Both the position numbers and the translations under genes were made by a program. Of a DNA stretch of 64,000 nt, positions 1 through 64,000 are shown piece after piece. This DNA comes from Mycolicibacterium confluentis (GTDB lineage: Bacteria; Actinomycetota; Actinomycetes; Mycobacteriales; Mycobacteriaceae), in contig NZ_AP022612.1 of the NCBI RefSeq assembly GCF_010729895.1, positions 2,976,001-3,040,000 on the forward strand, written 5' to 3'. Position 1 is the first letter of the stretch, and every line of letters begins with the position of its first letter. The notes below the pieces were generated by a model. That model worked only from the letters and a program-made list of their open reading frames with translations, searched no databases and had not been told where the DNA came from.

Positions 1-778
1 CGAGGTACACCCACAACTGCTCGGCCGCATCCGCCGACGAACCGACCGCCAGGGCGTACGCCGCATCGCGGACAGTCAGGTCGGTCAGGTCGTACGCCAG
101 CCTGGCCACCTCCGGATCGCTCAGGGTCTTCCCCCGCGCAACCCTGCGGGCCGCCGCGATGATTCCCCGGACGGCCTTGCGCTGAACGCCCCTGCCGTCC
201 TGATCGCCGAGGCGCGGTCCATCGTCCAGCTCCTGCACAGCCCGCGCGATGCCGGCGGCGTCGCGGTCGAGGTCCGTGGCGATGACCGACTCGAGCTCGT
301 CGCGGTTGGCGTACAGCCGGCGCCCGTCGAGCACGGCAGCCATCGACAGCGGCGAGGCGGCCGGATCGTCGACGGCACCGCCGGCCCCACAGCCGTCGGC
401 GCAGTGCCACCGGCCGCCTGCCGCGATCCTGTCGACGACGTGCGCGTCGATGAGCGTCATGTCGACGGCGTCGAGGCGATCGTCCAGCGCGGCACACAGG
501 CCCGCATAGTCCTGGCCACACGACGCGCAGTCCGACCCCGCGTCGTCCACGATGACCGCGATGGCCGCATCAGCCCCGCTGGAGGCCACGACCTCCACGA
601 GGTGGCCCACTCCGCCTGCGAGTGCGTCGGAGAGGTCGATGCGCAGCACGGCGCCCATCTCTCCGCGGTCGATGCCGACGATGACCAGCGAGCGTTCGGG
701 GACGAAGCCGAGCACCGCCGGAATGGCGGCGATCAGCGAACCGGGATGGGTGAGGTTGAAGTCGCGGCGAGGTGTCAT
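1..778 (-). CDS. DUF4192 domain protein (3' end cut by window edge)
   Basis: The reverse strand is open from an ATG at 778 to the left edge. The start reads [20 protein letters not shown], followed by a segment containing [14 protein letters not shown], which is the typical N-terminal signature of actinobacterial DUF4192 proteins. The function of the family is not known. M. tuberculosis has a protein of this kind (Rv2712c) beside sthA in the same divergent arrangement, which supports the call. The C-terminus lies outside the window, so full length cannot be judged. Other reading frames over this stretch are open only because of high GC content. Confidence 0.8.
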
Positions 779-955
779 GTGCTCGACCGTCCCAATGGAC
801 ACCGTCAGCACGCGTCCAACGGCGGCGGATCGGAGGTGACCTGTGGACGAACTCGCAACTGTGGACACCGGGCGGGTGCGAAATGTTCACGCGGAGTTGA
901 CGTCGCCGGCACGTTCGACGCCATTTCCCGGCGTAAACACGCGGGTATGGGCTCG

Positions 956-2362
956 ATGCAGGAGTACGACCTCGTCGTCATCGGTTCGGGACCGGGTGGG
1001 CAGCGCGCCGCCATCGCCGCGGCCAAACTCGGCAAGTCTGTGGCCGTCGTCGAGCGCGGCACGATGCTCGGCGGCGTGTGCGTCAACACCGGCACGATCC
1101 CGTCGAAGACACTCCGCGAGGCCGTCGTCTACCTGACGGGCATGACCCAGCGTGAGCTCTACGGCGCGAGCTACCGGGTCAAGGAGAAGATCACCCCGGC
1201 CGACCTGCTGGCCCGCACCCAGCACGTGATCGGCAAGGAGATCGAGGTGGTGCGCTCACAGCTGCTGCGCAACCGCGTCGAGTTGTACACGGGGCACGGC
1301 CGATTCGAAGACGAGCACACGATCTCCGTCGACGATCCCAGCCGCGCCGAGCGGATCACGGTCCGCGGCCGATACATCGTCCTGGCCACCGGCACCAAGC
1401 CGGCACGCCCGGCCGGTGTGGAGTTCGACGAGCACCGGGTCCTGGACTCTGACGGCATCCTGGACCTCAAGACGCTGCCGACGTCGATGGTCGTGGTCGG
1501 CGCCGGGGTCATCGGCATCGAGTACGCCTCGATGTTCGCCGCCCTCGGCACCAAGGTCACCGTCGTGGAGAAGCGGAATTCGATGCTCGAGTTCTGCGAT
1601 CCGGAGATCATCGAGGCCCTGCGCTTCCACCTGCGGGACCTCGCCGTGACGTTCCGATTCGGCGAGGAGGTCACCGCGGTCGACGTCGGGGCCGCGGGCA
1701 CCGTCACGACATTGGCCAGCGGTAAGCAGATTCCGGCCGAGACCGTCATGTACTCGGCGGGCCGACAGGGGCAGACCGATCACCTCGACCTCGCCAAGGC
1801 GGGCCTGGAGGCCGACGCGCGCGGGCGGATCCACGTCGACGACAACTTCACCACCAAGGTCGACCACATCTACGCCGTCGGCGACGTCATCGGATTCCCC
1901 GCACTGGCCGCGACGTCGATGGAACAGGGCAGGCTCGCGGCGTATCACGCATTCGGCGAACCGACCAAAGGCATGATGGAACTGCAGCCGATCGGCATCT
2001 ACTCCATTCCCGAGGTGTCCTACGTGGGCGCCACGGAGGTGGACCTGACGAGGAACGCCGTGCCTTATGAGGTCGGTGTCTCCCGGTATCGCGAACTCGC
2101 GCGCGGGCAGATCGCCGGCGACTCCTACGGCATGCTCAAGCTGCTGGTGTCCACCGACGACCTGCGACTGCTCGGCGTGCACATCTTCGGCACGAACGCG
2201 ACGGAGATGGTGCACATCGGCCAGGCCGTCATGGGATGCGGCGGGACGATCGAGTACCTCGTCGACGCGGTCTTCAACTACCCGACCTTCTCCGAGGCGT
2301 ACAAGGTCGCCGCGTTGGATGTGATGAACAAGCTGCGGGCCCTGCAGTTGTACCGGAGTTGA
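956..2362 (+). CDS. sthA: Soluble pyridine nucleotide transhydrogenase
   Basis: FAD flavoprotein of 468 residues, predicted to transfer hydride between NADPH and NAD+ in the cytosol. The N-terminal dinucleotide fold GSGPGG lies near residue 10. The segment [10 protein letters not shown] near residue 40 has only one of the two redox cysteines found in dihydrolipoamide dehydrogenases, which is the hallmark of SthA. A second Rossmann motif, [11 protein letters not shown], lies near residue 180 and the dimerisation domain is C-terminal. The frame is open far upstream, but the start MQEYDLVV at 956 matches the family and the 468-residue length of M. tuberculosis SthA (Rv2713). An ATG at 947 is an alternative. 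It is divergent from the DUF4192 gene. Confidence 0.93.
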
Positions 2363-2383
2363 CGTCACCTCCTATTCATCGGT

Positions 2384-2399
2384 GGGCGAAATTACGCCC
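2384..2399 (+). terminator. Candidate hairpin terminator after sthA
   Basis: GGGCG and CGCCC arms flank a six-base AT-rich loop 21 bases after the sthA stop. There is no T-run, as is common for mycobacterial hairpins, so termination is inferred from position and shape only. Confidence 0.35.
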
Positions 2400-2535
2400 G
2401 ACCAGGGATTTTCGCCACCAGCGGAGGCGTTGCACCGCTGTGAGGCCGTGCCGCCGCTGGCACGTCCGACAATGTGAGGGACACTTGAACCCTGAATGAC
2501 CACGCAGCGTTCAGGCAGTGACGAGGAGGCGAACA

Positions 2536-3513
2536 ATGGCGCACGTACCAGGTCCGAACCAACCCGAGCAGACCGGTATGTACGAGTTGGAGTTCCCCGC
2601 GCCGCAACTGGTCAACAACGAGGGCCAGGGGCCGGTGCTGATCCACGCCCTTGAGGGCTTCTCCGATGCGGGCCACGCGATTCGGCTGGCGGCCAAGCAC
2701 CTCAAGGATCACCTCGACACCGAACTCGTGGCGTCGTTTGCGATCGACGAACTTCTCGACTACCGGTCGCGCCGCCCGCTGATGACGTTCAAGACCGATC
2801 ACTTCTCCGACTACGAGGATCCCGAACTCTCGCTGTTCGCGCTGCACGACGAGTCCGGGACGCCATTCCTGCTGTTGGCGGGACTGGAGCCCGATCTCAA
2901 GTGGGAGCGGTTCATCACTGCGGTCCGACTTCTCGCCGAACGCCTCGACGTGCGGCGCACCATCGGGCTGGGCGCCATTCCGATGGCGGTGCCGCACACC
3001 CGGCCGATCACGATGACCGCGCACAGCAACAACGGCGATCTGATCACCGAGCACACGCCCTGGGTCGGCGAGGTCCAGGTGCCCGGAAGCGCCTCAAGCC
3101 TGCTCGAGTACCGCCTCGCCCAGCACGGCCACGAAGTCGTCGGGTTCACGGTCCACGTGCCGCACTACCTGGCGCAGACCGACTACCCGGCCGCAGCGCA
3201 GGCGCTGCTCGAGGAAGTTGCCCGCAGCGCGTCGCTTGACCTGCCCACCGCGGCGCTCACGGCGGCGGCGGCCGACGTCCGCACCAAAATCGATGAACAG
3301 GTCGAGGCCAGTGCGGAGGTCGCTCAAGTGGTGAGCGCGCTGGAGCGTCAGTACGATGCTTTCGTCGCCGCCCAAGAGAATCGATCTTTGCTGGCTCACG
3401 ACGAGGACCTGCCAAGCGGGGACGAACTCGGAGCTGAGTTCGAGCGCTTCCTCGCCCAGCAGGCGGGTGAGAAGAATCGGGATCCGTTCCGGGACGACGA
3501 CGGCACGCTGTAA
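2536..3513 (+). CDS. PAC2-family protein (Rv2714-like)
   Basis: Protein of 325 residues belonging to the PAC2 (proteasome assembly chaperone 2-like) superfamily, ortholog of M. tuberculosis Rv2714. Its biochemical role in actinobacteria is not established. Typical features are the N-terminal MYELEFPAPQLV strand, the LIHALEGFSDAGHA segment and an acidic C-terminal tail with the helical ALERQYDAFVA stretch. The start at 2536 is preferred over a GTG 18 bases upstream because a strong Shine-Dalgarno sequence, GAGGAGG at 2523-2529, sits six bases before it. It lies between sthA and a hydrolase gene, as in M. tuberculosis. Confidence 0.88.
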   Translation: MAHVPGPNQPEQTGMYELEFPAPQLVNNEGQGPVLIHALEGFSDAGHAIRLAAKHLKDHLDTELVASFAIDELLDYRSRRPLMTFKTDHFSDYEDPELSLFALHDESGTPFLLLAGLEPDLKWERFITAVRLLAERLDVRRTIGLGAIPMAVPHTRPITMTAHSNNGDLITEHTPWVGEVQVPGSASSLLEYRLAQHGHEVVGFTVHVPHYLAQTDYPAAAQALLEEVARSASLDLPTAALTAAAADVRTKIDEQVEASAEVAQVVSALERQYDAFVAAQENRSLLAHDEDLPSGDELGAEFERFLAQQAGEKNRDPFRDDDGTL

Positions 3514-3571
3514 ACACGACGGCGGGCCGTAGAGACAACGCCCCACCGGGCCCGACGACGAGGTTGGCGTT

Positions 3572-4594
3572 ATGAGCCCACAGAAGCCGAACCTCCGGTC
3601 GGTGCGCGAGCTCTCCCCCACGCTCGAATACCGCACGATCCACGGCTACCGGCGGGCGTTCCGGATCGCCGGAACGGGTCCCGCCCTGCTGCTGATCCAT
3701 GGCATCGGCGACAACTCGACGACGTGGGACACCGTGCACGCCAAGCTCGCCCAACGATTCACGGTGATCGCGCCCGACCTCCTGGGCCACGGGCAGTCCG
3801 ACAAGCCGCGAGCCGACTATTCGGTGGCGGCCTACGCCAACGGCATGCGCGACCTACTCAGCGTGCTCGACATCGAGCGCGTCACGGTCATCGGTCATTC
3901 CCTCGGCGGCGGAGTCGCCATGCAGTTCGCCTATCAGTTCCCGCAGTTGTTGGAGCGTCTCATCCTGGTCGGGGCAGGCGGTGTGACCAAGGACGTCAAC
4001 GTGGCGCTGCGGATGGCCTCCCTGCCGTTGGGCGGCGAGGCGCTGGGACTGCTGCGACTGCCGATGGTGCTGCCCGCGCTGCAGGCATTCGGCAAGGCCG
4101 CGGGCGCGGTGCTCGGATCCACTCGTGTCGGGCGCGACCTGCCCGATGTGCTGCGCATCCTGCGCGACCTGCCCGAACCGACCGCATCGTCGGCCTTCAC
4201 CCGCACCCTGCGTGCCGTTGTTGACTGGCGTGGCCAGGTGGTGACGATGCTCGACCGGTGTTATTTGACGGAATCGGTTCCTGTGCAACTCATCTGGGGT
4301 GACCAGGATGTCGTCATCCCGGTGGCCCATGCCCGCATGGCGCACGCCGCCATGCCCGGCTCACAACTCGAGATCTTCCCACGCTCAGGCCACTTTCCGT
4401 TCCACGACGACCCCGACCGCTTCGTCGAGGTCGTCGAGCGCTTCATCGACACCACCGCACCGGCCGAATACGACCAGGCCGCACTGCGGGAACTCCTGCG
4501 GTCCGGGATCACCGAATCCACCCTCACCGGCACGTCCGACACCAAGGTCGCAGTCCTCGACGCGATGGGTCACGACGAGCGTTCGGCGACCTGA
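3572..4594 (+). CDS. Alpha/beta hydrolase (Rv2715-like)
   Basis: Alpha/beta-hydrolase of 340 residues. The oxyanion-hole motif HGIGDNS lies at residues 43-49, the nucleophile elbow GHSLGGG has Ser110, and the C-terminal GHFPFHDDP supplies the catalytic His. [12 protein letters not shown] loop follows strand 4, as in epoxide hydrolase/haloperoxidase-type members. No signal peptide is visible. The substrate cannot be predicted; an esterase or lipase-like role is plausible. It follows the PAC2 gene by 58 bases and keeps the order seen in M. tuberculosis. Confidence 0.9.
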
Positions 4595-4637
4595 GACCGT
4601 CGCCGAGGATCCAGACCAAATCCGCGTCACTGCCCAG

Positions 4638-4643
4638 TACAGT
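4638..4643 (+). promoter_or_regulatory. -10 element of a predicted leaderless promoter
   Basis: TACAGT lies exactly six bases before the ATG at 4650, so transcription should begin at or beside the start codon. This supports choosing 4650 as the start of the PhzF-like gene. No convincing -35 is visible. Confidence 0.5.
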
Positions 4644-4649
4644 CGGGAC

Positions 4650-5345
4650 ATGGGTATCGACGTCACGGTGCTTCGGGTGTTCACCGACTCAGACGGCAAC
4701 TACGGCAACCCACTCGGCGTGGTCGACGCGAGGACCGTCGCGCCCGAGGACCGGCAGGCCCTTGCCGCTGAATTAGGTTACAGCGAAACCATTTACGTCC
4801 ACATCCCGGCTGCCGGCGCGGCGACGGCACAGGTGCAGATCTTCACGCCGACAACCGAATTGCCGTTCGCGGGCCACCCGACCGTGGGTGCATCGTGGTG
4901 GCTCAAGGAGATCGGGACACCCGTGCACACGCTGCAGACCGCAGCCGGGATCGTTCAGGTCAACTACGACGTCGGCCCTGACAGGCTCACCTCAATCAGC
5001 GCACGCTCCGAATGGGCGCCTGAGTTCGCGATCCATGATCTGGACTCGGTCGACGAACTGATGGCGGCCGATCCCGCCGACTACACCGACGACGTCGAGC
5101 ACTATCTGTGGACGTGGACCGACCGGGATGCCGGGGAGATCCGCTCCCGGATGTTCGCGCCACATCTGGGCATCGTCGAGGACGAGGCCACTGGCGCTGC
5201 GGCGGTGCGCATCACCGACTACCTCAGCCGGGACCTGCGCATCACGCAGGGCCAGGGTTCGCGCATCGAGACAACGTGGTCGCCCGAGGGCTGGGTGCAG
5301 GTTGCCGGCGCCGCCGTCAACGACGGCATTCGGCGCGTCGACTGA
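4650..5345 (+). CDS. PhzF-family isomerase-like protein (Rv2716-like)
   Basis: Protein of 231 residues in the PhzF/diaminopimelate-epimerase fold family. Visible signatures are NYGNPLGVV near residue 17, GYSETIYV with Glu46 at the position of the catalytic acid of PhzF, and the [10 protein letters not shown] motif. It is shorter than typical PhzF (about 280 residues), so the second half is compact. Substrate is unknown; it is not next to phenazine genes. The frame extends upstream into the previous gene, but the ATG at 4650 has a -10 hexamer in leaderless position and gives the length of M. tuberculosis Rv2716. It is convergent with nrdR (30-base gap). Confidence 0.82.
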
Positions 5346-5375
5346 AACTGCCCCAGGACAGCAGGAACGCCAGGG

Positions 5376-5834
5376 TCAACCCGCGGAGACCCCGCGGTGC
5401 TGACGCAGGGCCTCGATTTCGCGTTCGAAGTCGTCGGCCGAGGTGAAAGACCGGTACACCGAGGCGAACCTGAGGTAGGCGACCTCGTCGAGTTCCCGCA
5501 GCGGCCCCAGAATCGCGAGACCAACCTCGTTGCTCGGAACTTCAGGACCTGCGGCCCGGACCGCGTCCTCGACCTGCTGGGCGAGCAGGTTGAGCGCGTC
5601 ATCGTCCACCTGGCGCCCCTGACAGGCCCGGCGCACGCCGCTGATCACCTTCTCCCGACTGAACGGTTCAGTGACCCCGCTGCGTTTCACGACGGCGAGC
5701 ACGGCCGTCTCGACAGTGGTGAATCTGCGCCCACACTCCGGACAGGAACGGCGCCGACGGATGGCCTGGCCTTCGTCCGTCTCCCGGGAGTCCACGACAC
5801 GCGAGTCAGGATTCCGGCAGAAAGGACAGTGCAT
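5376..5834 (-). CDS. nrdR: Transcriptional repressor NrdR
   Basis: Protein of 152 residues. The N-terminal zinc ribbon has CPFC at residues 3-6 and CPEC about 28 residues later, followed by GRRFTTVE and an ATP-cone domain. NrdR represses ribonucleotide reductase genes according to the ATP/dATP state. The start [18 protein letters not shown] is the invariant N-terminus of the family; the in-frame extension upstream is not part of it. Its position beside the LysM protein and lexA is conserved in mycobacteria (Rv2718c) and links deoxynucleotide supply with DNA-damage genes. No clear NrdR box was found nearby. Confidence 0.97.
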
Positions 5835-5970
5835 GCCCGCTCCTTCGTCGTGCCGCCTGTGGGATGACCCCAACGACTCAGAGACTACCTGGGTGCGCCG
5901 CTCAGCGGCCAGGGCACCGAAGTCCACGACGATCATGACTGTCCGCCACCTGAATTCGAACGTACGGCTG

Positions 5971-6477
5971 TCAGGCGACCGGCGCGATCAGCGTCTGGCC
6001 GGCGTCCAGCGCCCCGGACTCGAGCTCGTTGAGTTCACGGATGCGGTCCACCACGCTGTTCACCGGGGCATCCGGCGCCACCCGGGCGGCCACGTGGGCC
6101 AGCGTCTCCCCCGACCGGACCTGCACCACTGCCAGTCGATCCGGAACCGGGGCCGAGGCGTGCGCGGCCTCACCGAACTGCGCGACCACGCCGAGCCACA
6201 TCGTGATCAGCGCGGCCGTGAAGGCCAGGCCCACCAGGGTCAACGGCGTGATCCGGCGCCCGGGCGTGCGGGCATGGGGAGCGCGCGACACCCGCACTCC
6301 GGTACCGCGGTAGCGCGGCGCGATGGCCGCCGGTCGCGCCGGTGCGGGCCGTCCCGCGACGCCGCTGCCGCTCCGAGGGCGCCGCGGTGCGTCGACGCCC
6401 GGGGACGTCCGGGGGGCGGGCCACCTGTCTTCACAGAAGGCCGATGCGGTCCTCGGGTACACGCTGGTGTGGGTCAT
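5971..6477 (-). CDS. chiZ: SOS-induced LysM-domain membrane protein (ChiZ/Rv2719c-like)
   Basis: Protein of 168 residues: a basic, proline-rich cytoplasmic N-terminus, one transmembrane segment at about 78-102 and a C-terminal LysM peptidoglycan-binding domain at about 114-167 ([11 protein letters not shown]...GQTLIAPVA). The M. tuberculosis counterpart Rv2719c (ChiZ) is induced by DNA damage and slows division. The start at 6477 has AAAGGA six bases upstream; another ATG at 6510 with AGGAG would add 11 residues and cannot be excluded. Two LexA-box-like palindromes and a TATATT -10 lie just upstream, predicting LexA repression. Confidence 0.88.
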
Positions 6478-6536
6478 GTCCGGTCCTTTCGGTCGCTGCG
6501 GGCGGTCCATGCGTTCGCTCCTGTGTTCGAATATAA

Positions 6537-6552
6537 TCGATCATGTGTTCGA
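6537..6552 (-). promoter_or_regulatory. LexA (SOS) box upstream of the LysM gene
   Basis: TCGATCATGTGTTCGA differs at one base from the mycobacterial LexA consensus TCGAAC-N4-GTTCGA. On the reverse strand it directly abuts a TATATT -10-like sequence (6530-6535), so LexA bound here would block the promoter of the LysM gene. Confidence 0.75.
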
Positions 6553-6566
6553 CTAGAAGTCTGAAA

Positions 6567-6582
6567 CCGAACATGTGATCGA
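6567..6582. promoter_or_regulatory. Second, weaker LexA-box-like palindrome
   Basis: CCGAACATGTGATCGA keeps the half-site cores and the ATGT centre but has two mismatches to TCGAAC-N4-GTTCGA. It is centred 30 bases from the first box, about three helical turns, and may help bind LexA cooperatively at the LysM gene. Confidence 0.5.
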
Positions 6583-6703
6583 ACCGTAGCCGAACGATAG
6601 AACGGGCCTCCGACAAAAAATCGCTCCAGGCCGCCGCGACGAGTCCTCGCCACACCAACATCACCGGCCACAGGGGCACCAGCAGGACAGATGGCGACAC
6701 GCC

Positions 6704-6719
6704 TCGAACACATGTTTGA
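6704..6719 (+). promoter_or_regulatory. LexA box controlling lexA
   Basis: TCGAACACATGTTTGA is the characteristic lexA operator of mycobacteria. Its right end overlaps the TTGATT -35 element at 6716-6721, so LexA should repress its own transcription. Confidence 0.9.
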
Positions 6720-6744
6720 TTCTTGCCCCCTGCGGGACTACATT
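6716..6744 (+). promoter_or_regulatory. lexA promoter
   Basis: TTGATT (-35, 6716-6721) and TACATT (-10, 6739-6744) are separated by 17 bases. The A of the lexA ATG at 6752 lies eight bases after the -10, so the mRNA is predicted to be leaderless or nearly so. The -35 overlaps the LexA box. Confidence 0.65.
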
Positions 6745-6751
6745 CGAACGC

Positions 6752-7450
6752 ATGGCTGACACCGAGAACGGCAGCAGTTCACCCGCGACCAGTCGCGAAG
6801 GCGCGCTCGACCCTGCTCTCACCGAGCGGCAGCGGACCATCCTCGAGGTCATCCGGGCCTCGGTGACCACACGGGGCTATCCCCCGAGCATCCGCGAGAT
6901 CGGCGACGCGGTGGGCCTGACGTCGACCTCGTCGGTGGCCCACCAACTGCGCACCCTTGAGCGCAAGGGCTATCTGCGCCGTGACCCGAACCGCCCCCGC
7001 GCGGTGGACGTCCGTGGCGCTGATGATGTTGCGCACGCCGTGGCGACCGACGTGGCCGGATCCGACGCCCTGCCGGAACCCACGTTCGTGCCCGTGCTGG
7101 GACGGATCGCGGCTGGCGGCCCCATCCTCGCCGAGGAGGCTGTCGAGGATGTCTTCCCGCTGCCGCGTGAACTCGTCGGCGAGGGTTCGCTGTTCCTGCT
7201 GAAGGTGGTCGGCGAGTCCATGATCGACGCCGCGATCTGCGACGGCGACTGGGTCGTCATACGCCAGCAGAATGTCGCCGACAACGGTGACATCGTGGCC
7301 GCGATGATCGACGGCGAAGCCACGGTCAAGACCTTCAAGCGCACCGCGGGTCAGGTGTGGTTGATGCCCCACAACCCGGCGTTCGACCCGATCCCGGGCA
7401 ACGACGCGGCCATTCTCGGCAAGGTCGTGACCGTCATCCGCAAGATCTGA
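6752..7450 (+). CDS. lexA: SOS repressor LexA
   Basis: Protein of 232 residues. The winged-helix DNA-binding domain ([16 protein letters not shown]...RDPNRPRAV) fills about residues 20-90, followed by a linker and an S24 peptidase-like domain. The self-cleavage site Ala121-Gly122, nucleophile Ser156 (GESM) and Lys193 (TVKTFK) are all present. On damage, RecA filaments trigger self-cleavage and release SOS genes. An upstream in-frame TTG is excluded because it lies inside the operator; the ATG at 6752 follows the promoter directly. It is divergent from the SOS-controlled LysM gene and convergent with the LGFP protein gene. Confidence 0.97.
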
Positions 7451-7468
7451 GCCGCGGTCTGAACGCGG

Positions 7469-9739
7469 TCAGTCGGCGCGGCTGAACCCGTTCGCCTCAG
7501 CCAATTCCGGGCTGGCGAACCAGATCTCGGCGACCGTCTCGTCGTAGCCGGGTGATCCCGGTACGTGGTAGCGCCCCGTTCGCATGCTGCCCTTCACGGG
7601 ATAGCCCTCTGGCGCCGTATGCGGGTCGTCGAGCGGCAGATGGATGGCCGGCGGTGCGGCCACCTCCGCATGTTCGTCCTCGGCCTCGCCCGACACGACC
7701 ACGGCGTCCTCGTCGCGCTGGCCCTGGTCGCCGTAGTCCGGCTCCTCGTAGTCCGATTCCCGGTAGCCGCGTTCCGGTTCCTGGTAGCCGCGTTCCGGTT
7801 CCTGGTAGCCGGCGTTGACGTCCTGCTGATAGTCCTGCTCGTATTGCGACACGTACCGGCTGGGCGGCGCCTCGAAGCTGCGCGCGGGCGGCGGCGCCGC
7901 GCCGTAGACGGGCGCGAACAGCGAGCCCGGACCCGGCAGGTAGTCGTCGTCGTCGTCCGGCTGCGAGGACCAGGACTGGTCGCCCACATCGTGTGCGGCG
8001 TGGCGTCCGGCCTGATCGTCACCAACATTGATGACCCGGGTCGGAGCGGTGTCGGCGTCGAGATCGTCCTCGTCGTCCTCGACCGCGTCGGCCGACTCGT
8101 GGGCGCCGCGATGAGTGAACAGACCGTCGTCGTCGTCGGCCTGTGGTGCAAGGCGGGGCAGCGACGTGGTCTCTTCGCCCCACGCAGGCCGCGACACCGG
8201 CGGCAGGTAGGCGTCGTCGTCGTGCTCGCCGAAGTCCGTGCGGCGCGACCAACCGTTCTCGTCGTCGCGGGCCTCGCCGAACCTCTTCTCGTACGTGGGC
8301 TCGTACCCCGAGTCGTAGCCGGGCTCGTACCCGGCGTCGGGGCCCTCGTCCTCGTCGTCGTCCTCGTCGTCGTAGTCGGCGTGCTGCGCGGACCGGCGCC
8401 TGCGCATCGCGACCAAGGCGTACACCGAACCCAGCAGCAGCAGGGCGACCGGGATGATCCACCACAGCCACCAGCTCTGCCAGGTGATTCCGCTGTCCGT
8501 CTCACCTTCGGGGGCCGCGGGCGGGGCGCTCGGCACGGGTGCGTCCGGTATCTCGAGCCCGCCCAGCGACTGCGCCAGGTTCGCGGGATCGGAGGTGAAG
8601 GTGTTGTCCTGACTGTTCCACGAGAGCTCGCCACCGCTGAACTTCTGCGTGACAATCCCGCCCTCGGTGTTCTGATCCCCAGTGGGGACGCCGAGCGCAC
8701 CCGTGGCGCCGCCCAGCTTGTCCCACGCGGCCTTCATGGCGCCGCGCACGATGACAGCACCGTGTTCCCGCGTCCAGAAGATCGTCGGATTGTCCGGCGC
8801 GGAGAAGACCTGGATCCGGCTGTCCGGCACCCCGCCGTCGGCCTCACCGCCGGCCGGAAGACCGAAGTCTCCGGTGGGACCACCGGCCGACTCGTACTTG
8901 GCCAGGATGTCCCCCGAAACGGCATGGGCGCCCGTCTCCGGGCTGTAGAACACCTTGCCGCCGGAGAAGTTCTGTCCGGCCCCAGCGTCTCCGATGGCGT
9001 ACTGCTCCCCGGCCTTGACCCCGAGCGGTCCTGAGGACCCGCCGGCGGCACGCCAGGCGGTCGCGATCGCCGACGCCGCGTCGGACGGGATCTCAAGGCC
9101 GACAAGCTGTCCGGCAAGGTCGGCCGGTTCGGTCGTGAAGACCTTGGTGCCGGTGTCGAACGACAGTTGACCACCGGTGAACCGCTGCGAGATGACGTCG
9201 CCGGTGTACGTCTCGTCGGCGATGGGGACACCGAGGACGCCAGCCGAGCCACCGAGCTTGTCCCACGCGGCATTGATCGCACCGCGCACCACCCAGGCGC
9301 CGGTCTCCGGCGTCCAGAAGATCACGGGGTTGTCAGCGGCGCTGAACGTGCTGTTACGGCTCTCCGGGCTGATCCGGCCCGGACCCTCATCGATGTTCGG
9401 GAAGCCCAGATCACTGTCCGCGGGTCCGCCGAGGTCGCGGTACTTCTCCAGGATGGCGCCGTGCATGATTCGCGCACCGGTTGCTGGCGAGAAGAAGATC
9501 GCCCCACCGGCAAAGTTCTGCCCGAAACCCGGGCCCACGGCATAGACACCGCCATCCCGCGGGCCCAGGGTCGACGCGTCTCCACCGGCGGCGTCGAACG
9601 CCGCATTGATCGCGTCCGTGGCGTCACTTTCCGGTGACGCATGCGCAGTCGGCGCAAAAAGCGCGACCGCGGCGGCAGCGAGAACAATTCCCAACGCCGT
9701 TCGACCGATTCCCCCGAATCGTTTCCACTGCCGTGTCAT
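7469..9739 (-). CDS. LGFP-repeat surface protein with membrane anchor
   Basis: Protein of 756 residues, similar in layout to M. tuberculosis Rv2721c. A signal peptide (about 1-34, ending AHA) is followed by an extracellular region with about six LGFP-type repeats (LGGPADSDLGFP, LGGSAGVLGVP, AGGSSGPLGV, AGGPTGDFGLP, LGGATGALGVP). A proline linker leads to a single transmembrane helix at about 421-443, then RRRR and a long, very acidic, disordered cytoplasmic tail containing tandem YQEPERG repeats. LGFP repeats are thought to attach proteins to the mycolyl-arabinogalactan cell wall; the role here is probably structural. The ATG at 9739 follows GGTGAG. Confidence 0.88.
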   Translation of the reverse strand: MTRQWKRFGGIGRTALGIVLAAAAVALFAPTAHASPESDATDAINAAFDAAGGDASTLGPRDGGVYAVGPGFGQNFAGGAIFFSPATGARIMHGAILEKYRDLGGPADSDLGFPNIDEGPGRISPESRNSTFSAADNPVIFWTPETGAWVVRGAINAAWDKLGGSAGVLGVPIADETYTGDVISQRFTGGQLSFDTGTKVFTTEPADLAGQLVGLEIPSDAASAIATAWRAAGGSSGPLGVKAGEQYAIGDAGAGQNFSGGKVFYSPETGAHAVSGDILAKYESAGGPTGDFGLPAGGEADGGVPDSRIQVFSAPDNPTIFWTREHGAVIVRGAMKAAWDKLGGATGALGVPTGDQNTEGGIVTQKFSGGELSWNSQDNTFTSDPANLAQSLGGLEIPDAPVPSAPPAAPEGETDSGITWQSWWLWWIIPVALLLLGSVYALVAMRRRRSAQHADYDDEDDDEDEGPDAGYEPGYDSGYEPTYEKRFGEARDDENGWSRRTDFGEHDDDAYLPPVSRPAWGEETTSLPRLAPQADDDDGLFTHRGAHESADAVEDDEDDLDADTAPTRVINVGDDQAGRHAAHDVGDQSWSSQPDDDDDYLPGPGSLFAPVYGAAPPPARSFEAPPSRYVSQYEQDYQQDVNAGYQEPERGYQEPERGYRESDYEEPDYGDQGQRDEDAVVVSGEAEDEHAEVAAPPAIHLPLDDPHTAPEGYPVKGSMRTGRYHVPGSPGYDETVAEIWFASPELAEANGFSRAD
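7763..7804 (-). repeat. 21-bp tandem repeat inside the LGFP-protein gene
   Basis: Two identical 21-base units run head to tail (7763-7783, 7784-7804) and a third starts at 7805 but diverges. They encode the YQEPERG repeat of the acidic tail. Copy number could vary between strains by slippage. Confidence 0.8.
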
Positions 9740-9941
9740 CGACTCACCCCGCGCTTTCCGACCCTGCCATCTGCATCGTCAGCCTGCGAGGACCAGCCCG
9801 AATTCAGGGCACAGTCGAAGACGGGCCAACCTCATCCGGCACAGAATACCCATACGTAACGTAAATAACATGCATCCGGGACCCGAAAGCACGGTTTCGA
9901 TACGGGACGGTTATTCTCTTCGCTCTTGAAAGAGCGCCGGA

Positions 9942-11102
9942 TCAGACGCCCAGGCTGCGCCCGATGATCTCTTTCATGATCTCGGTGGTGCCGCCGAAGA
10001 TGGTCTGCACACGGGCGTCCAACCAGGCGCGGGCAACGTTGTACTCGCGCATGTAGCCGTAGCCACCGTGCAACTGCAGGCAGCGGTCGATGAGCTTGAC
10101 CTGCGCCTCGGTGGCGTACCACTTGGCCATCGCGGCCTGCTCGGCCGACAGGTGCGCCTTGGTGTGCATCTTGAGGAACTCGTCGATCATGATGCGCACC
10201 GCGGTGGTCTCGGTGGCCAGCTCGGCCAGCACGAACCGGCTGTTCTGGAAGCTGCCGATCGGCTTGCCGAACGCCTTGCGCTCCTTGCAGTACTGGATGG
10301 TCTCCTCGAGAACCGCCTCCATGGCTGCGGCGGCCGAGATCGCGATCGTCATGCGCTCCTGGGGCAGGTTCTGCATCAGGTAGACGAAGCCCTGTCCCTC
10401 CTCGCCGAGGAGATTCTCGACGGGCACCTTGACGTCGGTGAAGGACAGCTCGGCGGTGTCCTGGGCCTCCAGGCCGACCTTGTCGAGGTGGCGACCGCGC
10501 TCGAAGCCCTCCATGCCGCGCTCCACCATCAGCAGCGAGAAGCCCAGCGCGCCCTTCTCGGGGTCAGTCTGAGCGACGACGATCACCAGGTCGGACAGGA
10601 TGCCGTTGGTGATGAAGGTCTTCGAGCCGTTGAGGATGTAGTGATCGCCCTGCTTGACGGCGCGGGTCTTGATGCCCTGCAGGTCGCTTCCGGTGCCCGG
10701 TTCGGTCATGGCGATCGCGGTGATCAGTTCGCCGGAGCAGAACCCGGGCAGCCAACGCTGCTTCTGCTCCTCGGTGCACAGGCGCAGCAGGTACGGCGCC
10801 ACGACGTCGTTGTGCAGCGCGAAGCCCAGTCCGCTGAAGCGGCCGCGCGTGTTCTCCTCGGCGATCACCGCGTTGTAGCGGAAGTCATCGTTGCCGCCGC
10901 CGCCGTACTCCTCCGGCACCGCCATGCCGAGGAAGCCCTGCTTGCCGGCCTCGAGCCACGCACCTCGGTCGACGATCTTGTCCTTCTCCCACTGCTCGTG
11001 GTACGGCGCGACATGCTTGTCCAGGAAGGCGCGGTACGACTCGCGGAAGAGATCGTGCTCGGGCTCGAACAGGGTGCGCTGGAACTTCACGGCGTTGCTC
11101 AC
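9942..11102 (-). CDS. fadE20: Acyl-CoA dehydrogenase FadE20
   Basis: FAD-dependent acyl-CoA dehydrogenase of 386 residues catalysing the first, alpha-beta dehydrogenation step of fatty acid beta-oxidation. Family motifs are present: MTEPGTGSDLQG in the middle beta domain, the DKVGLEAQDTAELSFTDV segment, and LQLHGGYGYMREYNVARAWLDAR near the C-terminus. The GTG start at 11102 (VSNAVKFQRTLFEPEH) gives the 386 residues of M. tuberculosis FadE20 (Rv2724c) and has GGAGG five bases upstream; the in-frame extension to 11147 is not expected. Two palindromes in the divergent upstream region could control it. Confidence 0.9.
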   Translation of the reverse strand: MSNAVKFQRTLFEPEHDLFRESYRAFLDKHVAPYHEQWEKDKIVDRGAWLEAGKQGFLGMAVPEEYGGGGNDDFRYNAVIAEENTRGRFSGLGFALHNDVVAPYLLRLCTEEQKQRWLPGFCSGELITAIAMTEPGTGSDLQGIKTRAVKQGDHYILNGSKTFITNGILSDLVIVVAQTDPEKGALGFSLLMVERGMEGFERGRHLDKVGLEAQDTAELSFTDVKVPVENLLGEEGQGFVYLMQNLPQERMTIAISAAAAMEAVLEETIQYCKERKAFGKPIGSFQNSRFVLAELATETTAVRIMIDEFLKMHTKAHLSAEQAAMAKWYATEAQVKLIDRCLQLHGGYGYMREYNVARAWLDARVQTIFGGTTEIMKEIIGRSLGV

Positions 11103-11120
11103 GGGGACCTCCGGGGCGGG

Positions 11121-11173
11121 TTTGATCAAACTGCGAATCTTGCGCACGACGATATACCAACCGGGTGGTTGGT
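11121..11173. promoter_or_regulatory. Operator-like palindromes between fadE20 and the molybdoenzyme gene
   Basis: ACCAACC at 11156-11162 and GGTTGGT at 11167-11173 form a perfect seven-base inverted repeat with a four-base centre, typical of a TetR-family operator. A second perfect ten-base palindrome, TTTGATCAAA, lies at 11121-11130. Both sit in the 113-base gap between divergent starts, so one repressor could control both genes. The regulator is unknown. Confidence 0.55.
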
Positions 11174-11215
11174 CGGGAATCGGGCTGCCGACCTGCGCAC
11201 CTAGACTCGGGAGTC

Positions 11216-13564
11216 ATGAGTGCGCGCGGCAACACCGCACCGATGAGCCTCACCCACTGGGGTGCGTTCCATGCCGACGTCGCCGACGGCGACATCACCG
11301 CCGTCACCGCCCCGGCCTACGACACTGACCCGTCGCCGCTGCTCGACAACCTGGTCGGGTCGATCCGGCACCGCTCCCGCGTCGCGGCCCCCGCGGTGCG
11401 GCGCGGTTGGCTCGAACACGGCCCCGGCCCCACCGGGGCACGCGGCTCCGACGAGTTCGTCGAACTGTCGTGGCCCGAGCTGACCGAGGTGCTCGCGACC
11501 GAACTGCGTCGGGTGGTCGACCGGTACGGCAACGAGGCCATCTACGGCGGCTCCTACGGCTGGTCCAGCGCCGGGCGCTTCCACCACGCACAGAGCCAGG
11601 TGCACCGGTTCCTGAAACTGCTCGGCGGATACACCTTCTCGCGACACTCCTACAGCCTCGGCGCCACCGGCGTGATCATGCCGCGCGTGGTGGGCACGCA
11701 CGACAACCTGTTCAAACGCTCCACGAGCTGGGACGTGATCGCCGAGCACACCGATCTGCTGGTCTGCTTCGGCGGTGTCGGCCTCAAGAACACCGCGATC
11801 AACGATGGTGGCACCACGGCACATCCGGCCCGCGAGGCGCTGGCGCGGTTCCGCGCCCGCGGCGGGCACATCGTGTCGGTCTCCCCCCTGCGCGACGACG
11901 TCGTCGGGCCCTGCGACTGGCTGGCCGCCGTACCGGGCACCGATGTGGCCATCATGCTCGGCCTGGCGCACACCCTGGTCTCTGAGGGGCTGCACGACAA
12001 GGAGTTCCTGCGCGAATTCTGCACGGGCTACGACGTGTTCGAGGGGCACCTGCTCGGCCACGACGACGGCGTGCCCAAGTCGGCGGAGTGGGCCGCACAG
12101 ATCAGCGGGGTGCCCGCCGACACGCTGCGCGCCCTGGCCCGGCGGATGGCGGCGGGGCGCACGATCCTCACTGTCAGCTGGTCGCTGCAGCGCACCCGCT
12201 ACGGCGAGCAGGCCCCCTGGATGGGCCTGACACTGGCCGCGATGCTCGGCCAGATCGGTCTTCCCGGAGGCGGTTTCGGCCACGGCTACGGGTCCATGAA
12301 CGAGCCCGGCCTGCCGCCGGTGCGGTGCCGCCTGCCCCGCCTGCCGCAGGGCCCCAACCCCGTGCAGACGTTCATTCCGGTGGCCGCGGTCAGCGATATG
12401 CTGCTGCACCCCGGCGAGATGTTCGAGTACAACGGCCAGCGCCTGCGTTACCCCGACATCCGATGCGTGTACTGGGCCGGCGGCAACCCGTTTCACCACC
12501 ACCAGAACATTCCCCGCCTGCGGCGCGCACTGAGCCGAGTGGACACCGTTGTCGTGCACGACCCGTACTGGACCGCGATGGCCAAGCACGCCGACATCGT
12601 CGTCCCCTCCACGACACCGTATGAGCGCGACGACTTCTCGGGTTCCCGCAACGATCCCCGACTGGTCGCGATGCCCGCCCTGGCACCGCCGTACGCCCAG
12701 GCTCGCAACGACCACCGGACCTTCGCCGCCCTCGCGCACCACCTGGGATTCGGCGAGGCGTTCACCGACGGCCGCACCGAACGGGAATGGCTCGAGCACA
12801 TGTACACCACGTGGGCCGCCGAACTCGACTTTTCAGTCCCCACCTTCGACGAGTTCTGGGCCCGTGGCCACCTGGACCTGCCCGTCGAGGAGGGGCTGAC
12901 ACTGCTGTCGGAGTTCCGTGCCGACCCGGCCGCGCATCGACTGGCCACGCCCAGCGGACGCATCGAGATCCACTCGGACACCATCGCCGGGTTCGGTTAC
13001 GCCGACTGTGCGGGCCACCCACGCTGGTATGAGCCCGCCGAATGGCTCGGCGGGCCGCGGGCCGCCGAGTTCCCCCTGCACCTGCTGGCCAACCAGCCGG
13101 CCTCCCGACTGCACAGCCAACTCGACGCCGGGCGCACCAGCCAGGCGTCGAAAGTCGCTGGCCGCGAACCGATCCGGATGCATCCCGAGGACGCGACGGA
13201 ACGTGGGCTGGAGCCCGGGGACGTGGTGCGGGTGTTCAACGATCGCGGCGCGTGCCTGGCCGGGGTGGTGCTCGACGAAGGTGTGCGCCCGCGTGTGGTT
13301 CAGTTGGCCACCGGCGCGTGGTATGACCCCGTCGATCCGGCCGACCCGGATTCGCTGTGCGCGCACGGCAATCCAAACGTCCTCACCGACGACGTCGGAA
13401 CCTCTGCGCTGGCGCACGGGTGCACCGGTGCGCACGTGCTGGTGCAGGTGGAGAAGTACACGGGCACTCTTCCCCCGGTGCGGGCCCACGAACCCCCGCG
13501 GATCACCGCCCGCGCTGATCGTCGGGAAACCGCGGCGCCACCAGATCCACGAACGCCTCGCTGA
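11216..13564 (+). CDS. Molybdopterin-dependent oxidoreductase, DMSO/TMAO/biotin-sulfoxide reductase type
   Basis: Protein of 782 residues of the DMSO reductase family. There is no N-terminal 4Fe-4S cysteine motif; it begins with the HWGAFHADV segment of the TorA/BisC/DorA subgroup. YGGSYGWSSAGRF at about 110-122 resembles the segment carrying the serine ligand of molybdenum. A C-terminal cofactor-binding domain (LLANQPASRLHSQLD...) is present. No twin-arginine signal is seen, so a cytoplasmic BisC-like sulfoxide or N-oxide reductase is more likely than a respiratory enzyme. TAGACT at 11202-11207 may be a -10. The 3' end overlaps the convergent tetR gene by 62 bases. Confidence 0.88.
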   Translation: MSARGNTAPMSLTHWGAFHADVADGDITAVTAPAYDTDPSPLLDNLVGSIRHRSRVAAPAVRRGWLEHGPGPTGARGSDEFVELSWPELTEVLATELRRVVDRYGNEAIYGGSYGWSSAGRFHHAQSQVHRFLKLLGGYTFSRHSYSLGATGVIMPRVVGTHDNLFKRSTSWDVIAEHTDLLVCFGGVGLKNTAINDGGTTAHPAREALARFRARGGHIVSVSPLRDDVVGPCDWLAAVPGTDVAIMLGLAHTLVSEGLHDKEFLREFCTGYDVFEGHLLGHDDGVPKSAEWAAQISGVPADTLRALARRMAAGRTILTVSWSLQRTRYGEQAPWMGLTLAAMLGQIGLPGGGFGHGYGSMNEPGLPPVRCRLPRLPQGPNPVQTFIPVAAVSDMLLHPGEMFEYNGQRLRYPDIRCVYWAGGNPFHHHQNIPRLRRALSRVDTVVVHDPYWTAMAKHADIVVPSTTPYERDDFSGSRNDPRLVAMPALAPPYAQARNDHRTFAALAHHLGFGEAFTDGRTEREWLEHMYTTWAAELDFSVPTFDEFWARGHLDLPVEEGLTLLSEFRADPAAHRLATPSGRIEIHSDTIAGFGYADCAGHPRWYEPAEWLGGPRAAEFPLHLLANQPASRLHSQLDAGRTSQASKVAGREPIRMHPEDATERGLEPGDVVRVFNDRGACLAGVVLDEGVRPRVVQLATGAWYDPVDPADPDSLCAHGNPNVLTDDVGTSALAHGCTGAHVLVQVEKYTGTLPPVRAHEPPRITARADRRETAAPPDPRTPR

Positions 13565-14117
13565 TCCGATAGGCGTGCGCCATCGGATGGCCGCGCAGAA
13601 TCGCCGCCGACAGCACGGTGTTGATGATGCCCCACAACATCACCGCGGCGTCGTGGGCCTCCTGCTCGCCGAGAGCCGAGAAGTCGTGCGCAAGGGTGCG
13701 GGTCGCGACCTCGGCGAACTCGTCCATCATCTGCGCGGCGGCCGGGTCGGTGGAGTTCTGCAGCAGGAGACAGACTTTGAAGAACCCCGGCCGTTTCTCG
13801 AAGCTCGTGACGATGGCTCGCACCTTGGCGCGCAGACGCTGCACCGCGGGCCGCGAGTCCGAGTCGTCGGCCACGAAGACCGGTTGCGCCCATTCCGCAA
13901 GCACCGCGGCGTAGACGTGTTCCTTGGAGCCGAAGTACCGGTACAGGGTGCCGAGTGCGACGTCGGCGCGTTCGGCGACGTCGCGCATCTGGATCTGCTC
14001 GTAGTCGTGCTCCTTGAGCGCGGCAAGGGCCGCGTTCACGATCTGGGTGCGGCGCGCACGCTTGTACTCGGGCAGTTCGTCCGACGCCCCCGCGAGACTG
14101 ACCGGACCGCCCGTCAT
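13503..14117 (-). CDS. TetR-family regulator of the lipid operon
   Basis: Protein of 204 residues. The N-terminal helix-turn-helix spans about 20-65 (RRTQIVNAALAALKEHDYEQ...DVALGTLYRYFGSKEHVYAA), with the VQMR/ADVALGTLYRYF pattern also seen in KstR-type regulators of lipid and sterol catabolism. The C-terminal helical domain would bind the effector, probably an acyl-CoA. It is the last gene of a four-gene operon, its ATG overlapping the dehydrogenase stop by four bases. It is inferred to repress its own operon, perhaps through the palindrome at 17983-18001. Its 3' end overlaps the molybdoenzyme gene on the other strand by 62 bases. Confidence 0.87.
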   Translation of the reverse strand: MTGGPVSLAGASDELPEYKRARRTQIVNAALAALKEHDYEQIQMRDVAERADVALGTLYRYFGSKEHVYAAVLAEWAQPVFVADDSDSRPAVQRLRAKVRAIVTSFEKRPGFFKVCLLLQNSTDPAAAQMMDEFAEVATRTLAHDFSALGEQEAHDAAVMLWGIINTVLSAAILRGHPMAHAYRISEAFVDLVAPRFPDDQRGR

Positions 14118-16336
14118 CGCCGCGGCAATCCCAGGATCATGGTGGCGATGATGTTGAGCTGGATCTCCCGGGTGCCGCCGCCGATGATCTCGGCGGGCAA
14201 CTGCAGCGTGTGGGCCACCGCGGTGTCCCCGACCCCATGGGTCAGTGCCGCAGGACCCGCGAATTCCACAGCGGCGGTGCCGATCCGGCGCAGGACGGCG
14301 CCGGTGGCGACCTTGGCGATGCTGGTCGCGGGGCCCGGTGAGTGCCCTGCGAGCCGGGACAGCGTGTCCCGCAGGTTCAGTGCGGCGATGGCATTGGTGG
14401 CGGCGCGGACCTCACCGAGCGCGCGCACCAGGGCCTCGCGGTCGGCCCCGGGGCCGTCTGCGAGGTTCCGCAGCACCGACTCCCGGTCGTTGTTGATGTA
14501 CCCGCTGATCGCGGCGCGTTCGTTGGCCATGGTGGCCAGGGCCAACGACCATCCGGCGTCGGGAGCCCCGACGAGCATGTCATCGGGGACGAACACGTCG
14601 TCGAAGAACACCTCGTTGAAATGCGCGTCGCCGGTGGCCGTACGCAGCGGACGCACCGTGATCCCGGGCGTCGTCATGTCGACCAGGAAATAGCCGATCC
14701 CCTTGTGCTTGCGGGCCTCTGGATCGGTGCGCGCCAGCAGTGCACCCCAGTCGGCGCAGTGCGCCGAGGACGTCCACACCTTCTGCCCGTCGATACGCCA
14801 GCCACCGTCGACCCGGGTGGCTCGCGTACTCAGCGCCGCCAGATCCGATCCCGCGCCGGGCTCACTGAACAGCTGGCACCAGGCGTGGGTGCCGCGCAGG
14901 ATCGGTTCGGCGAACTGTGCGCGCTGCGCGTCGGACCCGAAGGCCAGGATCGTCGGCAGGATCCATTCGGCGATGCCCAGCGAGGAGCGGACGACCTCGG
15001 GTCGCCGGTCGAACTCCTCGGTGATGATCAACTGCTGAACGGGCGTGGCGTCCAGGCCCCAGGGTGCGGGTAGGTGCGGGGCCAACAGGCCCGCGGCCGC
15101 CAGGACATCGCGCTGCGCCCCGGTGTAGAGGTTGGCGTAGTCCGGGCTCTGCCGGCCGGGTTGGTCGTTGACCACGGTCGCGGCGTGGTCGAGGATCTCG
15201 ACGACGCGCGCCCGGAACTCGGTCTCGACGTCGGGCAGTTCGATGGAGAAGTCGCGGGTGGGGGCCGCAGGCTCACCGAGTTGGCGCGCCCACCGGCCGA
15301 CAGGTCCGCTGGCCGCGGACAGGCTGATCGCCCGCCGCCAGTACAGGTGCATATCGTGTTCCCACGTGTAGCCGATGGCCCCGAACATCGTCAGCGCGTC
15401 CAGCGCCAGGTCGGGCAGCTTGGCGTTGCCGACGATGGCCGCGCCGGCGGCGGCGATGAGCTGCTGGGCCGCTGGCTGATCGGCGGCACGGGCCGCATCC
15501 CAGGCCGATGCGGCGATGAGTTCACTGTCGATGTAGAGCGCGGCGGCCCTGTGCTGCAACGCCTGGAAGGCGCCGATCGGCTGGCCGAACTGCTCCCGGA
15601 CCTTCAGGTGCGCGATGACGTTGTCCGTGCACCAGCGGGCGACACCCGCCGCCTCGGCCGCGGTCAGTGCCACCGCGGCGAACCGCGCGGCGTCGACGTC
15701 GAACCCGTCCGCGACGGCAGCGCTGCTGACCAGGTGGCCGTCGACCCTCAGGGTGGCGACGTCGCGGGTCAGGTCTGTGCCCGCCTCCGCGACGACGTCC
15801 AGGCCGTCCCCGCCGGTGTGCAGCACCGTCCACACGGTGTGGGTGTCGGTGCGCGCCGAGACGACGAACCGCTGCGCACCCGCGAGCCCGACCACCGGTC
15901 CGACCGCACCGGTCAATTCCCAACCGCCGTCGACGGGGGTGGCCGTCAGCTGGCCGGATTCCGGCAGCACCACGACGGCCCTGGTGCCCTCGGCGATCTC
16001 AGCGGCGAGCGTGCGCAGCACGGGCCCGGCGCCGGGCGCAGCCGCGACCGCGCCGGCGATCATGGTCGGCAGCAGCGGTCCGGGCAGCAGTGCGTAGCCG
16101 GCGGCATCGAGGACGCACGCGGCCTCAGTCAGGCCGCCGCCCTGGCCTCCCGCGGACTCCGGCAGATGGACGGCGTGGAAACCCTGGCCGGTGAAGGCCT
16201 TCCACCAGTACGGAACGTCTCCGGCGGCGAGTTCGTCGAACTGCGTCCTGGTCTGCGCCAGCGGCGCGTGGCGCGTCGCGAAACCCGCCACGGCAGCGGA
16301 CAACTGCGCCTGTTCGTCGGTCAGTGCGAGGGCCAC
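14114..16336 (-). CDS. Fused two-domain acyl-CoA dehydrogenase (FadE34-like)
   Basis: Protein of 740 residues with two acyl-CoA dehydrogenase domains in tandem: about 1-350 (LALTDEQAQLSAAVAGFA...REQFGQPIGAFQALQHRAA) and about 365-740 (FSEPGAGSDLAALSTRAT, QKVWTSSAHCADW, ending GGGTREIQLNIIATMILGLPRR). This fused form occurs in FadE34, which oxidises steroid side-chain CoA thioesters, and related enzymes. The duplicate halves are thought to replace the two-subunit heteromers of other steroid dehydrogenases. The gene starts 10 bases after the DUF35 gene and overlaps tetR by four bases, so translation is probably coupled. A bulky or branched acyl-CoA substrate is inferred. Confidence 0.87.
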   Translation of the reverse strand: MALALTDEQAQLSAAVAGFATRHAPLAQTRTQFDELAAGDVPYWWKAFTGQGFHAVHLPESAGGQGGGLTEAACVLDAAGYALLPGPLLPTMIAGAVAAAPGAGPVLRTLAAEIAEGTRAVVVLPESGQLTATPVDGGWELTGAVGPVVGLAGAQRFVVSARTDTHTVWTVLHTGGDGLDVVAEAGTDLTRDVATLRVDGHLVSSAAVADGFDVDAARFAAVALTAAEAAGVARWCTDNVIAHLKVREQFGQPIGAFQALQHRAAALYIDSELIAASAWDAARAADQPAAQQLIAAAGAAIVGNAKLPDLALDALTMFGAIGYTWEHDMHLYWRRAISLSAASGPVGRWARQLGEPAAPTRDFSIELPDVETEFRARVVEILDHAATVVNDQPGRQSPDYANLYTGAQRDVLAAAGLLAPHLPAPWGLDATPVQQLIITEEFDRRPEVVRSSLGIAEWILPTILAFGSDAQRAQFAEPILRGTHAWCQLFSEPGAGSDLAALSTRATRVDGGWRIDGQKVWTSSAHCADWGALLARTDPEARKHKGIGYFLVDMTTPGITVRPLRTATGDAHFNEVFFDDVFVPDDMLVGAPDAGWSLALATMANERAAISGYINNDRESVLRNLADGPGADREALVRALGEVRAATNAIAALNLRDTLSRLAGHSPGPATSIAKVATGAVLRRIGTAAVEFAGPAALTHGVGDTAVAHTLQLPAEIIGGGTREIQLNIIATMILGLPRR

Positions 16337-16346
16337 ATCGTCTCCT

Positions 16347-16760
16347 TCACCGGCGCGGCGCGTACTTGAGCAGCGTCACGTCGTGGTCCAGAACGTCGAC
16401 GAACACCGGCGTCACGGGCATGCCGACCTCGAGTTCCTCAGGTGCGACGTCGACGAGTTCGGTGGCGAAGCGCGGCCCCTCATGCCATTCCACGATGGCC
16501 AGCAGGTGTGGCACCGCGTCGGCGAACTGCGGCGCCACCGGGCGTTCCGCGACGGCGAAGCTGACCAGGGTGCCCGCGCCGGAGATCTGGCGCCATTCCA
16601 GGTCGTCGGCCAGTGTGCCCGGCGCCAGCACGCGCGGGTAGAACACGTACCGCCCCAACGACGGGGAGTACTGGATCCACACCTCGTGGCGACGCAGTCC
16701 ATCCCAGTAGGGCTGCGAGACCGGGGTGGGCAACGGCATCGGACGTTCGAGTGCGGTCAT
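16347..16760 (-). CDS. DUF35 OB-fold protein lacking the zinc-ribbon cysteines
   Basis: Protein of 137 residues matching the DUF35 family, an N-terminal rubredoxin-like zinc ribbon plus an OB-fold that binds acyl-CoA and partners thiolase-like enzymes. The OB-fold is clear (GAGTLVSFAVAERP...HLLAIVEWHEGPRFATELV). In the ribbon segment, residues 30-49, the four cysteines expected of the pattern are replaced (Ser32, Leu35, Ala46, Thr49) although surrounding residues such as GRYVFYPRVLAP are kept. It would therefore not bind zinc. The ATG lies two bases after the thiolase-like stop, so the two products are probably made in equal amounts as a complex. Confidence 0.82.
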   Translation of the reverse strand: MTALERPMPLPTPVSQPYWDGLRRHEVWIQYSPSLGRYVFYPRVLAPGTLADDLEWRQISGAGTLVSFAVAERPVAPQFADAVPHLLAIVEWHEGPRFATELVDVAPEELEVGMPVTPVFVDVLDHDVTLLKYAPRR

Positions 16761-16762
16761 GG

Positions 16763-17968
16763 CTAGTCCCCCACCAAGATCAGGGCTTCCTGCTCACTGA
16801 GCACGCCGCCGTTGCCGGAGACGAAAGCCCGGTTGCAGTCGTCAATCTGGGTGTCGGCGGCGCGGCCCATGAGTTGGCGAGTGGCGTCGCAGACGTGGTG
16901 CATTCCACCGGCATTGCCGGGTTGGCCGTAGCCGAGTTGGCCGCCGGCCGTGTTCATCGGGAAGTCACCGCGGAAGGTGAGGTCGTGGTCGGTCACGAAC
17001 TGCATGCCCTTGCCCTTCTCGCAGAAGCCGGCGTCCTCCAGTGTCAGCAGCGCGGTGATGGTGTAGCAGTCGTAGATCGACACCATGTCCACGTCGGCCG
17101 GGGTGAGTCCGGCCATGCCGAAGGCTTTGGGGGCGATGTGCTGCATGGGTGTGTTGAGCGGGTCCTCGGCGTAGACCGGTGACTTGTAGGGCACGCGTTC
17201 GCCGAAGCCCTTGATCCAGACGGGCCGGTTGCGGCCCTTGCGGGCCAGGCGCTCACTGGTGACCAGGACCGCCGATCCGCCCATGCACGGCATCACGATT
17301 TCGAGCATGTGCAGTGGTGAGGCGATGATCGGGCTCGCGAGCACGTCGTCAACGGTGATCGGTTTGTCGCGGAACACCGCGCCCGGGGTGTGGTTGGCGT
17401 TGACCCGCTGGTCGACGACGATCTTGGCCATCGCGCGTTCGTCGTATCCGTATGTGGCGGCGTACATCTGGGCGACCTGCGCGTACGGCCCGTTCTGGCC
17501 GAGGTAGCCGTAGGGAATCTCGAACTCCGCCTGCGGCGACCCGTAGCGGAAGCTTGAGGCGCCGAAGTACACCGCGTCGCCCATGTTCAGTGGCCGCTGC
17601 TCGTGCATGGGCGTGAGGTAGATGGCCGGGATGGCGCACAGCACCGCTTCGCAGATGCCCAACTCGATGGCCGCGGCGGCGCGCCACACCATCGCGGCCG
17701 CGCTCGCGCCGCCGAGGTCGACGTACTCGGCGAAGTTGACCTTGATCCCGAGGTACTCCACGACCGTCGAGGGCACGAAGAGTTCGGATTCGAAGACTCC
17801 CGTGGTCACCAGTCCGTCGACGTCCTGCACGCTCAGTCCCGCGTCGGCCACGGCCGCCGCGGCCAGCCTGGCCCACTGCTCGATGGTGAACTCCGGTGTG
17901 CCAGAAGGCATGCGCTCGCACGGCAGTTCGTGGAAGCCGACGATCGCAGCCTCGCCTCTCAGACCCAT
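16763..17968 (-). CDS. Thiolase-superfamily lipid-transfer/aldolase-like protein (Ltp2-like)
   Basis: Protein of 401 residues with the thiolase fold of SCP-x/Ltp proteins but without the SCP2 domain. The usual nucleophile-cysteine region reads DLGGASAAA (84-92) with no cysteine, and the usual GHP histidine motif reads GGQLGYGQPGNAGG (342-355). Tyr299, Tyr302 and Tyr347 stand near the positions of the two tyrosines reported as essential in the steroid side-chain aldolase Ltp2. A retro-aldol role with the adjacent DUF35 partner is therefore more likely than thiolysis. The ATG at 17968 is chosen over an upstream extension because TATGCT lies six bases before it. First gene of the operon. Confidence 0.85.
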   Translation of the reverse strand: MGLRGEAAIVGFHELPCERMPSGTPEFTIEQWARLAAAAVADAGLSVQDVDGLVTTGVFESELFVPSTVVEYLGIKVNFAEYVDLGGASAAAMVWRAAAAIELGICEAVLCAIPAIYLTPMHEQRPLNMGDAVYFGASSFRYGSPQAEFEIPYGYLGQNGPYAQVAQMYAATYGYDERAMAKIVVDQRVNANHTPGAVFRDKPITVDDVLASPIIASPLHMLEIVMPCMGGSAVLVTSERLARKGRNRPVWIKGFGERVPYKSPVYAEDPLNTPMQHIAPKAFGMAGLTPADVDMVSIYDCYTITALLTLEDAGFCEKGKGMQFVTDHDLTFRGDFPMNTAGGQLGYGQPGNAGGMHHVCDATRQLMGRAADTQIDDCNRAFVSGNGGVLSEQEALILVGD

Positions 17969-17974
17969 GCCGCC

Positions 17975-18001
17975 AGCATAGAGGAATTGAAATCTCATTC
18001 C
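17975..18001 (-). promoter_or_regulatory. Promoter and candidate TetR operator of the thiolase-like operon
   Basis: On the reverse strand TATGCT (17980-17975) lies six bases before the ATG at 17968, predicting a leaderless mRNA. Immediately upstream, GGAAT at 17983-17987 and ATTCC at 17997-18001 form an inverted repeat with a nine-base centre across the spacer and -35 region, a position where a repressor would block polymerase. The TetR protein encoded at the end of the operon is the obvious candidate. Confidence 0.5.
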
Positions 18002-18108
18002 TGTTTTGGGGTGGCGACACACGGTTTGGCGAAATTGACAGTGATCTTCGTGCGCCGATGCAAGGATTCCCTGGCGTCGACGGAGCATCGGCTGGCAAGG
18101 ACAGGAAT

Positions 18109-19776
18109 ATGCGGACACAGATACGTTCAACAGTCGGTTCGATCACGGTGGTGGTGATCGCGTTCGTCAGTGCGATGGTGCTTGCGCTGACCGGAACGAT
18201 GCAGGCCGCGATCACCCTGGCGGCCAACACGGCCCTGATCGTCCCGGGTACGGGCACGTCGAATCCCGACGGCTCCACCAACTACCTCAAGAACGCCGTC
18301 AACCACTACGTGAACCCCTCCTGGAGCGCGATCAATCCCTGCACCTCCGATGTGGGCTGCGCCGAAGGTGTCCCCTACACCGCGCAGTTCTGGCCCTTCC
18401 CGTTCGCCGGGTGGGGTGGCCTGGAGGGCGCGAAGTGGAACGACTCGGTGCAGAACGGCGTGGTGTCGCTGTCGTCACGCTACGGCGAGGCGCAGGCCGC
18501 CGCCGGTCCCGGCGACGAGGTCGTCATCTTCGGCTACTCGCAGGGTGCGACGGTTGCCAGCATCGTCAAGCGGCAGTTGGCCAACCCGCCCGAAGGGCTG
18601 CCCGGCCTTCCTGACAATGTGCGGTTCGTCCTGATCGGCAACCCGAATCGGCCCAACGGCGGCCTGTTCGAACGCCTCGCGATGTTCGGCACCGTACCGA
18701 TCCTGGACGCGACGTTCGGCCAACCGACCCCGACCAACACGTCGCCGACGGTGAACACCACCGACATCGCGTTCCAGTATGACGGCGTGGCGGACTTCCC
18801 GGCGGTGCCGTGGAATCTGCTGGCGGTTCTCAACGCCGCGCTCGGCTTCGAGTACGTGCACGGCACCTACCTGGACCCGCGCGGCCGACCCGGTCCCGAA
18901 GAGGGCGAACTCCCCTACGGCTATGACGCGGCCGACATCGAGGCGGCCATCACGGCCTGCAAGGCGGACCCCTCCGGTGCGAACTGCCAGCGGCACGGCG
19001 ACACCGTCTACGTCACGCTGGCCGCGAACTCGCTGCCGCTGTTCCAGCCGTTCATCGACCTGGGTACCTCGACGGGCACCAGCTGGCTCATCAACCCTGT
19101 CGTCGCGCTGCTGCAGCCGTTGACCCAGACGCTGATCGAAACCGCCTACATCCGTGACGACTACGGCCGGCCCACACCGTTCACCCTGATCCCGCGGGTG
19201 AACCTGGTGAAGCTGATCGTCGACCTGATCAACGACATTCCGGAGGGCATCAACGCGGCGATCGCGACGATCAACGACCCGAACCACAAGATCCCGGACC
19301 TGCCGCGGATGTGGGGCGAGGAGAGCGACTCGGCGGACACGCTGACCGTCCTGGCCCGCACTCAGAACGGCGGCACGGGCACCACCGAGATCCCGGACCC
19401 GCAGACGACGGTGGTCGGAGATCCACAGGACGACACCACCACGGTGGCGAAGTCCAACGTGGAACTGCCGAAGCTGCCCGCCCTGAAGCTGCCGAAGCTG
19501 GTGTCGGTGAAGACGTCTGAGGACGACTCCGTGACACCCGCCGGCACGGACGCTGACGCTCTCGAGCCGAAGTCCGATGTCGAGCCCGTGCGCGATCTGG
19601 CCAAGGCGGCCCGCAAGGTGCTGGGCCCGCCGCCCAAGGCCGTCGAGAAGGCCATCAAGAAGGCCGCAGACCGGGCCGCTGCAAGGACGGAGCGGGTCCA
19701 GTCGCGGTTCAGCGGGAAGAAGGCTGCGGCCGCAGAGACGGCGGACAAGCCGGCAGCCGACAAGCCCGCAGCCTAG
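18109..19776 (+). CDS. PE-PPE-domain serine hydrolase, exported
   Basis: Protein of 555 residues. The N-terminus has a hydrophobic segment at about 10-38, a signal peptide or anchor. The PE-PPE domain (alpha/beta-hydrolase fold) follows with LIVPGTGTSNPDG, FWPFPFAGWGG and the nucleophile motif GYSQG (Ser144). Such domains act as esterases or acyltransferases for cell-envelope glycolipids in mycobacteria (for example Chp-type enzymes). Despite the name there is no PE or PPE N-terminal domain. The last 110 residues are a Lys/Ala/Pro-rich disordered tail containing LPKLPALKLPKL. The start has AAGGACAGGA upstream. Divergent from the thiolase-like operon, so possibly linked to envelope lipid turnover. 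Confidence 0.87.
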   Translation: MRTQIRSTVGSITVVVIAFVSAMVLALTGTMQAAITLAANTALIVPGTGTSNPDGSTNYLKNAVNHYVNPSWSAINPCTSDVGCAEGVPYTAQFWPFPFAGWGGLEGAKWNDSVQNGVVSLSSRYGEAQAAAGPGDEVVIFGYSQGATVASIVKRQLANPPEGLPGLPDNVRFVLIGNPNRPNGGLFERLAMFGTVPILDATFGQPTPTNTSPTVNTTDIAFQYDGVADFPAVPWNLLAVLNAALGFEYVHGTYLDPRGRPGPEEGELPYGYDAADIEAAITACKADPSGANCQRHGDTVYVTLAANSLPLFQPFIDLGTSTGTSWLINPVVALLQPLTQTLIETAYIRDDYGRPTPFTLIPRVNLVKLIVDLINDIPEGINAAIATINDPNHKIPDLPRMWGEESDSADTLTVLARTQNGGTGTTEIPDPQTTVVGDPQDDTTTVAKSNVELPKLPALKLPKLVSVKTSEDDSVTPAGTDADALEPKSDVEPVRDLAKAARKVLGPPPKAVEKAIKKAADRAAARTERVQSRFSGKKAAAAETADKPAADKPAA

Positions 19777-19793
19777 GAGCCTGATCACCGCCG

Positions 19794-19852
19794 AAAGTTG
19801 ACTTGTTCACGGGTCTTCCCAGCCCAGGACGGCCCCTAAACAAGTCGACTTT
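19794..19852. terminator. Inverted repeat between convergent genes
   Basis: AAAGTTGACTTGTTCA (19794-19809) and TAAACAAGTCGACTTT (19837-19852) are inverted copies matching at 14 of 16 positions around a 27-base GC-rich centre. It lies between the PE-PPE gene and hflX, which point at each other. A bidirectional terminator or an intergenic palindromic repeat are the two readings. Confidence 0.5.
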
Positions 19853-19890
19853 GGGCGCAATCCGGCAGGCCCGCGGCCTCGCGGCCGTGG

Positions 19891-21303
<1,413 letters not shown>

Positions 21304-21352
21304 AGGCAGGACCCGATGGTGTCATGCCCGGATGCCCGACGGCCAACGAATA

Positions 21353-22222
21353 TCAAGCGGGCGCACTCCACCAGTCGTCGGAGATCTCGCCGTGGGCCAG
21401 CAGCACCGACGGCCCGCGAAGCCAACTGGTCGCGTCGGTGACGGTGACGGTGACCTCACCGCCGGGAATCCGCACCACCACGGTGCCGGTCGCGGCGTCC
21501 TCGTGGCGCAGGGCCGCGACGGCCGCGGCGACGGTGCCGGTTCCGCAGGATCGGGTCTCCCCGACTCCACGCTCATGCACGCGCATCGACACCGCACCGT
21601 CGACCGGTGCGGTCAGCACCTCGACGTTGACGCCGTTCGGAAACAGCCCAGCGTCGAACTGCACGGGTGCGGCGACGTCGAGCGCCGCCAGGTCGGCGAG
21701 GCTCAGCTGCGGGTCGACGCAGGCCAGATGCGGGTTGCCGACGTCGACGGCCAGGCCGGCGAACGAGCGTCCGCCCACGGTGGCGGTGCCTGCGCCGAAC
21801 TGATTGGCCTTGCCCATGTCGACCGTGACCTCCGCGGTGACGGGATCCCAGCCGTGGATCATGACGGGCCGCGCGCCCGCCCGGGTGCCGACGACGAACT
21901 CCTGGCCGCTGACCAGCCCGGATGCGGCAAGGTAGTGCGCGAAGACCCGCACGCCGTTGCCGCACATCTCGGCGATCGACCCGTCGGCGTTGCGGTAGTC
22001 CATGTACCAGTCGTCGGCGCCGACGCCGGCGGGCAGGGCCGCGAGCACACCGGCGTCGCGGGCCGCTCCCGCCGTGGTCACGCGAAGCACACCGTCCGCA
22101 CCGAGACCGCGGCGGCGGTCGCACAGCGCCGAGACGCGCGCGGGCGTCAGATCCAGTTCGGCAGCAGGGTCCGGCAGCACGACGAAGTCGTTCTGCGTGC
22201 CGTGTCCCTTGGCGAACTTCAC
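21353..22222 (-). CDS. dapF: Diaminopimelate epimerase
   Basis: Enzyme of 289 residues converting LL- to meso-diaminopimelate for lysine and peptidoglycan. The two catalytic cysteines are in [14 protein letters not shown] and [11 protein letters not shown]. The N-terminus [14 protein letters not shown] is typical. The frame is open beyond the start, but the GTG at 22222 (VKFAKGHG) gives the family's 289 residues and sits four bases after the miaA stop. Part of the Rv2728c-miaA-dapF-hflX operon order conserved in mycobacteria. Confidence 0.96.
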
Positions 22223-22226
22223 TCGG

Positions 22227-23132
22227 TCAGGATACGTGCCGCCACGCGGCCGACGCCGCATCGCACAGGTCCGAGGCCGCACCGTTGAGCCATTGCACTC
22301 GGTGGTCCCGCCGGAACCACGAGCGTTGTCTGCGCACATAGCGGCGCGTGCCGATGAACGTCGGCTCCCGCGCGGCCTGACCGTCACCGCCGGCGTCGAG
22401 ATCGGAGAGCACCTGCGCATAGCCCAGTGCCCGCGAGGCCGTGACGCCGTCGCGCAGGCCGTCTGCCAGCAGCGCGCGCACCTCGTCGACCAGTCCCTCA
22501 TCGAACATCATCTCGGTGCGCAGACGCAGGCGCTCGTCGAGAAGTTCGGTGTCCCAATCCAATCCGATGATCACGGTGTCCCAGCGGGGCGCGCCGATGG
22601 TCGGCGCGGACGCCGCGAACGGCTGCCCGGTCAGCTCGACGACCTCCAGCGCCCGCACGATCCGCCGACCGTCGGTGGGACGGATCGCCTCGGCCGCGGC
22701 CGGGTCCTGCCGGGCCAGTTCGGCGTGCAGGGCGGCCGTGCCGACGTCGGCCAGGCGCGCCTCCCAGCGGGCCCGCACCTCCGGATCGGTCGCCGGGAAC
22801 ACCCACTCGTCGAGCAGCGACTGGATGTAGAGCATCGACCCGCCGACGATCACTGGGACCAGTCCGCGGGCCGCGATGGCCTCGATGTCCGCCGACGCGG
22901 CCTCCTGATAGCGCGCCACGGTCGCGGTCTCGACGACGTCGAGCACGTCGAGTTGGTGGTGCGGGATGCCGCGACGTTCGGCGGCGGGCAGTTTCGCGGT
23001 GCCGATGTCCATGCCCCGGTACTGCTGCATCGCGTCGGCGTTGACGATTTCGCCGCCGAGCGATTCGGCCAGGTCCAGGGCCAGGGCTGATTTGCCGGTG
23101 CCGGTCGGTCCGATGACCGCGATGGGTCTCAT
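22227..23132 (-). CDS. miaA: tRNA dimethylallyltransferase
   Basis: Enzyme of 301 residues that adds a dimethylallyl group to A37 of tRNAs reading UNN codons. The P-loop GPTGTGKS is at 9-16, followed by [27 protein letters not shown] and [11 protein letters not shown], all standard MiaA motifs. It overlaps the upstream gene by four bases and ends four bases before dapF. Its partner miaB, which completes the ms2i6A modification, is 4 kb away in this window. Confidence 0.96.
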
Positions 23133-23812
23133 GGCCGCCAGACGCCCGCGAAGTAGCCGACGCCGTACGGCGCGCCACGGTAGCGCTCCTGCGCACCCCT
23201 GGGCTGCGGCAGCAGGCCCGCCAGCACCTGATAGGCCACGCGGCCCACGACGCCGTCGGGCAGCGCGGCCAGCACCTCGGCGTCTCCGGCGGCGAGCGCG
23301 TCATCGAGTGCGGCCTGCGTGACGACCGACTCCGGGTCGTGGCCGCCGGGGGCCGACGGCGTCAGGGTGTGCAGACCGTCGGCAACCACGAGCACCCCGA
23401 TCTGCGCGTCGGAGCGCTCGATGTCGGCGCGCAGGTCGGCACCCAGACGACGCGCCGTGGCGACGTCATGGGTCGCGGCGAAACAGTGCACGCGGGCTTT
23501 TGCCTGAGGCGCCACCTGGGCCCGCACCCATCCGCTGATCAGCGCGCACAGCGGCAGTTCGGTCAGCGGACCGGTGTCGGTCGGCCCCAGGGTGACCCGC
23601 ACGTCGACGCCATAGCCGGCCAGCGTGCCGGCCGCTTCGGGGCCGATGACGGCGTCGGCCCCGGCGACGCCCACGCAGATCCACTGGTCGGGCAGTGTGG
23701 CCGCGGACGCGAAGACCGCGTCACGCAGCTCCATGAGTTCGTCGGCGGCGGCACCGGCAAGCTGCGGGACGAGCAGCGGCGCCGACGGGATGATCGCAAC
23801 GGCTGTCAGCAC
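23129..23812 (-). CDS. Class III extradiol dioxygenase-like protein (Rv2728c-like)
   Basis: Protein of 227 residues, alanine-rich, ortholog of M. tuberculosis Rv2728c. The fold appears related to the LigB/MEMO family ([16 protein letters not shown] at the start, [22 protein letters not shown] later). No enzyme activity is known, and the metal-binding pattern cannot be confirmed from sequence reading alone. It is the first gene of the operon with miaA (four-base overlap), dapF and hflX, and follows the DMT transporter gene by ten bases. Confidence 0.78.
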
Positions 23813-23822
23813 GGCGTCAACG

Positions 23823-24704
23823 TTATCCGTGCAACTCGGCGTCGATCGCGACGCTGTCTTTGGCCTCGCCGCGGGCCAGCGCGACGGTCGCCACGACCAT
23901 CGCCGCGATCGCCGCGACGAGGACGAACCAGCCGGCCTCGCCGGGGCGCAGCGTCTCCCCCAGCACCACCACGCCGAGCACGGAGGCCACCACCGGTTCG
24001 GTGATGGTCATCGCGGGCAGCGACGCGGTGATCGGTCCGGCCCGGAACGACGACTGCTGCAGGGCCGTCCCGCCGACCGCCAGCGCGGCCCACACGTACA
24101 GCTCGGGCGACAGAAGCAGGGGCTCGAGTCCCTTGCCGAGCAGGTCCACCACGCCCTTGGTCAGCACCGCGAAGACGCCCCACAGGATGCCCGACACGAT
24201 GCCCAGCAGCACCGCGCTGACGGGCCCACGCCGCCGGTTGGCGGCCAGCACGCACACCACCACCACGGGGATGGCCACCGCCGCGACCGCACCCCACGTC
24301 TCGACGTCGGCACGCGACTGCCCGGCGGTGGGGTTGCCGACGGTGACGATGATCACGACGGACGCGGCCAGCAGCACGGCCCATGCCCACTCCCACCGAG
24401 TCACCCGCCGGTGCGCCGCCCGCGCACTCATGGGAAGCGCGAACAGCAGCGAGGTCACCAGCAGCGCCTGCACCAACAGCACCGACCCGAGCCCCAAAGC
24501 GGCGGCCTGCAGCACGAATCCGACCGCGGCGACCCCGCTGCCCAGCCACCAGGCGCGGTCCTTGAGCAGTTGCAGGAACAGGCCCACATGCCCGACGTCG
24601 GCCCCGGGCACCTCGTTCGCGGTGCGCTGGTGAATGACGTCGCCGATCGCGATGAACAGCGCCGCGCCGAGCGCCAGGAGTGCAGCGATGTCGGCTTTGA
24701 CCAT
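23823..24704 (-). CDS. DMT-family integral membrane transporter (Rv2729c-like)
   Basis: Protein of 293 residues with about nine to ten hydrophobic helices and the two-fold EamA-like organisation of drug/metabolite transporters; the second half has the ITEPVVASVLGVVVLGETLRPGE signature typical of DMT exporters. Substrate unknown. It starts inside the divergent region facing the DUF349 gene and lies ten bases upstream of the Rv2728c-like gene, so it may lead the same transcript as miaA-dapF-hflX. Confidence 0.85.
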   Translation of the reverse strand: MVKADIAALLALGAALFIAIGDVIHQRTANEVPGADVGHVGLFLQLLKDRAWWLGSGVAAVGFVLQAAALGLGSVLLVQALLVTSLLFALPMSARAAHRRVTRWEWAWAVLLAASVVIIVTVGNPTAGQSRADVETWGAVAAVAIPVVVVCVLAANRRRGPVSAVLLGIVSGILWGVFAVLTKGVVDLLGKGLEPLLLSPELYVWAALAVGGTALQQSSFRAGPITASLPAMTITEPVVASVLGVVVLGETLRPGEAGWFVLVAAIAAMVVATVALARGEAKDSVAIDAELHG

Positions 24705-24802
24705 GTCGCGGGAGACTACCTGCTTGAATACGTGGGAGAAGAAGGCGCCGCGTCGCGCGGCAGTGCGCGGGAAATCCGCGTGGAGAGTAGGGACAGCTGG
24801 TC

Positions 24803-26143
24803 ATGACCACACAAGATCCGACGAACGCCGGCTCGGCACCGACACCGGGCCCGATCCCCGGTCCGAAACCGGGTCCGCGCCCCGGACCCCGCCCGTCCGC
24901 CGCACCCGTGCCACCACCGACCTCCGTGGCACCCGGCAGCGATCCGCACCGGTTCGGCCGGGTCGACGACGACGGCACCGTCTGGCTGATCAGCTCGGCA
25001 GGCGAGCGCATCGTCGGGTCGTGGCAGGCCGGTGACGCCGAGGCGGCCTTCGCACACTTCGGGCGGCGTTTCGACGACCTCTCCACCGAGATCGCGTTGA
25101 TGGAGGCCCGACTGGAATCGGGCACCGGCGACGCGCGCAAGATCCGTGCCGCGGCCGCGACGCTGGCCGAGACGCTGCCCACCGCAAGCGTATTGGGCGA
25201 TGTGGACGCCCTGGCCGCCCGCCTGTCGGCCATCACCGAACACGCCGAGTCCGCCGCCGCGGAGGCCAAGGCCAAGCGCGAGGAACAGCGCGCCGAGCAG
25301 ACCGCACGCAAGGAGGCGCTGGCCGCCGAGGCCGAGGAGCTGGCCGCCAACTCCACGCAGTGGAAGGCCGCGGGCGATCGCCTGCGCACGATCCTCGACG
25401 AGTGGAAGACCATCACGGGACTGGACCGCAAGACCGACGACGCGCTGTGGAAGCGGTATTCGGCGGCCCGCGAAACGTTCAACCGCCGCCGCGGCTCCCA
25501 CTTCGCCGAACTCGACCGTGAGCGCGCCGGGGTCAAACATGCCAAGGAGACGCTGTGTGAGCGCGCCGAGGCGCTGTCGGGCTCGACGGACTGGGGCCCC
25601 ACCAGCGGCGCGTTCCGTGACCTGCTGGCCGAGTGGAAGACCGTCGGCCGGGCCGCCAAGGATGTCGACGACGCGCTGTGGCGCCGCTTCAAGGCCGCGC
25701 AGGACACCTTCTTCGCGGCTCGCAACGCCGTGACCGCCGAGCGGGATGCCGAGTTCAAGGCGAACGCGACGGCCAAGGAGGCGCTGCTGGTGGAGGCCGA
25801 ACGCATCGACACCTCCGACGCGGATTCCGCGCGTGCCGCACTGCGCACGATCACCGACAAGTGGGACGCCATTGGGAAGGTGCCGCGGGAACGCACGGAC
25901 CTCGAACGGCGTCTGCGCGCGATCGAGAAGAAGGTGCGCGACGCCGCCGAAGCCGACTGGACGGACCCGCAGGCTCAGGCCCGCGCCGAGCAGTTCCAGG
26001 CCCGGGTGGAGCAGTACGAGAAGCAGGCCGCGAAGGCCGAGGCCGCGGGACGCACCCGCGAGGCCGAAGAGGCCAGGGCCAATGCCGAGCAGTGGCGGCA
26101 GTGGGCCGACGCCGCGGCCAGTGCGCTGACGAAAAAGCGTTAG
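24803..26143 (+). CDS. DUF349 coiled-coil protein (Rv2731-like)
   Basis: Protein of 446 residues. A Pro/Gly-rich N-terminus of about 45 residues is followed by a conserved [16 protein letters not shown] segment and then three to four DUF349 helical repeats ([58 protein letters not shown]), ending in an Ala/Glu-rich coiled coil. Function unknown in mycobacteria; the family is linked in other bacteria to DNA-damage or translation stress. It converges on the next gene with a four-base overlap of the two stop regions. Confidence 0.88.
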
Positions 26144-26715
26144 TCGGACTGCTCGTCGGGTCCGAGGTCGTCGAGCAGTCCCTTGGACTGCCTCTCGGCG
26201 GCCTCGCGCCGGCGGGCGTCCTCTGCGGCCAACTGCACCGCGGTGCGGGTCCACACCACGCGGGCCCAGTGGAACGCCAACACGATGACGGTGATCCACG
26301 CGATCACCAGGCCGATGCTCGGGCCGGGTTGACCCGCGGCGGCGGTCTGGCGGGTCCACACCGCCAGCAGGCCGGTCGCAGCGGCCAACCAGGTGCCTGC
26401 CAAGGCCACCCAGGCCACCACCCACCGCCGCGTCAGCAGCGCCAGCATCGAGAATCCGATGCCGAAAACCAAAGTCAGCCACACGAATACGCGTGACGGC
26501 AGGCGGATGCCGACGTCGACCGCGGCCTCGTTGCCCAGCAGGACATCGACACCGCGCGCGGCACCGGAGTGCGGCAGGATGAACGTCACCAGCAGCACGA
26601 ACACCAGGATCGCGACGACCAGCGCCCGGGCCCCCGGCTCGATCTCACCCGCGACGCGCTTCTCGGCGGCGTCGATGTCGCTCCGGAAGTCGTCGAAACC
26701 GTTGGACCTGCTCAT
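26140..26715 (-). CDS. Membrane protein (Rv2732c-like)
   Basis: Protein of 191 residues with four predicted transmembrane segments (starting [76 protein letters not shown]) and charged ends. No known catalytic motif. Its ATG overlaps the miaB stop by four bases, so the two are co-translated, as in M. tuberculosis Rv2733c-Rv2732c. Function unknown. Confidence 0.86.
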
Positions 26716-28241
26716 CGCTCACACCCCACAACCTGTGGCGCAGGCTCCGGCGCGCCGAGTCCCGGCAACCCCAACCCGATCGTGCGGGGGCGTTGCCCCG
26801 CCTCGTGCGCGTCTCCGGCGCGAGTGCGGCGATGCGACAACAGCGCAGCGTCGGCGATCAGGTGGTGCGGTGCGGCCCCAGTGACAGTCGTGGTCACGAC
26901 GTCACCGGGCCGAACGTGAATGTCCCCGGCCGTGAAGTGCACCAGTCGCCCGTCACGCGCGCGTCCGCTCATCCGCGACGTCGCGGTGTCCTTGCGGCCC
27001 TCGCCCGCGGCGACCAGGAGTTCGACAGTGCGCCCCACCTGTGCGGTGTTCTGCTGCAGGGAGATCTCCTCCTGCAGGGCGATCAACCGCTCGTAGCGCT
27101 CCTGCACGACGGCCTTGGGCAACTGGTCGGGCAGGTCGGCGGCCGGCGTGCCCGGACGCTTGGAGTACTGGAACGTGAACGCGCTGGCGAACTGTGCCCG
27201 CCGGACGACGTCCAGGGTGGCCTGGAAGTCCTCTTCGGTCTCACCGGGGAAGCCGACGATGATATCGGTCGTGATCGCCGCGTGCGGCATCGCGGACCTG
27301 ACCCGGTCGATGATGCCCAGGAACCGCTCGGCACGGTAGGACCGGCGCATGGCCTTGAGCATGCGGTCCGAACCGGACTGCAGCGGCATGTGCAGCGCGG
27401 GGCAGACATTCGGGGTCTCCGCCATGGCCTCGATGACGTCGTCGGTGAACTCCGCGGGGTGCGGCGAGGTGAACCGGACGCGCTCGAGTCCGTCGATCTG
27501 CCCGCACGCGCGCAGCAGCGACGCGAAAGCGCCGCGGTCACGCGGGGTCTCGGGATCGGCGAACGACACGCCGTAGGCGTTCACGTTCTGCCCCAGCAGC
27601 GTGACCTCGAGCACACCTTGGGAGACCAGTGACTGAACCTCGGCGAGGATGTCGCCGGGCCGGCGGTCCACCTCTTTGCCGCGCAACGACGGCACGATGC
27701 AGAACGTGCAGGTGTTGTTGCAGCCGACCGAGATGGACACCCATGCCGCATAGGCTGATTCGCGTGCGGCCGGCAGCGCCGACGGGAACTCCTCGAGCGC
27801 CTCGACGATCTCGACCTGGGCGGCCTGGTTGTGTCTGGCGCGTTCCAGCAGGGTGGGCAGCGATCCGATGTTGTGCGTGCCGAAGACGACGTCGACCCAC
27901 GGGGCGCGCTTGAGCACCGCGTCGCGGTCCTTCTGCGCGAGGCATCCGCCGACCGCGATCTGCATTTTCGGGTCGCTGGCCTTGCGCGGCGCGAGATGGC
28001 TGAGGTTGCCGTAGAGCTTGTTGTCGGCGTTCTCGCGGACCGCACACGTGTTGAACACGACGATGTCGGCGTCGGATCCTTCGGGGGCCCGGGTGTAGCC
28101 GGCGCCCTCCAGCAGGCCCGCAAGACGCTCCGAGTCGTGCACGTTCATCTGGCAGCCGTAGGTGCGCACCTGGTACGTGCGCGCAGCGGCACCAGACGTC
28201 TCAGTTGACGCCCCCAGATCCTTTGCCGGTGCCGAAGTCAC
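26712..28241 (-). CDS. miaB: tRNA-2-methylthio-N6-dimethylallyladenosine synthase
   Basis: Radical-SAM methylthiotransferase of 509 residues that adds a methylthio group to i6A37 in tRNA. The N-terminal cluster cysteines are in TYGCQMN, NTCAVR and GGCLAQ; the radical-[11 protein letters not shown] motif follows, and a TRAM domain is C-terminal. The GTG at 28241 ([12 protein letters not shown]) is taken as start, close to the M. tuberculosis length; the 38-residue upstream extension is low-complexity. Divergent from gluA with a 93-base gap. Confidence 0.95.
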
Positions 28242-28334
28242 TCGACCATGGTACGGACGCGCTGCGCAGCGACCCAATCCGCAGATTGCCCAGTTGCGGG
28301 CACGCTGGGGTTTTCCTGGGTAAGGTCTTGGCGC

Positions 28335-29099
28335 ATGGCCGCCGATGCCGATCATCTCGACACCGTGCCGATGATCTCACTACATGAGGTCAACAAACAT
28401 TTCGGAACCCTGCATGTCCTCAAGGACATCAATCTCGACGTCTCTCGTGGGCAGGTGATCGTCGTTCTCGGCCCGTCCGGTTCCGGCAAGTCCACGCTGT
28501 GCCGCACCATCAACCGTCTCGAGACCATCGACTCGGGGACCATCGCGATCGACGGGCAGGCAGTGCCTGCGGAGGGCCGCAGGCTCGCCCAGCTGCGCTC
28601 GGACGTGGGCATGGTGTTCCAGTCGTTCAACCTGTTCGCCCACAAGACCATCGTCGAGAACGTCATGCTCGCGCCGGTCAAGGTCCGCAGGACCGGCAAG
28701 TCGCAGGCCCGCACCGAGGCCATGGCCCTGCTGGAGCGCGTCGGGGTGGCCAATCAGGCCGACAAGTATCCGGCCCAGTTGTCCGGCGGCCAACAGCAGC
28801 GTGTGGCGATCGCGCGGTCGCTGGCGATGAAGCCCAAGGTGATGCTGTTCGACGAGCCCACCAGCGCGCTGGATCCCGAGATGATCAACGAGGTCCTGGC
28901 GGTCATGACCGCCCTGGCCGAGGAGGGCATGACGATGCTCGTGGTCACCCACGAGATGGGGTTCGCGCGCCGGGCCGCCGACCGTGTGGTGTTCATGTCC
29001 GACGGCGCGATCGTCGAGGACGCTCCGCCCGAAGAGTTCTTCTCCAACCCGAAGACCGATCGCGCCAAGGATTTCCTCGGCAAGATCCTCAACCATTGA
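28335..29099 (+). CDS. gluA: Glutamate/glutamine ABC transporter ATPase
   Basis: ABC ATPase of 254 residues. Walker [10 protein letters not shown], the Q-loop [12 protein letters not shown], signature [15 protein letters not shown], Walker [13 protein letters not shown] and the switch histidine in [10 protein letters not shown] are all present. This is the polar amino acid (GlnQ/GluA) type. The start at 28335 (MAADADHL) is chosen; an internal ATG at 28371 is possible. It heads gluABCD. In Corynebacterium glutamicum gluABCD also sits beside recX-recA, so the synteny supports a glutamate-uptake role. Confidence 0.9.
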
Positions 29100-29116
29100 T
29101 CGCGAAAGGAAACCCC

Positions 29117-29929
29117 ATGTCCACCATGCGATTCCGCGTGGCGGCCGCCGTAGCGCTGGCCGCCGCCCTCCCCCTGGCGCTGACAGCGTGCGGCGGTGGC
29201 GGCGACGAGAACAAGATCGTGATCGGGACCAAGTTCGACCAGCCCGGGCTGGGGTTCAAGAACCCCGACGGCACAGTCACCGGCTTCGACGTCGACGTGG
29301 CCACCTACGTCGCGGGCGAACTCGGCTACACACCCGAGCAGATCGAGTGGAAGGAGTCGCCGTCGCCGCAGCGCGAGACGATGATCCAGAACGATCAGGT
29401 CGACTACATCGTCGCGACGTACTCGATCACCGACGCCCGCAAGGAGAAGGTCTCCTTCGCCGGCCCGTACCTGCTGACCGGGCAGAGCCTGATGGTGCGC
29501 GCCGACAACACCGACATCACGGGCAAAGAGTCGCTGCAGAACAACAAGAAGCTGTGCTCGGTGTCGGGCTCCACTCCGGCGCAGAAGATCAAGGCTGAGT
29601 TCCCGGGTGTTCAGTTGCAGCAGTACGACACGTACTCGGCGTGTGTCGACGCGCTCAAGAACGGCGGCATCGACGCCGTCACCACCGATCAGGTGATCCT
29701 GGCCGGCTATGTGGCGCAGGCTCCCGACAAGCTCAAGCTTGTGGGCGAACCGTTCTCCGAGGAGCGCTACGGCATCGGCCTGAAGAAGGACGACACCGAA
29801 CTGCAGACCAAGATCAACGACGCCCTGGAGAAGATGGCCGCCGACGGCGCCTGGACGGCCGCGTTCGAGAAGAACCTGGGCCCGGCCGGTCTGACCGCGC
29901 CCACGCCGCCCGCCGTCGACCGCTCCTGA
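29117..29929 (+). CDS. gluB: Glutamate-binding lipoprotein
   Basis: Periplasm-facing solute-binding protein of 270 residues. A signal peptide ends in a lipobox (LALTAC, Cys near residue 26), so the protein is lipid-anchored. The body is a type 2 amino-acid-binding fold (IGTKFDQPGLGFKNPDGTVTGFDVDV...YIVATYSITDARKEKVSFAGPY). Shine-Dalgarno GAAAGGA at 29104-29110 fixes the ATG at 29117, 17 bases after gluA. It delivers glutamate or a similar amino acid to the GluCD permease. Confidence 0.92.
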   Translation: MSTMRFRVAAAVALAAALPLALTACGGGGDENKIVIGTKFDQPGLGFKNPDGTVTGFDVDVATYVAGELGYTPEQIEWKESPSPQRETMIQNDQVDYIVATYSITDARKEKVSFAGPYLLTGQSLMVRADNTDITGKESLQNNKKLCSVSGSTPAQKIKAEFPGVQLQQYDTYSACVDALKNGGIDAVTTDQVILAGYVAQAPDKLKLVGEPFSEERYGIGLKKDDTELQTKINDALEKMAADGAWTAAFEKNLGPAGLTAPTPPAVDRS

Positions 29930-29972
29930 CCGAACCGCCCAGCCCGAGTACACGAAAGATTCCGACGCCCCG

Positions 29973-30653
29973 ATGGAGATATTCACCGAGTACCGCGATG
30001 CGATCTTCGCGGCGTTCTGGATGACCATCAAGCTGACCGTGTACTCGGGCCTCGGCGCGCTGGTGCTCGGCACGGCGCTGGCCGCGATGCGACTGGCGCC
30101 CGTGCCGGTGCTGAACTGGATCGGCACGGCGTACGTCAACATCATCCGCAACACCCCGCTCACGCTGATCATCGTGTTCTGTTCACTGGGCCTCGGCCAG
30201 ACCCTGAGAATCACGCTGGTCGATCCGAATTCGACAACCTCCATCGCGGACAGCAACTTTCGGCTCGCGGTCCTCGGGCTGACGGTCTACACCGCGTCCT
30301 TCGTGTGTGAGACCGTCCGCTCGGGAGTGAACACCGTCCCAATCGGGCAGGCCGAGGCCGCGCGGTCGCTGGGGCTGACGTTCACCCAGAATCTTCGATT
30401 CATCCTGATGCCGCAGGCATTTCGCGCGGTGATCATCCCGCTGGGGTCGGTGCTGATCGCCCTGACGAAGAACACCACGATCGCCTCTGCCATCGGCGTC
30501 GCCGAGGCGGCGCTGCTGATGAAGGAGTTGACGGAGAACACCGCGGCCCTGCTGACGGTGGGCACGATCTTCGCCGCCGGGTTCGTACTGCTGACGCTGC
30601 CGATGGGTCTGCTGTTCGGCTGGCTGGGCCGGCGACTGGCGGTGAGACGCTGA
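29973..30653 (+). CDS. gluC: Glutamate ABC transporter permease
   Basis: Inner-membrane permease of 226 residues, HisM/GlnP type, with about five transmembrane helices. The EAA-loop segment that contacts the ATPase is IGQAEAARSLGLTFTQNLRFILMPQAFR. It lies 43 bases after gluB, and its stop overlaps the gluD start by one base (TGATG). It forms the heterodimeric channel with GluD. Confidence 0.91.
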   Translation: MEIFTEYRDAIFAAFWMTIKLTVYSGLGALVLGTALAAMRLAPVPVLNWIGTAYVNIIRNTPLTLIIVFCSLGLGQTLRITLVDPNSTTSIADSNFRLAVLGLTVYTASFVCETVRSGVNTVPIGQAEAARSLGLTFTQNLRFILMPQAFRAVIIPLGSVLIALTKNTTIASAIGVAEAALLMKELTENTAALLTVGTIFAAGFVLLTLPMGLLFGWLGRRLAVRR

Positions 30654-31513
30654 TGTCGGGCGCCTCAGTCCTTTTCGACGCACCCGGGCCGCGCGCCCGG
30701 GCTCGCAACCGCATCGCCACGGCCGCGACGGTGGTCGTTCTCGCGGCAGTGGCCGCCGCGGTGCTGTGGCAGTTCGCCGAGAAGGATCAGCTGACCGCGG
30801 AGAAGTGGTCGCCGTTCTTCACCGCCAACCTGTGGAAGACCTACCTGCTGCCGGGCCTGCAGGGCACGCTGATCGCGGCCGCGCTCTCGATCGTGGCCGC
30901 GATGGTGCTCGGCTTCCTCCTCGGCATCGGCCGCCTGTCCCCCCACGCCGTGGTGCGCTGGCCGTCCGCGGTGTTCGTCGAATTCTTCCGAGCCGTGCCC
31001 GTCCTGATCATGATGATCTTCAGCTTCGCGCTCTTCGGCGCGTACGACGTCGTGCCGTCGAAGTATCAGGCGCTGGCCGGTGTGGTCACGGGCCTGACCC
31101 TGTACAACGGCGCGGTGATCGCCGAGATCATCCGGGCCGGTGTCCATTCGCTGCCCAAGGGCCAGGCCGAGGCCGCTTCCGCACTCGGAATGCGGTGGGG
31201 CCAGACCATGCGGTCGGTGCAGTTGCCGCAGGCGGTCACCGCGATGCTGCCGGTGCTGATCTCGCAGATGGTGGTGGTGCTCAAGGACACCGCGATCGGC
31301 TACCAGATCCTTTACCTGGAGGTCGTGCGCCAGGCCACCAATGTGGCCGGGGCTTACGGCAACTACATCCCGGCCCTGATCGTCGTGGCACTCGTGTTGA
31401 TCACCATCAACTTCGGCCTCTCAGCGTTCGCGACGTGGTTGGAACGTCGGCTGCGCCGATCGCGGCGCACGCCCGAACCCGTGCGGGCGCACGCGTTGGA
31501 ACCGGGCGACTGA
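30653..31513 (+). CDS. gluD: Glutamate ABC transporter permease
   Basis: Second permease, 286 residues. A longer N-terminus precedes the core; the EAA loop is LPKGQAEAASALGMRWGQTMRSVQLPQAV. The C-terminus is basic and cytoplasmic. It overlaps gluC by one base, so the two subunits are translationally coupled. It is convergent with the LLM oxidoreductase gene, with three bases between the stops. Confidence 0.91.
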   Translation: MSGASVLFDAPGPRARARNRIATAATVVVLAAVAAAVLWQFAEKDQLTAEKWSPFFTANLWKTYLLPGLQGTLIAAALSIVAAMVLGFLLGIGRLSPHAVVRWPSAVFVEFFRAVPVLIMMIFSFALFGAYDVVPSKYQALAGVVTGLTLYNGAVIAEIIRAGVHSLPKGQAEAASALGMRWGQTMRSVQLPQAVTAMLPVLISQMVVVLKDTAIGYQILYLEVVRQATNVAGAYGNYIPALIVVALVLITINFGLSAFATWLERRLRRSRRTPEPVRAHALEPGD

Positions 31514-31516
31514 CCC

Positions 31517-32338
31517 CTAGATCAGGGTGGCCGCCCGCTCGAGCTGCTGGGTGTTCGGCGGCTGATAAAACGACAACACCACATGCTGGCAGCCCGCCGC
31601 CTCGTATTCCGGCAGGGTGGCCAGTTCCTTGTCCATCTGCGCGGGGTCCTGGGGATGCAGGAACAGCTGCACCGAACGGCGGATGTCCGAAGGATCGCGA
31701 CCGACCTCGGCACACGCGCCGTCGAGACGCGCGCTGGTCGCAGCCCACTCGTCGGCGCCCTGGGCGGGCATGTTCCACTCGTCCGCGTGGCGGGCGACGA
31801 CCCTCAGCATCTTGGGCTTGCCGCCGCCGATCACGATCGGCGGGTGCGGCCGCTGCAGCGGCTTCGGGTTTGCCAACGCGTCGTCGACCGTGAAGAACTG
31901 CCCGGCGTGGCTGAACCGGTCATTCGCCCACAGCCCGCGGATCACGGTGAGCGCCTCGTCCAGCATGGCGACCCGCCGCCCCGGGCTGGGAAACGCCAGG
32001 CCGTAGCCGGCGTGCTCATTCTCGTGCCATCCCGCACCGATGCCGAATTCCAGCCGGCCACCGGAGATGTGGTCGACGGTCACCGCCATCTTCGCGAGCA
32101 CCGCCGGATTGCGGAATGTCACCGAACTGACCAGGCAGCCGATCCGGGCGCGCTGCGTCACCGCTGCCATAGCCGCCAGCGACGTCCAGCCCTCGTACGT
32201 CGGCTGCTCGGGATCGACCAGTCCGTAGAAGTGGTCGTAGTTCCAGACACCGTGAAATCCCAGATCGTCGGCGGCGCGCCAGAACTGTTCGAGGACCGGA
32301 TAGTCGAACACGGGCGCGAGTTTGGCGGAGACCAGCAT
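31517..32338 (-). CDS. LLM-class F420-dependent oxidoreductase
   Basis: Luciferase-like TIM-barrel protein of 273 residues. Signatures include GVWNYDHFYGL, IGCLVSSVTFRNPAVLAKMAVTVDHISGGRLEFGIGAGWHENEH, typical of actinobacterial F420-dependent members. It probably oxidises or reduces a small organic substrate with coenzyme F420; the substrate is unknown. It lies between gluABCD and recX, and is probably transcribed from the recA side (35 bases after recX). Confidence 0.86.
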   Translation of the reverse strand: MLVSAKLAPVFDYPVLEQFWRAADDLGFHGVWNYDHFYGLVDPEQPTYEGWTSLAAMAAVTQRARIGCLVSSVTFRNPAVLAKMAVTVDHISGGRLEFGIGAGWHENEHAGYGLAFPSPGRRVAMLDEALTVIRGLWANDRFSHAGQFFTVDDALANPKPLQRPHPPIVIGGGKPKMLRVVARHADEWNMPAQGADEWAATSARLDGACAEVGRDPSDIRRSVQLFLHPQDPAQMDKELATLPEYEAAGCQHVVLSFYQPPNTQQLERAATLI

Positions 32339-32373
32339 GTCCGCAACCTACCCGCTCATCGCCAGGAAGGACC

Positions 32374-32898
32374 TCAGACCCGGCGACGCTCTCGTTCGGC
32401 TGCCAACTCGACGTTGACCACGTCGAACGCCAGGCCCTGACTGTAACCGCGGCGGGCCAGCATGCCCACCAGCCGACGCATGACCTTAGTGTCATCGTCA
32501 TCGGCCAAGCGCTCGCGGCGCAGCTTGGCGCGCACCAGTTCCTCGGCCCGCTGGCGCTCGGCGCCCGCGTCGATGTCGGCCAACGCCTCTTCGATGACCT
32601 CGTTATCGACGCCCTTGGTCCGCAGCTCGGCAGCCAAGGCGCGCTTGCCTTTTCCGGCATTGACCCGCCGCGAGCGCACCCACTGTTCGGCGAAGTCCGC
32701 GTCATCGATCAGGCCGACATCGGTCAACCGGTCGAGCACCGCGGCGCTCACGTCCTCGGGATAGCCCCGCTTGGTCAGCTGACCCTCGAGTTCGGCCCGT
32801 GTCCGTGCCCGCACGGTGAGCAGACGCAGGCACAGCGCCCGCGCCTGCTCCGTGCGCTTGGCCGGGTCAGAAGTCGACTGGGGCTGGCAGGACGTCAT
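32374..32898 (-). CDS. recX: RecA regulatory protein RecX
   Basis: Protein of 174 residues, the same length as M. tuberculosis RecX. It consists of three-helix repeats ([46 protein letters not shown]). RecX binds RecA filaments and limits recombinase and ATPase activity. Its start lies inside the end of recA, a 32-base overlap in a different frame, so it is made from the recA transcript at lower levels. Confidence 0.96.
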
Positions 32899-33916
32899 CG
32901 GCCAGATCGTCGGTCATCACGGCACCGATGCCGAGCTTTTCCTTGATCTTCTTCTCGATCTCGTCGGCCGTCTCGGGGTTGGACAACAGGAAGTTGCGGG
33001 CGTTCTCCTTGCCCTGACCCAACTGCTCACCCTCGTAGGTGAACCAGGACCCGGACTTGCGGATGAAGCCCTGCTCCACACCCATATCGATCAGTGAGCC
33101 CTCCTTGGAGATGCCCTTGCCGTAGAGGATGTCGAACTCAGCCTGCTTGAACGGCGGCGACACCTTGTTCTTGACGACCTTGACGCGGGTGCGGTTGCCG
33201 ACCGCGTCGGTGCCGTCCTTGAGCGTCTCGATGCGTCGCACGTCCATGCGCACGGAGGCGTAGAACTTCAAAGCCTTACCACCCGTGGTGGTCTCGGGCG
33301 AGCCGAACATCACGCCGATCTTCTCGCGGAGCTGGTTGATGAAGATCGCGGTGGTGCCGGAGTTGCTCAGTGCGCCCGTGATCTTGCGCAGCGCCTGGCT
33401 CATCAGCCGGGCCTGCAGGCCGACGTGGCTGTCACCCATCTCGCCCTCGATCTCGGCGCGAGGCACCAGGGCCGCCACCGAGTCGATGACCAGGATGTCC
33501 AGCGCGCCGGACCGGATCAGCATGTCGGCGATCTCCAGCGCCTGCTCACCGGTGTCGGGCTGCGACACCAGCAGCGCGTCGGTGTCGACACCGAGCTTCT
33601 TGGCGTAGTCGGGGTCCAGCGCGTGCTCGGCGTCGATGAAGGCCGCGATGCCGCCGGCGGCCTGAGCGTTGGCCACCGCGTGCAGGGCCACCGTGGTCTT
33701 ACCCGAGGATTCCGGGCCGTAGATCTCGACGACGCGGCCACGCGGCAGGCCGCCGATGCCCAGGGCGACATCCAGGGCGATGGATCCGGTGGGGATGACC
33801 GAGATCGGCTGCCGCGCCTCCTCACCGAGGCGCATCACCGAGCCTTTGCCGAAATTCTTCTCGATCTGGGCCATCGCCAGTTCGAGGGCCTTCTCGCGAT
33901 CGGGTGCCTGCGCCAT
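32867..33916 (-). CDS. recA: Recombinase RecA (no intein)
   Basis: Recombinase of 349 residues: N-terminal polymerisation motif, Walker A GPESSGKT, Walker [10 protein letters not shown], loop L1 [19 protein letters not shown], and L2 with [20 protein letters not shown], then a C-terminal acidic domain. It promotes strand exchange and LexA self-cleavage. The protein is continuous: no intein is present, unlike in M. tuberculosis. Two damage-responsive elements lie upstream, a RecA-NDp-type promoter at 33970-33992 and a LexA box at 34028-34043. recX overlaps its 3' end. Confidence 0.98.
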
Positions 33917-33969
33917 GGTGGTACCTCTCCGGTAGTCGTGGTTGACCGGTTCTCGGTCGGTTGGCCGTG

Positions 33970-33992
33970 ACGCTAGATCAGGGCACCGACAA
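33970..33992 (-). promoter_or_regulatory. RecA-NDp (PafBC-type) promoter of recA
   Basis: On the reverse strand TTGTCGGTG (33992-33984) is followed after exactly eight bases by TAGCGT (33975-33970). This matches the motif tTGTCRgtg-N8-TAnnnT of the LexA-independent DNA-damage promoters activated by PafBC in mycobacteria. It is 54 bases before the recA start codon. Confidence 0.8.
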
Positions 33993-34027
33993 GTCTGGGA
34001 ATCATCGATCGAACTTCCACCAGACTA

Positions 34028-34043
34028 GCGAACAGGTGTTCGA
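34028..34043 (-). promoter_or_regulatory. LexA box upstream of recA
   Basis: GCGAACAGGTGTTCGA differs at one base from TCGAAC-N4-GTTCGA. It lies about 35 bases upstream of the RecA-NDp promoter, so recA has a distal LexA-controlled promoter and a proximal LexA-independent one, as reported in M. tuberculosis. Confidence 0.85.
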
Positions 34044-34067
34044 AAGCAAGTAGGCGCGCCGGGTGTG

Positions 34068-34757
34068 TCAGGCCAACCCGTCGAGCACCTCGGCGAGCGC
34101 CTCGGGCCGGGACAGAAACGGCGAATGTCCACCCGGCAGTTCGACCAGGTCCGCCCCCAACCGCTCCACCGCCACCTGCCGTGACCAGGACGGATACACC
34201 ATCCGGTCCTCCGTGCACACGATGTAGGTCGACGGCACGGCCGGCAGCGGATCCGTCCAGACCTCGCGCACCACGCCGTAGCTCTGCGGCCGCAACCGCA
34301 CCGCGGCCGCCGCCGCCACGTCGTCGGGGCAGTCGGCGTAAAACATCTCCCGCGCCAAGTCGAGATCGCTCCACGACGTGCACCCGTCCGCACGGCTCAG
34401 ACCGCTCAGATACCGCGGATCCATCAGGTCTTCGTCGCGTTCCTGCTGGGCCTGGCTGCGCCCCGGGTCGGGCACCATGGCGCACAGGAAGACCAGGCGG
34501 CTCACCGGACGCCGCGCAGCGACCAGCGGCAGCACATGGCCGGCCAGCGAGTGCCCGACCACCACCGTGTCGCCGTCCGAGCAGGCGTTCATCGCCTCAG
34601 CCACGACGTCGGCGTAGTCGGCCAGGGTGGCGTCGCGGTCGTCACAGGGCAGATCGACCACGATGGCCCGATGTCCGCGCCGCTCCAGTTCCGGGACCAG
34701 AAGCTCCCAGCACCAGGCGCCATGCCAGGCCCCGTGGACCAGAACGACGGTGCTCAC
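34068..34757 (-). CDS. Alpha/beta hydrolase (EstC-like esterase)
   Basis: Protein of 229 residues. It starts VSTVVLVHGAWHGAWCWELL, with the HGAWHGAWCW oxyanion signature shared by plant-type esterases and the bacterial EstC group; the nucleophile elbow is GHSLAGHV and the catalytic His is in LPGGHSPFLSRP. The GTG at 34757 is chosen because the upstream extension is unrelated to the family and would overlap the DUF3046 gene. Substrate unknown. It lies between the DUF3046 gene and the recA promoters. Confidence 0.83.
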   Translation of the reverse strand: MSTVVLVHGAWHGAWCWELLVPELERRGHRAIVVDLPCDDRDATLADYADVVAEAMNACSDGDTVVVGHSLAGHVLPLVAARRPVSRLVFLCAMVPDPGRSQAQQERDEDLMDPRYLSGLSRADGCTSWSDLDLAREMFYADCPDDVAAAAAVRLRPQSYGVVREVWTDPLPAVPSTYIVCTEDRMVYPSWSRQVAVERLGADLVELPGGHSPFLSRPEALAEVLDGLA

Positions 34758-34770
34758 CGGGCCGATGCTT

Positions 34771-34965
34771 TCACCATTGATCGCGCGGGACGTCGAAATC
34801 GGCGCACAGCGCGCGCCACACATCACGCGGTTCCACGCCGGCCTCGATCGCCTGGGCGGCCGTCCGGCCACCCAGTTCGGTCAGCACGTGGTCGACCACC
34901 AGCGACGCCCCCCGGACGGCGCCGAACTGGTGCTCGACGAGTTCACGGAATTCGGTCAGTCGCAC
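34771..34965 (-). CDS. DUF3046 small protein (Rv2738c-like)
   Basis: Protein of 64 residues: MRLTEFRELVEHQFG at the start and the PRDVWRALCADFDVPRDQW end define the DUF3046 family, which is confined to Actinobacteria and often lies next to recA. M. tuberculosis Rv2738c is the counterpart. It looks like a small folded helical protein without known function. It follows the glycosyltransferase gene by nine bases and precedes the hydrolase gene by 13. Confidence 0.9.
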   Translation of the reverse strand: MRLTEFRELVEHQFGAVRGASLVVDHVLTELGGRTAAQAIEAGVEPRDVWRALCADFDVPRDQW

Positions 34966-34974
34966 ACCGACAAC

Positions 34975-36138
34975 CTACCCAAGTGCGTCTTGGCACACCT
35001 GTACCGGATCGGCCACCGTCGCGACGGACGCCGCGGCCGAACGCGCGGCCTCGGTATGGCTGCGCGACGCCAGCACCTTCGCCGCGGCGGCGGCCAACGC
35101 CGGTCCGGACAGCGGCCGGATCAGCTCACCACTGCCTTGCCGCACAACACGATTCGCCATCTCCCACTGGTCCCCGCCACCGGGCACGACAACCATCGGC
35201 ACCCCGGCGAGCAGGGTTTTGGACACGATGCCGTGCCCGCCCCCGCAGATCATCAGATCCGCATGCCGCAGCAGTTCGTCCTGCCGGCCCAACCCGGCGA
35301 CCGCCCACGGCGGCAGGTTCAGATCCGCACCGCCCAGTCTCGACACCACCACCCGCGCACCGGCCGGCAGCGCCTCCCCTGGCACCAGCGACTCGATCGC
35401 GAGTTCGGCCATTCCCGCCGCACCGGTCGTCGCCGTCGACGGCGCAACCACCACCAGTGGCCCGTCCCCGGGCGGCGGAGTCAGGACATCGGAGGTCGGC
35501 TCGAAGTGCAGGGGGCCCACCACCACGGCCTCGTCCGGCCAGTCGGGGCGCGGGACCTCGAGCGCGGGCAGTGTCGCGATCAGGCGACGCAGCGGACCGG
35601 GATCATCGGCGGGCAGCCCGATACCGACCCGTGCCGCCGAACGCTGCGCCAGCCCCTGTTTGAGCGAGCGCGCCGTGAGCCTGCGCATGAGACTGTCCCG
35701 CAGGCGCCCACGCAGGCCCGTACCCGGCGCCAGGCCGCTGCCCACGGGCGGCAGTCCCTTGGACGGCAGATACAGCGGGTGGGGGTTGAGTTCGACCCAC
35801 GGCAGGCCGAGCAGTTCGGCGGCCATCCCGCCGCACGCGGTGATGACGTCGGAGACGACGAGATCGGGCGCGAGTTCACGAATCACCGGCGCGTTGAGCA
35901 CTGCCATCCGCGCTGCTCGACGGTGGATCTTCTCCCCCGCGTCAGCGTCATCGTCGTCCTCGGTGGGGTCGAGGCCCAGCAGTTCGGCCGCCTTCAGTCC
36001 GGCCGCACGGGCGGTGTCGAGCCACTCGACGCCGGTCAGCAGAGTCGGATCGGCTCCCGCGGCCTGAAATCGCTGACACAGGGCGATGGCGGGGAACGAA
36101 TGCCCTGGATCGGGGCCGGCAACCACGGCGAGACGCAT
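34975..36138 (-). CDS. GT-B glycosyltransferase (Rv2739c-like)
   Basis: Protein of 387 residues resembling UDP-glycosyltransferase/MGT-type GT-B enzymes. The N-terminus MRLAVVAGPDPGHSFPAIAL binds the acceptor; the C-terminal donor domain includes MICGGGHGIVSKTLLAGVPMVVVPGGGDQWEMANRV, the family signature. M. tuberculosis Rv2739c is the counterpart. Acceptor unknown, perhaps a lipid or small hydrophobic molecule. The start at 36138 is preferred to an ATG six bases upstream by comparison with the family. Divergent from ephG with a 35-base gap. Confidence 0.87.
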   Translation of the reverse strand: MRLAVVAGPDPGHSFPAIALCQRFQAAGADPTLLTGVEWLDTARAAGLKAAELLGLDPTEDDDDADAGEKIHRRAARMAVLNAPVIRELAPDLVVSDVITACGGMAAELLGLPWVELNPHPLYLPSKGLPPVGSGLAPGTGLRGRLRDSLMRRLTARSLKQGLAQRSAARVGIGLPADDPGPLRRLIATLPALEVPRPDWPDEAVVVGPLHFEPTSDVLTPPPGDGPLVVVAPSTATTGAAGMAELAIESLVPGEALPAGARVVVSRLGGADLNLPPWAVAGLGRQDELLRHADLMICGGGHGIVSKTLLAGVPMVVVPGGGDQWEMANRVVRQGSGELIRPLSGPALAAAAAKVLASRSHTEAARSAAASVATVADPVQVCQDALG

Positions 36139-36161
36139 CGCCACAGACTGCCACAGCGGTT

Positions 36162-36167
36162 TAGGCT
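36162..36167 (+). promoter_or_regulatory. -10 element of ephG, leaderless position
   Basis: TAGGCT lies exactly six bases before the ephG ATG at 36174, predicting transcription from the start codon. Confidence 0.5.
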
Positions 36168-36173
36168 GACCGC

Positions 36174-36614
36174 ATGACGGAGCAGAGCACCGAACTCAGC
36201 ACTGACACTGACATCGCGGTCGTGGAGAAGTTCCTCTTCGCGCTGCGCGACAAGGACCTCGACACCGCGGGCAGCCTGCTCGACGATGACGTGGTCTACC
36301 AGAACGTGGGCTTCCCGATCATTCGCGGCCGCGCCCGCACCATCAAGATCTTCAAGGGCATGGACCGCGACAGCTTCGGTTTCGACGTCAAGTTCCACCG
36401 CAGCGTGGCCGAGGGCGGATCGGTGCTCAACGAGCGCACCGACGCGCTCTCAGTCGGCCGCGTTCGGATGCAGTTCTGGGTGTGCGGCGTCTTCGAGGTG
36501 CGCGACGGCCGGATCACGCTGTGGCGCGACTACTTTGACCTGTTCGCCATCGCCAAGGGCGTGGTGCGCGGACTGCTGGGAGCGGTACTGCCCGGGCTGC
36601 GCCCGCACTTCTGA
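36174..36614 (+). CDS. ephG: Epoxide hydrolase of the limonene-1,2-epoxide type
   Basis: Protein of 146 residues with the cone-shaped SnoaL-like fold of limonene-epoxide hydrolase; counterpart of M. tuberculosis Rv2740 (EphG), which hydrolyses bulky epoxides and was suggested to act on sterol or fatty epoxides. The Asp-Arg-Asp catalytic triad is represented by NERTDAL (Arg and Asp) and RDYFD near residue 120. Single gene with its own predicted leaderless promoter. Confidence 0.92.
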   Translation: MTEQSTELSTDTDIAVVEKFLFALRDKDLDTAGSLLDDDVVYQNVGFPIIRGRARTIKIFKGMDRDSFGFDVKFHRSVAEGGSVLNERTDALSVGRVRMQFWVCGVFEVRDGRITLWRDYFDLFAIAKGVVRGLLGAVLPGLRPHF

Positions 36615-36625
36615 GCAGTCCGTCG

Positions 36626-37033
36626 ATGAGCGACGCACGCACACCGAACCCCTGGCAGTACATCAAATACAGCTACGGCGGGCGCCTGCCCGACACCATG
36701 AGTGACTGGGTACGCAACGACCTGGCCGGCAGGGGCGCCACGCGCCGCATGATGGTCCGGATGTTCATCCCGGCCTTCGTGATCGTCATGCCGTTCTGGC
36801 TGATTCCGACGACGCTCGACGTGCATCTGAGCATGACGGTGCCGATCCTGATCCCGTTCGTGTACTTCTCGCACGCGCTGAACAAGGTCTGGCGCCGCCA
36901 CATGCTGCGGGTGCACAACCTGGATCCCGGTCTGGTCGATGAGATCTCGCGGCAGAAGAAGGCGCACGTCCACCGCGCCTACGAGGAGCGCTACGGCCCG
37001 CGGACCGGGCCGCGCTCAAGCCACGACGTCTAG
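36626..37033 (+). CDS. DUF5313 small membrane protein
   Basis: Protein of 135 residues, with the N-terminus PNPWQYIKYSYGGRLPDTMSDWVRNDL and two adjacent hydrophobic segments at about 47-65 and 69-87, then a basic C-terminal half ending near KKAHVHRAYEERYG. It matches mycobacterial DUF5313 proteins. No function is known. It follows ephG by 11 bases and converges on pspM with an 11-base gap. In M. tuberculosis PE_PGRS47 and pspN occupy this interval. Confidence 0.78.
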   Translation: MSDARTPNPWQYIKYSYGGRLPDTMSDWVRNDLAGRGATRRMMVRMFIPAFVIVMPFWLIPTTLDVHLSMTVPILIPFVYFSHALNKVWRRHMLRVHNLDPGLVDEISRQKKAHVHRAYEERYGPRTGPRSSHDV

Positions 37034-37044
37034 TCGGGGTCGCG

Positions 37045-37866
37045 TCAGGCGCGGCGCAGCTGACCCAGCTCGTCGAACGCCTGCGCCCAGCCGAGCAGTT
37101 TGTCGGTGGCCGTGGTCAATTCGCCGCGGTAGTCCCGTCGGGACTGCGGCCACTGGGCCGCCGCGTCCTGGCCGCCGCTGGCTGCGGACACCAGTTGCGC
37201 TGCGGCGGTGACCATCTCGTTGTACTGACGCACACCGTTGCCCAACTGCGAGGTGTAGGCGTTGATGGTCGGCACCAGGTACTGGCGGGACGCGGCGTTG
37301 GTGGTGACCGCGCGTTCCATCGACACCACCTCGGCCGCGGTCGCGGCCATCGCGGTCGCGGTCTGGTTGGCCGCCGCCGTGAGATCGGCGATCTCGTCCT
37401 CGGGCAGCAGGCGGTTGCGCTCCATCACCCCGAGCAGTGAGAACAGCCCACGCTCCGAGGCGCCGAGGGCGTACATCGCCGGGCGGGCCGCCGAACCGTG
37501 CGGGGGAAGGCGACGCGTGGCCGCGGGCCGCTGCGCCGGAAGCGGGGTGGCGCGCAGCCAGCGGTAGCGCAGGAACGCCAGCGTCATCGGAAAAGCCGAG
37601 CCCGCCGCGAGCAGGCCCGTGATCAGCAGCGCCCACACCGGGGTGTTCCAGGTGGCCAGCAGTGCGGTGACCAACGCGAACAACGCGGTGCCGAACCCGA
37701 AGAGCAGGCCGATCCGGAACGCCCACTTGCGTTTACGCAGCAGCCGAGCCCTCGGGTCCGCGGCCACGCTGAGCTTGTGGGCGACGACGTCAGCAGCCTC
37801 GCTGACCCCGTCAATCCCACGCTGCAGGACTGCGCTCCACTGCTTGGCGAAGGGCTTGGCTGCCAT
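37045..37866 (-). CDS. pspM: Envelope-stress membrane protein PspM (Rv2743c-like)
   Basis: Protein of 273 residues: a cytoplasmic N-terminus (AKQWSAVLQRGIDGVSEAADVVAHKLSVAADP), two transmembrane helices at about 49-95 (FRIGLLFGFGTALFALVTALLATW, VWALLITGLLAAGSAFPMTLAFLRYRW) and a long Ala-rich helical C-terminus. In M. tuberculosis the clgR-pspA-pspM-pspN genes form the envelope-stress response, with PspM binding PspA. It lies 18 bases after pspA. pspN (Rv2742c) is not present downstream. Confidence 0.87.
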   Translation of the reverse strand: MAAKPFAKQWSAVLQRGIDGVSEAADVVAHKLSVAADPRARLLRKRKWAFRIGLLFGFGTALFALVTALLATWNTPVWALLITGLLAAGSAFPMTLAFLRYRWLRATPLPAQRPAATRRLPPHGSAARPAMYALGASERGLFSLLGVMERNRLLPEDEIADLTAAANQTATAMAATAAEVVSMERAVTTNAASRQYLVPTINAYTSQLGNGVRQYNEMVTAAAQLVSAASGGQDAAAQWPQSRRDYRGELTTATDKLLGWAQAFDELGQLRRA

Positions 37867-37884
37867 CGAGACGTCTCCTGAAAG

Positions 37885-38688
37885 TTATTGGCTGAGCGGC
37901 TTCTCGGCGCTGGGCTCGGCTGCCGGCGCCGCCGGGGTGGCGTCGGCAGATCCGGCGGTCAGCGAATCACCGCGCATGGAGGCGCGGATCTGCTCCAACC
38001 GGGAATGCCCAGCCATCTGAACGCTGGCCTGCTGAACCTCAAGCATGCGACCCTGCACGGAATTCTGCGCCAGCTCGGCCTCGCCCATGGCGTTGGCGTA
38101 GCGGCGTTCGATCTTGTCCCGCACCTCGTCGAGGCTCGGGGTGTTGCCCGGCGCGGCGATCTCGGTCATCGACCGCAGCGAGGCGCTGACCTGTTCCTGC
38201 ATCTTGGCCTGCTCGAGCTGGGACAGCAGCTTGGTGCGCTCGGCGATCTTCTGCTGGAGCACCATCGCGTTCTGCTCGACGGCCTTCTTGGCCTGCCCAG
38301 CGGCCTGCAGCGCCTGGTCGTGCAGCGCCTTGAGGTCTTCGACGCTCTGCTCGGCGGTCACCAGTTGGGCCGCGAACGCCTCGGCGGCGTTGTTGTATTC
38401 GGTGGCCTTGGCGGCGTCGCCGGAGCCGACGGCCTGATCGGCGAGCGTGATCGCCTGGCGGACATTGGCCTGCAGCTTCTCGATGTCGGCCAGCTGCCGG
38501 TTCAGGCGCATCTCGAGCTGGCGCTGGTTTCCGATCACCTGCGCAGCCTGCTGCGACAGGGCCTGGTGCTGCCGCTGGGCTTCCTCGATGGCCTGCTGGA
38601 TCTGCACCTTGGGGTCGGCGTGCTCGTCGATCTTGGAGTTGAACAGCGCCATCAGGTAGCGCCACGCCTTAACGAACGGATTGGCCAT
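37885..38688 (-). CDS. pspA: Phage-shock protein PspA (35-kDa antigen homolog)
   Basis: Protein of 267 residues, almost wholly coiled coil. It starts with [38 protein letters not shown], which is the PspA/IM30 membrane-binding helix. The ATG at 38688 is chosen by homology. PspA forms oligomers that stabilise damaged membranes. It is in the clgR-pspA-pspM transcript, 115 bases after clgR, as in M. tuberculosis Rv2745c-Rv2743c. Confidence 0.94.
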
Positions 38689-38803
38689 GAGTTCATGCCG
38701 CCTAACGTTGTCGGTGTCTGCCGGACTCACCCTGCGTTGACCAATTTATCGGGTCAGCGCAGTTCACCACACTCTCGGACCCAAATCGGGCCAAGGACAC
38801 GGC

Positions 38804-39130
38804 TCAGGCGACCGCCATGGTGACGACCGGCGGAATCACGACCTTGGTGCCGGCGTCGATCCGAGTGGCACCGGCCGCCGACATCGCGGACCGCTCATTG
38901 CGCGCCAAGTGCTCGCCGGCGTCGGAGAGCACCTCCGACAACGGTACGTCCAGCGCCGTGCAGATCGCGTTGAGCAGCTCACTGGAGGCCTCTTTGCGGC
39001 CGCGTTCGACCTCGGACAGGTAGCCGAGGCTGACCCGGGCAGAGTCGGAGACCTCACGCAGGGTGCGTCCCTGGGAGATGCGGGCCCGACGCAGGACATC
39101 GCCGACCACCTCGCGCAGCAGAAGCGTCAT
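38804..39130 (-). CDS. clgR: Clp gene regulator ClgR
   Basis: XRE-type HTH activator of 108 residues: helix-turn-helix at about 10-65 ([49 protein letters not shown]). ClgR activates clp protease genes and pspA. The C-terminus ends in VVTMAVA, an Ala/Val-rich tail resembling a Clp degradation signal, consistent with the known proteolytic control of ClgR. A SigE-like promoter lies about 70 bases upstream inside the end of pgsA3. Confidence 0.95.
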
Positions 39131-39201
39131 CGTGTCTCCTTACAGCTTTTGGGGAGCGGACCATTCGCCATGGACCAGCCATGGGTGGACCTTGTGATGA
39201 C

Positions 39202-39229
39202 AACGCCGAGGGCGCTCAGTTTGGTTCCC
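39202..39229 (-). promoter_or_regulatory. Candidate SigE promoter of clgR
   Basis: On the reverse strand GGGAACC (39229-39223) and CGTT (39205-39202) are separated by 17 bases, near the SigE pattern gGGAACY-N15/16-cGTT. It overlaps the last codons of pgsA3. M. tuberculosis clgR is known to be SigE-dependent, which supports the match; the spacer is slightly long. Confidence 0.5.
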
Positions 39230-39824
39230 GAGGAACCGTTCGAAAATCTCGCACCGCTGATACGAGGTAGTCGATGCCCGTGACGATCGTCAGCACGATC
39301 GCGGCCCACATCACCACCCAGGCCGTGGTCAGCCACACCGACGGCCACTCGTGCAGCGGCAGGATGAAGAGGCCGATGGCGACGGCCTGGACCAGCGTCT
39401 TGAGCTTGCCGCCGCGACTGGCCGGGATCACTCCGCGGCGCAGGACCGCGAATCGCAGCACGGTGATGCCCACCTCGCGGCACAGCACGACCACGGTGAC
39501 CCACCAGGGCAGATCCCCCAGCATGGACAGTCCGATGAGCGCCGAGCCGATCAGCAGTTTGTCGGCGATCGGATCGGCGAGCTTGCCGAATTCGGTGACG
39601 ATCTCGTACTTGCGGGCGATCTGTCCGTCAAGCCGGTCTGTGATCACGGCCACGGCAAAGATCGCAAATGCCGTAATCCGGCTGCCGAACTCATGTCCGT
39701 CGCCGATGAACAGGACCAACAGGAACACCGGAACGAGGACCAACCGGAACGCGGTGAGCAGGTTCGCGACATTGGCAATCGAGGGGCCCGGGGCCGCAGG
39801 CTGAGTCTCTGGTTGCCCCGTCAC
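39216..39824 (-). CDS. pgsA3: CDP-alcohol phosphatidyltransferase PgsA3
   Basis: Membrane enzyme of 202 residues that joins CDP-diacylglycerol to an alcohol, probably glycerol 3-phosphate. The full CDP-alcohol motif D-G-x2-A-R-x8-G-x3-D-x3-D is present (DGQIARKYEIVTEFGKLADPIAD), with about five transmembrane helices. The GTG at 39824 (VTGQPETQ) is preferred to one at 39830 because a TATTCT -10 lies six bases before it. Divergent from argA. Confidence 0.88.
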   Translation of the reverse strand: MTGQPETQPAAPGPSIANVANLLTAFRLVLVPVFLLVLFIGDGHEFGSRITAFAIFAVAVITDRLDGQIARKYEIVTEFGKLADPIADKLLIGSALIGLSMLGDLPWWVTVVVLCREVGITVLRFAVLRRGVIPASRGGKLKTLVQAVAIGLFILPLHEWPSVWLTTAWVVMWAAIVLTIVTGIDYLVSAVRDFRTVPREPN

Positions 39825-39830
39825 CGACAC

Positions 39831-39872
39831 AGAATATCCGGTGGCGTGCGCGCCATCGGCAACCGATACTGT
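39831..39872. promoter_or_regulatory. Divergent leaderless promoters of pgsA3 and argA
   Basis: TATTCT (reverse strand, 39836-39831) is six bases from the pgsA3 GTG at 39824; TACTGT (39867-39872) is six bases from the argA GTG at 39879. The 54-base intergenic region is thus just wide enough for two back-to-back promoters with no 5' leader. No good -35 is visible on either side. Confidence 0.6.
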
Positions 39873-39878
39873 CCACCC

Positions 39879-40391
39879 GTGAGCGACCCGCAGACCATCT
39901 CGCCGATTGTGCGCCGTGCCCGGACCTCCGATGTGCCCGCCATCAAGCGTCTTGTCGACACCTACGCGGGCAAGATCCTGCTCGAGAAGAACCTGGTCAC
40001 GCTGTACGAATCGGTGCAGGAGTTCTGGGTCGCCGAACTCGACGGCGAGGTGATCGGCTGCGGCGCGCTGCACGTGATGTGGTCGGATCTCGGCGAGGTG
40101 CGCACCGTCGCGGTCGACCCCAAGGTCAAGGGGCGCGGGGCCGGGCACGCCGTGGTGAAGAAACTGCTCGAGGTGGCCCGCGAACTGCAGTTGCAGCGCC
40201 TGTTCGTACTCACCTTCGAGACCGACTTCTTCGGTCGGCACGGATTCCGTGAGATCGAGGGCACGCCCGTCACCGCCGAGGTGTACGAGGAGATGTGCCG
40301 GTCCTACGACATCGGCGTGGCGGAGTTCCTGGACCTGAGCTACGTCAAGCCCAACATCCTGGGCAACACGCGGATGCTGTTGATCCTGTAG
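39879..40391 (+). CDS. argA: N-acetylglutamate synthase, short type
   Basis: GNAT acetyltransferase of 170 residues. The acetyl-CoA loop is VDPKVKGRGAGHAVVKKLL, after VWSDLGEVRTVAV; the C-terminus reads YVKPNILGNTRMLLIL. M. tuberculosis Rv2747 makes N-acetylglutamate, the first arginine precursor, as a single-domain enzyme without the amino-acid-kinase part of E. coli ArgA. GTG start at 39879 with its -10 six bases before. Convergent with ftsK over a hairpin. Confidence 0.9.
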   Translation: MSDPQTISPIVRRARTSDVPAIKRLVDTYAGKILLEKNLVTLYESVQEFWVAELDGEVIGCGALHVMWSDLGEVRTVAVDPKVKGRGAGHAVVKKLLEVARELQLQRLFVLTFETDFFGRHGFREIEGTPVTAEVYEEMCRSYDIGVAEFLDLSYVKPNILGNTRMLLIL

Positions 40392-40407
40392 ACCGCGAAC
40401 GTCGCTC

Positions 40408-40436
40408 CGCGAGCGACCGGTTGGGTCGCTCGCGGG
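40408..40436. terminator. Bidirectional hairpin terminator between argA and ftsK
   Basis: CCGCGAGCGACC (40408-40419) and GGTCGCTCGCGG (40425-40436) are perfect 12-base inverted arms with a five-base loop, between two convergent genes. There is no T-tract, as usual in mycobacteria; function is inferred from shape and position. Confidence 0.7.
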
Positions 40437-40449
40437 CTGGGAGCCAGGG

Positions 40450-43032
40450 TCAGAACGGCGCCTCGTCGTCGTCGGCGTCGCCGCCGTTGGCATCGGATCC
40501 GCCGCGGATAAGAGCCAGCGTGCCCGCCAGTTCGTCCGGCTTGACCAGCACCTCACGCGCCTTCGAGCCCTCCGACGGGCCGACGATGCCGCGCGTCTCC
40601 ATGAGGTCCATCAGACGACCGGCCTTGGCGAAACCGACCCGCAGCTTGCGCTGCAGCATCGAGGTCGAGCCGAACTGCGAGGACACCACGAGTTCGACGG
40701 CCTGCAGCAGGACGTCCATGTCGTCGCCGATGTCGGGGTCGACATCCTTGCGCTCGCCGGCCTTGACGGCCGTGACTCCCTCGACGAACTCGGGTTCGGC
40801 CTGGTCCTTGGTGGCGCTGACGACGGCGTGGATCTCCTCGTCGGTGATGAAGGCACCCTGAAGACGGATCGGCTTGTTGGCACCCATCGGCAGGAACAGC
40901 CCGTCGCCCATGCCGATCAGCTTCTCGGCACCCGGCTGGTCCAGGATGACGCGGCTGTCGGTCAGCGACGACGTCGCGAACGCCAACCGCGACGGCACGT
41001 TGGTCTTGATCAGGCCCGTCACGACGTCCACCGACGGGCGCTGCGTGGCCAGCACCAGGTGGATGCCCGCGGCGCGCGCCTTCTGGGTGATCCGGACGAT
41101 GGCCTCTTCGACATCACGGGGCGCGGTCATCATCAGGTCGGCGAGCTCGTCGACGATGGCCAGGATGTAGGGGTACGGCTTGTACACACGCTGGCTGCCC
41201 AGCGGCGCCGAGATCTCACCCGACCGCACCTTTTCGTTGAAGACGTCGATGTGCCGCACGCGCGAGGCCTGCATGTCCTGGTAGCGCTGCTCCATCTCTT
41301 CGACCAGCCAGCTCAGCGCGGCGGCGGCCTTCTTGGGTTCGGTGATGATCGGCGTGATCAGGTGCGGAATGCCTTCGTACGGCGTCAGTTCCACCATCTT
41401 CGGGTCGATCAGGATCATCCTGACCTCCTCCGGGGTGGCCCGGGCCAACAGCGACACCAGCATGGAGTTGACGAAGCTGGACTTACCGGAACCGGTTGAA
41501 CCGGCGACCAGAAGGTGCGGCATCTTGGCAAGGTTGGCCGAGATGAAGTCGCCCTCGATGTCCTTGCCCAATCCGATCACCAACGGGTGGTGATCGCGTC
41601 GCGTGGACGGTGCGGTGAGCACGTCGGCCAGGCGCACCATCTCGCGGTCGGTGTTGGGCACCTCGATGCCGACGGCGGACTTGCCCGGGATCGGCGCGAG
41701 CATGCGCACACTCTCGGTGGCCACCGCGTAGGCGATGTTGCGGTGCAGTGCGGTGATCTTCTCGACCTTCACGCCAGGCCCGAGTTCGACCTCGTAGCGC
41801 GTGACGGTCGGACCCCGCGTGCATCCGGTCACCGCCGCGTCGACCTTGAACTGCTGAAGCACCGAGGTGATGGCGTTCTCCATCGCCTCATTGGCGGCAC
41901 TGCGCAGCTTGGGCGGCTCGCCGGCGACCAGCAGGTCAAGCGACGGCAGCGCGTACGGCCCCTCGATGACACGGTCGAGTGACCGGTCGAGCACCTTGGT
42001 GTCCTTGACACCCTTGGTGTCCGCATCATCCTTGGGCGCCTTGCGCTTGCGTGGACGGGGCACCACGGCCGGTTCGGGGACGGTCGGCGCGTCGGCGACC
42101 GTCGCCTCATCGAGCGGGTAGTTCTCCTGCGGCGTGCCGCCGGGCCAAGCCTGTGGCTCCTCGGCGGAATAGGCCACCGGGTCGTCGTAGTAGCCGTCGG
42201 AGAAGTCCTGAGCGTCGTCGTCGGCGGATTCGTCGTAGTCGTCGTAGTCGTCGTCGTCGTCGTAGTAGTCGTCCTCGTAGCGGCCCAGCTTGGTGCTGAA
42301 CATGTGGTACAGCGTCGCGGGCACGTCGCGGATGGTGGTACCGGTCAACAGCAGCACCCCGAACACCACTCCCATGGCCAGAAGCGGGGCCGCGATCCAC
42401 GGGGTGAGCCCCTCTGACAGCGGTCCCCCGATGGCGAAGCCGACGAAGCCCGCCGCATCCTGGCGTGCGCCCGGCGCCGCGGGCGAACCCGCCCAGAGAT
42501 GCAGGAGACCCAACACCGGCAGACCGATCATCGAGGCGCCCAGGATCAGCCGGGGTCGCACCTCAGGATTCGGCGCGGTGCGCATCAGGACGACGGCGAT
42601 GCCGCCGATGAGCAGCGGCAGCACCACGACCGCCGATCCGACCAGCGTGCGCAGCGCGCCGTCGATCCAGGCACCGACCGGGCCGGCCGCCTCGAACCAC
42701 GAACTCGCGGCGATCACGACTGCGACCCCGAGCAGCGCCAACGCGATGCCGTCGCGCCGGTGTCCGGGATCGATGTCGCGGGCCCGGCCAACCGATCGAG
42801 CGGTGCTGCCCGCGCCGCGCGCCAGCATCAACCACGTCGCGCGTGAGGCGCGCCCGACGGCGACCCCCGCGGCCGCAACCGGAGAAGGCTGATTCCTCGG
42901 CCGGCGGGCTGGAGCCTTCTTTCGGGGTGGCGCGGGCCGCTTGGGCTTGGGGCCCGACTTCGAGCTGGTCCGCGAAGCGGCGCCTGACCTGCTCGTTTTG
43001 GCGCCGGTTCGGGCAACGGTCTTACTAGCCAT
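40450..43032 (-). CDS. ftsK: DNA translocase FtsK
   Basis: Septum-anchored DNA pump of 860 residues. A basic disordered N-terminus is followed by four transmembrane helices within about residues 75-265, an acidic linker rich in Asp/Tyr, then the alpha/beta RecA-like motor (Walker [32 protein letters not shown]; Walker [13 protein letters not shown]) and a C-terminal gamma winged helix ([32 protein letters not shown]). It clears chromosome ends from the septum. The ATG at 43032 ([12 protein letters not shown]) is taken as the start; the upstream open frame is not family-like. Confidence 0.94.
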
Positions 43033-43124
43033 GCGGGCCAGCCTAATCGCATAGACACCATCTGCACCATCCGCCACACTGGTCACGCGACCCCGCCGAG
43101 ACCTGTTCGTTACCTGCATCCCGT

Positions 43125-43130
43125 TAGGGT
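43125..43130 (+). promoter_or_regulatory. -10 element of the monooxygenase-SDR operon
   Basis: TAGGGT lies about 42 bases before the ATG at 43172. A GAGGAG ribosome binding site follows at about 43157-43162, so this transcript has a short leader, unlike several neighbours. Confidence 0.4.
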
Positions 43131-43171
43131 GAAGGGCGTCACACGTCGGTTTCATCGAGGAGCAGCACCAC

Positions 43172-43486
43172 ATGCCAGTCGTCGTCGTCGCCACCATGAC
43201 CGCCAAGCCCGAATCCGTCGACGCGGTGCGGGCCGCCTGCACGGCCGCGATCGAGGAGGTGCACTCCGAACCCGGTTGCCAGCTCTACTCGCTGCACGAG
43301 GCCAACGGCACCTTCGTCTTCATCGAGCAGTGGGCCGACGAAGAAGCCCTCAAAACCCACAGCACCGCCCCGGCGATCGGCAAGCTGTTCGGCGCCGTCG
43401 GCGAGCACCTCGACGGCGCACCCGACATCAAGATGCTGGCCCCAGTGGTGGCCGGCGATCCCGCCAAGGGTCAACTGCGCTCCTGA
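43172..43486 (+). CDS. Antibiotic-biosynthesis-type monooxygenase (Rv2749-like)
   Basis: Protein of 104 residues with the ABM ferredoxin-like fold: [56 protein letters not shown]. Small dimeric enzymes of this family oxidise quinone- or polyketide-like molecules without cofactor or act on haem; the substrate here is unknown. Its stop overlaps the SDR start by one base. Counterpart of M. tuberculosis Rv2749. Confidence 0.9.
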
Positions 43487-44316
43487 TGAGCACGTCCGGA
43501 GACACCCTCAAGGGCAAGGTCGCCTTCATCACGGGCGCCGCGCGCGGACAGGGCCGCGCCCATGCGGTCAAGCTGGCGTCCGAGGGCGCTGACATCATCG
43601 CGGTCGATCTGTGCGCTCAGATCGACTCGGTTCCCTATCCCCTGGCCACCCCCGACGACATGGCGGCCACCGTCAAACTCGTCGAGGACGCCGGTGCACG
43701 CATCGTCGCGGTCGAGGCCGACGTCCGGGATCGGGATTCGCTCAAGTCCGCGCTGCGCACCGGCACCGCTGAACTCGGCGACCGCCTCGACATCGTGGTC
43801 GCCAACGCCGGCATCGCGCCGATGGCCGGCGAGGACGCGTGGCAGGACGTCATCGACGTCAATCTGACCGGGGTCTATCACACCGTCGACGTCGTGATGA
43901 AGCCGATGATCAAGTTCGGCAACGGCGGGTCCATCGTGCTGACCAGTTCGGTCGCCGGCCTGGTGGGCCTGGGCTCGCCGATCGCCGGATCAGTCGGCTA
44001 CGCCGCGGCCAAACACGGCATCGTCGGGCTGATGCGGGTCTACGCGAACGTCCTCGCGCCCTACAGCATCCGAGTGAACTCGGTGCATCCCGCCGGGGTG
44101 AACACACCGATGATCGACAACGACTTCACCCGATCCTGGCTCGAAGGCATCGCACAGGAGACCCAGGGCGGCCCCGACATGGGCAACGCACTGCCGGTGC
44201 AGGCGCTGGAACCCGAGGACATCGCCAACGCGGTGTTCTGGCTGGTGGCCGACACCGGACGCTACGTCACGGGCGTCGCGCTTCCGGTCGACGCTGGATA
44301 CGTCAACAAGCGATAG
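43486..44316 (+). CDS. Short-chain dehydrogenase, mycofactocin-coupled type (Rv2750-like)
   Basis: SDR of 276 residues. Cofactor motif TGAARGQG at 16-23, the insertion [23 protein letters not shown] typical of mycofactocin-coupled SDRs that hold NAD tightly, NAG motif [10 protein letters not shown], and the catalytic Ser/Tyr/Lys region TSSVAGLVG...GYAAAKHG. It probably oxidises an alcohol and passes electrons to mycofactocin. The ATG at 43486 overlaps the monooxygenase stop (TGATG); the frame continues upstream without family similarity. Confidence 0.9.
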
Positions 44317-44326
44317 CCGAAACACC

Positions 44327-45199
44327 ATGGCCCGCAACGCCGCCGCCCAGACCGCCTTCGGGCCCATGGTGCTCGCCGCCGTCGAACACAACGAACCGCC
44401 GCAGCACCGCCTCGTCGACGACGACCTGGCGGCGACGTTTCTGCCCGCCCACCTGCGGGCATTGGTCACCGCGACGCGGTGGTCCCCGCTGCGCAGTGCG
44501 GTGGTGAAGGCATCCGAGCGTGCCGGTCCGGGCCTGTGGGCCAGCATCGCGTGCCGCAAGAGGCTGATCGACGAGCGTCTCAGCGACCCACTGCACGAGT
44601 TCGACGCCGTGGTGATCCTGGGCGCCGGCCTGGACACCCGGGCCTACCGGATCGCGCGACACAGCAGCCTGCCGGTCTTCGAGGTGGACCAGCAGATCAA
44701 CGTCGAGCGCAAGGCCGCCGTGGTGGCACGTGCACTGGGAGAGATGCCCGGGTCGGTGCATCTGGTCCCGGTGGACTTCGAGCAGGCCGACCTGCTGGAG
44801 AAACTGTGCGAGCACGGCTACAACCCGGCGGATCGCACGTTCTTCGTCTGGGAGGGCGTGACGCAGTACCTCTCACCGCAGGCTGTCCGGGCGACCCTCG
44901 AGGGACTGCGTGGCGCCGCCGCGGGCAGCCAGCTGATCTTCACCTACATCCGGCAGGATTTCATCGACGGCGACAACCGCTACGGCGCCGATTCCGTCTA
45001 CAGGAAGTTCTGCGGAGACAAGCCGTTGTGGCACAGCGGGTTCGATCCCGAGCGTCTGCACGACCAACTCGCCGACCACGGCTGGACGCTCGTCGAGCAG
45101 GCCGGTCCGAGCTACTTCCGCGACACCTACATCCGGCCGACAGGCCGGACGCTGGCCGCCTCCCAGATCGAGTGGACGGCGCACGCCACGCTCGTCTGA
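44327..45199 (+). CDS. SAM-dependent methyltransferase (LCMT-like, Rv2751-like)
   Basis: Protein of 290 residues of the leucine carboxyl methyltransferase-like family common in mycobacteria. The SAM site is VVILGAGLDTRAYRIA (near 95-110) with the acidic FEVDQ loop at 118-122, and FVWEGVTQYLSPQAV follows. The acceptor is unknown. It lies ten bases after the SDR gene and completes a three-gene unit (monooxygenase, SDR, methyltransferase) that suggests modification of a small metabolite. Confidence 0.9.
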   Translation: MARNAAAQTAFGPMVLAAVEHNEPPQHRLVDDDLAATFLPAHLRALVTATRWSPLRSAVVKASERAGPGLWASIACRKRLIDERLSDPLHEFDAVVILGAGLDTRAYRIARHSSLPVFEVDQQINVERKAAVVARALGEMPGSVHLVPVDFEQADLLEKLCEHGYNPADRTFFVWEGVTQYLSPQAVRATLEGLRGAAAGSQLIFTYIRQDFIDGDNRYGADSVYRKFCGDKPLWHSGFDPERLHDQLADHGWTLVEQAGPSYFRDTYIRPTGRTLAASQIEWTAHATLV

Positions 45200-45226
45200 G
45201 TGGCAGCCGTCAGAAGTTGTTCGTAC

Positions 45227-45258
45227 ACCCAAACTTTTCTTCCTCGTTACCCAAACTT
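45227..45258. repeat. Direct repeat upstream of the Mn riboswitch
   Basis: ACCCAAACTT occurs at 45227-45236 and 45249-45258, 22 bases apart start to start, about two helical turns. It lies in the only AT-richer stretch before the riboswitch, and could be a binding site for a metal-sensing repressor. Confidence 0.4.
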
Positions 45259-45268
45259 GTTGGCGCAA

Positions 45269-45282
45269 CGCCCTTTTGGGCG
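45269..45282. terminator. Small hairpin after the methyltransferase gene
   Basis: CGCCC and GGGCG arms with a TTTT loop, 70 bases after the methyltransferase stop. Outer GCAAC/GTTGC sequences may extend it. It could end the upstream transcript or form part of the riboswitch promoter region. Confidence 0.3.
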
Positions 45283-45323
45283 CACCCGGGTTGCACCTCC
45301 CCCGACGCCAAGGTAGCCTGTCC

Positions 45324-45432
45324 AAAGCGAAGGGGAGTAGCCCCCAATTCGGTGATCGACATACTGGCCGCAGCGTTTCCGCGGCCCGGTCGCCGGAACC
45401 GGAGTCAATCCGGTGGGCGAGACCTTCGGCCG
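45324..45432 (+). ncRNA. yybP-ykoY manganese riboswitch
   Basis: The leader contains the diagnostic GAAGGGGAGTAGC segment at 45329-45341 and the closing GAGACCTTCGGCC at 45419-45431. Helix P1 is CGAAGG (45328-45333) with CCTTCG (45423-45428), fully complementary. GC-rich hairpins lie between. This aptamer class binds Mn2+ and typically precedes Mn exporters, including TMEM165/GDT1 genes in Actinobacteria, as here. The ribosome binding site of the gene also contains CGAAGG (45486-45491), so the P1 3' strand can pair with either copy: Mn binding would favour P1 and free the site. Confidence 0.87.
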
Positions 45433-45498
45433 TAGAACCGCGTATCGGTTGCCGGCCGGAGGCATTTCTGTCCCCATGGCGACCACGAAGGAGTCGCT

Positions 45499-46233
45499 GT
45501 GGTGTTGTCTGCGCTGCTGCTGAGTTTCGCCGTCATCTTCGTCGCCGAACTGGGCGACAAGACCCAGTTGGTCGCGATGATGTTCGCGCTGCGCTACCGC
45601 TGGTGGGTGGTGCTGTCGGCGATCACGGCGGCCACAGTCGCGGTCCACCTGCTCTCCGTGGCCATCGGTCATTACCTCGGCGCGGCCCTGCCCACGCATC
45701 TGCTGGGCCTGATCGCCGGCGTCATGTTCATCTTCTTCGGCATGTGGACGCTGCGCGGTGACAGCCTCAGTGACGAAGAGGCCAGTCGGGCACAGAAGGC
45801 GACTGCCCCGGCGTTCTTCGTGGTCACCTCGGCGTTCGTGCTCGCTGAGTTGGGCGACAAGACCATGCTCGCCACGGTCACCCTGGCCGCCGACCGGAAC
45901 TGGCTGGCGGTGTGGATCGGCTCCACGCTGGGCATGGTGGCCGCCGATGCGCTGGCCATCCTGGTCGGCGCTGTGGCGGGCAAGCACCTGCCCGAACGCC
46001 TCATCCAGATCGTCGCCAGCGCCCTGTTCCTGCTGTTCGGGGCCTACATGGTGCTGGAGAACGTCTTCTCGGCGTGGCCCGTGGTTGCGGTCGGCGCGGG
46101 TGCGGCGGCGGTGCTGGCGATCGTCGCCGCGGCGCTGTGGGCGTTGCCGGAGAGGCTTCGCCCGGCGGTGCTGCGTCGGCCCGCCGAACCCGACGAGTTC
46201 GAGGCCGACGAGTCGGTCGCACAGCGGGGCTGA
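45499..46233 (+). CDS. GDT1/TMEM165-family manganese exporter
   Basis: Membrane protein of 244 residues with two inverted halves, each bearing the E-x-G-D-K-T metal motif (Glu17 and about Glu117), and about six to seven helices; the C-terminal tail is acidic. Family members move Mn2+ or Ca2+ in exchange for protons. The GTG at 45499 has GAAGGAG at 45487-45493; a GTG at 45502 is also possible. Control by the riboswitch predicts more protein when Mn is high, that is, detoxifying export. Convergent with rnj (seven bases). Confidence 0.9.
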   Translation: MVLSALLLSFAVIFVAELGDKTQLVAMMFALRYRWWVVLSAITAATVAVHLLSVAIGHYLGAALPTHLLGLIAGVMFIFFGMWTLRGDSLSDEEASRAQKATAPAFFVVTSAFVLAELGDKTMLATVTLAADRNWLAVWIGSTLGMVAADALAILVGAVAGKHLPERLIQIVASALFLLFGAYMVLENVFSAWPVVAVGAGAAAVLAIVAAALWALPERLRPAVLRRPAEPDEFEADESVAQRG

Positions 46234-46240
46234 GGCTGGA

Positions 46241-47917
46241 TCAGACCTCGAGGACGGTGGGGACGATCATCGGCTGACGCCGGTACGTCTCCCCCACCCA
46301 CTTGCCGACGGCGCGACGCACGGCCTGAGCGATTCGCACCGGATCGGTGACGTTCTCCGCGGCCAGGCTCTCCAGTTCGGCCTCGACCTTGAGCCCGGCG
46401 GGTTCCAGCGCCTTGGGGTCCTCGGAGAAACCTCGCGAGTGCAGATGCACCGGCGCGGCGGGCTTGCCGGTGCCGCGGTGCAGCACGACGGTCACGGCGA
46501 CGAATCCCGAGGACAGGATCAGCCGCTCCCCCAGCGTCGCATCGCCAACGTCTCCGGTGATGAGCCCGTCGACGAACATCTTGCCCACGGGCACGGCACC
46601 GGCGATCGAGGCGACGCCGCCGACGAGGTCGACACTGACGCCGTTCTCGGCCAGCACGACGTTCTCCTCCGGCACGCCAGTGCTGACGGCCAGCTTGGCG
46701 TTGGCCCGCAGATGGCGCCAGGTGCCGTGTACGGGCATCACGTTGCGTGGCCGCACCCCGTTGTAGAGGAACAGCAGTTCACCGGCGTACGCGTGCCCTG
46801 AGACGTGCACGCGCGCCTGCGCATTGGTGACGACGCGGGTGCCGATCTTGGCCAGCGCGTCGATGACGCCGTAGACGGCCTCCTCGTTGCCTGGGATCAG
46901 CGAGGACGACAGGATGATCAGGTCACCGGCGGTCAGGGTGATGCTGCGGTGCTCACCGCGCGACATCCGCGACAGCGCGGCCATCGGTTCACCCTGCGTA
47001 CCCGTGGTGACCAGCACCACGCGGTCGGCCGGCAGCATCTCGGCCGCGCCGATGTCGATGACGTCGTCGTCCGCGACCGAGAGGAACCCCAGTTCGCGGG
47101 CGATGCCCATGTTGCGCACCATCGAGCGCCCGACGAACGACACCTTGCGGCCCAGGGCCACCGCGGCGTCGATGATCTGCTGCACGCGGTCGACGTTCGA
47201 GGCGAAACACGCGACGATGACGCGGCCGTCGGCGCCGCGGGTGAGGCGGTGCAGCGTCGGCCCGATCTCGCTCTCCGACGGTCCCACCCCGGGATGCTCG
47301 GCGTTGGTCGAGTCACACAGGAACAGATCCACCCCGGCGTCGCCGAGACGCGACATGCCGGGCAGGTCAGTCGGCCGACCGTCGAGGGGCAGTTGGTCGA
47401 GCTTGATGTCGCCGGTGTGCAGGACCGTGCCCGCACCGGTGTGCACGGCGATCGCCAGCGCGTCCGGGATGGAGTGGTTGACCGCGAAGTACTGGCATTC
47501 GAACACCCCGTGGGTGCTGCGCTGCCCCTCCTTGACCTCGACGAACACGGGCTTGACCCGGTGTTCGCGGCACTTGGCCGCCACCAGCGCCAGGGTGAAC
47601 TTCGACCCGACGACGGGGATGTCGGGACGCAGTTTGAGCAGGAACGGGATCGCGCCGATGTGATCCTCGTGGGCGTGGGTCAGGACCAGCGCCTCGATGT
47701 CGTCGAGGCGGTCCTCGATGTGCCGCAGATCGGGCAGGATCAGGTCGACGCCGGGTTCGTCGTGCGTCGGGAACAGCACGCCGCAGTCGATGACGAGCAG
47801 GCGTCCGAGGTGCTCGAACACCGTCATGTTCCGGCCGATCTCGCCGATGCCGCCCAGGGCCGTCACCCGAAGTCCGCCCGGGGCCAAAGGTCCCGGCGGT
47901 GTGAGGTCGGTGTCCAT
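46241..47917 (-). CDS. rnj: Ribonuclease J
   Basis: Metallo-beta-lactamase/beta-CASP nuclease of 558 residues, the same length as M. tuberculosis Rv2752c. The zinc site is LTHAHEDHIGAIPFLL, with further motifs HTGDIKLDQLP and DSTNAEHPG; the beta-CASP and C-terminal domains follow (VHVSGHAYAGEL, MPVHGTWRHL). It has endo- and 5'-3' exonuclease activity in rRNA maturation and mRNA decay. It is six bases after dapA in the thyX-dapA-rnj operon. Confidence 0.96.
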   Translation of the reverse strand: MDTDLTPPGPLAPGGLRVTALGGIGEIGRNMTVFEHLGRLLVIDCGVLFPTHDEPGVDLILPDLRHIEDRLDDIEALVLTHAHEDHIGAIPFLLKLRPDIPVVGSKFTLALVAAKCREHRVKPVFVEVKEGQRSTHGVFECQYFAVNHSIPDALAIAVHTGAGTVLHTGDIKLDQLPLDGRPTDLPGMSRLGDAGVDLFLCDSTNAEHPGVGPSESEIGPTLHRLTRGADGRVIVACFASNVDRVQQIIDAAVALGRKVSFVGRSMVRNMGIARELGFLSVADDDVIDIGAAEMLPADRVVLVTTGTQGEPMAALSRMSRGEHRSITLTAGDLIILSSSLIPGNEEAVYGVIDALAKIGTRVVTNAQARVHVSGHAYAGELLFLYNGVRPRNVMPVHGTWRHLRANAKLAVSTGVPEENVVLAENGVSVDLVGGVASIAGAVPVGKMFVDGLITGDVGDATLGERLILSSGFVAVTVVLHRGTGKPAAPVHLHSRGFSEDPKALEPAGLKVEAELESLAAENVTDPVRIAQAVRRAVGKWVGETYRRQPMIVPTVLEV

Positions 47918-47923
47918 CCGGGC

Positions 47924-48829
<906 letters not shown>

Positions 48830-48860
48830 CTAAAGGTTACCGTGCGGGTCCAAATCGCTT

Positions 48861-49610
48861 TCAGGCCTCGGTGGCCAGCGGACTTGTGGCCACTTCGGTG
48901 CCGTCGGGCAGGGCGTAGATGTCGAAGTCACCGAACGCCTGCGGTGCCACGGCGACCAACTGGCGCAGGCACTCGACGGCCAGGCGGCGGATCTCGACGT
49001 CGGCCTGCTCGCTGGCGCGCATCGCGATGAAATGGCGCCACGCCCGGTAGTTGCCCGTGACCACGATGCGGGTCTCGGTCGCGTTGGGCAGCACCGCGCG
49101 CGCGGCCTGGCGCGCCTGCTTGCGGCGCACGGTCCCCTCGTCGCCGGCCAGCTTCTCGTTCAGCTTGGTCAGCAGTTCGGTGTACGCGGTGCGCGCGGCG
49201 TCGGTGGCCGTCAGGAACAGTTCCTCGAGCTCGGGGTCGCCCTCGATCCCCGGCGGCAGCACGACCTGCGAATCGTGCTCGGGCACGTACCGCTGGGACA
49301 GCTGCGAGTAGGAGAAGTGCCGGTGCCGGATCAGCTCATGCGTGCAGGAGCGGGAGATGCCGGTGATGTAGAAGGTCACCGTCGCGTGTTCGAGGACCGA
49401 GAAGTGCCCGACGTCGATGATGTGCTTGAGATAGGAGGCGTTGGTCGCGGTGCGCGGGTTGGGTTTGTCCCAGCTCTGGTAGCAGGCCCGGCCGGCGAAC
49501 TCGACGAGTGCGGCACCGCCCTCGGCGTCGGTGCTCCACGGCACGTCCTCGGGTGCGATGAACTCCGACTTGGCGATCAGCTGCACGCGCAGCGGGGCGG
49601 TCTCGGCCAC
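48861..49610 (-). CDS. thyX: Flavin-dependent thymidylate synthase
   Basis: Enzyme of 249 residues making dTMP from dUMP with FAD and methylenetetrahydrofolate. The ThyX signature [14 protein letters not shown] (pattern RHRxxSxxxxSxR) is complete. Like M. tuberculosis, this genome also carries thyA (56670-57482), so both routes coexist. thyX heads the thyX-dapA-rnj gene string and is divergent from the deaminase gene. Confidence 0.97.
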
Positions 49611-49703
49611 CCGGGCAGCCTATCGTGCGGATTTCGGCGGGCCGGGGCTCGACGCTCGGCGGGCACACCCGGCACCCCCCAGCGACCCGCGTTAGGGTTG
49701 CCC

Positions 49704-50291
49704 ATGGCCGCACCCGCTCCCCCGTCGCGACTGCTCGACGTCATCGAGGACGACATCCTTCCCCTCACCGAAACCGGTGTGGCACAGGGCAACAAGGTCT
49801 TCGGGGCGGCCCTGCTCCGCAAATCGGACCTGTCCCTGGTGATCGCGGGGACCAACGCCGAAACCGCCAACCCGTTGTGGCATGGCGAGGTCCACACACT
49901 CAAGGCGTTCTACGAGCTCCCCGACCGCCCGCCGACCGCCGAGCTGGTGTTCATCTCCACCCATGAGCCGTGCACCATGTGCATGTCGGCGATCACCTGG
50001 GCCGGTTTCGACAACTACCACTACTTCTTCAGCCACGAGGACTCCCGCGACTCCTTCGCGATCCCGCACGACCTGTTGATCCTCAAGGAGCTCTTCTGCC
50101 TGGAGCCCGGTGGTTATCGCCGCAGCAATGCGTTCTGGACCGCGTACTCGATACCCGAGCTGGTCGCAGGTGAACCGGAACCGCTGCGCAGCCGGTTACG
50201 CGCCCAGAAGCAGCGCATTCGCGATCGTTACGACGCCCTCTCGGCGCGGTATCAGGAGAACAAGGGCGAGCACGACATCCCGCTCGCGTAA
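49704..50291 (+). CDS. Nucleoside/cytosine deaminase-like protein
   Basis: Protein of 195 residues of the zinc deaminase superfamily. The zinc site is complete: WHGEVHTL (His and catalytic Glu) and HEPCTMCMSAITWAG (two Cys). The body resembles guanine/tRNA-adenosine-type CMP/dCMP deaminases, but the long C-terminus (after YFFSHEDSRDSFAIPHD) is not typical, so substrate is uncertain. TAGGGT at 49693-49698, five bases before the ATG, may be its -10. It lies beside thyX, which suggests pyrimidine salvage, but this is inference. Confidence 0.83.
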   Translation: MAAPAPPSRLLDVIEDDILPLTETGVAQGNKVFGAALLRKSDLSLVIAGTNAETANPLWHGEVHTLKAFYELPDRPPTAELVFISTHEPCTMCMSAITWAGFDNYHYFFSHEDSRDSFAIPHDLLILKELFCLEPGGYRRSNAFWTAYSIPELVAGEPEPLRSRLRAQKQRIRDRYDALSARYQENKGEHDIPLA

Positions 50292-50323
50292 TGCGTGGAC
50301 CGTGATGCGTGGACGTAGCCACA

Positions 50324-50375
50324 AATGTGCCGAATTGCATGCAGAATCGCGTTCTCACCTGCAATTCCGCACATT
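50324..50375. terminator. Inverted repeat between deaminase and mmpL genes
   Basis: AATGTGCCGAATTGCA (50324-50339) and TGCAATTCCGCACATT (50360-50375) are inverted copies matching at 15 of 16 bases, with a 20-base centre. It lies in the 102-base gap between two convergent genes. A bidirectional transcription terminator is most likely; a dispersed palindromic repeat is the alternative. Confidence 0.6.
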
Positions 50376-50393
50376 CGGGCCCGGGCTGCGAGC

Positions 50394-53279
50394 TCAGGCC
50401 TCCTCGCGCGGCGAGTCCTTCACCCCGAGCAGCGCCCGAACGGCATTGCGGGACCCGAACGGCCGCAGCATTCGACTCGCAGGGCGCGGGCGAACGGTCA
50501 ACGGCCACCAGAACCAGCGGCCCATCATGGCCGCGATCGACGGAGTCATGAACGAGCGCACGATCAGGGTGTCGAACAGCAGGCCGAGGCCGATGGTGGT
50601 GCCGATCTGCCCGAGCACGACGAGATCGCTGAAGATGAACGACGACATCGTGGCCGCGAACACCAGGCCAGCCGCGGTGACGACTCGACCGGTGCCGGCC
50701 ATCGCCCTGATGACCCCGGTGTTCAGCCCGGCCCCGATCTCCTCTTTGAACCGGGAGATCAGCAGCAGGTTGTAGTCGGCGCCCACGGCCAGCAGCAGGA
50801 TCACCGCCAGCGCCAACACGATCCAATACAACTGGATGCCGAAGATGTACTGCCACACCAGAACCGACAGGCCGAATGACGCACCCAGCGAAATCGCGAC
50901 GGTTCCGACTATCACGACGGCGGCCACCAGGCTGCGGGTGATGAACATCATGATCAGCAGGATGAGCGACATCGCGGCGAGCGCGGCGATCAGCAGGTCG
51001 TAGCGCGACCCGTCCTGAATGTCCTTGTACGTCGCGGCGGTTCCCGCGACATAGATCTTCGCGTCCGACAGCGGGGTGGCCTTGACCGCGTCGAAGGCGG
51101 AGTCCTTGATCGCGTTGATGTGCGAAATACCCTCAGTGCTGGCGGGTTTGCCGGAGTGCGTGATGATCATCCGGGCCGCGTGGCCGTCGGGCGAGAGGAA
51201 CAGCTTGAGCCCGCGTTTGAAGTCGGGGTTGTCGAACGCCTCCGGCGGCAGATAGAAGGTGTCGTCATTCTTGGCGGCGTCGAAGGCCTGTCCCATCGCC
51301 GTGGAGTTCTTCAACGACTCCTCGGCCTGGCTGTTGATGCCGGTGGTGGTGGCGAAATTCGACAGCGTGAGGTCCCGGTTGCGCTCCTGGATCGCGATCT
51401 GCGGTGGCAGCAGCGCCAGGAGTTGCGGTTGCAGCGCGTCGAGCTTGTCCAGGCTCGCGGTGATGCTGGTGAACTGCTCGCTCAGTTCACTGATGCCGTC
51501 GAGGGCGTCAAACAGCGACCGGGCCGCCGCGCACATCGGAATGTCGAAACAGTGCGGCTCCCAATAGAAGTAGTTGCGCAGCGGACGGAACTGGTCATCG
51601 AAGTTCGCGATCTTGTCTCGCAGGTCGTTGACGATCGTGACGGTGTCGTGGAACGCCTCGGTCTGCTCGTGGGTGGCCGCCGCACTGGCCTGCTGCAGGG
51701 CCAACTGCTGCCTGAGGATGTCGATGGTGTTGGTGATCTCTCCTGCCTGCTTCATCAGATCGGCGCCGCGCTGCTGCTGGTAGCCGAGGTTCATGATCTG
51801 GCTGGCGCTCTGCGCGCTGATCTGAAACGGGATGGAGCTGTGGCTGATCGGTGTCCCCAGTGGCCGGGTGATGGACTGGACCAGCGAGATGCCCGGCGTG
51901 TGCAGGACGCTCTTGGCGACGCGCTCCAGGATCAGCATGTCCGCGGGATTCCGCAGGTCGTGGTCGGCCTCGATCATCAGCAGTTCGGGATTGAGCCTCG
52001 CCTCGGAGAAGTGCCGCTCGGCGGCGGCGTACCCGACCTTCGCGGGCGCCCAATCGGGCAGGTAGGGACGCCCGTCGTAACTGACCTCGTAGCCGGGCAG
52101 CGCGAGCAGGCCGACGGCCGCGATCCCACACGAGACAGCGAGGATGGGACCTGGCCAGCGCACGATCGACGTGCCGATGCGACGCCAACCGCGAGTCCGC
52201 ACCGTGCGCTTCGGCTCCAGCAGGCCGAACCGGGTGGCGATCAACAGGACCGCGGGTCCGAGTGTCAATGCCGCCGCCAATGTCACCAGCACACCCAGTG
52301 CGGCGGGGACGCCCAGAGTCTGGAAGTAGGGCAGCCGCGTGAAGACCAGGCAGGCCACCGCGCCGGCGATGGTGAGCCCGGAACCGACGATGACGTGCAC
52401 GGTGCCGCGGAACATGTCGTGGTAGGCCGATATTCGGTCCATGCCCTTACTGCGGGCCTCGTGATAGCGGCCGACGATGAAGATCGCGTAGTCGGTTCCC
52501 GCGGCGATCGCCAGCAGCGTCAGCAGGTTCGTCGCATACGTCGACAACCCGATGACGCCCCAGTGCGCCAGCGTCGAGACGACACCGCGGGCTGCGGCGA
52601 GTTCGATCAGGACGGTGAACAGCATGATCAGTGTCGTACTGATCGAGCGGTAGACCACCAGCAGCATCACCGCGATGACCAGGAAGGTGATGGCCGTGAC
52701 CTTCTCAGTGCCCTCGCTGCCGACCTCGAAGTTGTCGGTGATCAGCGGTGCTGCGCCGGTGACGTGGGCCGTGACCCCGGGCGGCGGGGGCGTGCTCTCG
52801 ACGATCTCGCGGATGGCGTCGACGGACTGGTTCGACAGCGCCTCGCCCTGGTTGCCGGCCAGGTACACCTGGACCAGCGCGGCCTTACCGTCCTTGCTCT
52901 GAGATCCGCCCGCGGTCAGTGGGTCGCCCCAGAAGTCCTGAATGTGCTGGACGTGTTCGGTGTCCTCGGCCAGCCTCTTCACCAGGCCGTCGTAGTACCG
53001 GTGCGCCTCGTCGCCCAGTGGCTGCTCGCCCTCGAGCACGATCATGGCCGCGCTGTCGGAGTCGAACTCCTCGAAGACCTGGCCGATGTGCCGCATCGCC
53101 TGGATCGACGGGGAGTCCACGGCATTCAGCGACACCGACCGGGCCGCCCCGACCACCTCGAGTTGGGGCGAGATGACATTCGAGATCACCGCGACAGCAA
53201 GCCACAGGAGCAGGATCGGCACCGCCAGTCGGCGGATGATGCGCGCGGCGCGAGTGCCGTCAACGTCGTTGGCACTCAT
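50394..53279 (-). CDS. MmpL-family RND transporter
   Basis: Membrane protein of 961 residues with 12 predicted helices in the RND layout: helix 1, a large periplasmic loop, five helices with GTDYAIFIVGRYHEARSKG, a second long helical loop (about 420-760), then five helices with GADYNLLLISRFKEE. These two Asp-Tyr pairs carry the proton relay of MmpL proteins. It is the MmpL4/5-like subtype paired with an MmpS. Such pumps export siderophores or lipids. The ATG at 53279 overlaps the mmpS stop by four bases. Cargo cannot be predicted. Confidence 0.92.
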   Translation of the reverse strand: MSANDVDGTRAARIIRRLAVPILLLWLAVAVISNVISPQLEVVGAARSVSLNAVDSPSIQAMRHIGQVFEEFDSDSAAMIVLEGEQPLGDEAHRYYDGLVKRLAEDTEHVQHIQDFWGDPLTAGGSQSKDGKAALVQVYLAGNQGEALSNQSVDAIREIVESTPPPPGVTAHVTGAAPLITDNFEVGSEGTEKVTAITFLVIAVMLLVVYRSISTTLIMLFTVLIELAAARGVVSTLAHWGVIGLSTYATNLLTLLAIAAGTDYAIFIVGRYHEARSKGMDRISAYHDMFRGTVHVIVGSGLTIAGAVACLVFTRLPYFQTLGVPAALGVLVTLAAALTLGPAVLLIATRFGLLEPKRTVRTRGWRRIGTSIVRWPGPILAVSCGIAAVGLLALPGYEVSYDGRPYLPDWAPAKVGYAAAERHFSEARLNPELLMIEADHDLRNPADMLILERVAKSVLHTPGISLVQSITRPLGTPISHSSIPFQISAQSASQIMNLGYQQQRGADLMKQAGEITNTIDILRQQLALQQASAAATHEQTEAFHDTVTIVNDLRDKIANFDDQFRPLRNYFYWEPHCFDIPMCAAARSLFDALDGISELSEQFTSITASLDKLDALQPQLLALLPPQIAIQERNRDLTLSNFATTTGINSQAEESLKNSTAMGQAFDAAKNDDTFYLPPEAFDNPDFKRGLKLFLSPDGHAARMIITHSGKPASTEGISHINAIKDSAFDAVKATPLSDAKIYVAGTAATYKDIQDGSRYDLLIAALAAMSLILLIMMFITRSLVAAVVIVGTVAISLGASFGLSVLVWQYIFGIQLYWIVLALAVILLLAVGADYNLLLISRFKEEIGAGLNTGVIRAMAGTGRVVTAAGLVFAATMSSFIFSDLVVLGQIGTTIGLGLLFDTLIVRSFMTPSIAAMMGRWFWWPLTVRPRPASRMLRPFGSRNAVRALLGVKDSPREEA

Positions 53280-53680
53280 GCGGTCTTGTCCATGCAGGAG
53301 ATGTAGCCGTTCACGTTGTGGGTGGACCTCTCGTCCTTGACCACGCCGTTGACGGTGATGCGGCACGTCAGGACGTCCGCGTCACCCTGTGCCCGCAGGT
53401 CGGCGAACATCGTCGGTTCGTCGGTGGTCACGAGGTGCGACCACGGCAACGGCGCGTCGTCGACGCGTTGGGGTTGGGCGTTCTCGTCCAGCCAGTTGAT
53501 GGTCGCCACTGATCCGGGGGTGCCGATCACTTCGAAGAGGACATGTTTGGGGTTGTAACCGGTGTTCTCCAGGGCCTCCGCCCCCGGCCGGGACACCTGA
53601 TTGTCGGATCCGAAGATCCCGTGCAGACGATGGATGCTGAACCCCACCACTGCGACAACAAGAATCGCGACGATGACCAT
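53276..53680 (-). CDS. MmpS-family membrane accessory protein
   Basis: Protein of 134 residues: one N-terminal transmembrane helix (VIVAILVVAVVGFSIHRLHGIFG) and a periplasmic beta-rich domain with VLFEVIGTPGSVATINWLDENAQPQRV, LPWSHLV, and two cysteines (LTCRITVNG, GYISCMDK). It works with the overlapping mmpL. Oddly, the frame stays open upstream for about 30 codons and encodes a family-like stretch (RGLLGRRW just before this Met) without an ATG, GTG or TTG. The true start may therefore be an unusual codon upstream. Confidence 0.87.
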   Translation of the reverse strand: MVIVAILVVAVVGFSIHRLHGIFGSDNQVSRPGAEALENTGYNPKHVLFEVIGTPGSVATINWLDENAQPQRVDDAPLPWSHLVTTDEPTMFADLRAQGDADVLTCRITVNGVVKDERSTHNVNGYISCMDKTA

Positions 53681-54079
53681 CCACCGTCGCCCCAGAAGAC
53701 CTCGAACCGAGAACCCGCCGATGAAACGTACGGTACCGCCACACGACTCGTGATGTATGCGTGATTTCCGAACTCACGGGTCACTCGAACATGCCATCCG
53801 CAGCCCGCCGCAGGGTGACTGGAAGGGCGTCGTCCAGGCCTCTATGGTCGCGGGAACCAACGGGACCGAGCAGGGGGACGACATGTGCACGTTTCGCAGA
53901 AGTCGTGCGCCGCTGTGGGACTCGATTGATTTTCAGCCCAGTAAATGGAATCGAGCGACGCCGCACTACGGGTTCTCCGTCAACGTCGGCGTAGGCTCCA
54001 CCGAGATCGAGGACGCGCAGCGCGAACTGGGGGTGTTCACCGCACCTCTGAGCATCTTCGATCGCCGCTCCGCTGATGC
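53681..54079. other. 399-base gap between mmpS and the dehalogenase gene
   Basis: No convincing gene was found. The first 90 bases extend the mmpS frame without a start codon. A forward open frame begins at an ATG at 53884 after a purine-rich AGGGGG, but it runs into the antisense strand of the dehalogenase gene and resembles nothing I recognise. The region around 53925-53960 is less GC-rich than its surroundings and may hold the mmpS-mmpL promoter. Confidence 0.4.
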
Positions 54080-54976
54080 TCACCTCGGATTGGCGGCGAT
54101 GAAATCGACCACGACCCCCGCCAACTCGATACCCTTGTCCTCCTGCAGGAAGTGCCCCCCGCCCGCGATCGTGATCAGCGGTTGCCCGGCGGCGCCGGGA
54201 ATCAGCTTGCGCAGCACCGCATCCGCACCCCGCGTGATGGCGTCGGAGTCGGAGAACGCGCACAGGAACGGTCGCTCGAATCTGGCGAGCACCTCCCAGG
54301 CGGCCCGGTTCGCCTCGGCGGCCGGATCGTCGGGTGTGATGGGCACGAGCAGCGGGAACTGCCGCGCGCCCGCCTTGTACGAATCGTCGGGGAACGGCGC
54401 ATCGTAGGCCGCGACCACCTCGGGACTGAGCGTGGTGACGCAACCACCGGCGACGATCTTCCCGACCGGGAAGTCGGGGGTCTGCTGGCTGAACTGCCGC
54501 CACGCGAGGAAGGCGTCACCGGGATGGTGGTCACCGGTGGGCAGCATGGTGTTGGCCGCCACGACGCGGGCGAAGCGGTCCGGGTGCTCACCCACAAGGC
54601 GCAGCCCGAGCAGACCGCCCCAGTCCTGGCAGACCAGGGTGATGTCGCGGAGGCCGATCGCCTCGATGGCCGCCCAGGTCCAGTCGATGTGCGCCGCATA
54701 CGTGTAGTCCTCGCGACGCGCGGGTTTGTCGCTGCGGCCGAACCCGACGAGATCGATTGCCACCGCACGGAATCCGGCGCCGGTGAGCACCGGGATCATG
54801 GTCCGGTACAGGTAGCTCCAGGACGGCTCGCCGTGCAGCAGCAGCACCACCTCGGCGTCGGCCGGCCCCTCGTCGAGGTAATGCATCCGCACCCCGTCGA
54901 CGTCGACGTAGTGGGGCGCGAACGGGTAGTCGGGCAGGTCCTCGAAGCGCTCGTCGGGGGTGCGCAGAACGTCCAT
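54080..54976 (-). CDS. Haloalkane dehalogenase (DhmA-like)
   Basis: Alpha/beta-hydrolase of 298 residues close to M. tuberculosis Rv2296 in sequence. It has HGEPSWSYLYR (oxyanion and halide site), nucleophile Asp118 with halide-binding Trp119 in CQDWGG, and catalytic His near 275 in AGGGHFLQED. Haloalkane dehalogenases replace a halogen with hydroxyl. It lies three bases after the DNA glycosylase gene and ends the thyA-dfrA operon. The natural substrate is unknown. Confidence 0.9.
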   Translation of the reverse strand: MDVLRTPDERFEDLPDYPFAPHYVDVDGVRMHYLDEGPADAEVVLLLHGEPSWSYLYRTMIPVLTGAGFRAVAIDLVGFGRSDKPARREDYTYAAHIDWTWAAIEAIGLRDITLVCQDWGGLLGLRLVGEHPDRFARVVAANTMLPTGDHHPGDAFLAWRQFSQQTPDFPVGKIVAGGCVTTLSPEVVAAYDAPFPDDSYKAGARQFPLLVPITPDDPAAEANRAAWEVLARFERPFLCAFSDSDAITRGADAVLRKLIPGAAGQPLITIAGGGHFLQEDKGIELAGVVVDFIAANPR

Positions 54977-54979
54977 GGC

Positions 54980-56188
54980 TCAGTCAACCAAAGCGGTGCG
55001 CAGCGGCGCCACCAGATCCCCACGATCGCCGATCGCGACGTCGCCCAGCCCCAGCCAGTCGGCCATGCTGCGCAGTTGCGGCGCCAACGCCTCGGCCACC
55101 CGCACGCGGTCGTGGCCGTCCTCGGTGAAGGCCCCGAGGACCTGCAGGGCATCACCGGCGCGGTCACCCTTGAGGTCGACGCGGCCCACCAACTGCCCGT
55201 CGAGCAGGAACGGCCACACGTAGTACCCGTACTGCCGTTTGGGCGCCGGGGTGTAGATCTCGATGCGGTAGTGGAATCCGAACAGCCGCTCGACCCGCGG
55301 CCGAAAGAAGATCAACGGGTCAAACGGGCACAGCAGCGCCGTGCCGCGGTCGACGCGCGGGATCTTCTGCCCCGCGCGCAGGTAGGCCGGGGCGCCGTCC
55401 AGGTCTATCGCCTCAAGCTCCCCTGCCGCCACCAGGTCGGCCAGTGCGGGCTTGACCTGGGCGGCCCCGAGCCTGAAGTAGTCGCGCAAGTCGGCCTCGG
55501 TGCCCACGCCCAGGGAGGACGCGGCGCGCAGCATCAGCTCCCGGATGGCCTGCTGGTCATCGACCTCACGCGCGAGCACCTCGGGCGGCAGCACCCGCTC
55601 GGTGAGGTCGTAGTGCCGCGCGAACCCCACCCGGGTGGCGGTGGTGAGCACGCCGGCCGACCACAGCGCCTCGGCCACCCACTTGGTGTCGCTGCGGTCC
55701 CACCACGGACCTTTGCGACCGCGCGGTTCGGCCTCCAGGTGCGCCTCGATCTGCCCTGCGGTCGACGGACCGAGTTCGGCCACGGCCGCCACGATGTCCT
55801 CGGCCAGGCGCGGATTGCGGCGGACGATCTCGCGACCCCACCGCCCGTCGGTGTACTCGCGCATGCGCCACCGCAGCAGCGGCCAGTCATCGACGGCCAT
55901 CAAAGCGGCCTCGTGCGCCCAGTACTCCACCAGCAGACGCGGTGAGCGCGCGCTGTGACTCCAGGCCGCACGGTCCACCAAGTCGCGGTCGTAGGGGCCG
56001 AGCCGGCTGAACACCGGTGCGTAGTGCGCCCGCACCGCAACCGACACGGAGTCCAGTTGCAGGACCTGGATCCGGGAGATCAGCCGCCGCAGATGGGCAC
56101 GGGTCACCGCACCGGTGGGCGGGGCCTCGTGGAAACCCTGTGCGGCCAGCGCGACGCGGCGCGCCTGGGGCAGGGTGAGCCGCGCCAT
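54980..56188 (-). CDS. AlkZ/YcaQ-family DNA glycosylase (winged-helix)
   Basis: Protein of 402 residues of the HTH_42 (YcaQ/AlkZ) family, which removes alkylated bases and unhooks interstrand crosslinks. The catalytic motif is QLD (Gln44-Leu-Asp46), the QxD form of Streptomyces AlkZ, not the QxQ of E. coli YcaQ. Winged-helix repeats fill the rest (ALFCPFDPLIFFRPRVERLFGFHYRIEIY-like segment near 300). The ATG at 56188 overlaps the dfrA stop by one base; the open frame upstream is in dfrA. Three bases separate it from the dehalogenase gene. Confidence 0.88.
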   Translation of the reverse strand: MARLTLPQARRVALAAQGFHEAPPTGAVTRAHLRRLISRIQVLQLDSVSVAVRAHYAPVFSRLGPYDRDLVDRAAWSHSARSPRLLVEYWAHEAALMAVDDWPLLRWRMREYTDGRWGREIVRRNPRLAEDIVAAVAELGPSTAGQIEAHLEAEPRGRKGPWWDRSDTKWVAEALWSAGVLTTATRVGFARHYDLTERVLPPEVLAREVDDQQAIRELMLRAASSLGVGTEADLRDYFRLGAAQVKPALADLVAAGELEAIDLDGAPAYLRAGQKIPRVDRGTALLCPFDPLIFFRPRVERLFGFHYRIEIYTPAPKRQYGYYVWPFLLDGQLVGRVDLKGDRAGDALQVLGAFTEDGHDRVRVAEALAPQLRSMADWLGLGDVAIGDRGDLVAPLRTALVD

Positions 56189-56673
56189 CAGCGCACGTAG
56201 GACAGGAACCGGTACCGCAGGCCCGACGCACTGGTGAGCCAGTCGCCCGCCGTGCCCCGCCACGTGTCATCGAGCACCGGGGCCACCGCATCGTCGTCCT
56301 CGCGGCGCAGGTCGATCTCGATCTCGGTGACCTCACACCGGTTCGCCAACGGCAGCGCGGCCGCATAGATCTGCGCGCCGCCGATCACCCATGCGTCATC
56401 CAACGGGGCGTCCTGCAGGGACGTCACCACATCCGCACCTTCAGCCATATAGTCAGCCTGCCTGGTGACTACGACATTTCTGCGGCCCGGCAGCGGACGC
56501 ACCTTGGCCGGCAGCGACTCCCAGGTCAGACGGCCCATGACGACGGCGTGGCCCAGGGTCAGCTCTTTGAACCGGGCCTGGTCCTCCGGCAGGCGCCACG
56601 GGATGCCGTTGTCCCGGCCGATGACGCCCGAGGTGGACTGCGCCCAGATCAGGCTCAACGACGGTGCCGTCAT
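56188..56673 (-). CDS. dfrA: Dihydrofolate reductase
   Basis: Enzyme of 161 residues (M. tuberculosis DfrA has 159). Motifs: [44 protein letters not shown] with the NADPH and folate pocket, and [28 protein letters not shown]. It regenerates tetrahydrofolate used by ThyA. Its start overlaps the thyA stop by four bases and its stop overlaps the glycosylase start by one, so three gene products are tightly coupled. Confidence 0.97.
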
Positions 56674-57482
56674 ACCGCGACGGGCGCCTTGATCGCCGGA
56701 TGCGGGTCGTAGCCCTTGACGGTGATGTCGTCGTAGGTGTAGTCGAACAGTGAATCACGTTGGGCGAGAACAAGTTCCGGATAGGGTCGCGGATCCCGGG
56801 ACAACTGCTCGGTGACCTGCTCGACGTGGTTGTCGTAGATGTGGCAGTCTCCCCCGGTCCAGATGAACTCCCCGACATCCAGGCCGGCCTGTGCCGCCAT
56901 CATGTGGGTCAGCAGCGCATAGGAGGCGATGTTGAACGGGACGCCGAGGAACAGGTCGGCGCTGCGCTGATACAGCTGGCAGGACAGCCGTCCGTCGGCG
57001 ACGTAGAACTGGAAGAAGGCGTGGCAGGGCGGCAGCGCCATCTGCGGGATCTCACCGACGTTCCAGGCCGAGACGATGTTGCGTCGTGAGTCCGGGTCCG
57101 ACTTCAACAACTGCAGTGCGGCACCGATCTGGTCGATGTGCTCGCCCGACGGCGTGGGCCAGGACCGCCACTGCACGCCGTAGACGGGCCCGAGTTCACC
57201 TGTCGGAGAAGCCCATTCGTCCCAGATCGTGACACCATGCTCCTGTAGCCACCGCACATTGGAGTCACCGCGCAGGAACCACAGCAGTTCGTAGACCACC
57301 GACTTCAGGTGCACCTTCTTGGTGGTGATCAGCGGGAAGCCCGCCGAGAGGTCGAACCGCATCTGGTGGCCGAAGAGGCTGCGGGTGCCGGTTCCGGTGC
57401 GATCGGACTTCGGCGTCCCGGAGTCGAGCACCAGACGCAACAGATCCTCGTACGGGGTGGGAATCGACGCAGCGGTCTGCAC
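56670..57482 (-). CDS. thyA: Thymidylate synthase ThyA
   Basis: Enzyme of 270 residues (dUMP to dTMP with methylenetetrahydrofolate). Conserved [15 protein letters not shown], the catalytic Cys in [13 protein letters not shown], and [42 protein letters not shown]. The GTG start at 57482 adds seven residues over the M. tuberculosis protein, whose start aligns with TPYEDLL; either is possible. It leads a four-gene operon with dfrA, the glycosylase and the dehalogenase. Divergent from the dienelactone hydrolase gene. Confidence 0.97.
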
Positions 57483-57547
57483 GGGGTCAGCTTACGTCCA
57501 GGCACCGACGCGCCGCGGCACCACACACCAGGAGTAGAACGGAGGTC

Positions 57548-58285
57548 ATGCCGACGATCACCGACACCGTCACGACGCCCGATGGAGCCTGCACCATCAC
57601 CCTGGCCACTCCCGAGGGCGACGGACCCTGGCCCGGCGTGGTGATGTACCCGGACGCCGGCGGCGCCCGCGACACGTTCACGCAGATGGCGACGCAGCTT
57701 GCCGAGTACGGCTACGCCGTCCTGGTGCCGGACGTGTACTACCGCAACCCGGGCTGGGAGCCGTTCGACATGGCCAACGTCTTCACCGTGCCCGAGGAGC
57801 GCGCGCGATTGTTCACGATGATCTCGACCGTCACCCCCGACCACATGGCCTCGGACGCGAACGCGTTCTTCGACTACCTGCAGGCCCGGCCCGAGGTCAG
57901 CGGCACGAAGTTCGGCACCACCGGCTACTGCATGGGTGGACGCACCTCGCTGATCGTGGCGGGCCGCGTGCCCGACCGCGTGGCCGCGGCGATGTCCTTC
58001 CACGGCGGCGGCCTGGTCACCGACGATCCCAGCAGCCCGCACCTGCAGGCCGACAGGATCCAGGCCGCGGTGTACGTCGGCGGGGCCGAGAACGACGGAT
58101 CGTTCACCGCCGAGAACGCCGAGACGCTGGAGAAGGCCCTGGCCGCCGCGGGTGTCGAGCACACCGTCGAGATCTATCCCGCCGGGCACGGCTTCGCGGT
58201 CCCGGACAACGCGCCGTACGACGCCGCCGCGGCGAGGAGACACTGGGCCGCGATGAAGGACGTCTTCGGGGCGCATTTGTCCTGA
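57548..58285 (+). CDS. Dienelactone hydrolase family protein (Rv2765-like)
   Basis: Alpha/beta-hydrolase of 245 residues of the dienelactone hydrolase class, which uses a Cys nucleophile: TTGYCMGGRTSL (Cys128), with His near 216 in YPAGHGFAVPD. Dienelactone hydrolases open lactones in aromatic degradation; in mycobacteria the substrate is unknown and other esters are possible. GGAGG lies just upstream of the ATG. It precedes a CitE-like lyase gene by 19 bases and is conserved beside thyA (Rv2765). Confidence 0.91.
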   Translation: MPTITDTVTTPDGACTITLATPEGDGPWPGVVMYPDAGGARDTFTQMATQLAEYGYAVLVPDVYYRNPGWEPFDMANVFTVPEERARLFTMISTVTPDHMASDANAFFDYLQARPEVSGTKFGTTGYCMGGRTSLIVAGRVPDRVAAAMSFHGGGLVTDDPSSPHLQADRIQAAVYVGGAENDGSFTAENAETLEKALAAAGVEHTVEIYPAGHGFAVPDNAPYDAAAARRHWAAMKDVFGAHLS

Positions 58286-58304
58286 CAGTGCCTGGTGCGG
58301 GAAC

Positions 58305-59234
58305 ATGAACGCCGTGTATGACCAGGCGTTCAACGATGCGGATTCCAGCGGCGAGTACGGGTATCGGGTCGACCCGGTGCTGGCACGCAGTTGGCTGCTG
58401 GTCAACGGCGCGAAGTACGACAAATTCGCCGTGGCCGCGCGGTCCAAGGCCGACATTGTTGTCCTCGACATCGAGGACGCCGTCGCGCCCAAGGACAAGC
58501 TCAGCGCGCGCGACAACGTGGTGCGGTGGCTCTCCGAGGGCAACAGCGACTGGGTCCGCGTCAACGGTTTCGGCACCGCCTGGTGGGCCGACGACCTGGC
58601 GGCGCTGGCCTCGACCTCGGTCGGCGGCGTCATGCTGGCGATGGTCGAGTCGGTCGACCATGTGACCGAGACCGCCAAGCGACTGCCCGGGGTGCCGATC
58701 GTCGCCCTGGTCGAGACCGCACGCGGGATGGAACGCATCGCCGAGATCGCGTCGGCCAAGAGTGTGTTCCGCCTGGCGTTCGGCATCGGCGACTTCCGCC
58801 GCGACACGGGCTTCGGCGACAACCCGCTGACCCTGGCGTACGCCCGGTCGCGGTTCACCATCGCGTCGACGGCCGCGCACCTGCCCAGCCCGATCGACGG
58901 GCCGACGGTCGGTTCGAGCGCCCTGAAACTGTCGGAGGCCACCGCGGTCTCCACTGAGTTCGGCATGACCGGCAAGCTGTGCCTGACCCCCGATCAGTGC
59001 GGCACCGTCAACGAGGGGCTGTCCCCGTCCACGGAGGAGATCGCCTGGGCCAAGGAGTTCTTCGCCGAGTTCGAGCGCGAGGGCGGCGAGATCCGCAACG
59101 GCTCAGACCTGCCCCGCATCGCGCGTGGTAACAAGATCCTCAAGCTGGCGCGGGCCTACGGCATCGAGGCGCACCTCGACGACGTCGAGGACCCGGTGCA
59201 CATCCCGGCGCCGTCGGACACCTACCACTACTGA
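58305..59234 (+). CDS. HpcH/HpaI aldolase / citrate lyase beta (CitE-like) protein
   Basis: TIM-barrel protein of 309 residues. VVLDIEDAVAPKDK gives the conserved acidic metal site; VRVNGFGTAWWADDL, VALVETARGMERI and FGIGDFRRDTGFGDNP complete the CitE-like pattern (Glu and Asp Mg ligands). Family members cleave or form beta-hydroxyacyl-CoA thioesters such as citramalyl- or malyl-CoA. Substrate unknown. Probably co-transcribed with the dienelactone hydrolase. Convergent with the next gene (four bases). Confidence 0.89.
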   Translation: MNAVYDQAFNDADSSGEYGYRVDPVLARSWLLVNGAKYDKFAVAARSKADIVVLDIEDAVAPKDKLSARDNVVRWLSEGNSDWVRVNGFGTAWWADDLAALASTSVGGVMLAMVESVDHVTETAKRLPGVPIVALVETARGMERIAEIASAKSVFRLAFGIGDFRRDTGFGDNPLTLAYARSRFTIASTAAHLPSPIDGPTVGSSALKLSEATAVSTEFGMTGKLCLTPDQCGTVNEGLSPSTEEIAWAKEFFAEFEREGGEIRNGSDLPRIARGNKILKLARAYGIEAHLDDVEDPVHIPAPSDTYHY

Positions 59235-59238
59235 ACAG

Positions 59239-59706
59239 CTACTGAGCGGCGTCGCCCCTGCGCCGTGAGTGCATGTAGGTCGCGATCCCGCGGAAGATCC
59301 CGCGCGCCGCGTACACCGCGGCGACGACCGACAGCAGGATCAGCACGATGAACATCACCAGCCAGTTGGTCCGTTCATGGCTGACGTTCCACCAGACGAT
59401 GGCGAACAGCACCGAGCAGATGAAGACCACGATGTCGCGCCAGTTGCCGCTGTAGGACGTCGCCATCTCGCGGATCTGCCGATTGCGGTCGACTGCGGCG
59501 ACGATGTCGTCGAGGCGGGCGTCGATCACGCGCTGTAACTCCGCGCGCCGCTCCACCTGATCGTCGGGGATGCGGTCCAGCAGGTCCATGTCGGCCTTGA
59601 TCGCGCCCCGCAGGTCGGGTCCCTTGAAGTTTCCCGCGGCCAATCCGAGCAGCGCGCCGCCCGCGATCGGCGCGGCACCCAGTGCGAGTTCAGCGATTCC
59701 CGGCAT
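59239..59706 (-). CDS. Membrane protein of unknown function
   Basis: Protein of 155 residues. The N-terminal ELALGAAPIAGGALLGLAAGNFKGPDL segment is hydrophobic and Gly-rich, followed by a helical charged middle (DLLDRIPDDQVERRAELQRVIDARLDDIVAAVDRNRQIREMATSY) and two transmembrane helices at about 88-130, with a basic C-terminus. I do not recognise a family with confidence. It may be co-transcribed with the DUF1254 gene, ten bases away. Confidence 0.8.
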   Translation of the reverse strand: MPGIAELALGAAPIAGGALLGLAAGNFKGPDLRGAIKADMDLLDRIPDDQVERRAELQRVIDARLDDIVAAVDRNRQIREMATSYSGNWRDIVVFICSVLFAIVWWNVSHERTNWLVMFIVLILLSVVAAVYAARGIFRGIATYMHSRRRGDAAQ

Positions 59707-59715
59707 GGCGGCCTC

Positions 59716-60669
59716 TCAGTTCTGCTCGACGGCGGTCAGTGGTGGGGGCGCCCATACCCCGTCGAGGATCGCCGCGCGCGGTCGGTACAGCCGGATCAGG
59801 CAGTTCCAGCCCTGCGGTGTGACGATGCGGTTCGCGCCCGGCGCGGCGCCGTCCGCGGTGAAACGGACGGTGACCGAACCGTCGGCGTTCTTGGCGCCGG
59901 TGATGCTGTTGACCGAGTACAGGTTCTCGGGATTCGCTTCGAAGAATCCTTCGGCGTTGTACACCGACACCGACCAGAACGCGTCCACCGGAACGTCTTT
60001 GAACGTCATCTCGTACTCCCCCGGCGGCATGCCCGGGTCGACACCCAGGTAGAACGCCTCCGAGGCCGGCAGCCCACCCCAGGCCGCGGCCGACCCGATC
60101 AGATGGTGCACCGGATCGACGTCCTCGCGGCGCCCGAACGCACGTCGGTAATCCGGCAGGCCGGGGGCCAGGCGCAGCAGCGCCTCCCGGGTGGTGTCGA
60201 AGGTCGTCTTGTCGTACTCCGGCGACGAGAACGCCTCGGACGAACCGGGTTCGAGCACCGTCGCGTCCTGCAGGCGCCCGACTTCGGCAATGTCATCGGG
60301 GTTCGACGGGTCCACCAGCGTGCGGATTGCGACGAGCACATATCGCGATCCGCACTCCTCCTGCGTGAGGCGGTGCCTCCCGGCATCGTGCAGGACGACG
60401 TTGATGAGATGGTCCTCGCTGACCACCATCACCGAGCGGTAGCGCTCCCCCGCTTCCGGCAGCGTCAACCAGGCGGGCTCGGCCAGATCGGCGATGGCAT
60501 AGCTGTACAGCGTGTCCCGATTCAATCGGATGACCAGCTGATTCTCGATCGGCGCTGGTTCCCGGTTGTGATGAAAGGTGTTGATTTCGCCTGCGTCACG
60601 CTGGATGTCTGTGAACATGCGGTGTGTCTCGGCCGCCACGAAGTTGTCGACGTTGACCTCTGTTGTCAC
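59716..60669 (-). CDS. DUF1254/DUF1214 protein
   Basis: Protein of 317 residues. The N-terminal half matches DUF1254 (NREPAPIENQLVIRLNRDTLYSYAIADL) and the C-terminal half DUF1214 (VDAFWSVSVYNAEGFFEANPENLYSVNSITGAKNADGSVTVRF). No enzyme activity is known for this widespread pair. No signal peptide is seen. It precedes the membrane-protein gene by ten bases and is divergent from the ferredoxin reductase gene. Confidence 0.87.
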   Translation of the reverse strand: MTTEVNVDNFVAAETHRMFTDIQRDAGEINTFHHNREPAPIENQLVIRLNRDTLYSYAIADLAEPAWLTLPEAGERYRSVMVVSEDHLINVVLHDAGRHRLTQEECGSRYVLVAIRTLVDPSNPDDIAEVGRLQDATVLEPGSSEAFSSPEYDKTTFDTTREALLRLAPGLPDYRRAFGRREDVDPVHHLIGSAAAWGGLPASEAFYLGVDPGMPPGEYEMTFKDVPVDAFWSVSVYNAEGFFEANPENLYSVNSITGAKNADGSVTVRFTADGAAPGANRIVTPQGWNCLIRLYRPRAAILDGVWAPPPLTAVEQN

Positions 60670-60837
60670 ACGCGTCAGCCTAGTGTGCCCGTCCTGCGAT
60701 GGGCCACTGGTTCAGCCGCCACGCAGGACGACGTCGGCGAAGCACTCTCCGGTCCTGGGTGCGGGGCGCGGAACAGCGAATCTCGTCCACACCCATCCAT
60801 GAGCACCCGTCGACAGGTTTCAACTCCTCCCAGAGGG

Positions 60838-60858
60838 GGTTACCCCCCGGTAACCGGG
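60838..60858. promoter_or_regulatory. Overlapping palindromes upstream of the reductase-desaturase genes
   Basis: GGTTACC-CCCC-GGTAACC (60838-60855) is a perfect inverted repeat, and CCCGGTAACCGGG (60846-60858) a second perfect palindrome sharing its right arm. They lie 58 bases before the reductase start, in the divergent region. A regulator-binding site for desaturase expression is likely. Confidence 0.55.
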
Positions 60859-60915
60859 ATTCGGGTCCGCGATGTAATCGGCGGCCCGCACCGCCGTCGC
60901 GGAGAGGGAGTGAAC

Positions 60916-62013
60916 ATGGCAGAACGAGGTGCCACACCCTCGGTCCCACGCGGTCGTCGGTTGTTCCTGCGGGCGGTGCGGCATCTGTTCAGTCCGCTGC
61001 GGCCCGACGACTACCTCGAGATGATCAACCCGCTGTGGACGACCAAAGAGCTGCGCGGAAAGGTTGAGCGGGTCGAACCGCAGGGGTCCGAGGCGGCCAG
61101 CGTACTGATCCGGCCAGGGTATGAGTGGCCGGGACACAAGCCCGGCCAGTACGTACGGCTCGGCTTGATCATCGACGGCCGCTACCACTGGCGCGCCTAT
61201 TCGCTGACGTCGGACCCGCAGCCCGAGGATGGGCTGATCAGCGTCACGCCCAAGAAGGTTGACAGCGGTGTGGTGTCGCCGTATCTGGTGCACAAAATCC
61301 AACCCGGCGAGGTCGTCCGACTCGGCGAAATCGAAGGTGTCTTCACCCTGCCGGAGCCGCTGCCCGCCAAAATGCTGTTCATCAGCGCCGGCAGCGGCAT
61401 CACGCCGATCATCAGCATGCTGCGCAGTCTCGATCACCGCGGTGCGCTCGACGACGTGGTGGTGTTCCATTCCGCCCGCACCCGCGAGCAGGTGATGTTC
61501 CTGTCGGCACTCGACGACCTCGACCACCGTCACGAACACATGAGGCTGGATCTGCGCCTCACCGCCGAACGTGGCCGACTGTCGCCTGGCGACCTGGACG
61601 AGTTGTGTCCGGACTGGCGCGAACGTGAAGCCTTCTGTTCGGGCCCGAGCGAACTGCTCGATGCGATGATCGCGCACTGGGAAGACAACGGCGACCCGGA
61701 TCGGCTGCACTATGAGCGGTTCCAGCCGAAGATCGGCGGTGACGCCGGCAAAGGCGAGGGCGGTGAGATCACATTCCTCGACAGCGATACGACCGCGGAA
61801 AGCGACGGCGGCACACCCATTTTGGAAGCCGGTGAGCAGGCGGGCCTGAACCTTGCGTACGGCTGTCGAATCGGTATCTGCCACACCTGTGTTGGGACGT
61901 TGAAGTCTGGGAAGGTGCGAGACCTTCGTACCGGTGATGTCACCGAGCCGACCGGTCAGGACGTGAGGATCTGTATTCACGCTGCTGAAGGTGACGTGGA
62001 ATTCGAATTGTGA
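60916..62013 (+). CDS. Ferredoxin-NADP reductase with [2Fe-2S] domain, desaturase partner (Rv3230c-like)
   Basis: Protein of 365 residues: an FAD/NAD(P)H-binding ferredoxin-reductase half (RAYSLTSDPQPEDG, ISAGSGITPIISMLRSLDHRG, CSGPSELLDAM) and a C-terminal plant-type ferredoxin domain with cysteines in AYGCRIGICHTCVG and near 352 (RICIHAAEG). This is the architecture of M. tuberculosis Rv3230c, which passes electrons to stearoyl-CoA desaturase DesA3. The ATG at 60916 has GGAGAGGGAG upstream. It lies 16 bases before the desaturase gene. Confidence 0.92.
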   Translation: MAERGATPSVPRGRRLFLRAVRHLFSPLRPDDYLEMINPLWTTKELRGKVERVEPQGSEAASVLIRPGYEWPGHKPGQYVRLGLIIDGRYHWRAYSLTSDPQPEDGLISVTPKKVDSGVVSPYLVHKIQPGEVVRLGEIEGVFTLPEPLPAKMLFISAGSGITPIISMLRSLDHRGALDDVVVFHSARTREQVMFLSALDDLDHRHEHMRLDLRLTAERGRLSPGDLDELCPDWREREAFCSGPSELLDAMIAHWEDNGDPDRLHYERFQPKIGGDAGKGEGGEITFLDSDTTAESDGGTPILEAGEQAGLNLAYGCRIGICHTCVGTLKSGKVRDLRTGDVTEPTGQDVRICIHAAEGDVEFEL

Positions 62014-62029
62014 TTGTGAAGGAGTCATC

Positions 62030-63424
62030 GTGACCGCTGCTGTCGAAAGCCCCCTTGCTCGTCTCAGCGAGCAGGACCTGGAAAAACTTGCCAAAGAATT
62101 CGACGCAATCCACGACGAGGTGTTCGCCGAGCTCGGCGACCGCGACCGTCATTACATCAAGACGGTGATTTCGGTGCAGCGGCAGATCGTCGTCGTGGGA
62201 CGGGTGCTGCTGCTGGCCTCGCGGTCACGAACCGCGTGGGTTCTCGGCACGGCCTGCTTGGGAATGGCCAAGATCCTGGAGAACATGGAACTCGGCCACA
62301 ACATTCTTCACGGGCAATGGGATTGGATGAATGATCCCGACATCCATTCCTCGGTCTGGGACTGGGACACCGCCTCGACAGCGCGGTCGTGGAAGCATTC
62401 GCACAACTACATCCACCACACCTACACGAACATCCGCGGTAAGGACCGCGACCTCGGTTACGAGATCATGCGGATCGACCCCAATCAGCCGTGGCATCCG
62501 ATCTGGCTCGCGCAACCACTGTTCAATTTCTTGCTGACAATCTTGTTCGAATGGGGCGTGGCCGTTCACGACATCGACTTCCGCGCCGCACAGCGCGGCG
62601 AGAAGCCGTGGTCGGAGGTGCGCGAAGAACTCAGGGGAATTCGAGGTAAGGCGCGCGCGCAGATTGTCAAGGACTACCTCGGCTGGCCGGCGATCAGCGC
62701 CGGTGCCTTCGCGCTGGCCCAGCTGGCCTCGCGTGGTCGGCTGGATCAGCCGGCAGAGTCGCGGGTGGCGAAGGGACTTCGCAGGATATCGAGCAGCGGA
62801 TCAGTAGGCGCCACTGCGGCCCTGCTCGACCGGCTGTTGCCCGGTGTCGAGAGCACCTTCCTGCGTACTTTGGCAGCCGACGCGCTGGCCAATCTCATCC
62901 GCAATGTGTGGGCACACGCAATCATCTTCTGCGGGCACTTCCCTGACCAGACATACACCTTCAGTGAAGAAGAGGTGGAGAACGAGACCCGCGGCGGTTG
63001 GTATGTCCGCCAGTTGGTCGGCGCAGCCAATATCGACGGCAGTCCGCTTTTCCACGTCATCAGCGGCAACTTGGGCTACCAAGTCGAACACCATCTGTAT
63101 CCGGACATGCCCAGTAGCCGGTACTCCGAGATCGCGCCCAAGATCAAGGACATCTGCGAGCGTTATGAGTTGCCTTACAACTCCGGGCGCTTCTCCAAGC
63201 AGTGGTTCACGGTGCACCGCAGCATCTTCCGCTTGGCCTTCCCCGGCGGAAAAGCCCGACCGAAGCCTGGGCCGTACCGCAGCCCCGAGGGGCGCATCAG
63301 GCCTGGCGGTCCCAGTGAGGCCAGCAGATTCCGCGACCGACTCCCGGCCGAGCACCCTGACGCAGGCCCGGAACACAAGTCAGGGGGCGTGCAGGTACAG
63401 CCCCCGCCGCGCGGCAACGACTAG
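62030..63424 (+). CDS. Membrane fatty acyl-CoA desaturase (DesA3-like)
   Basis: Di-iron desaturase of 464 residues, related to M. tuberculosis DesA3 (Rv3229c), which makes oleate from stearate. The three His boxes are present: GHNILH (90-94), HSHNYIHH (123-130) and QVEHH near 352. The GTG at 62030 is fixed by GAAGGAG five bases before. Compared with DesA3 (about 427 residues) it is longer, with an insertion near 235-265 and a Pro/Gly-rich C-terminal tail of about 45 residues. It forms an operon with the reductase. Confidence 0.9.
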   Translation: MTAAVESPLARLSEQDLEKLAKEFDAIHDEVFAELGDRDRHYIKTVISVQRQIVVVGRVLLLASRSRTAWVLGTACLGMAKILENMELGHNILHGQWDWMNDPDIHSSVWDWDTASTARSWKHSHNYIHHTYTNIRGKDRDLGYEIMRIDPNQPWHPIWLAQPLFNFLLTILFEWGVAVHDIDFRAAQRGEKPWSEVREELRGIRGKARAQIVKDYLGWPAISAGAFALAQLASRGRLDQPAESRVAKGLRRISSSGSVGATAALLDRLLPGVESTFLRTLAADALANLIRNVWAHAIIFCGHFPDQTYTFSEEEVENETRGGWYVRQLVGAANIDGSPLFHVISGNLGYQVEHHLYPDMPSSRYSEIAPKIKDICERYELPYNSGRFSKQWFTVHRSIFRLAFPGGKARPKPGPYRSPEGRIRPGGPSEASRFRDRLPAEHPDAGPEHKSGGVQVQPPPRGND

Positions 63425-63441
63425 CAGGCACCCGAGGTCGC

Positions 63442-63897
63442 TCAGGTCGACCCCATCAATGTCGCGGCGACGGTTGCCCCGAGGTTCCAACACGCCTCGA
63501 GGTCAGCCTTGGTCGGCTTGCCCGCCACGACGACGTTCGGCGCGGCACGTTCCCAGCCCAGGCCCGCGGTGATGGAGTCGACGGCCCGCTCGGCGCCTTC
63601 GGTGCCCTCGTTGCCGTGCAGCCAGAGGCCGAACGGACGCCCACGCGTGGCGTCCAGGCACGGGTAATAACAGACGTCGAACGCATGCTTGAGGGCCCCG
63701 GAGATGTATCCGAGGTTGGCCGGACTGCCGAGCAGATACCCGTCAGCCTCGAGCATGTCGCTGGGCGCGACGGTGAGCGCGGGGCGGCGGATCACCTCCA
63801 CGCCCTCGATCTCGGGGTCCGTCGCGCCTGCCAGCACGGCCTCGAACATCTCCTGGCAGTGCGGCGACGGGGTGTGGTGGACGATCAGCAGCTTCAT
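63442..63897 (-). CDS. Flavodoxin-like NAD(P)H-dependent FMN protein
   Basis: Protein of 151 residues. The N-terminus MKLLIVHHTPSPHCQEMFEAV is the flavodoxin beta-strand and phosphate loop; GYLLGSPANLGYISGALKHAFDVCYY is the loop that covers the flavin, and RPFGLWLHGNEGTEGAERAVDSI follows. Possible roles are quinone or azo reduction. The ATG at 63897 is chosen; the upstream extension is not conserved. Convergent with the desaturase (17-base gap). Confidence 0.87.
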   Translation of the reverse strand: MKLLIVHHTPSPHCQEMFEAVLAGATDPEIEGVEVIRRPALTVAPSDMLEADGYLLGSPANLGYISGALKHAFDVCYYPCLDATRGRPFGLWLHGNEGTEGAERAVDSITAGLGWERAAPNVVVAGKPTKADLEACWNLGATVAATLMGST

Positions 63898-64000
63898 CTT
63901 CTCTTCATCTCCCCCGAGCGTGCATGTCCCCGACCGACACGCCGACACACACTCGTATTCTGCGCACGCTCACCGGGAGACAACCTTCACCGTGCCCGCG

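Follow-up and report, generated by a model that had tools for sequence, protein, structure and literature searches.

A Mycolicibacterium confluentis counterpart of the HBC operon of Mycolicibacterium neoaurum

Results

Gene organisation at the locus

The window analysed here is a stretch of 64,000 nucleotides from Mycolicibacterium confluentis. ORF calls placed genes for a thiolase-like protein, a DUF35 protein, a fused acyl-CoA dehydrogenase and a TetR-family protein on the minus strand, all in one direction. The features of the locus are:

13503-14117, minus strand: kstR3 orthologue, TetR-family repressor (204 aa; Pfam TetR_N)
14114-16336, minus strand: chsE6 orthologue, two-half fused acyl-CoA dehydrogenase (740 aa, GTG start; Pfam ACAD N, M and C domains)
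16347-16760, minus strand: chsH4 orthologue, stand-alone DUF35 protein (137 aa; Pfam PF01796, OB_ChsH2_C)
16763-17968, minus strand: atf1 orthologue, thiolase-like protein (401 aa, ATG start; Pfam PF22691, Thiolase_C_1)
17982-18002, no strand: candidate operator, AGGAATGAGATTTCAATTCCT in the operon direction, with a 15-base core at 17988-18002
18109-19776, plus strand: PE-PPE-domain gene, divergent neighbour outside the operon (PF08237; start at 18109 chosen)

The 2-base gap, 10-base gap and 4-base overlap that an earlier note on this DNA had described between four co-directional genes were borne out by the ORF coordinates. The stretch that it took as the operon (14114-17968) comprises the three enzyme genes, but the TetR gene named in its title falls outside (13503-14117). 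It was right that no hydratase is encoded in the operon, which consists of the four genes listed. Past the TetR gene come a gene for a molybdopterin oxidoreductase and one for a single acyl-CoA dehydrogenase.

Comparison with the HBC operon of M. neoaurum

Knockouts have been used in M. neoaurum ATCC 25795 to study its HBC operon, atf1-chsH4-chsE6-kstR3, which removes two carbons from a sterol side chain by a retro-aldol step (PMC10398937). According to that report, deletion of atf1 or chsH4 abolishes 4-HBC formation. Pseudomonas sal1 replaces atf1, and sal1 together with shy replaces chsH4, whereas neither alone does so (PMC10398937). Deletion of kstR3 raises the transcripts of atf1, chsH4, chsE6 and the upstream gene Mn_4961 (PMC10398937).

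The locus of M. neoaurum ATCC 25795 (L020) has counterparts of all four genes, ordered and flanked as in the window, with identities of 84.5% for the aldolase, 73.4% for the DUF35 protein, 63.5% for the dehydrogenase and 63.9% for the TetR protein. The DUF35 protein stands alone in both species, and its ORF in L020 encodes 138 aa, the length published for ChsH4 (PMC10398937). A single aldolase of this type is a further shared trait; in the L020 genome, identity to the window's aldolase falls from 85% for the best match to 32% for the next. A homologue of the PE-PPE gene also lies upstream of atf1 in L020. The two operons differ in species, in protein sequence (63.5-84.5% identity) and in the candidate operator, which is much weaker here (11 of 15 positions) than there (15 of 15). 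The same gene order and orthologous genes mean that this is not the new degradation unit that had been proposed; judged by sequence, the window operon is the orthologue of the M. neoaurum HBC operon.

Related work on M. neoaurum NRRL B-3805 reports that deletion of sal stopped 1,4-HBC (PMC10834601) and that deletion of genes named thl stopped 4-HBC (PMC12409849). In our literature search, the terms chsH4, chsE6 and 'HBC operon' were found only in PMC10398937. The operon is described there as induced by sterols, whereas a different M. neoaurum strain shows a fall of sal when induced with phytosterol (PMC10834601). These two reports are in conflict. An aldolase of M. smegmatis for the same product is reportedly named in a title within a reference list.

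Conservation and rearranged forms

The comparison covered the best 80 of 138 stretches that matched; L009-L020 are the 12 closest, and some of the 80 loci stop at contig ends. Homologues were listed as the best 120 of 4424, so that both sets cover the less distant forms. Within the best 80 of 138 loci, DUF35 and dehydrogenase genes follow the aldolase gene in all 12 closest loci, and 11 of these keep all four genes in the window's order, which is more than chance would give; in the remaining one, L015, the TetR gene was not found. Molybdopterin oxidoreductase and HflX genes flank the operon in 10 of the 12. In the other 68 loci of the same set, the dehydrogenase gene stands directly before the aldolase gene instead (60/68), so that the module exists in a rearranged form too. 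The DUF35 gene follows the aldolase gene in 67 of them, this TetR gene follows it in none, and a similar TetR gene precedes it in four.

The rearranged form (dehydrogenase, aldolase, DUF35) was seen among L022-L088, for instance at L034:6733-11639. In this single case, the dehydrogenase gene has its start overlapped by a 3beta-HSD-like gene, with a dissimilar TetR gene in divergent orientation. In four Williamsia loci (L074, L076, L077 and L079), a TetR protein about 49-50% identical to the window's is encoded before the aldolase and DUF35 genes, and no fused dehydrogenase gene adjoins them. One close locus, L012, lies on a contig labelled as an Acidobacteria MAG; it carries the mycobacterial operon with 89% aldolase identity and is probably misbinned.

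The fused dehydrogenase

The Glu of the NER motif in the fused dehydrogenase, E606, aligns with the NHER motif of 4x28 chain A, which we take to be ChsE4-ChsE5. E606 presumably corresponds to the catalytic Glu of the ChsE4-ChsE5 type and is the probable catalytic base. An equivalent Glu is present in 71 of 73 dehydrogenase sequences, the two misses (L011 and L062) being pieces that do not reach this position. In the steroid dehydrogenases ChsE4-ChsE5 and ChsE1-ChsE2 the catalytic Glu is placed in the alpha subunit, and the base of LCAD and IVD is placed apart from that of MCAD, on helix G in LCAD (PMC11153573).

In a tree of 36 rows, the dehydrogenases that go with the aldolase fall into a single clade (100/100). 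Its sister clade, at 92/93 across a join that the program warns lies between long branches, consists of fused dehydrogenases including the one at C1:93538-95532, which is divergent beside the genome's true KstR gene. We take the latter enzyme to be FadE34-like; FadE34 itself stands beside KstR in M. tuberculosis. The window's dehydrogenase and this FadE34-like enzyme are both two-half fused acyl-CoA dehydrogenases with the same Glu, but their identity is 39-44%. Another paralogue of the same genome, C1:4536663-4538843, scores higher (455 bits against 389 for the dehydrogenase beside KstR). Calling the window's dehydrogenase simply FadE34 is unsupported, since it is sister to the clade beside KstR and not inside it, and since this other paralogue scores higher. 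In one related locus (L011:10173-12417), the match to the fused dehydrogenase gene is split into two pieces that overlap and lie in different frames, reflecting a sequencing error or a broken gene.

A different role was first presumed for ChsE6, namely reduction of the C22 aldehyde 3-OPA to 4-HBC, with operon and aldolase otherwise as described here (PMC10398937). Deletion of chsE6 lowers 4-HBC plus 9-OHHBC by 27%, in keeping with such a role, but expressed ChsE6 gave no reaction on 3-OPA (PMC10398937). The ACAD domains and the Glu at the probable base position in 71/73 rows also speak against it, and we regard an aldehyde reductase as unlikely. As the probable catalytic Glu is kept, the enzyme is more likely an acyl-CoA dehydrogenase than an aldehyde reductase, and acyl-CoA dehydrogenation by the fused ACAD, as the earlier note had proposed, would fit the sequence better than the published guess. 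The modest 27% loss in the knockout would be explained by redundancy: four strong fused dehydrogenase matches, including the operon's own, were counted in every one of five genomes.

The aldolase

When the thiolase-like protein was searched among solved structures, the best match was 9MYR chain A (451 bits), which is the bile-acid aldolase CtSal of Comamonas testosteroni solved with the DUF35 domain of CtShy (PMC12329534). Weaker matches were 4u4e (183 bits), 7yvy (132 bits) and TcLtp2 (6OK1, 130 bits), followed by benzoylsuccinyl-CoA thiolase (94 bits) and PhlC (66-72 bits). The identity to CtSal is 53.6% (214 of 399 aligned residues). Tyr302 and Cys304 of CtSal are reported as essential by mutation (PMC12329534); they align with Y299 and C301 of the window's aldolase, within a YDCY motif, and Q161, Q347, Q352 and G391 align with Q158, Q344, Q349 and G388. 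All six residues are kept in the window and in 80/80 related loci (best 80 of 138), and Gly89 in 79 of these 80. Pro takes the place of CtSal R216 in the window's aldolase and in all 80 loci (again the best 80 of 138); the R216A variant of CtSal is still active (PMC12329534). Y299 and C301 would thus be the catalytic pair. The Cys was missed by the earlier note, which had pointed to tyrosines near the Ltp2 positions. The first of these holds, Y299 corresponding to CtSal Y302, which is equated with Y294 of TcLtp2 (PMC12329534); the position of the second TcLtp2 Tyr is Gln349 here.

With DLGGASAAA at residues 84-92 and GQP at residues 348-350, the nucleophilic Cys of SCP-2 thiolases and the His of the GHP motif are both absent, as the earlier note had said, and thiolysis by this enzyme is ruled out by the missing Cys. 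This bears on the reading that the operon serves another bulky or branched, non-steroid acyl-CoA by a thiolase or aldolase reaction. Thiolase-DUF35 pairs do occur outside steroid pathways, but those of benzoylsuccinyl-CoA thiolase and PhlC are the weaker matches, the closest characterised relatives act on steroids, and the orthologues have sterol phenotypes (PMC10398937). The 3beta-HSD-like gene that overlaps the dehydrogenase gene in L034 likewise points to steroids, and nothing was found pointing to the branched fatty acids that the earlier note had considered. A non-steroid unit is thus very unlikely, and the substrate of the aldolase is probably a steroid acyl-CoA side chain.

Hardly credible is an Ltp2-type unit acting on a C3 side chain, in the last step of sterol side-chain removal: superfamily, DUF35 partner, first Tyr and the 130-bit TcLtp2 match are common ground, but the 451-bit match to CtSal, YDCY in place of YDHF, Gln349 in place of the second Tyr, the tree, and the genome's own YDHF protein beside a DUF35 protein (C1:135921-137051) all stand against it. 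In this tree of 32 rows, which carries long-branch warnings on other rows, the window's aldolase and CtSal group together at 100/100, and the YDHF protein falls in the other branch. Hence the earlier assignment to the Ltp2 type was not upheld, whereas a thiolase-fold retro-aldolase with a DUF35 partner, as in Ltp2-ChsH2, was right in outline, given the 9MYR match and the residues. By all these features the predicted aldolase is of the Sal type, not the Ltp2 type.

YDCY homologues in cholesterol-degrading Actinobacteria have already been remarked on (PMC12329534). A Mycobacterium interjectum genome (G007) encodes a second Sal-type aldolase with YDCY (L129), 62% identical to the window's, in addition to one of 74% identity.

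The DUF35 partner and the beta2-alpha2 loop

The DUF35 protein matches 9MYR chain B at 118 bits. CtShy joins its DUF35 domain, which has a Cys3His1 zinc site, to a MaoC hydratase in one protein (PMC12329534), whereas the window's protein stands alone and has Ser, Gly, Ala and Thr at the positions of the three Cys and the His. None of 80 DUF35 sequences (the window and 79 loci, from the best 80 of 138) has Cys or His at any of these four positions, and five of them carry a single Cys or His at some other place in the zinc loop; in L062, a DUF35 gene was looked for and none was found. As the zinc site is a trait of Shy, its absence bears on the partner and not on the aldolase.

The genome has 10 DUF35 places, of which eight were examined as loci for Cys pairs. 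The DUF35 protein beside the YDHF aldolase (L001, presumably ChsH2) is also without Cys pairs, its MaoC part lying outside the scan; one or more C-x2-C pairs are found in each of L002, L003, L006, L007 and L008, and L005 yielded no match in this comparison. Zinc loss as a trait peculiar to the window's DUF35 protein is ruled out by L001. At C1:5064596-5068396 (L098, L002 and L106), the same genome groups other thiolase-like, DUF35 and fused acyl-CoA dehydrogenase genes, and two Cys pairs are kept in that DUF35 protein.

CtSal acts on bile acids, and both the zinc site and His59 have been tied to its rejection of flat sterols (PMC12329534). For this reason, loss of the zinc site in the DUF35 protein would be in line with a sterol substrate. 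The aldolase loop corresponding to the His59 loop is two residues shorter than in CtSal, and the His59 position is Gly in the window and in 12/12 close loci, but His in 61/68 others (best 80 of 138). His59 was considered as a bile-acid/sterol switch and set aside, given the His in these 61 of 68 less close loci (best 80 of 138) and the two-residue gap beside it.

The TetR protein and a candidate operator

The TetR protein belongs to the same family as KstR, a steroid-linked repressor, but it reaches about 67-68 bits against the KstR model NF033703, below the cut-off of 280 bits, which the genome's true KstR exceeds (335 bits). It ranks third among the KstR matches of its genome, after proteins with 335 and 131 bits, which gives no support to the view that it is KstR's closest paralogue. 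Two earlier papers also have a KstR3: PMC8708139 uses the name next to genes of the cholate pathway, and PMC7593942 uses it where lithocholate catabolism is discussed. The shared name is therefore no proof of identity.

An exact copy of the palindrome TAGAATCTSATTCTA, which has a three-base centre, lies upstream of the aldolase gene in 6/12 close loci (from the best 80 of 138), at a distance of 48-54 bases. In G001, G002 and G003, which carry the operon in the same order, this upstream site is the single exact match per genome, and no exact match turned up in the six further genomes searched, one of which is the window's own. When the best match per whole locus was taken (best 80 of 138 loci), it lay 34-60 bases before the aldolase gene in 10 of the 12 close loci, at 11-15 of 15 positions, and in the other 68 loci the best match anywhere was 9-11 of 15. 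Of the two that depart from this, L012 has a weak site, and in L015 the TetR gene was not found.

The window's core (17988-18002) matches TAGAATCTSATTCTA at 11 of 15 positions. This was reached in 22 of 500 mononucleotide shuffles of its upstream region. A site at 50342 of the window ties with it, loci of the other arrangement attain the same score by chance, and two places elsewhere in the genome match better (two mismatches). On score alone, which is at chance level, the window's palindrome is unconvincing; an operator is argued for here from the location of the site and from the related loci. Among those, a palindrome before atf1 goes together with kstR3, but the window's copy is weak. The main text of PMC10398937 mentions no motif or palindrome, its one mention of a 'binding site' being in a reference title. 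The PE-PPE gene homologue in L020 is probably the KstR3-responsive Mn_4961; if it is the same gene, a candidate operator between it and the operon would explain its response to KstR3.

Proposed function

We consider it very probable that this HBC operon orthologue serves C22-C23 retro-aldol cleavage of 22-OH-BNC-CoA by the aldolase-DUF35 pair under repression by the TetR protein. The dehydrogenase would make a 22-ene-CoA, and a hydratase encoded elsewhere would supply the hydration; a precedent for this order is given by 22-hydroxy substrates made with the dehydrogenase CasC and then the separate hydratase ChsH3 (PMC12329534). The aldolase with its required DUF35 partner would cleave the C22-C23 bond of the resulting 22-hydroxy C24 steroid-CoA. 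Y299 would deprotonate the C22 hydroxyl, and C301 would protonate the acetyl-CoA enolate. The products would be acetyl-CoA and the C22 aldehyde 3-OPA, en route to 4-HBC. The TetR protein would repress the operon via the palindrome upstream of atf1, and the substrate in M. confluentis would be the same as in M. neoaurum. Against this reading stand the Pro at the R216 position, the conflict over induction, the rank of the TetR protein as third KstR match and the weak operator copy.

A wider version, which we hold tentatively and at somewhat less than even probability, is a self-regulated module for C5 side chains. It would comprise a dedicated 22,23-dehydrogenase, a shared outside hydratase, a zinc-less DUF35 protein and shortened beta2-alpha2 loop that open the Sal cleft to flat sterols as opposed to bent bile acids, and a TetR protein with its own box (TAGAATCTSATTCTA in relatives) that also controls the PE-PPE gene. 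Our reserve is due to the window operator being beaten elsewhere in the genome and to the less firm kinship with FadE34.

The operon is already known and largely ordinary. In M. neoaurum, as published, it helps to set the share of sterol that goes to C22 versus C19 steroids, which matters for steroid drug making. The additions made here are small and testable, and concern the role of the dehydrogenase, the operator and the zinc-less DUF35 partner. They bear on what the dehydrogenase does, on where the repressor would bind and on how flat sterols may be accepted by an aldolase of the Sal type, a type known from bile acids.
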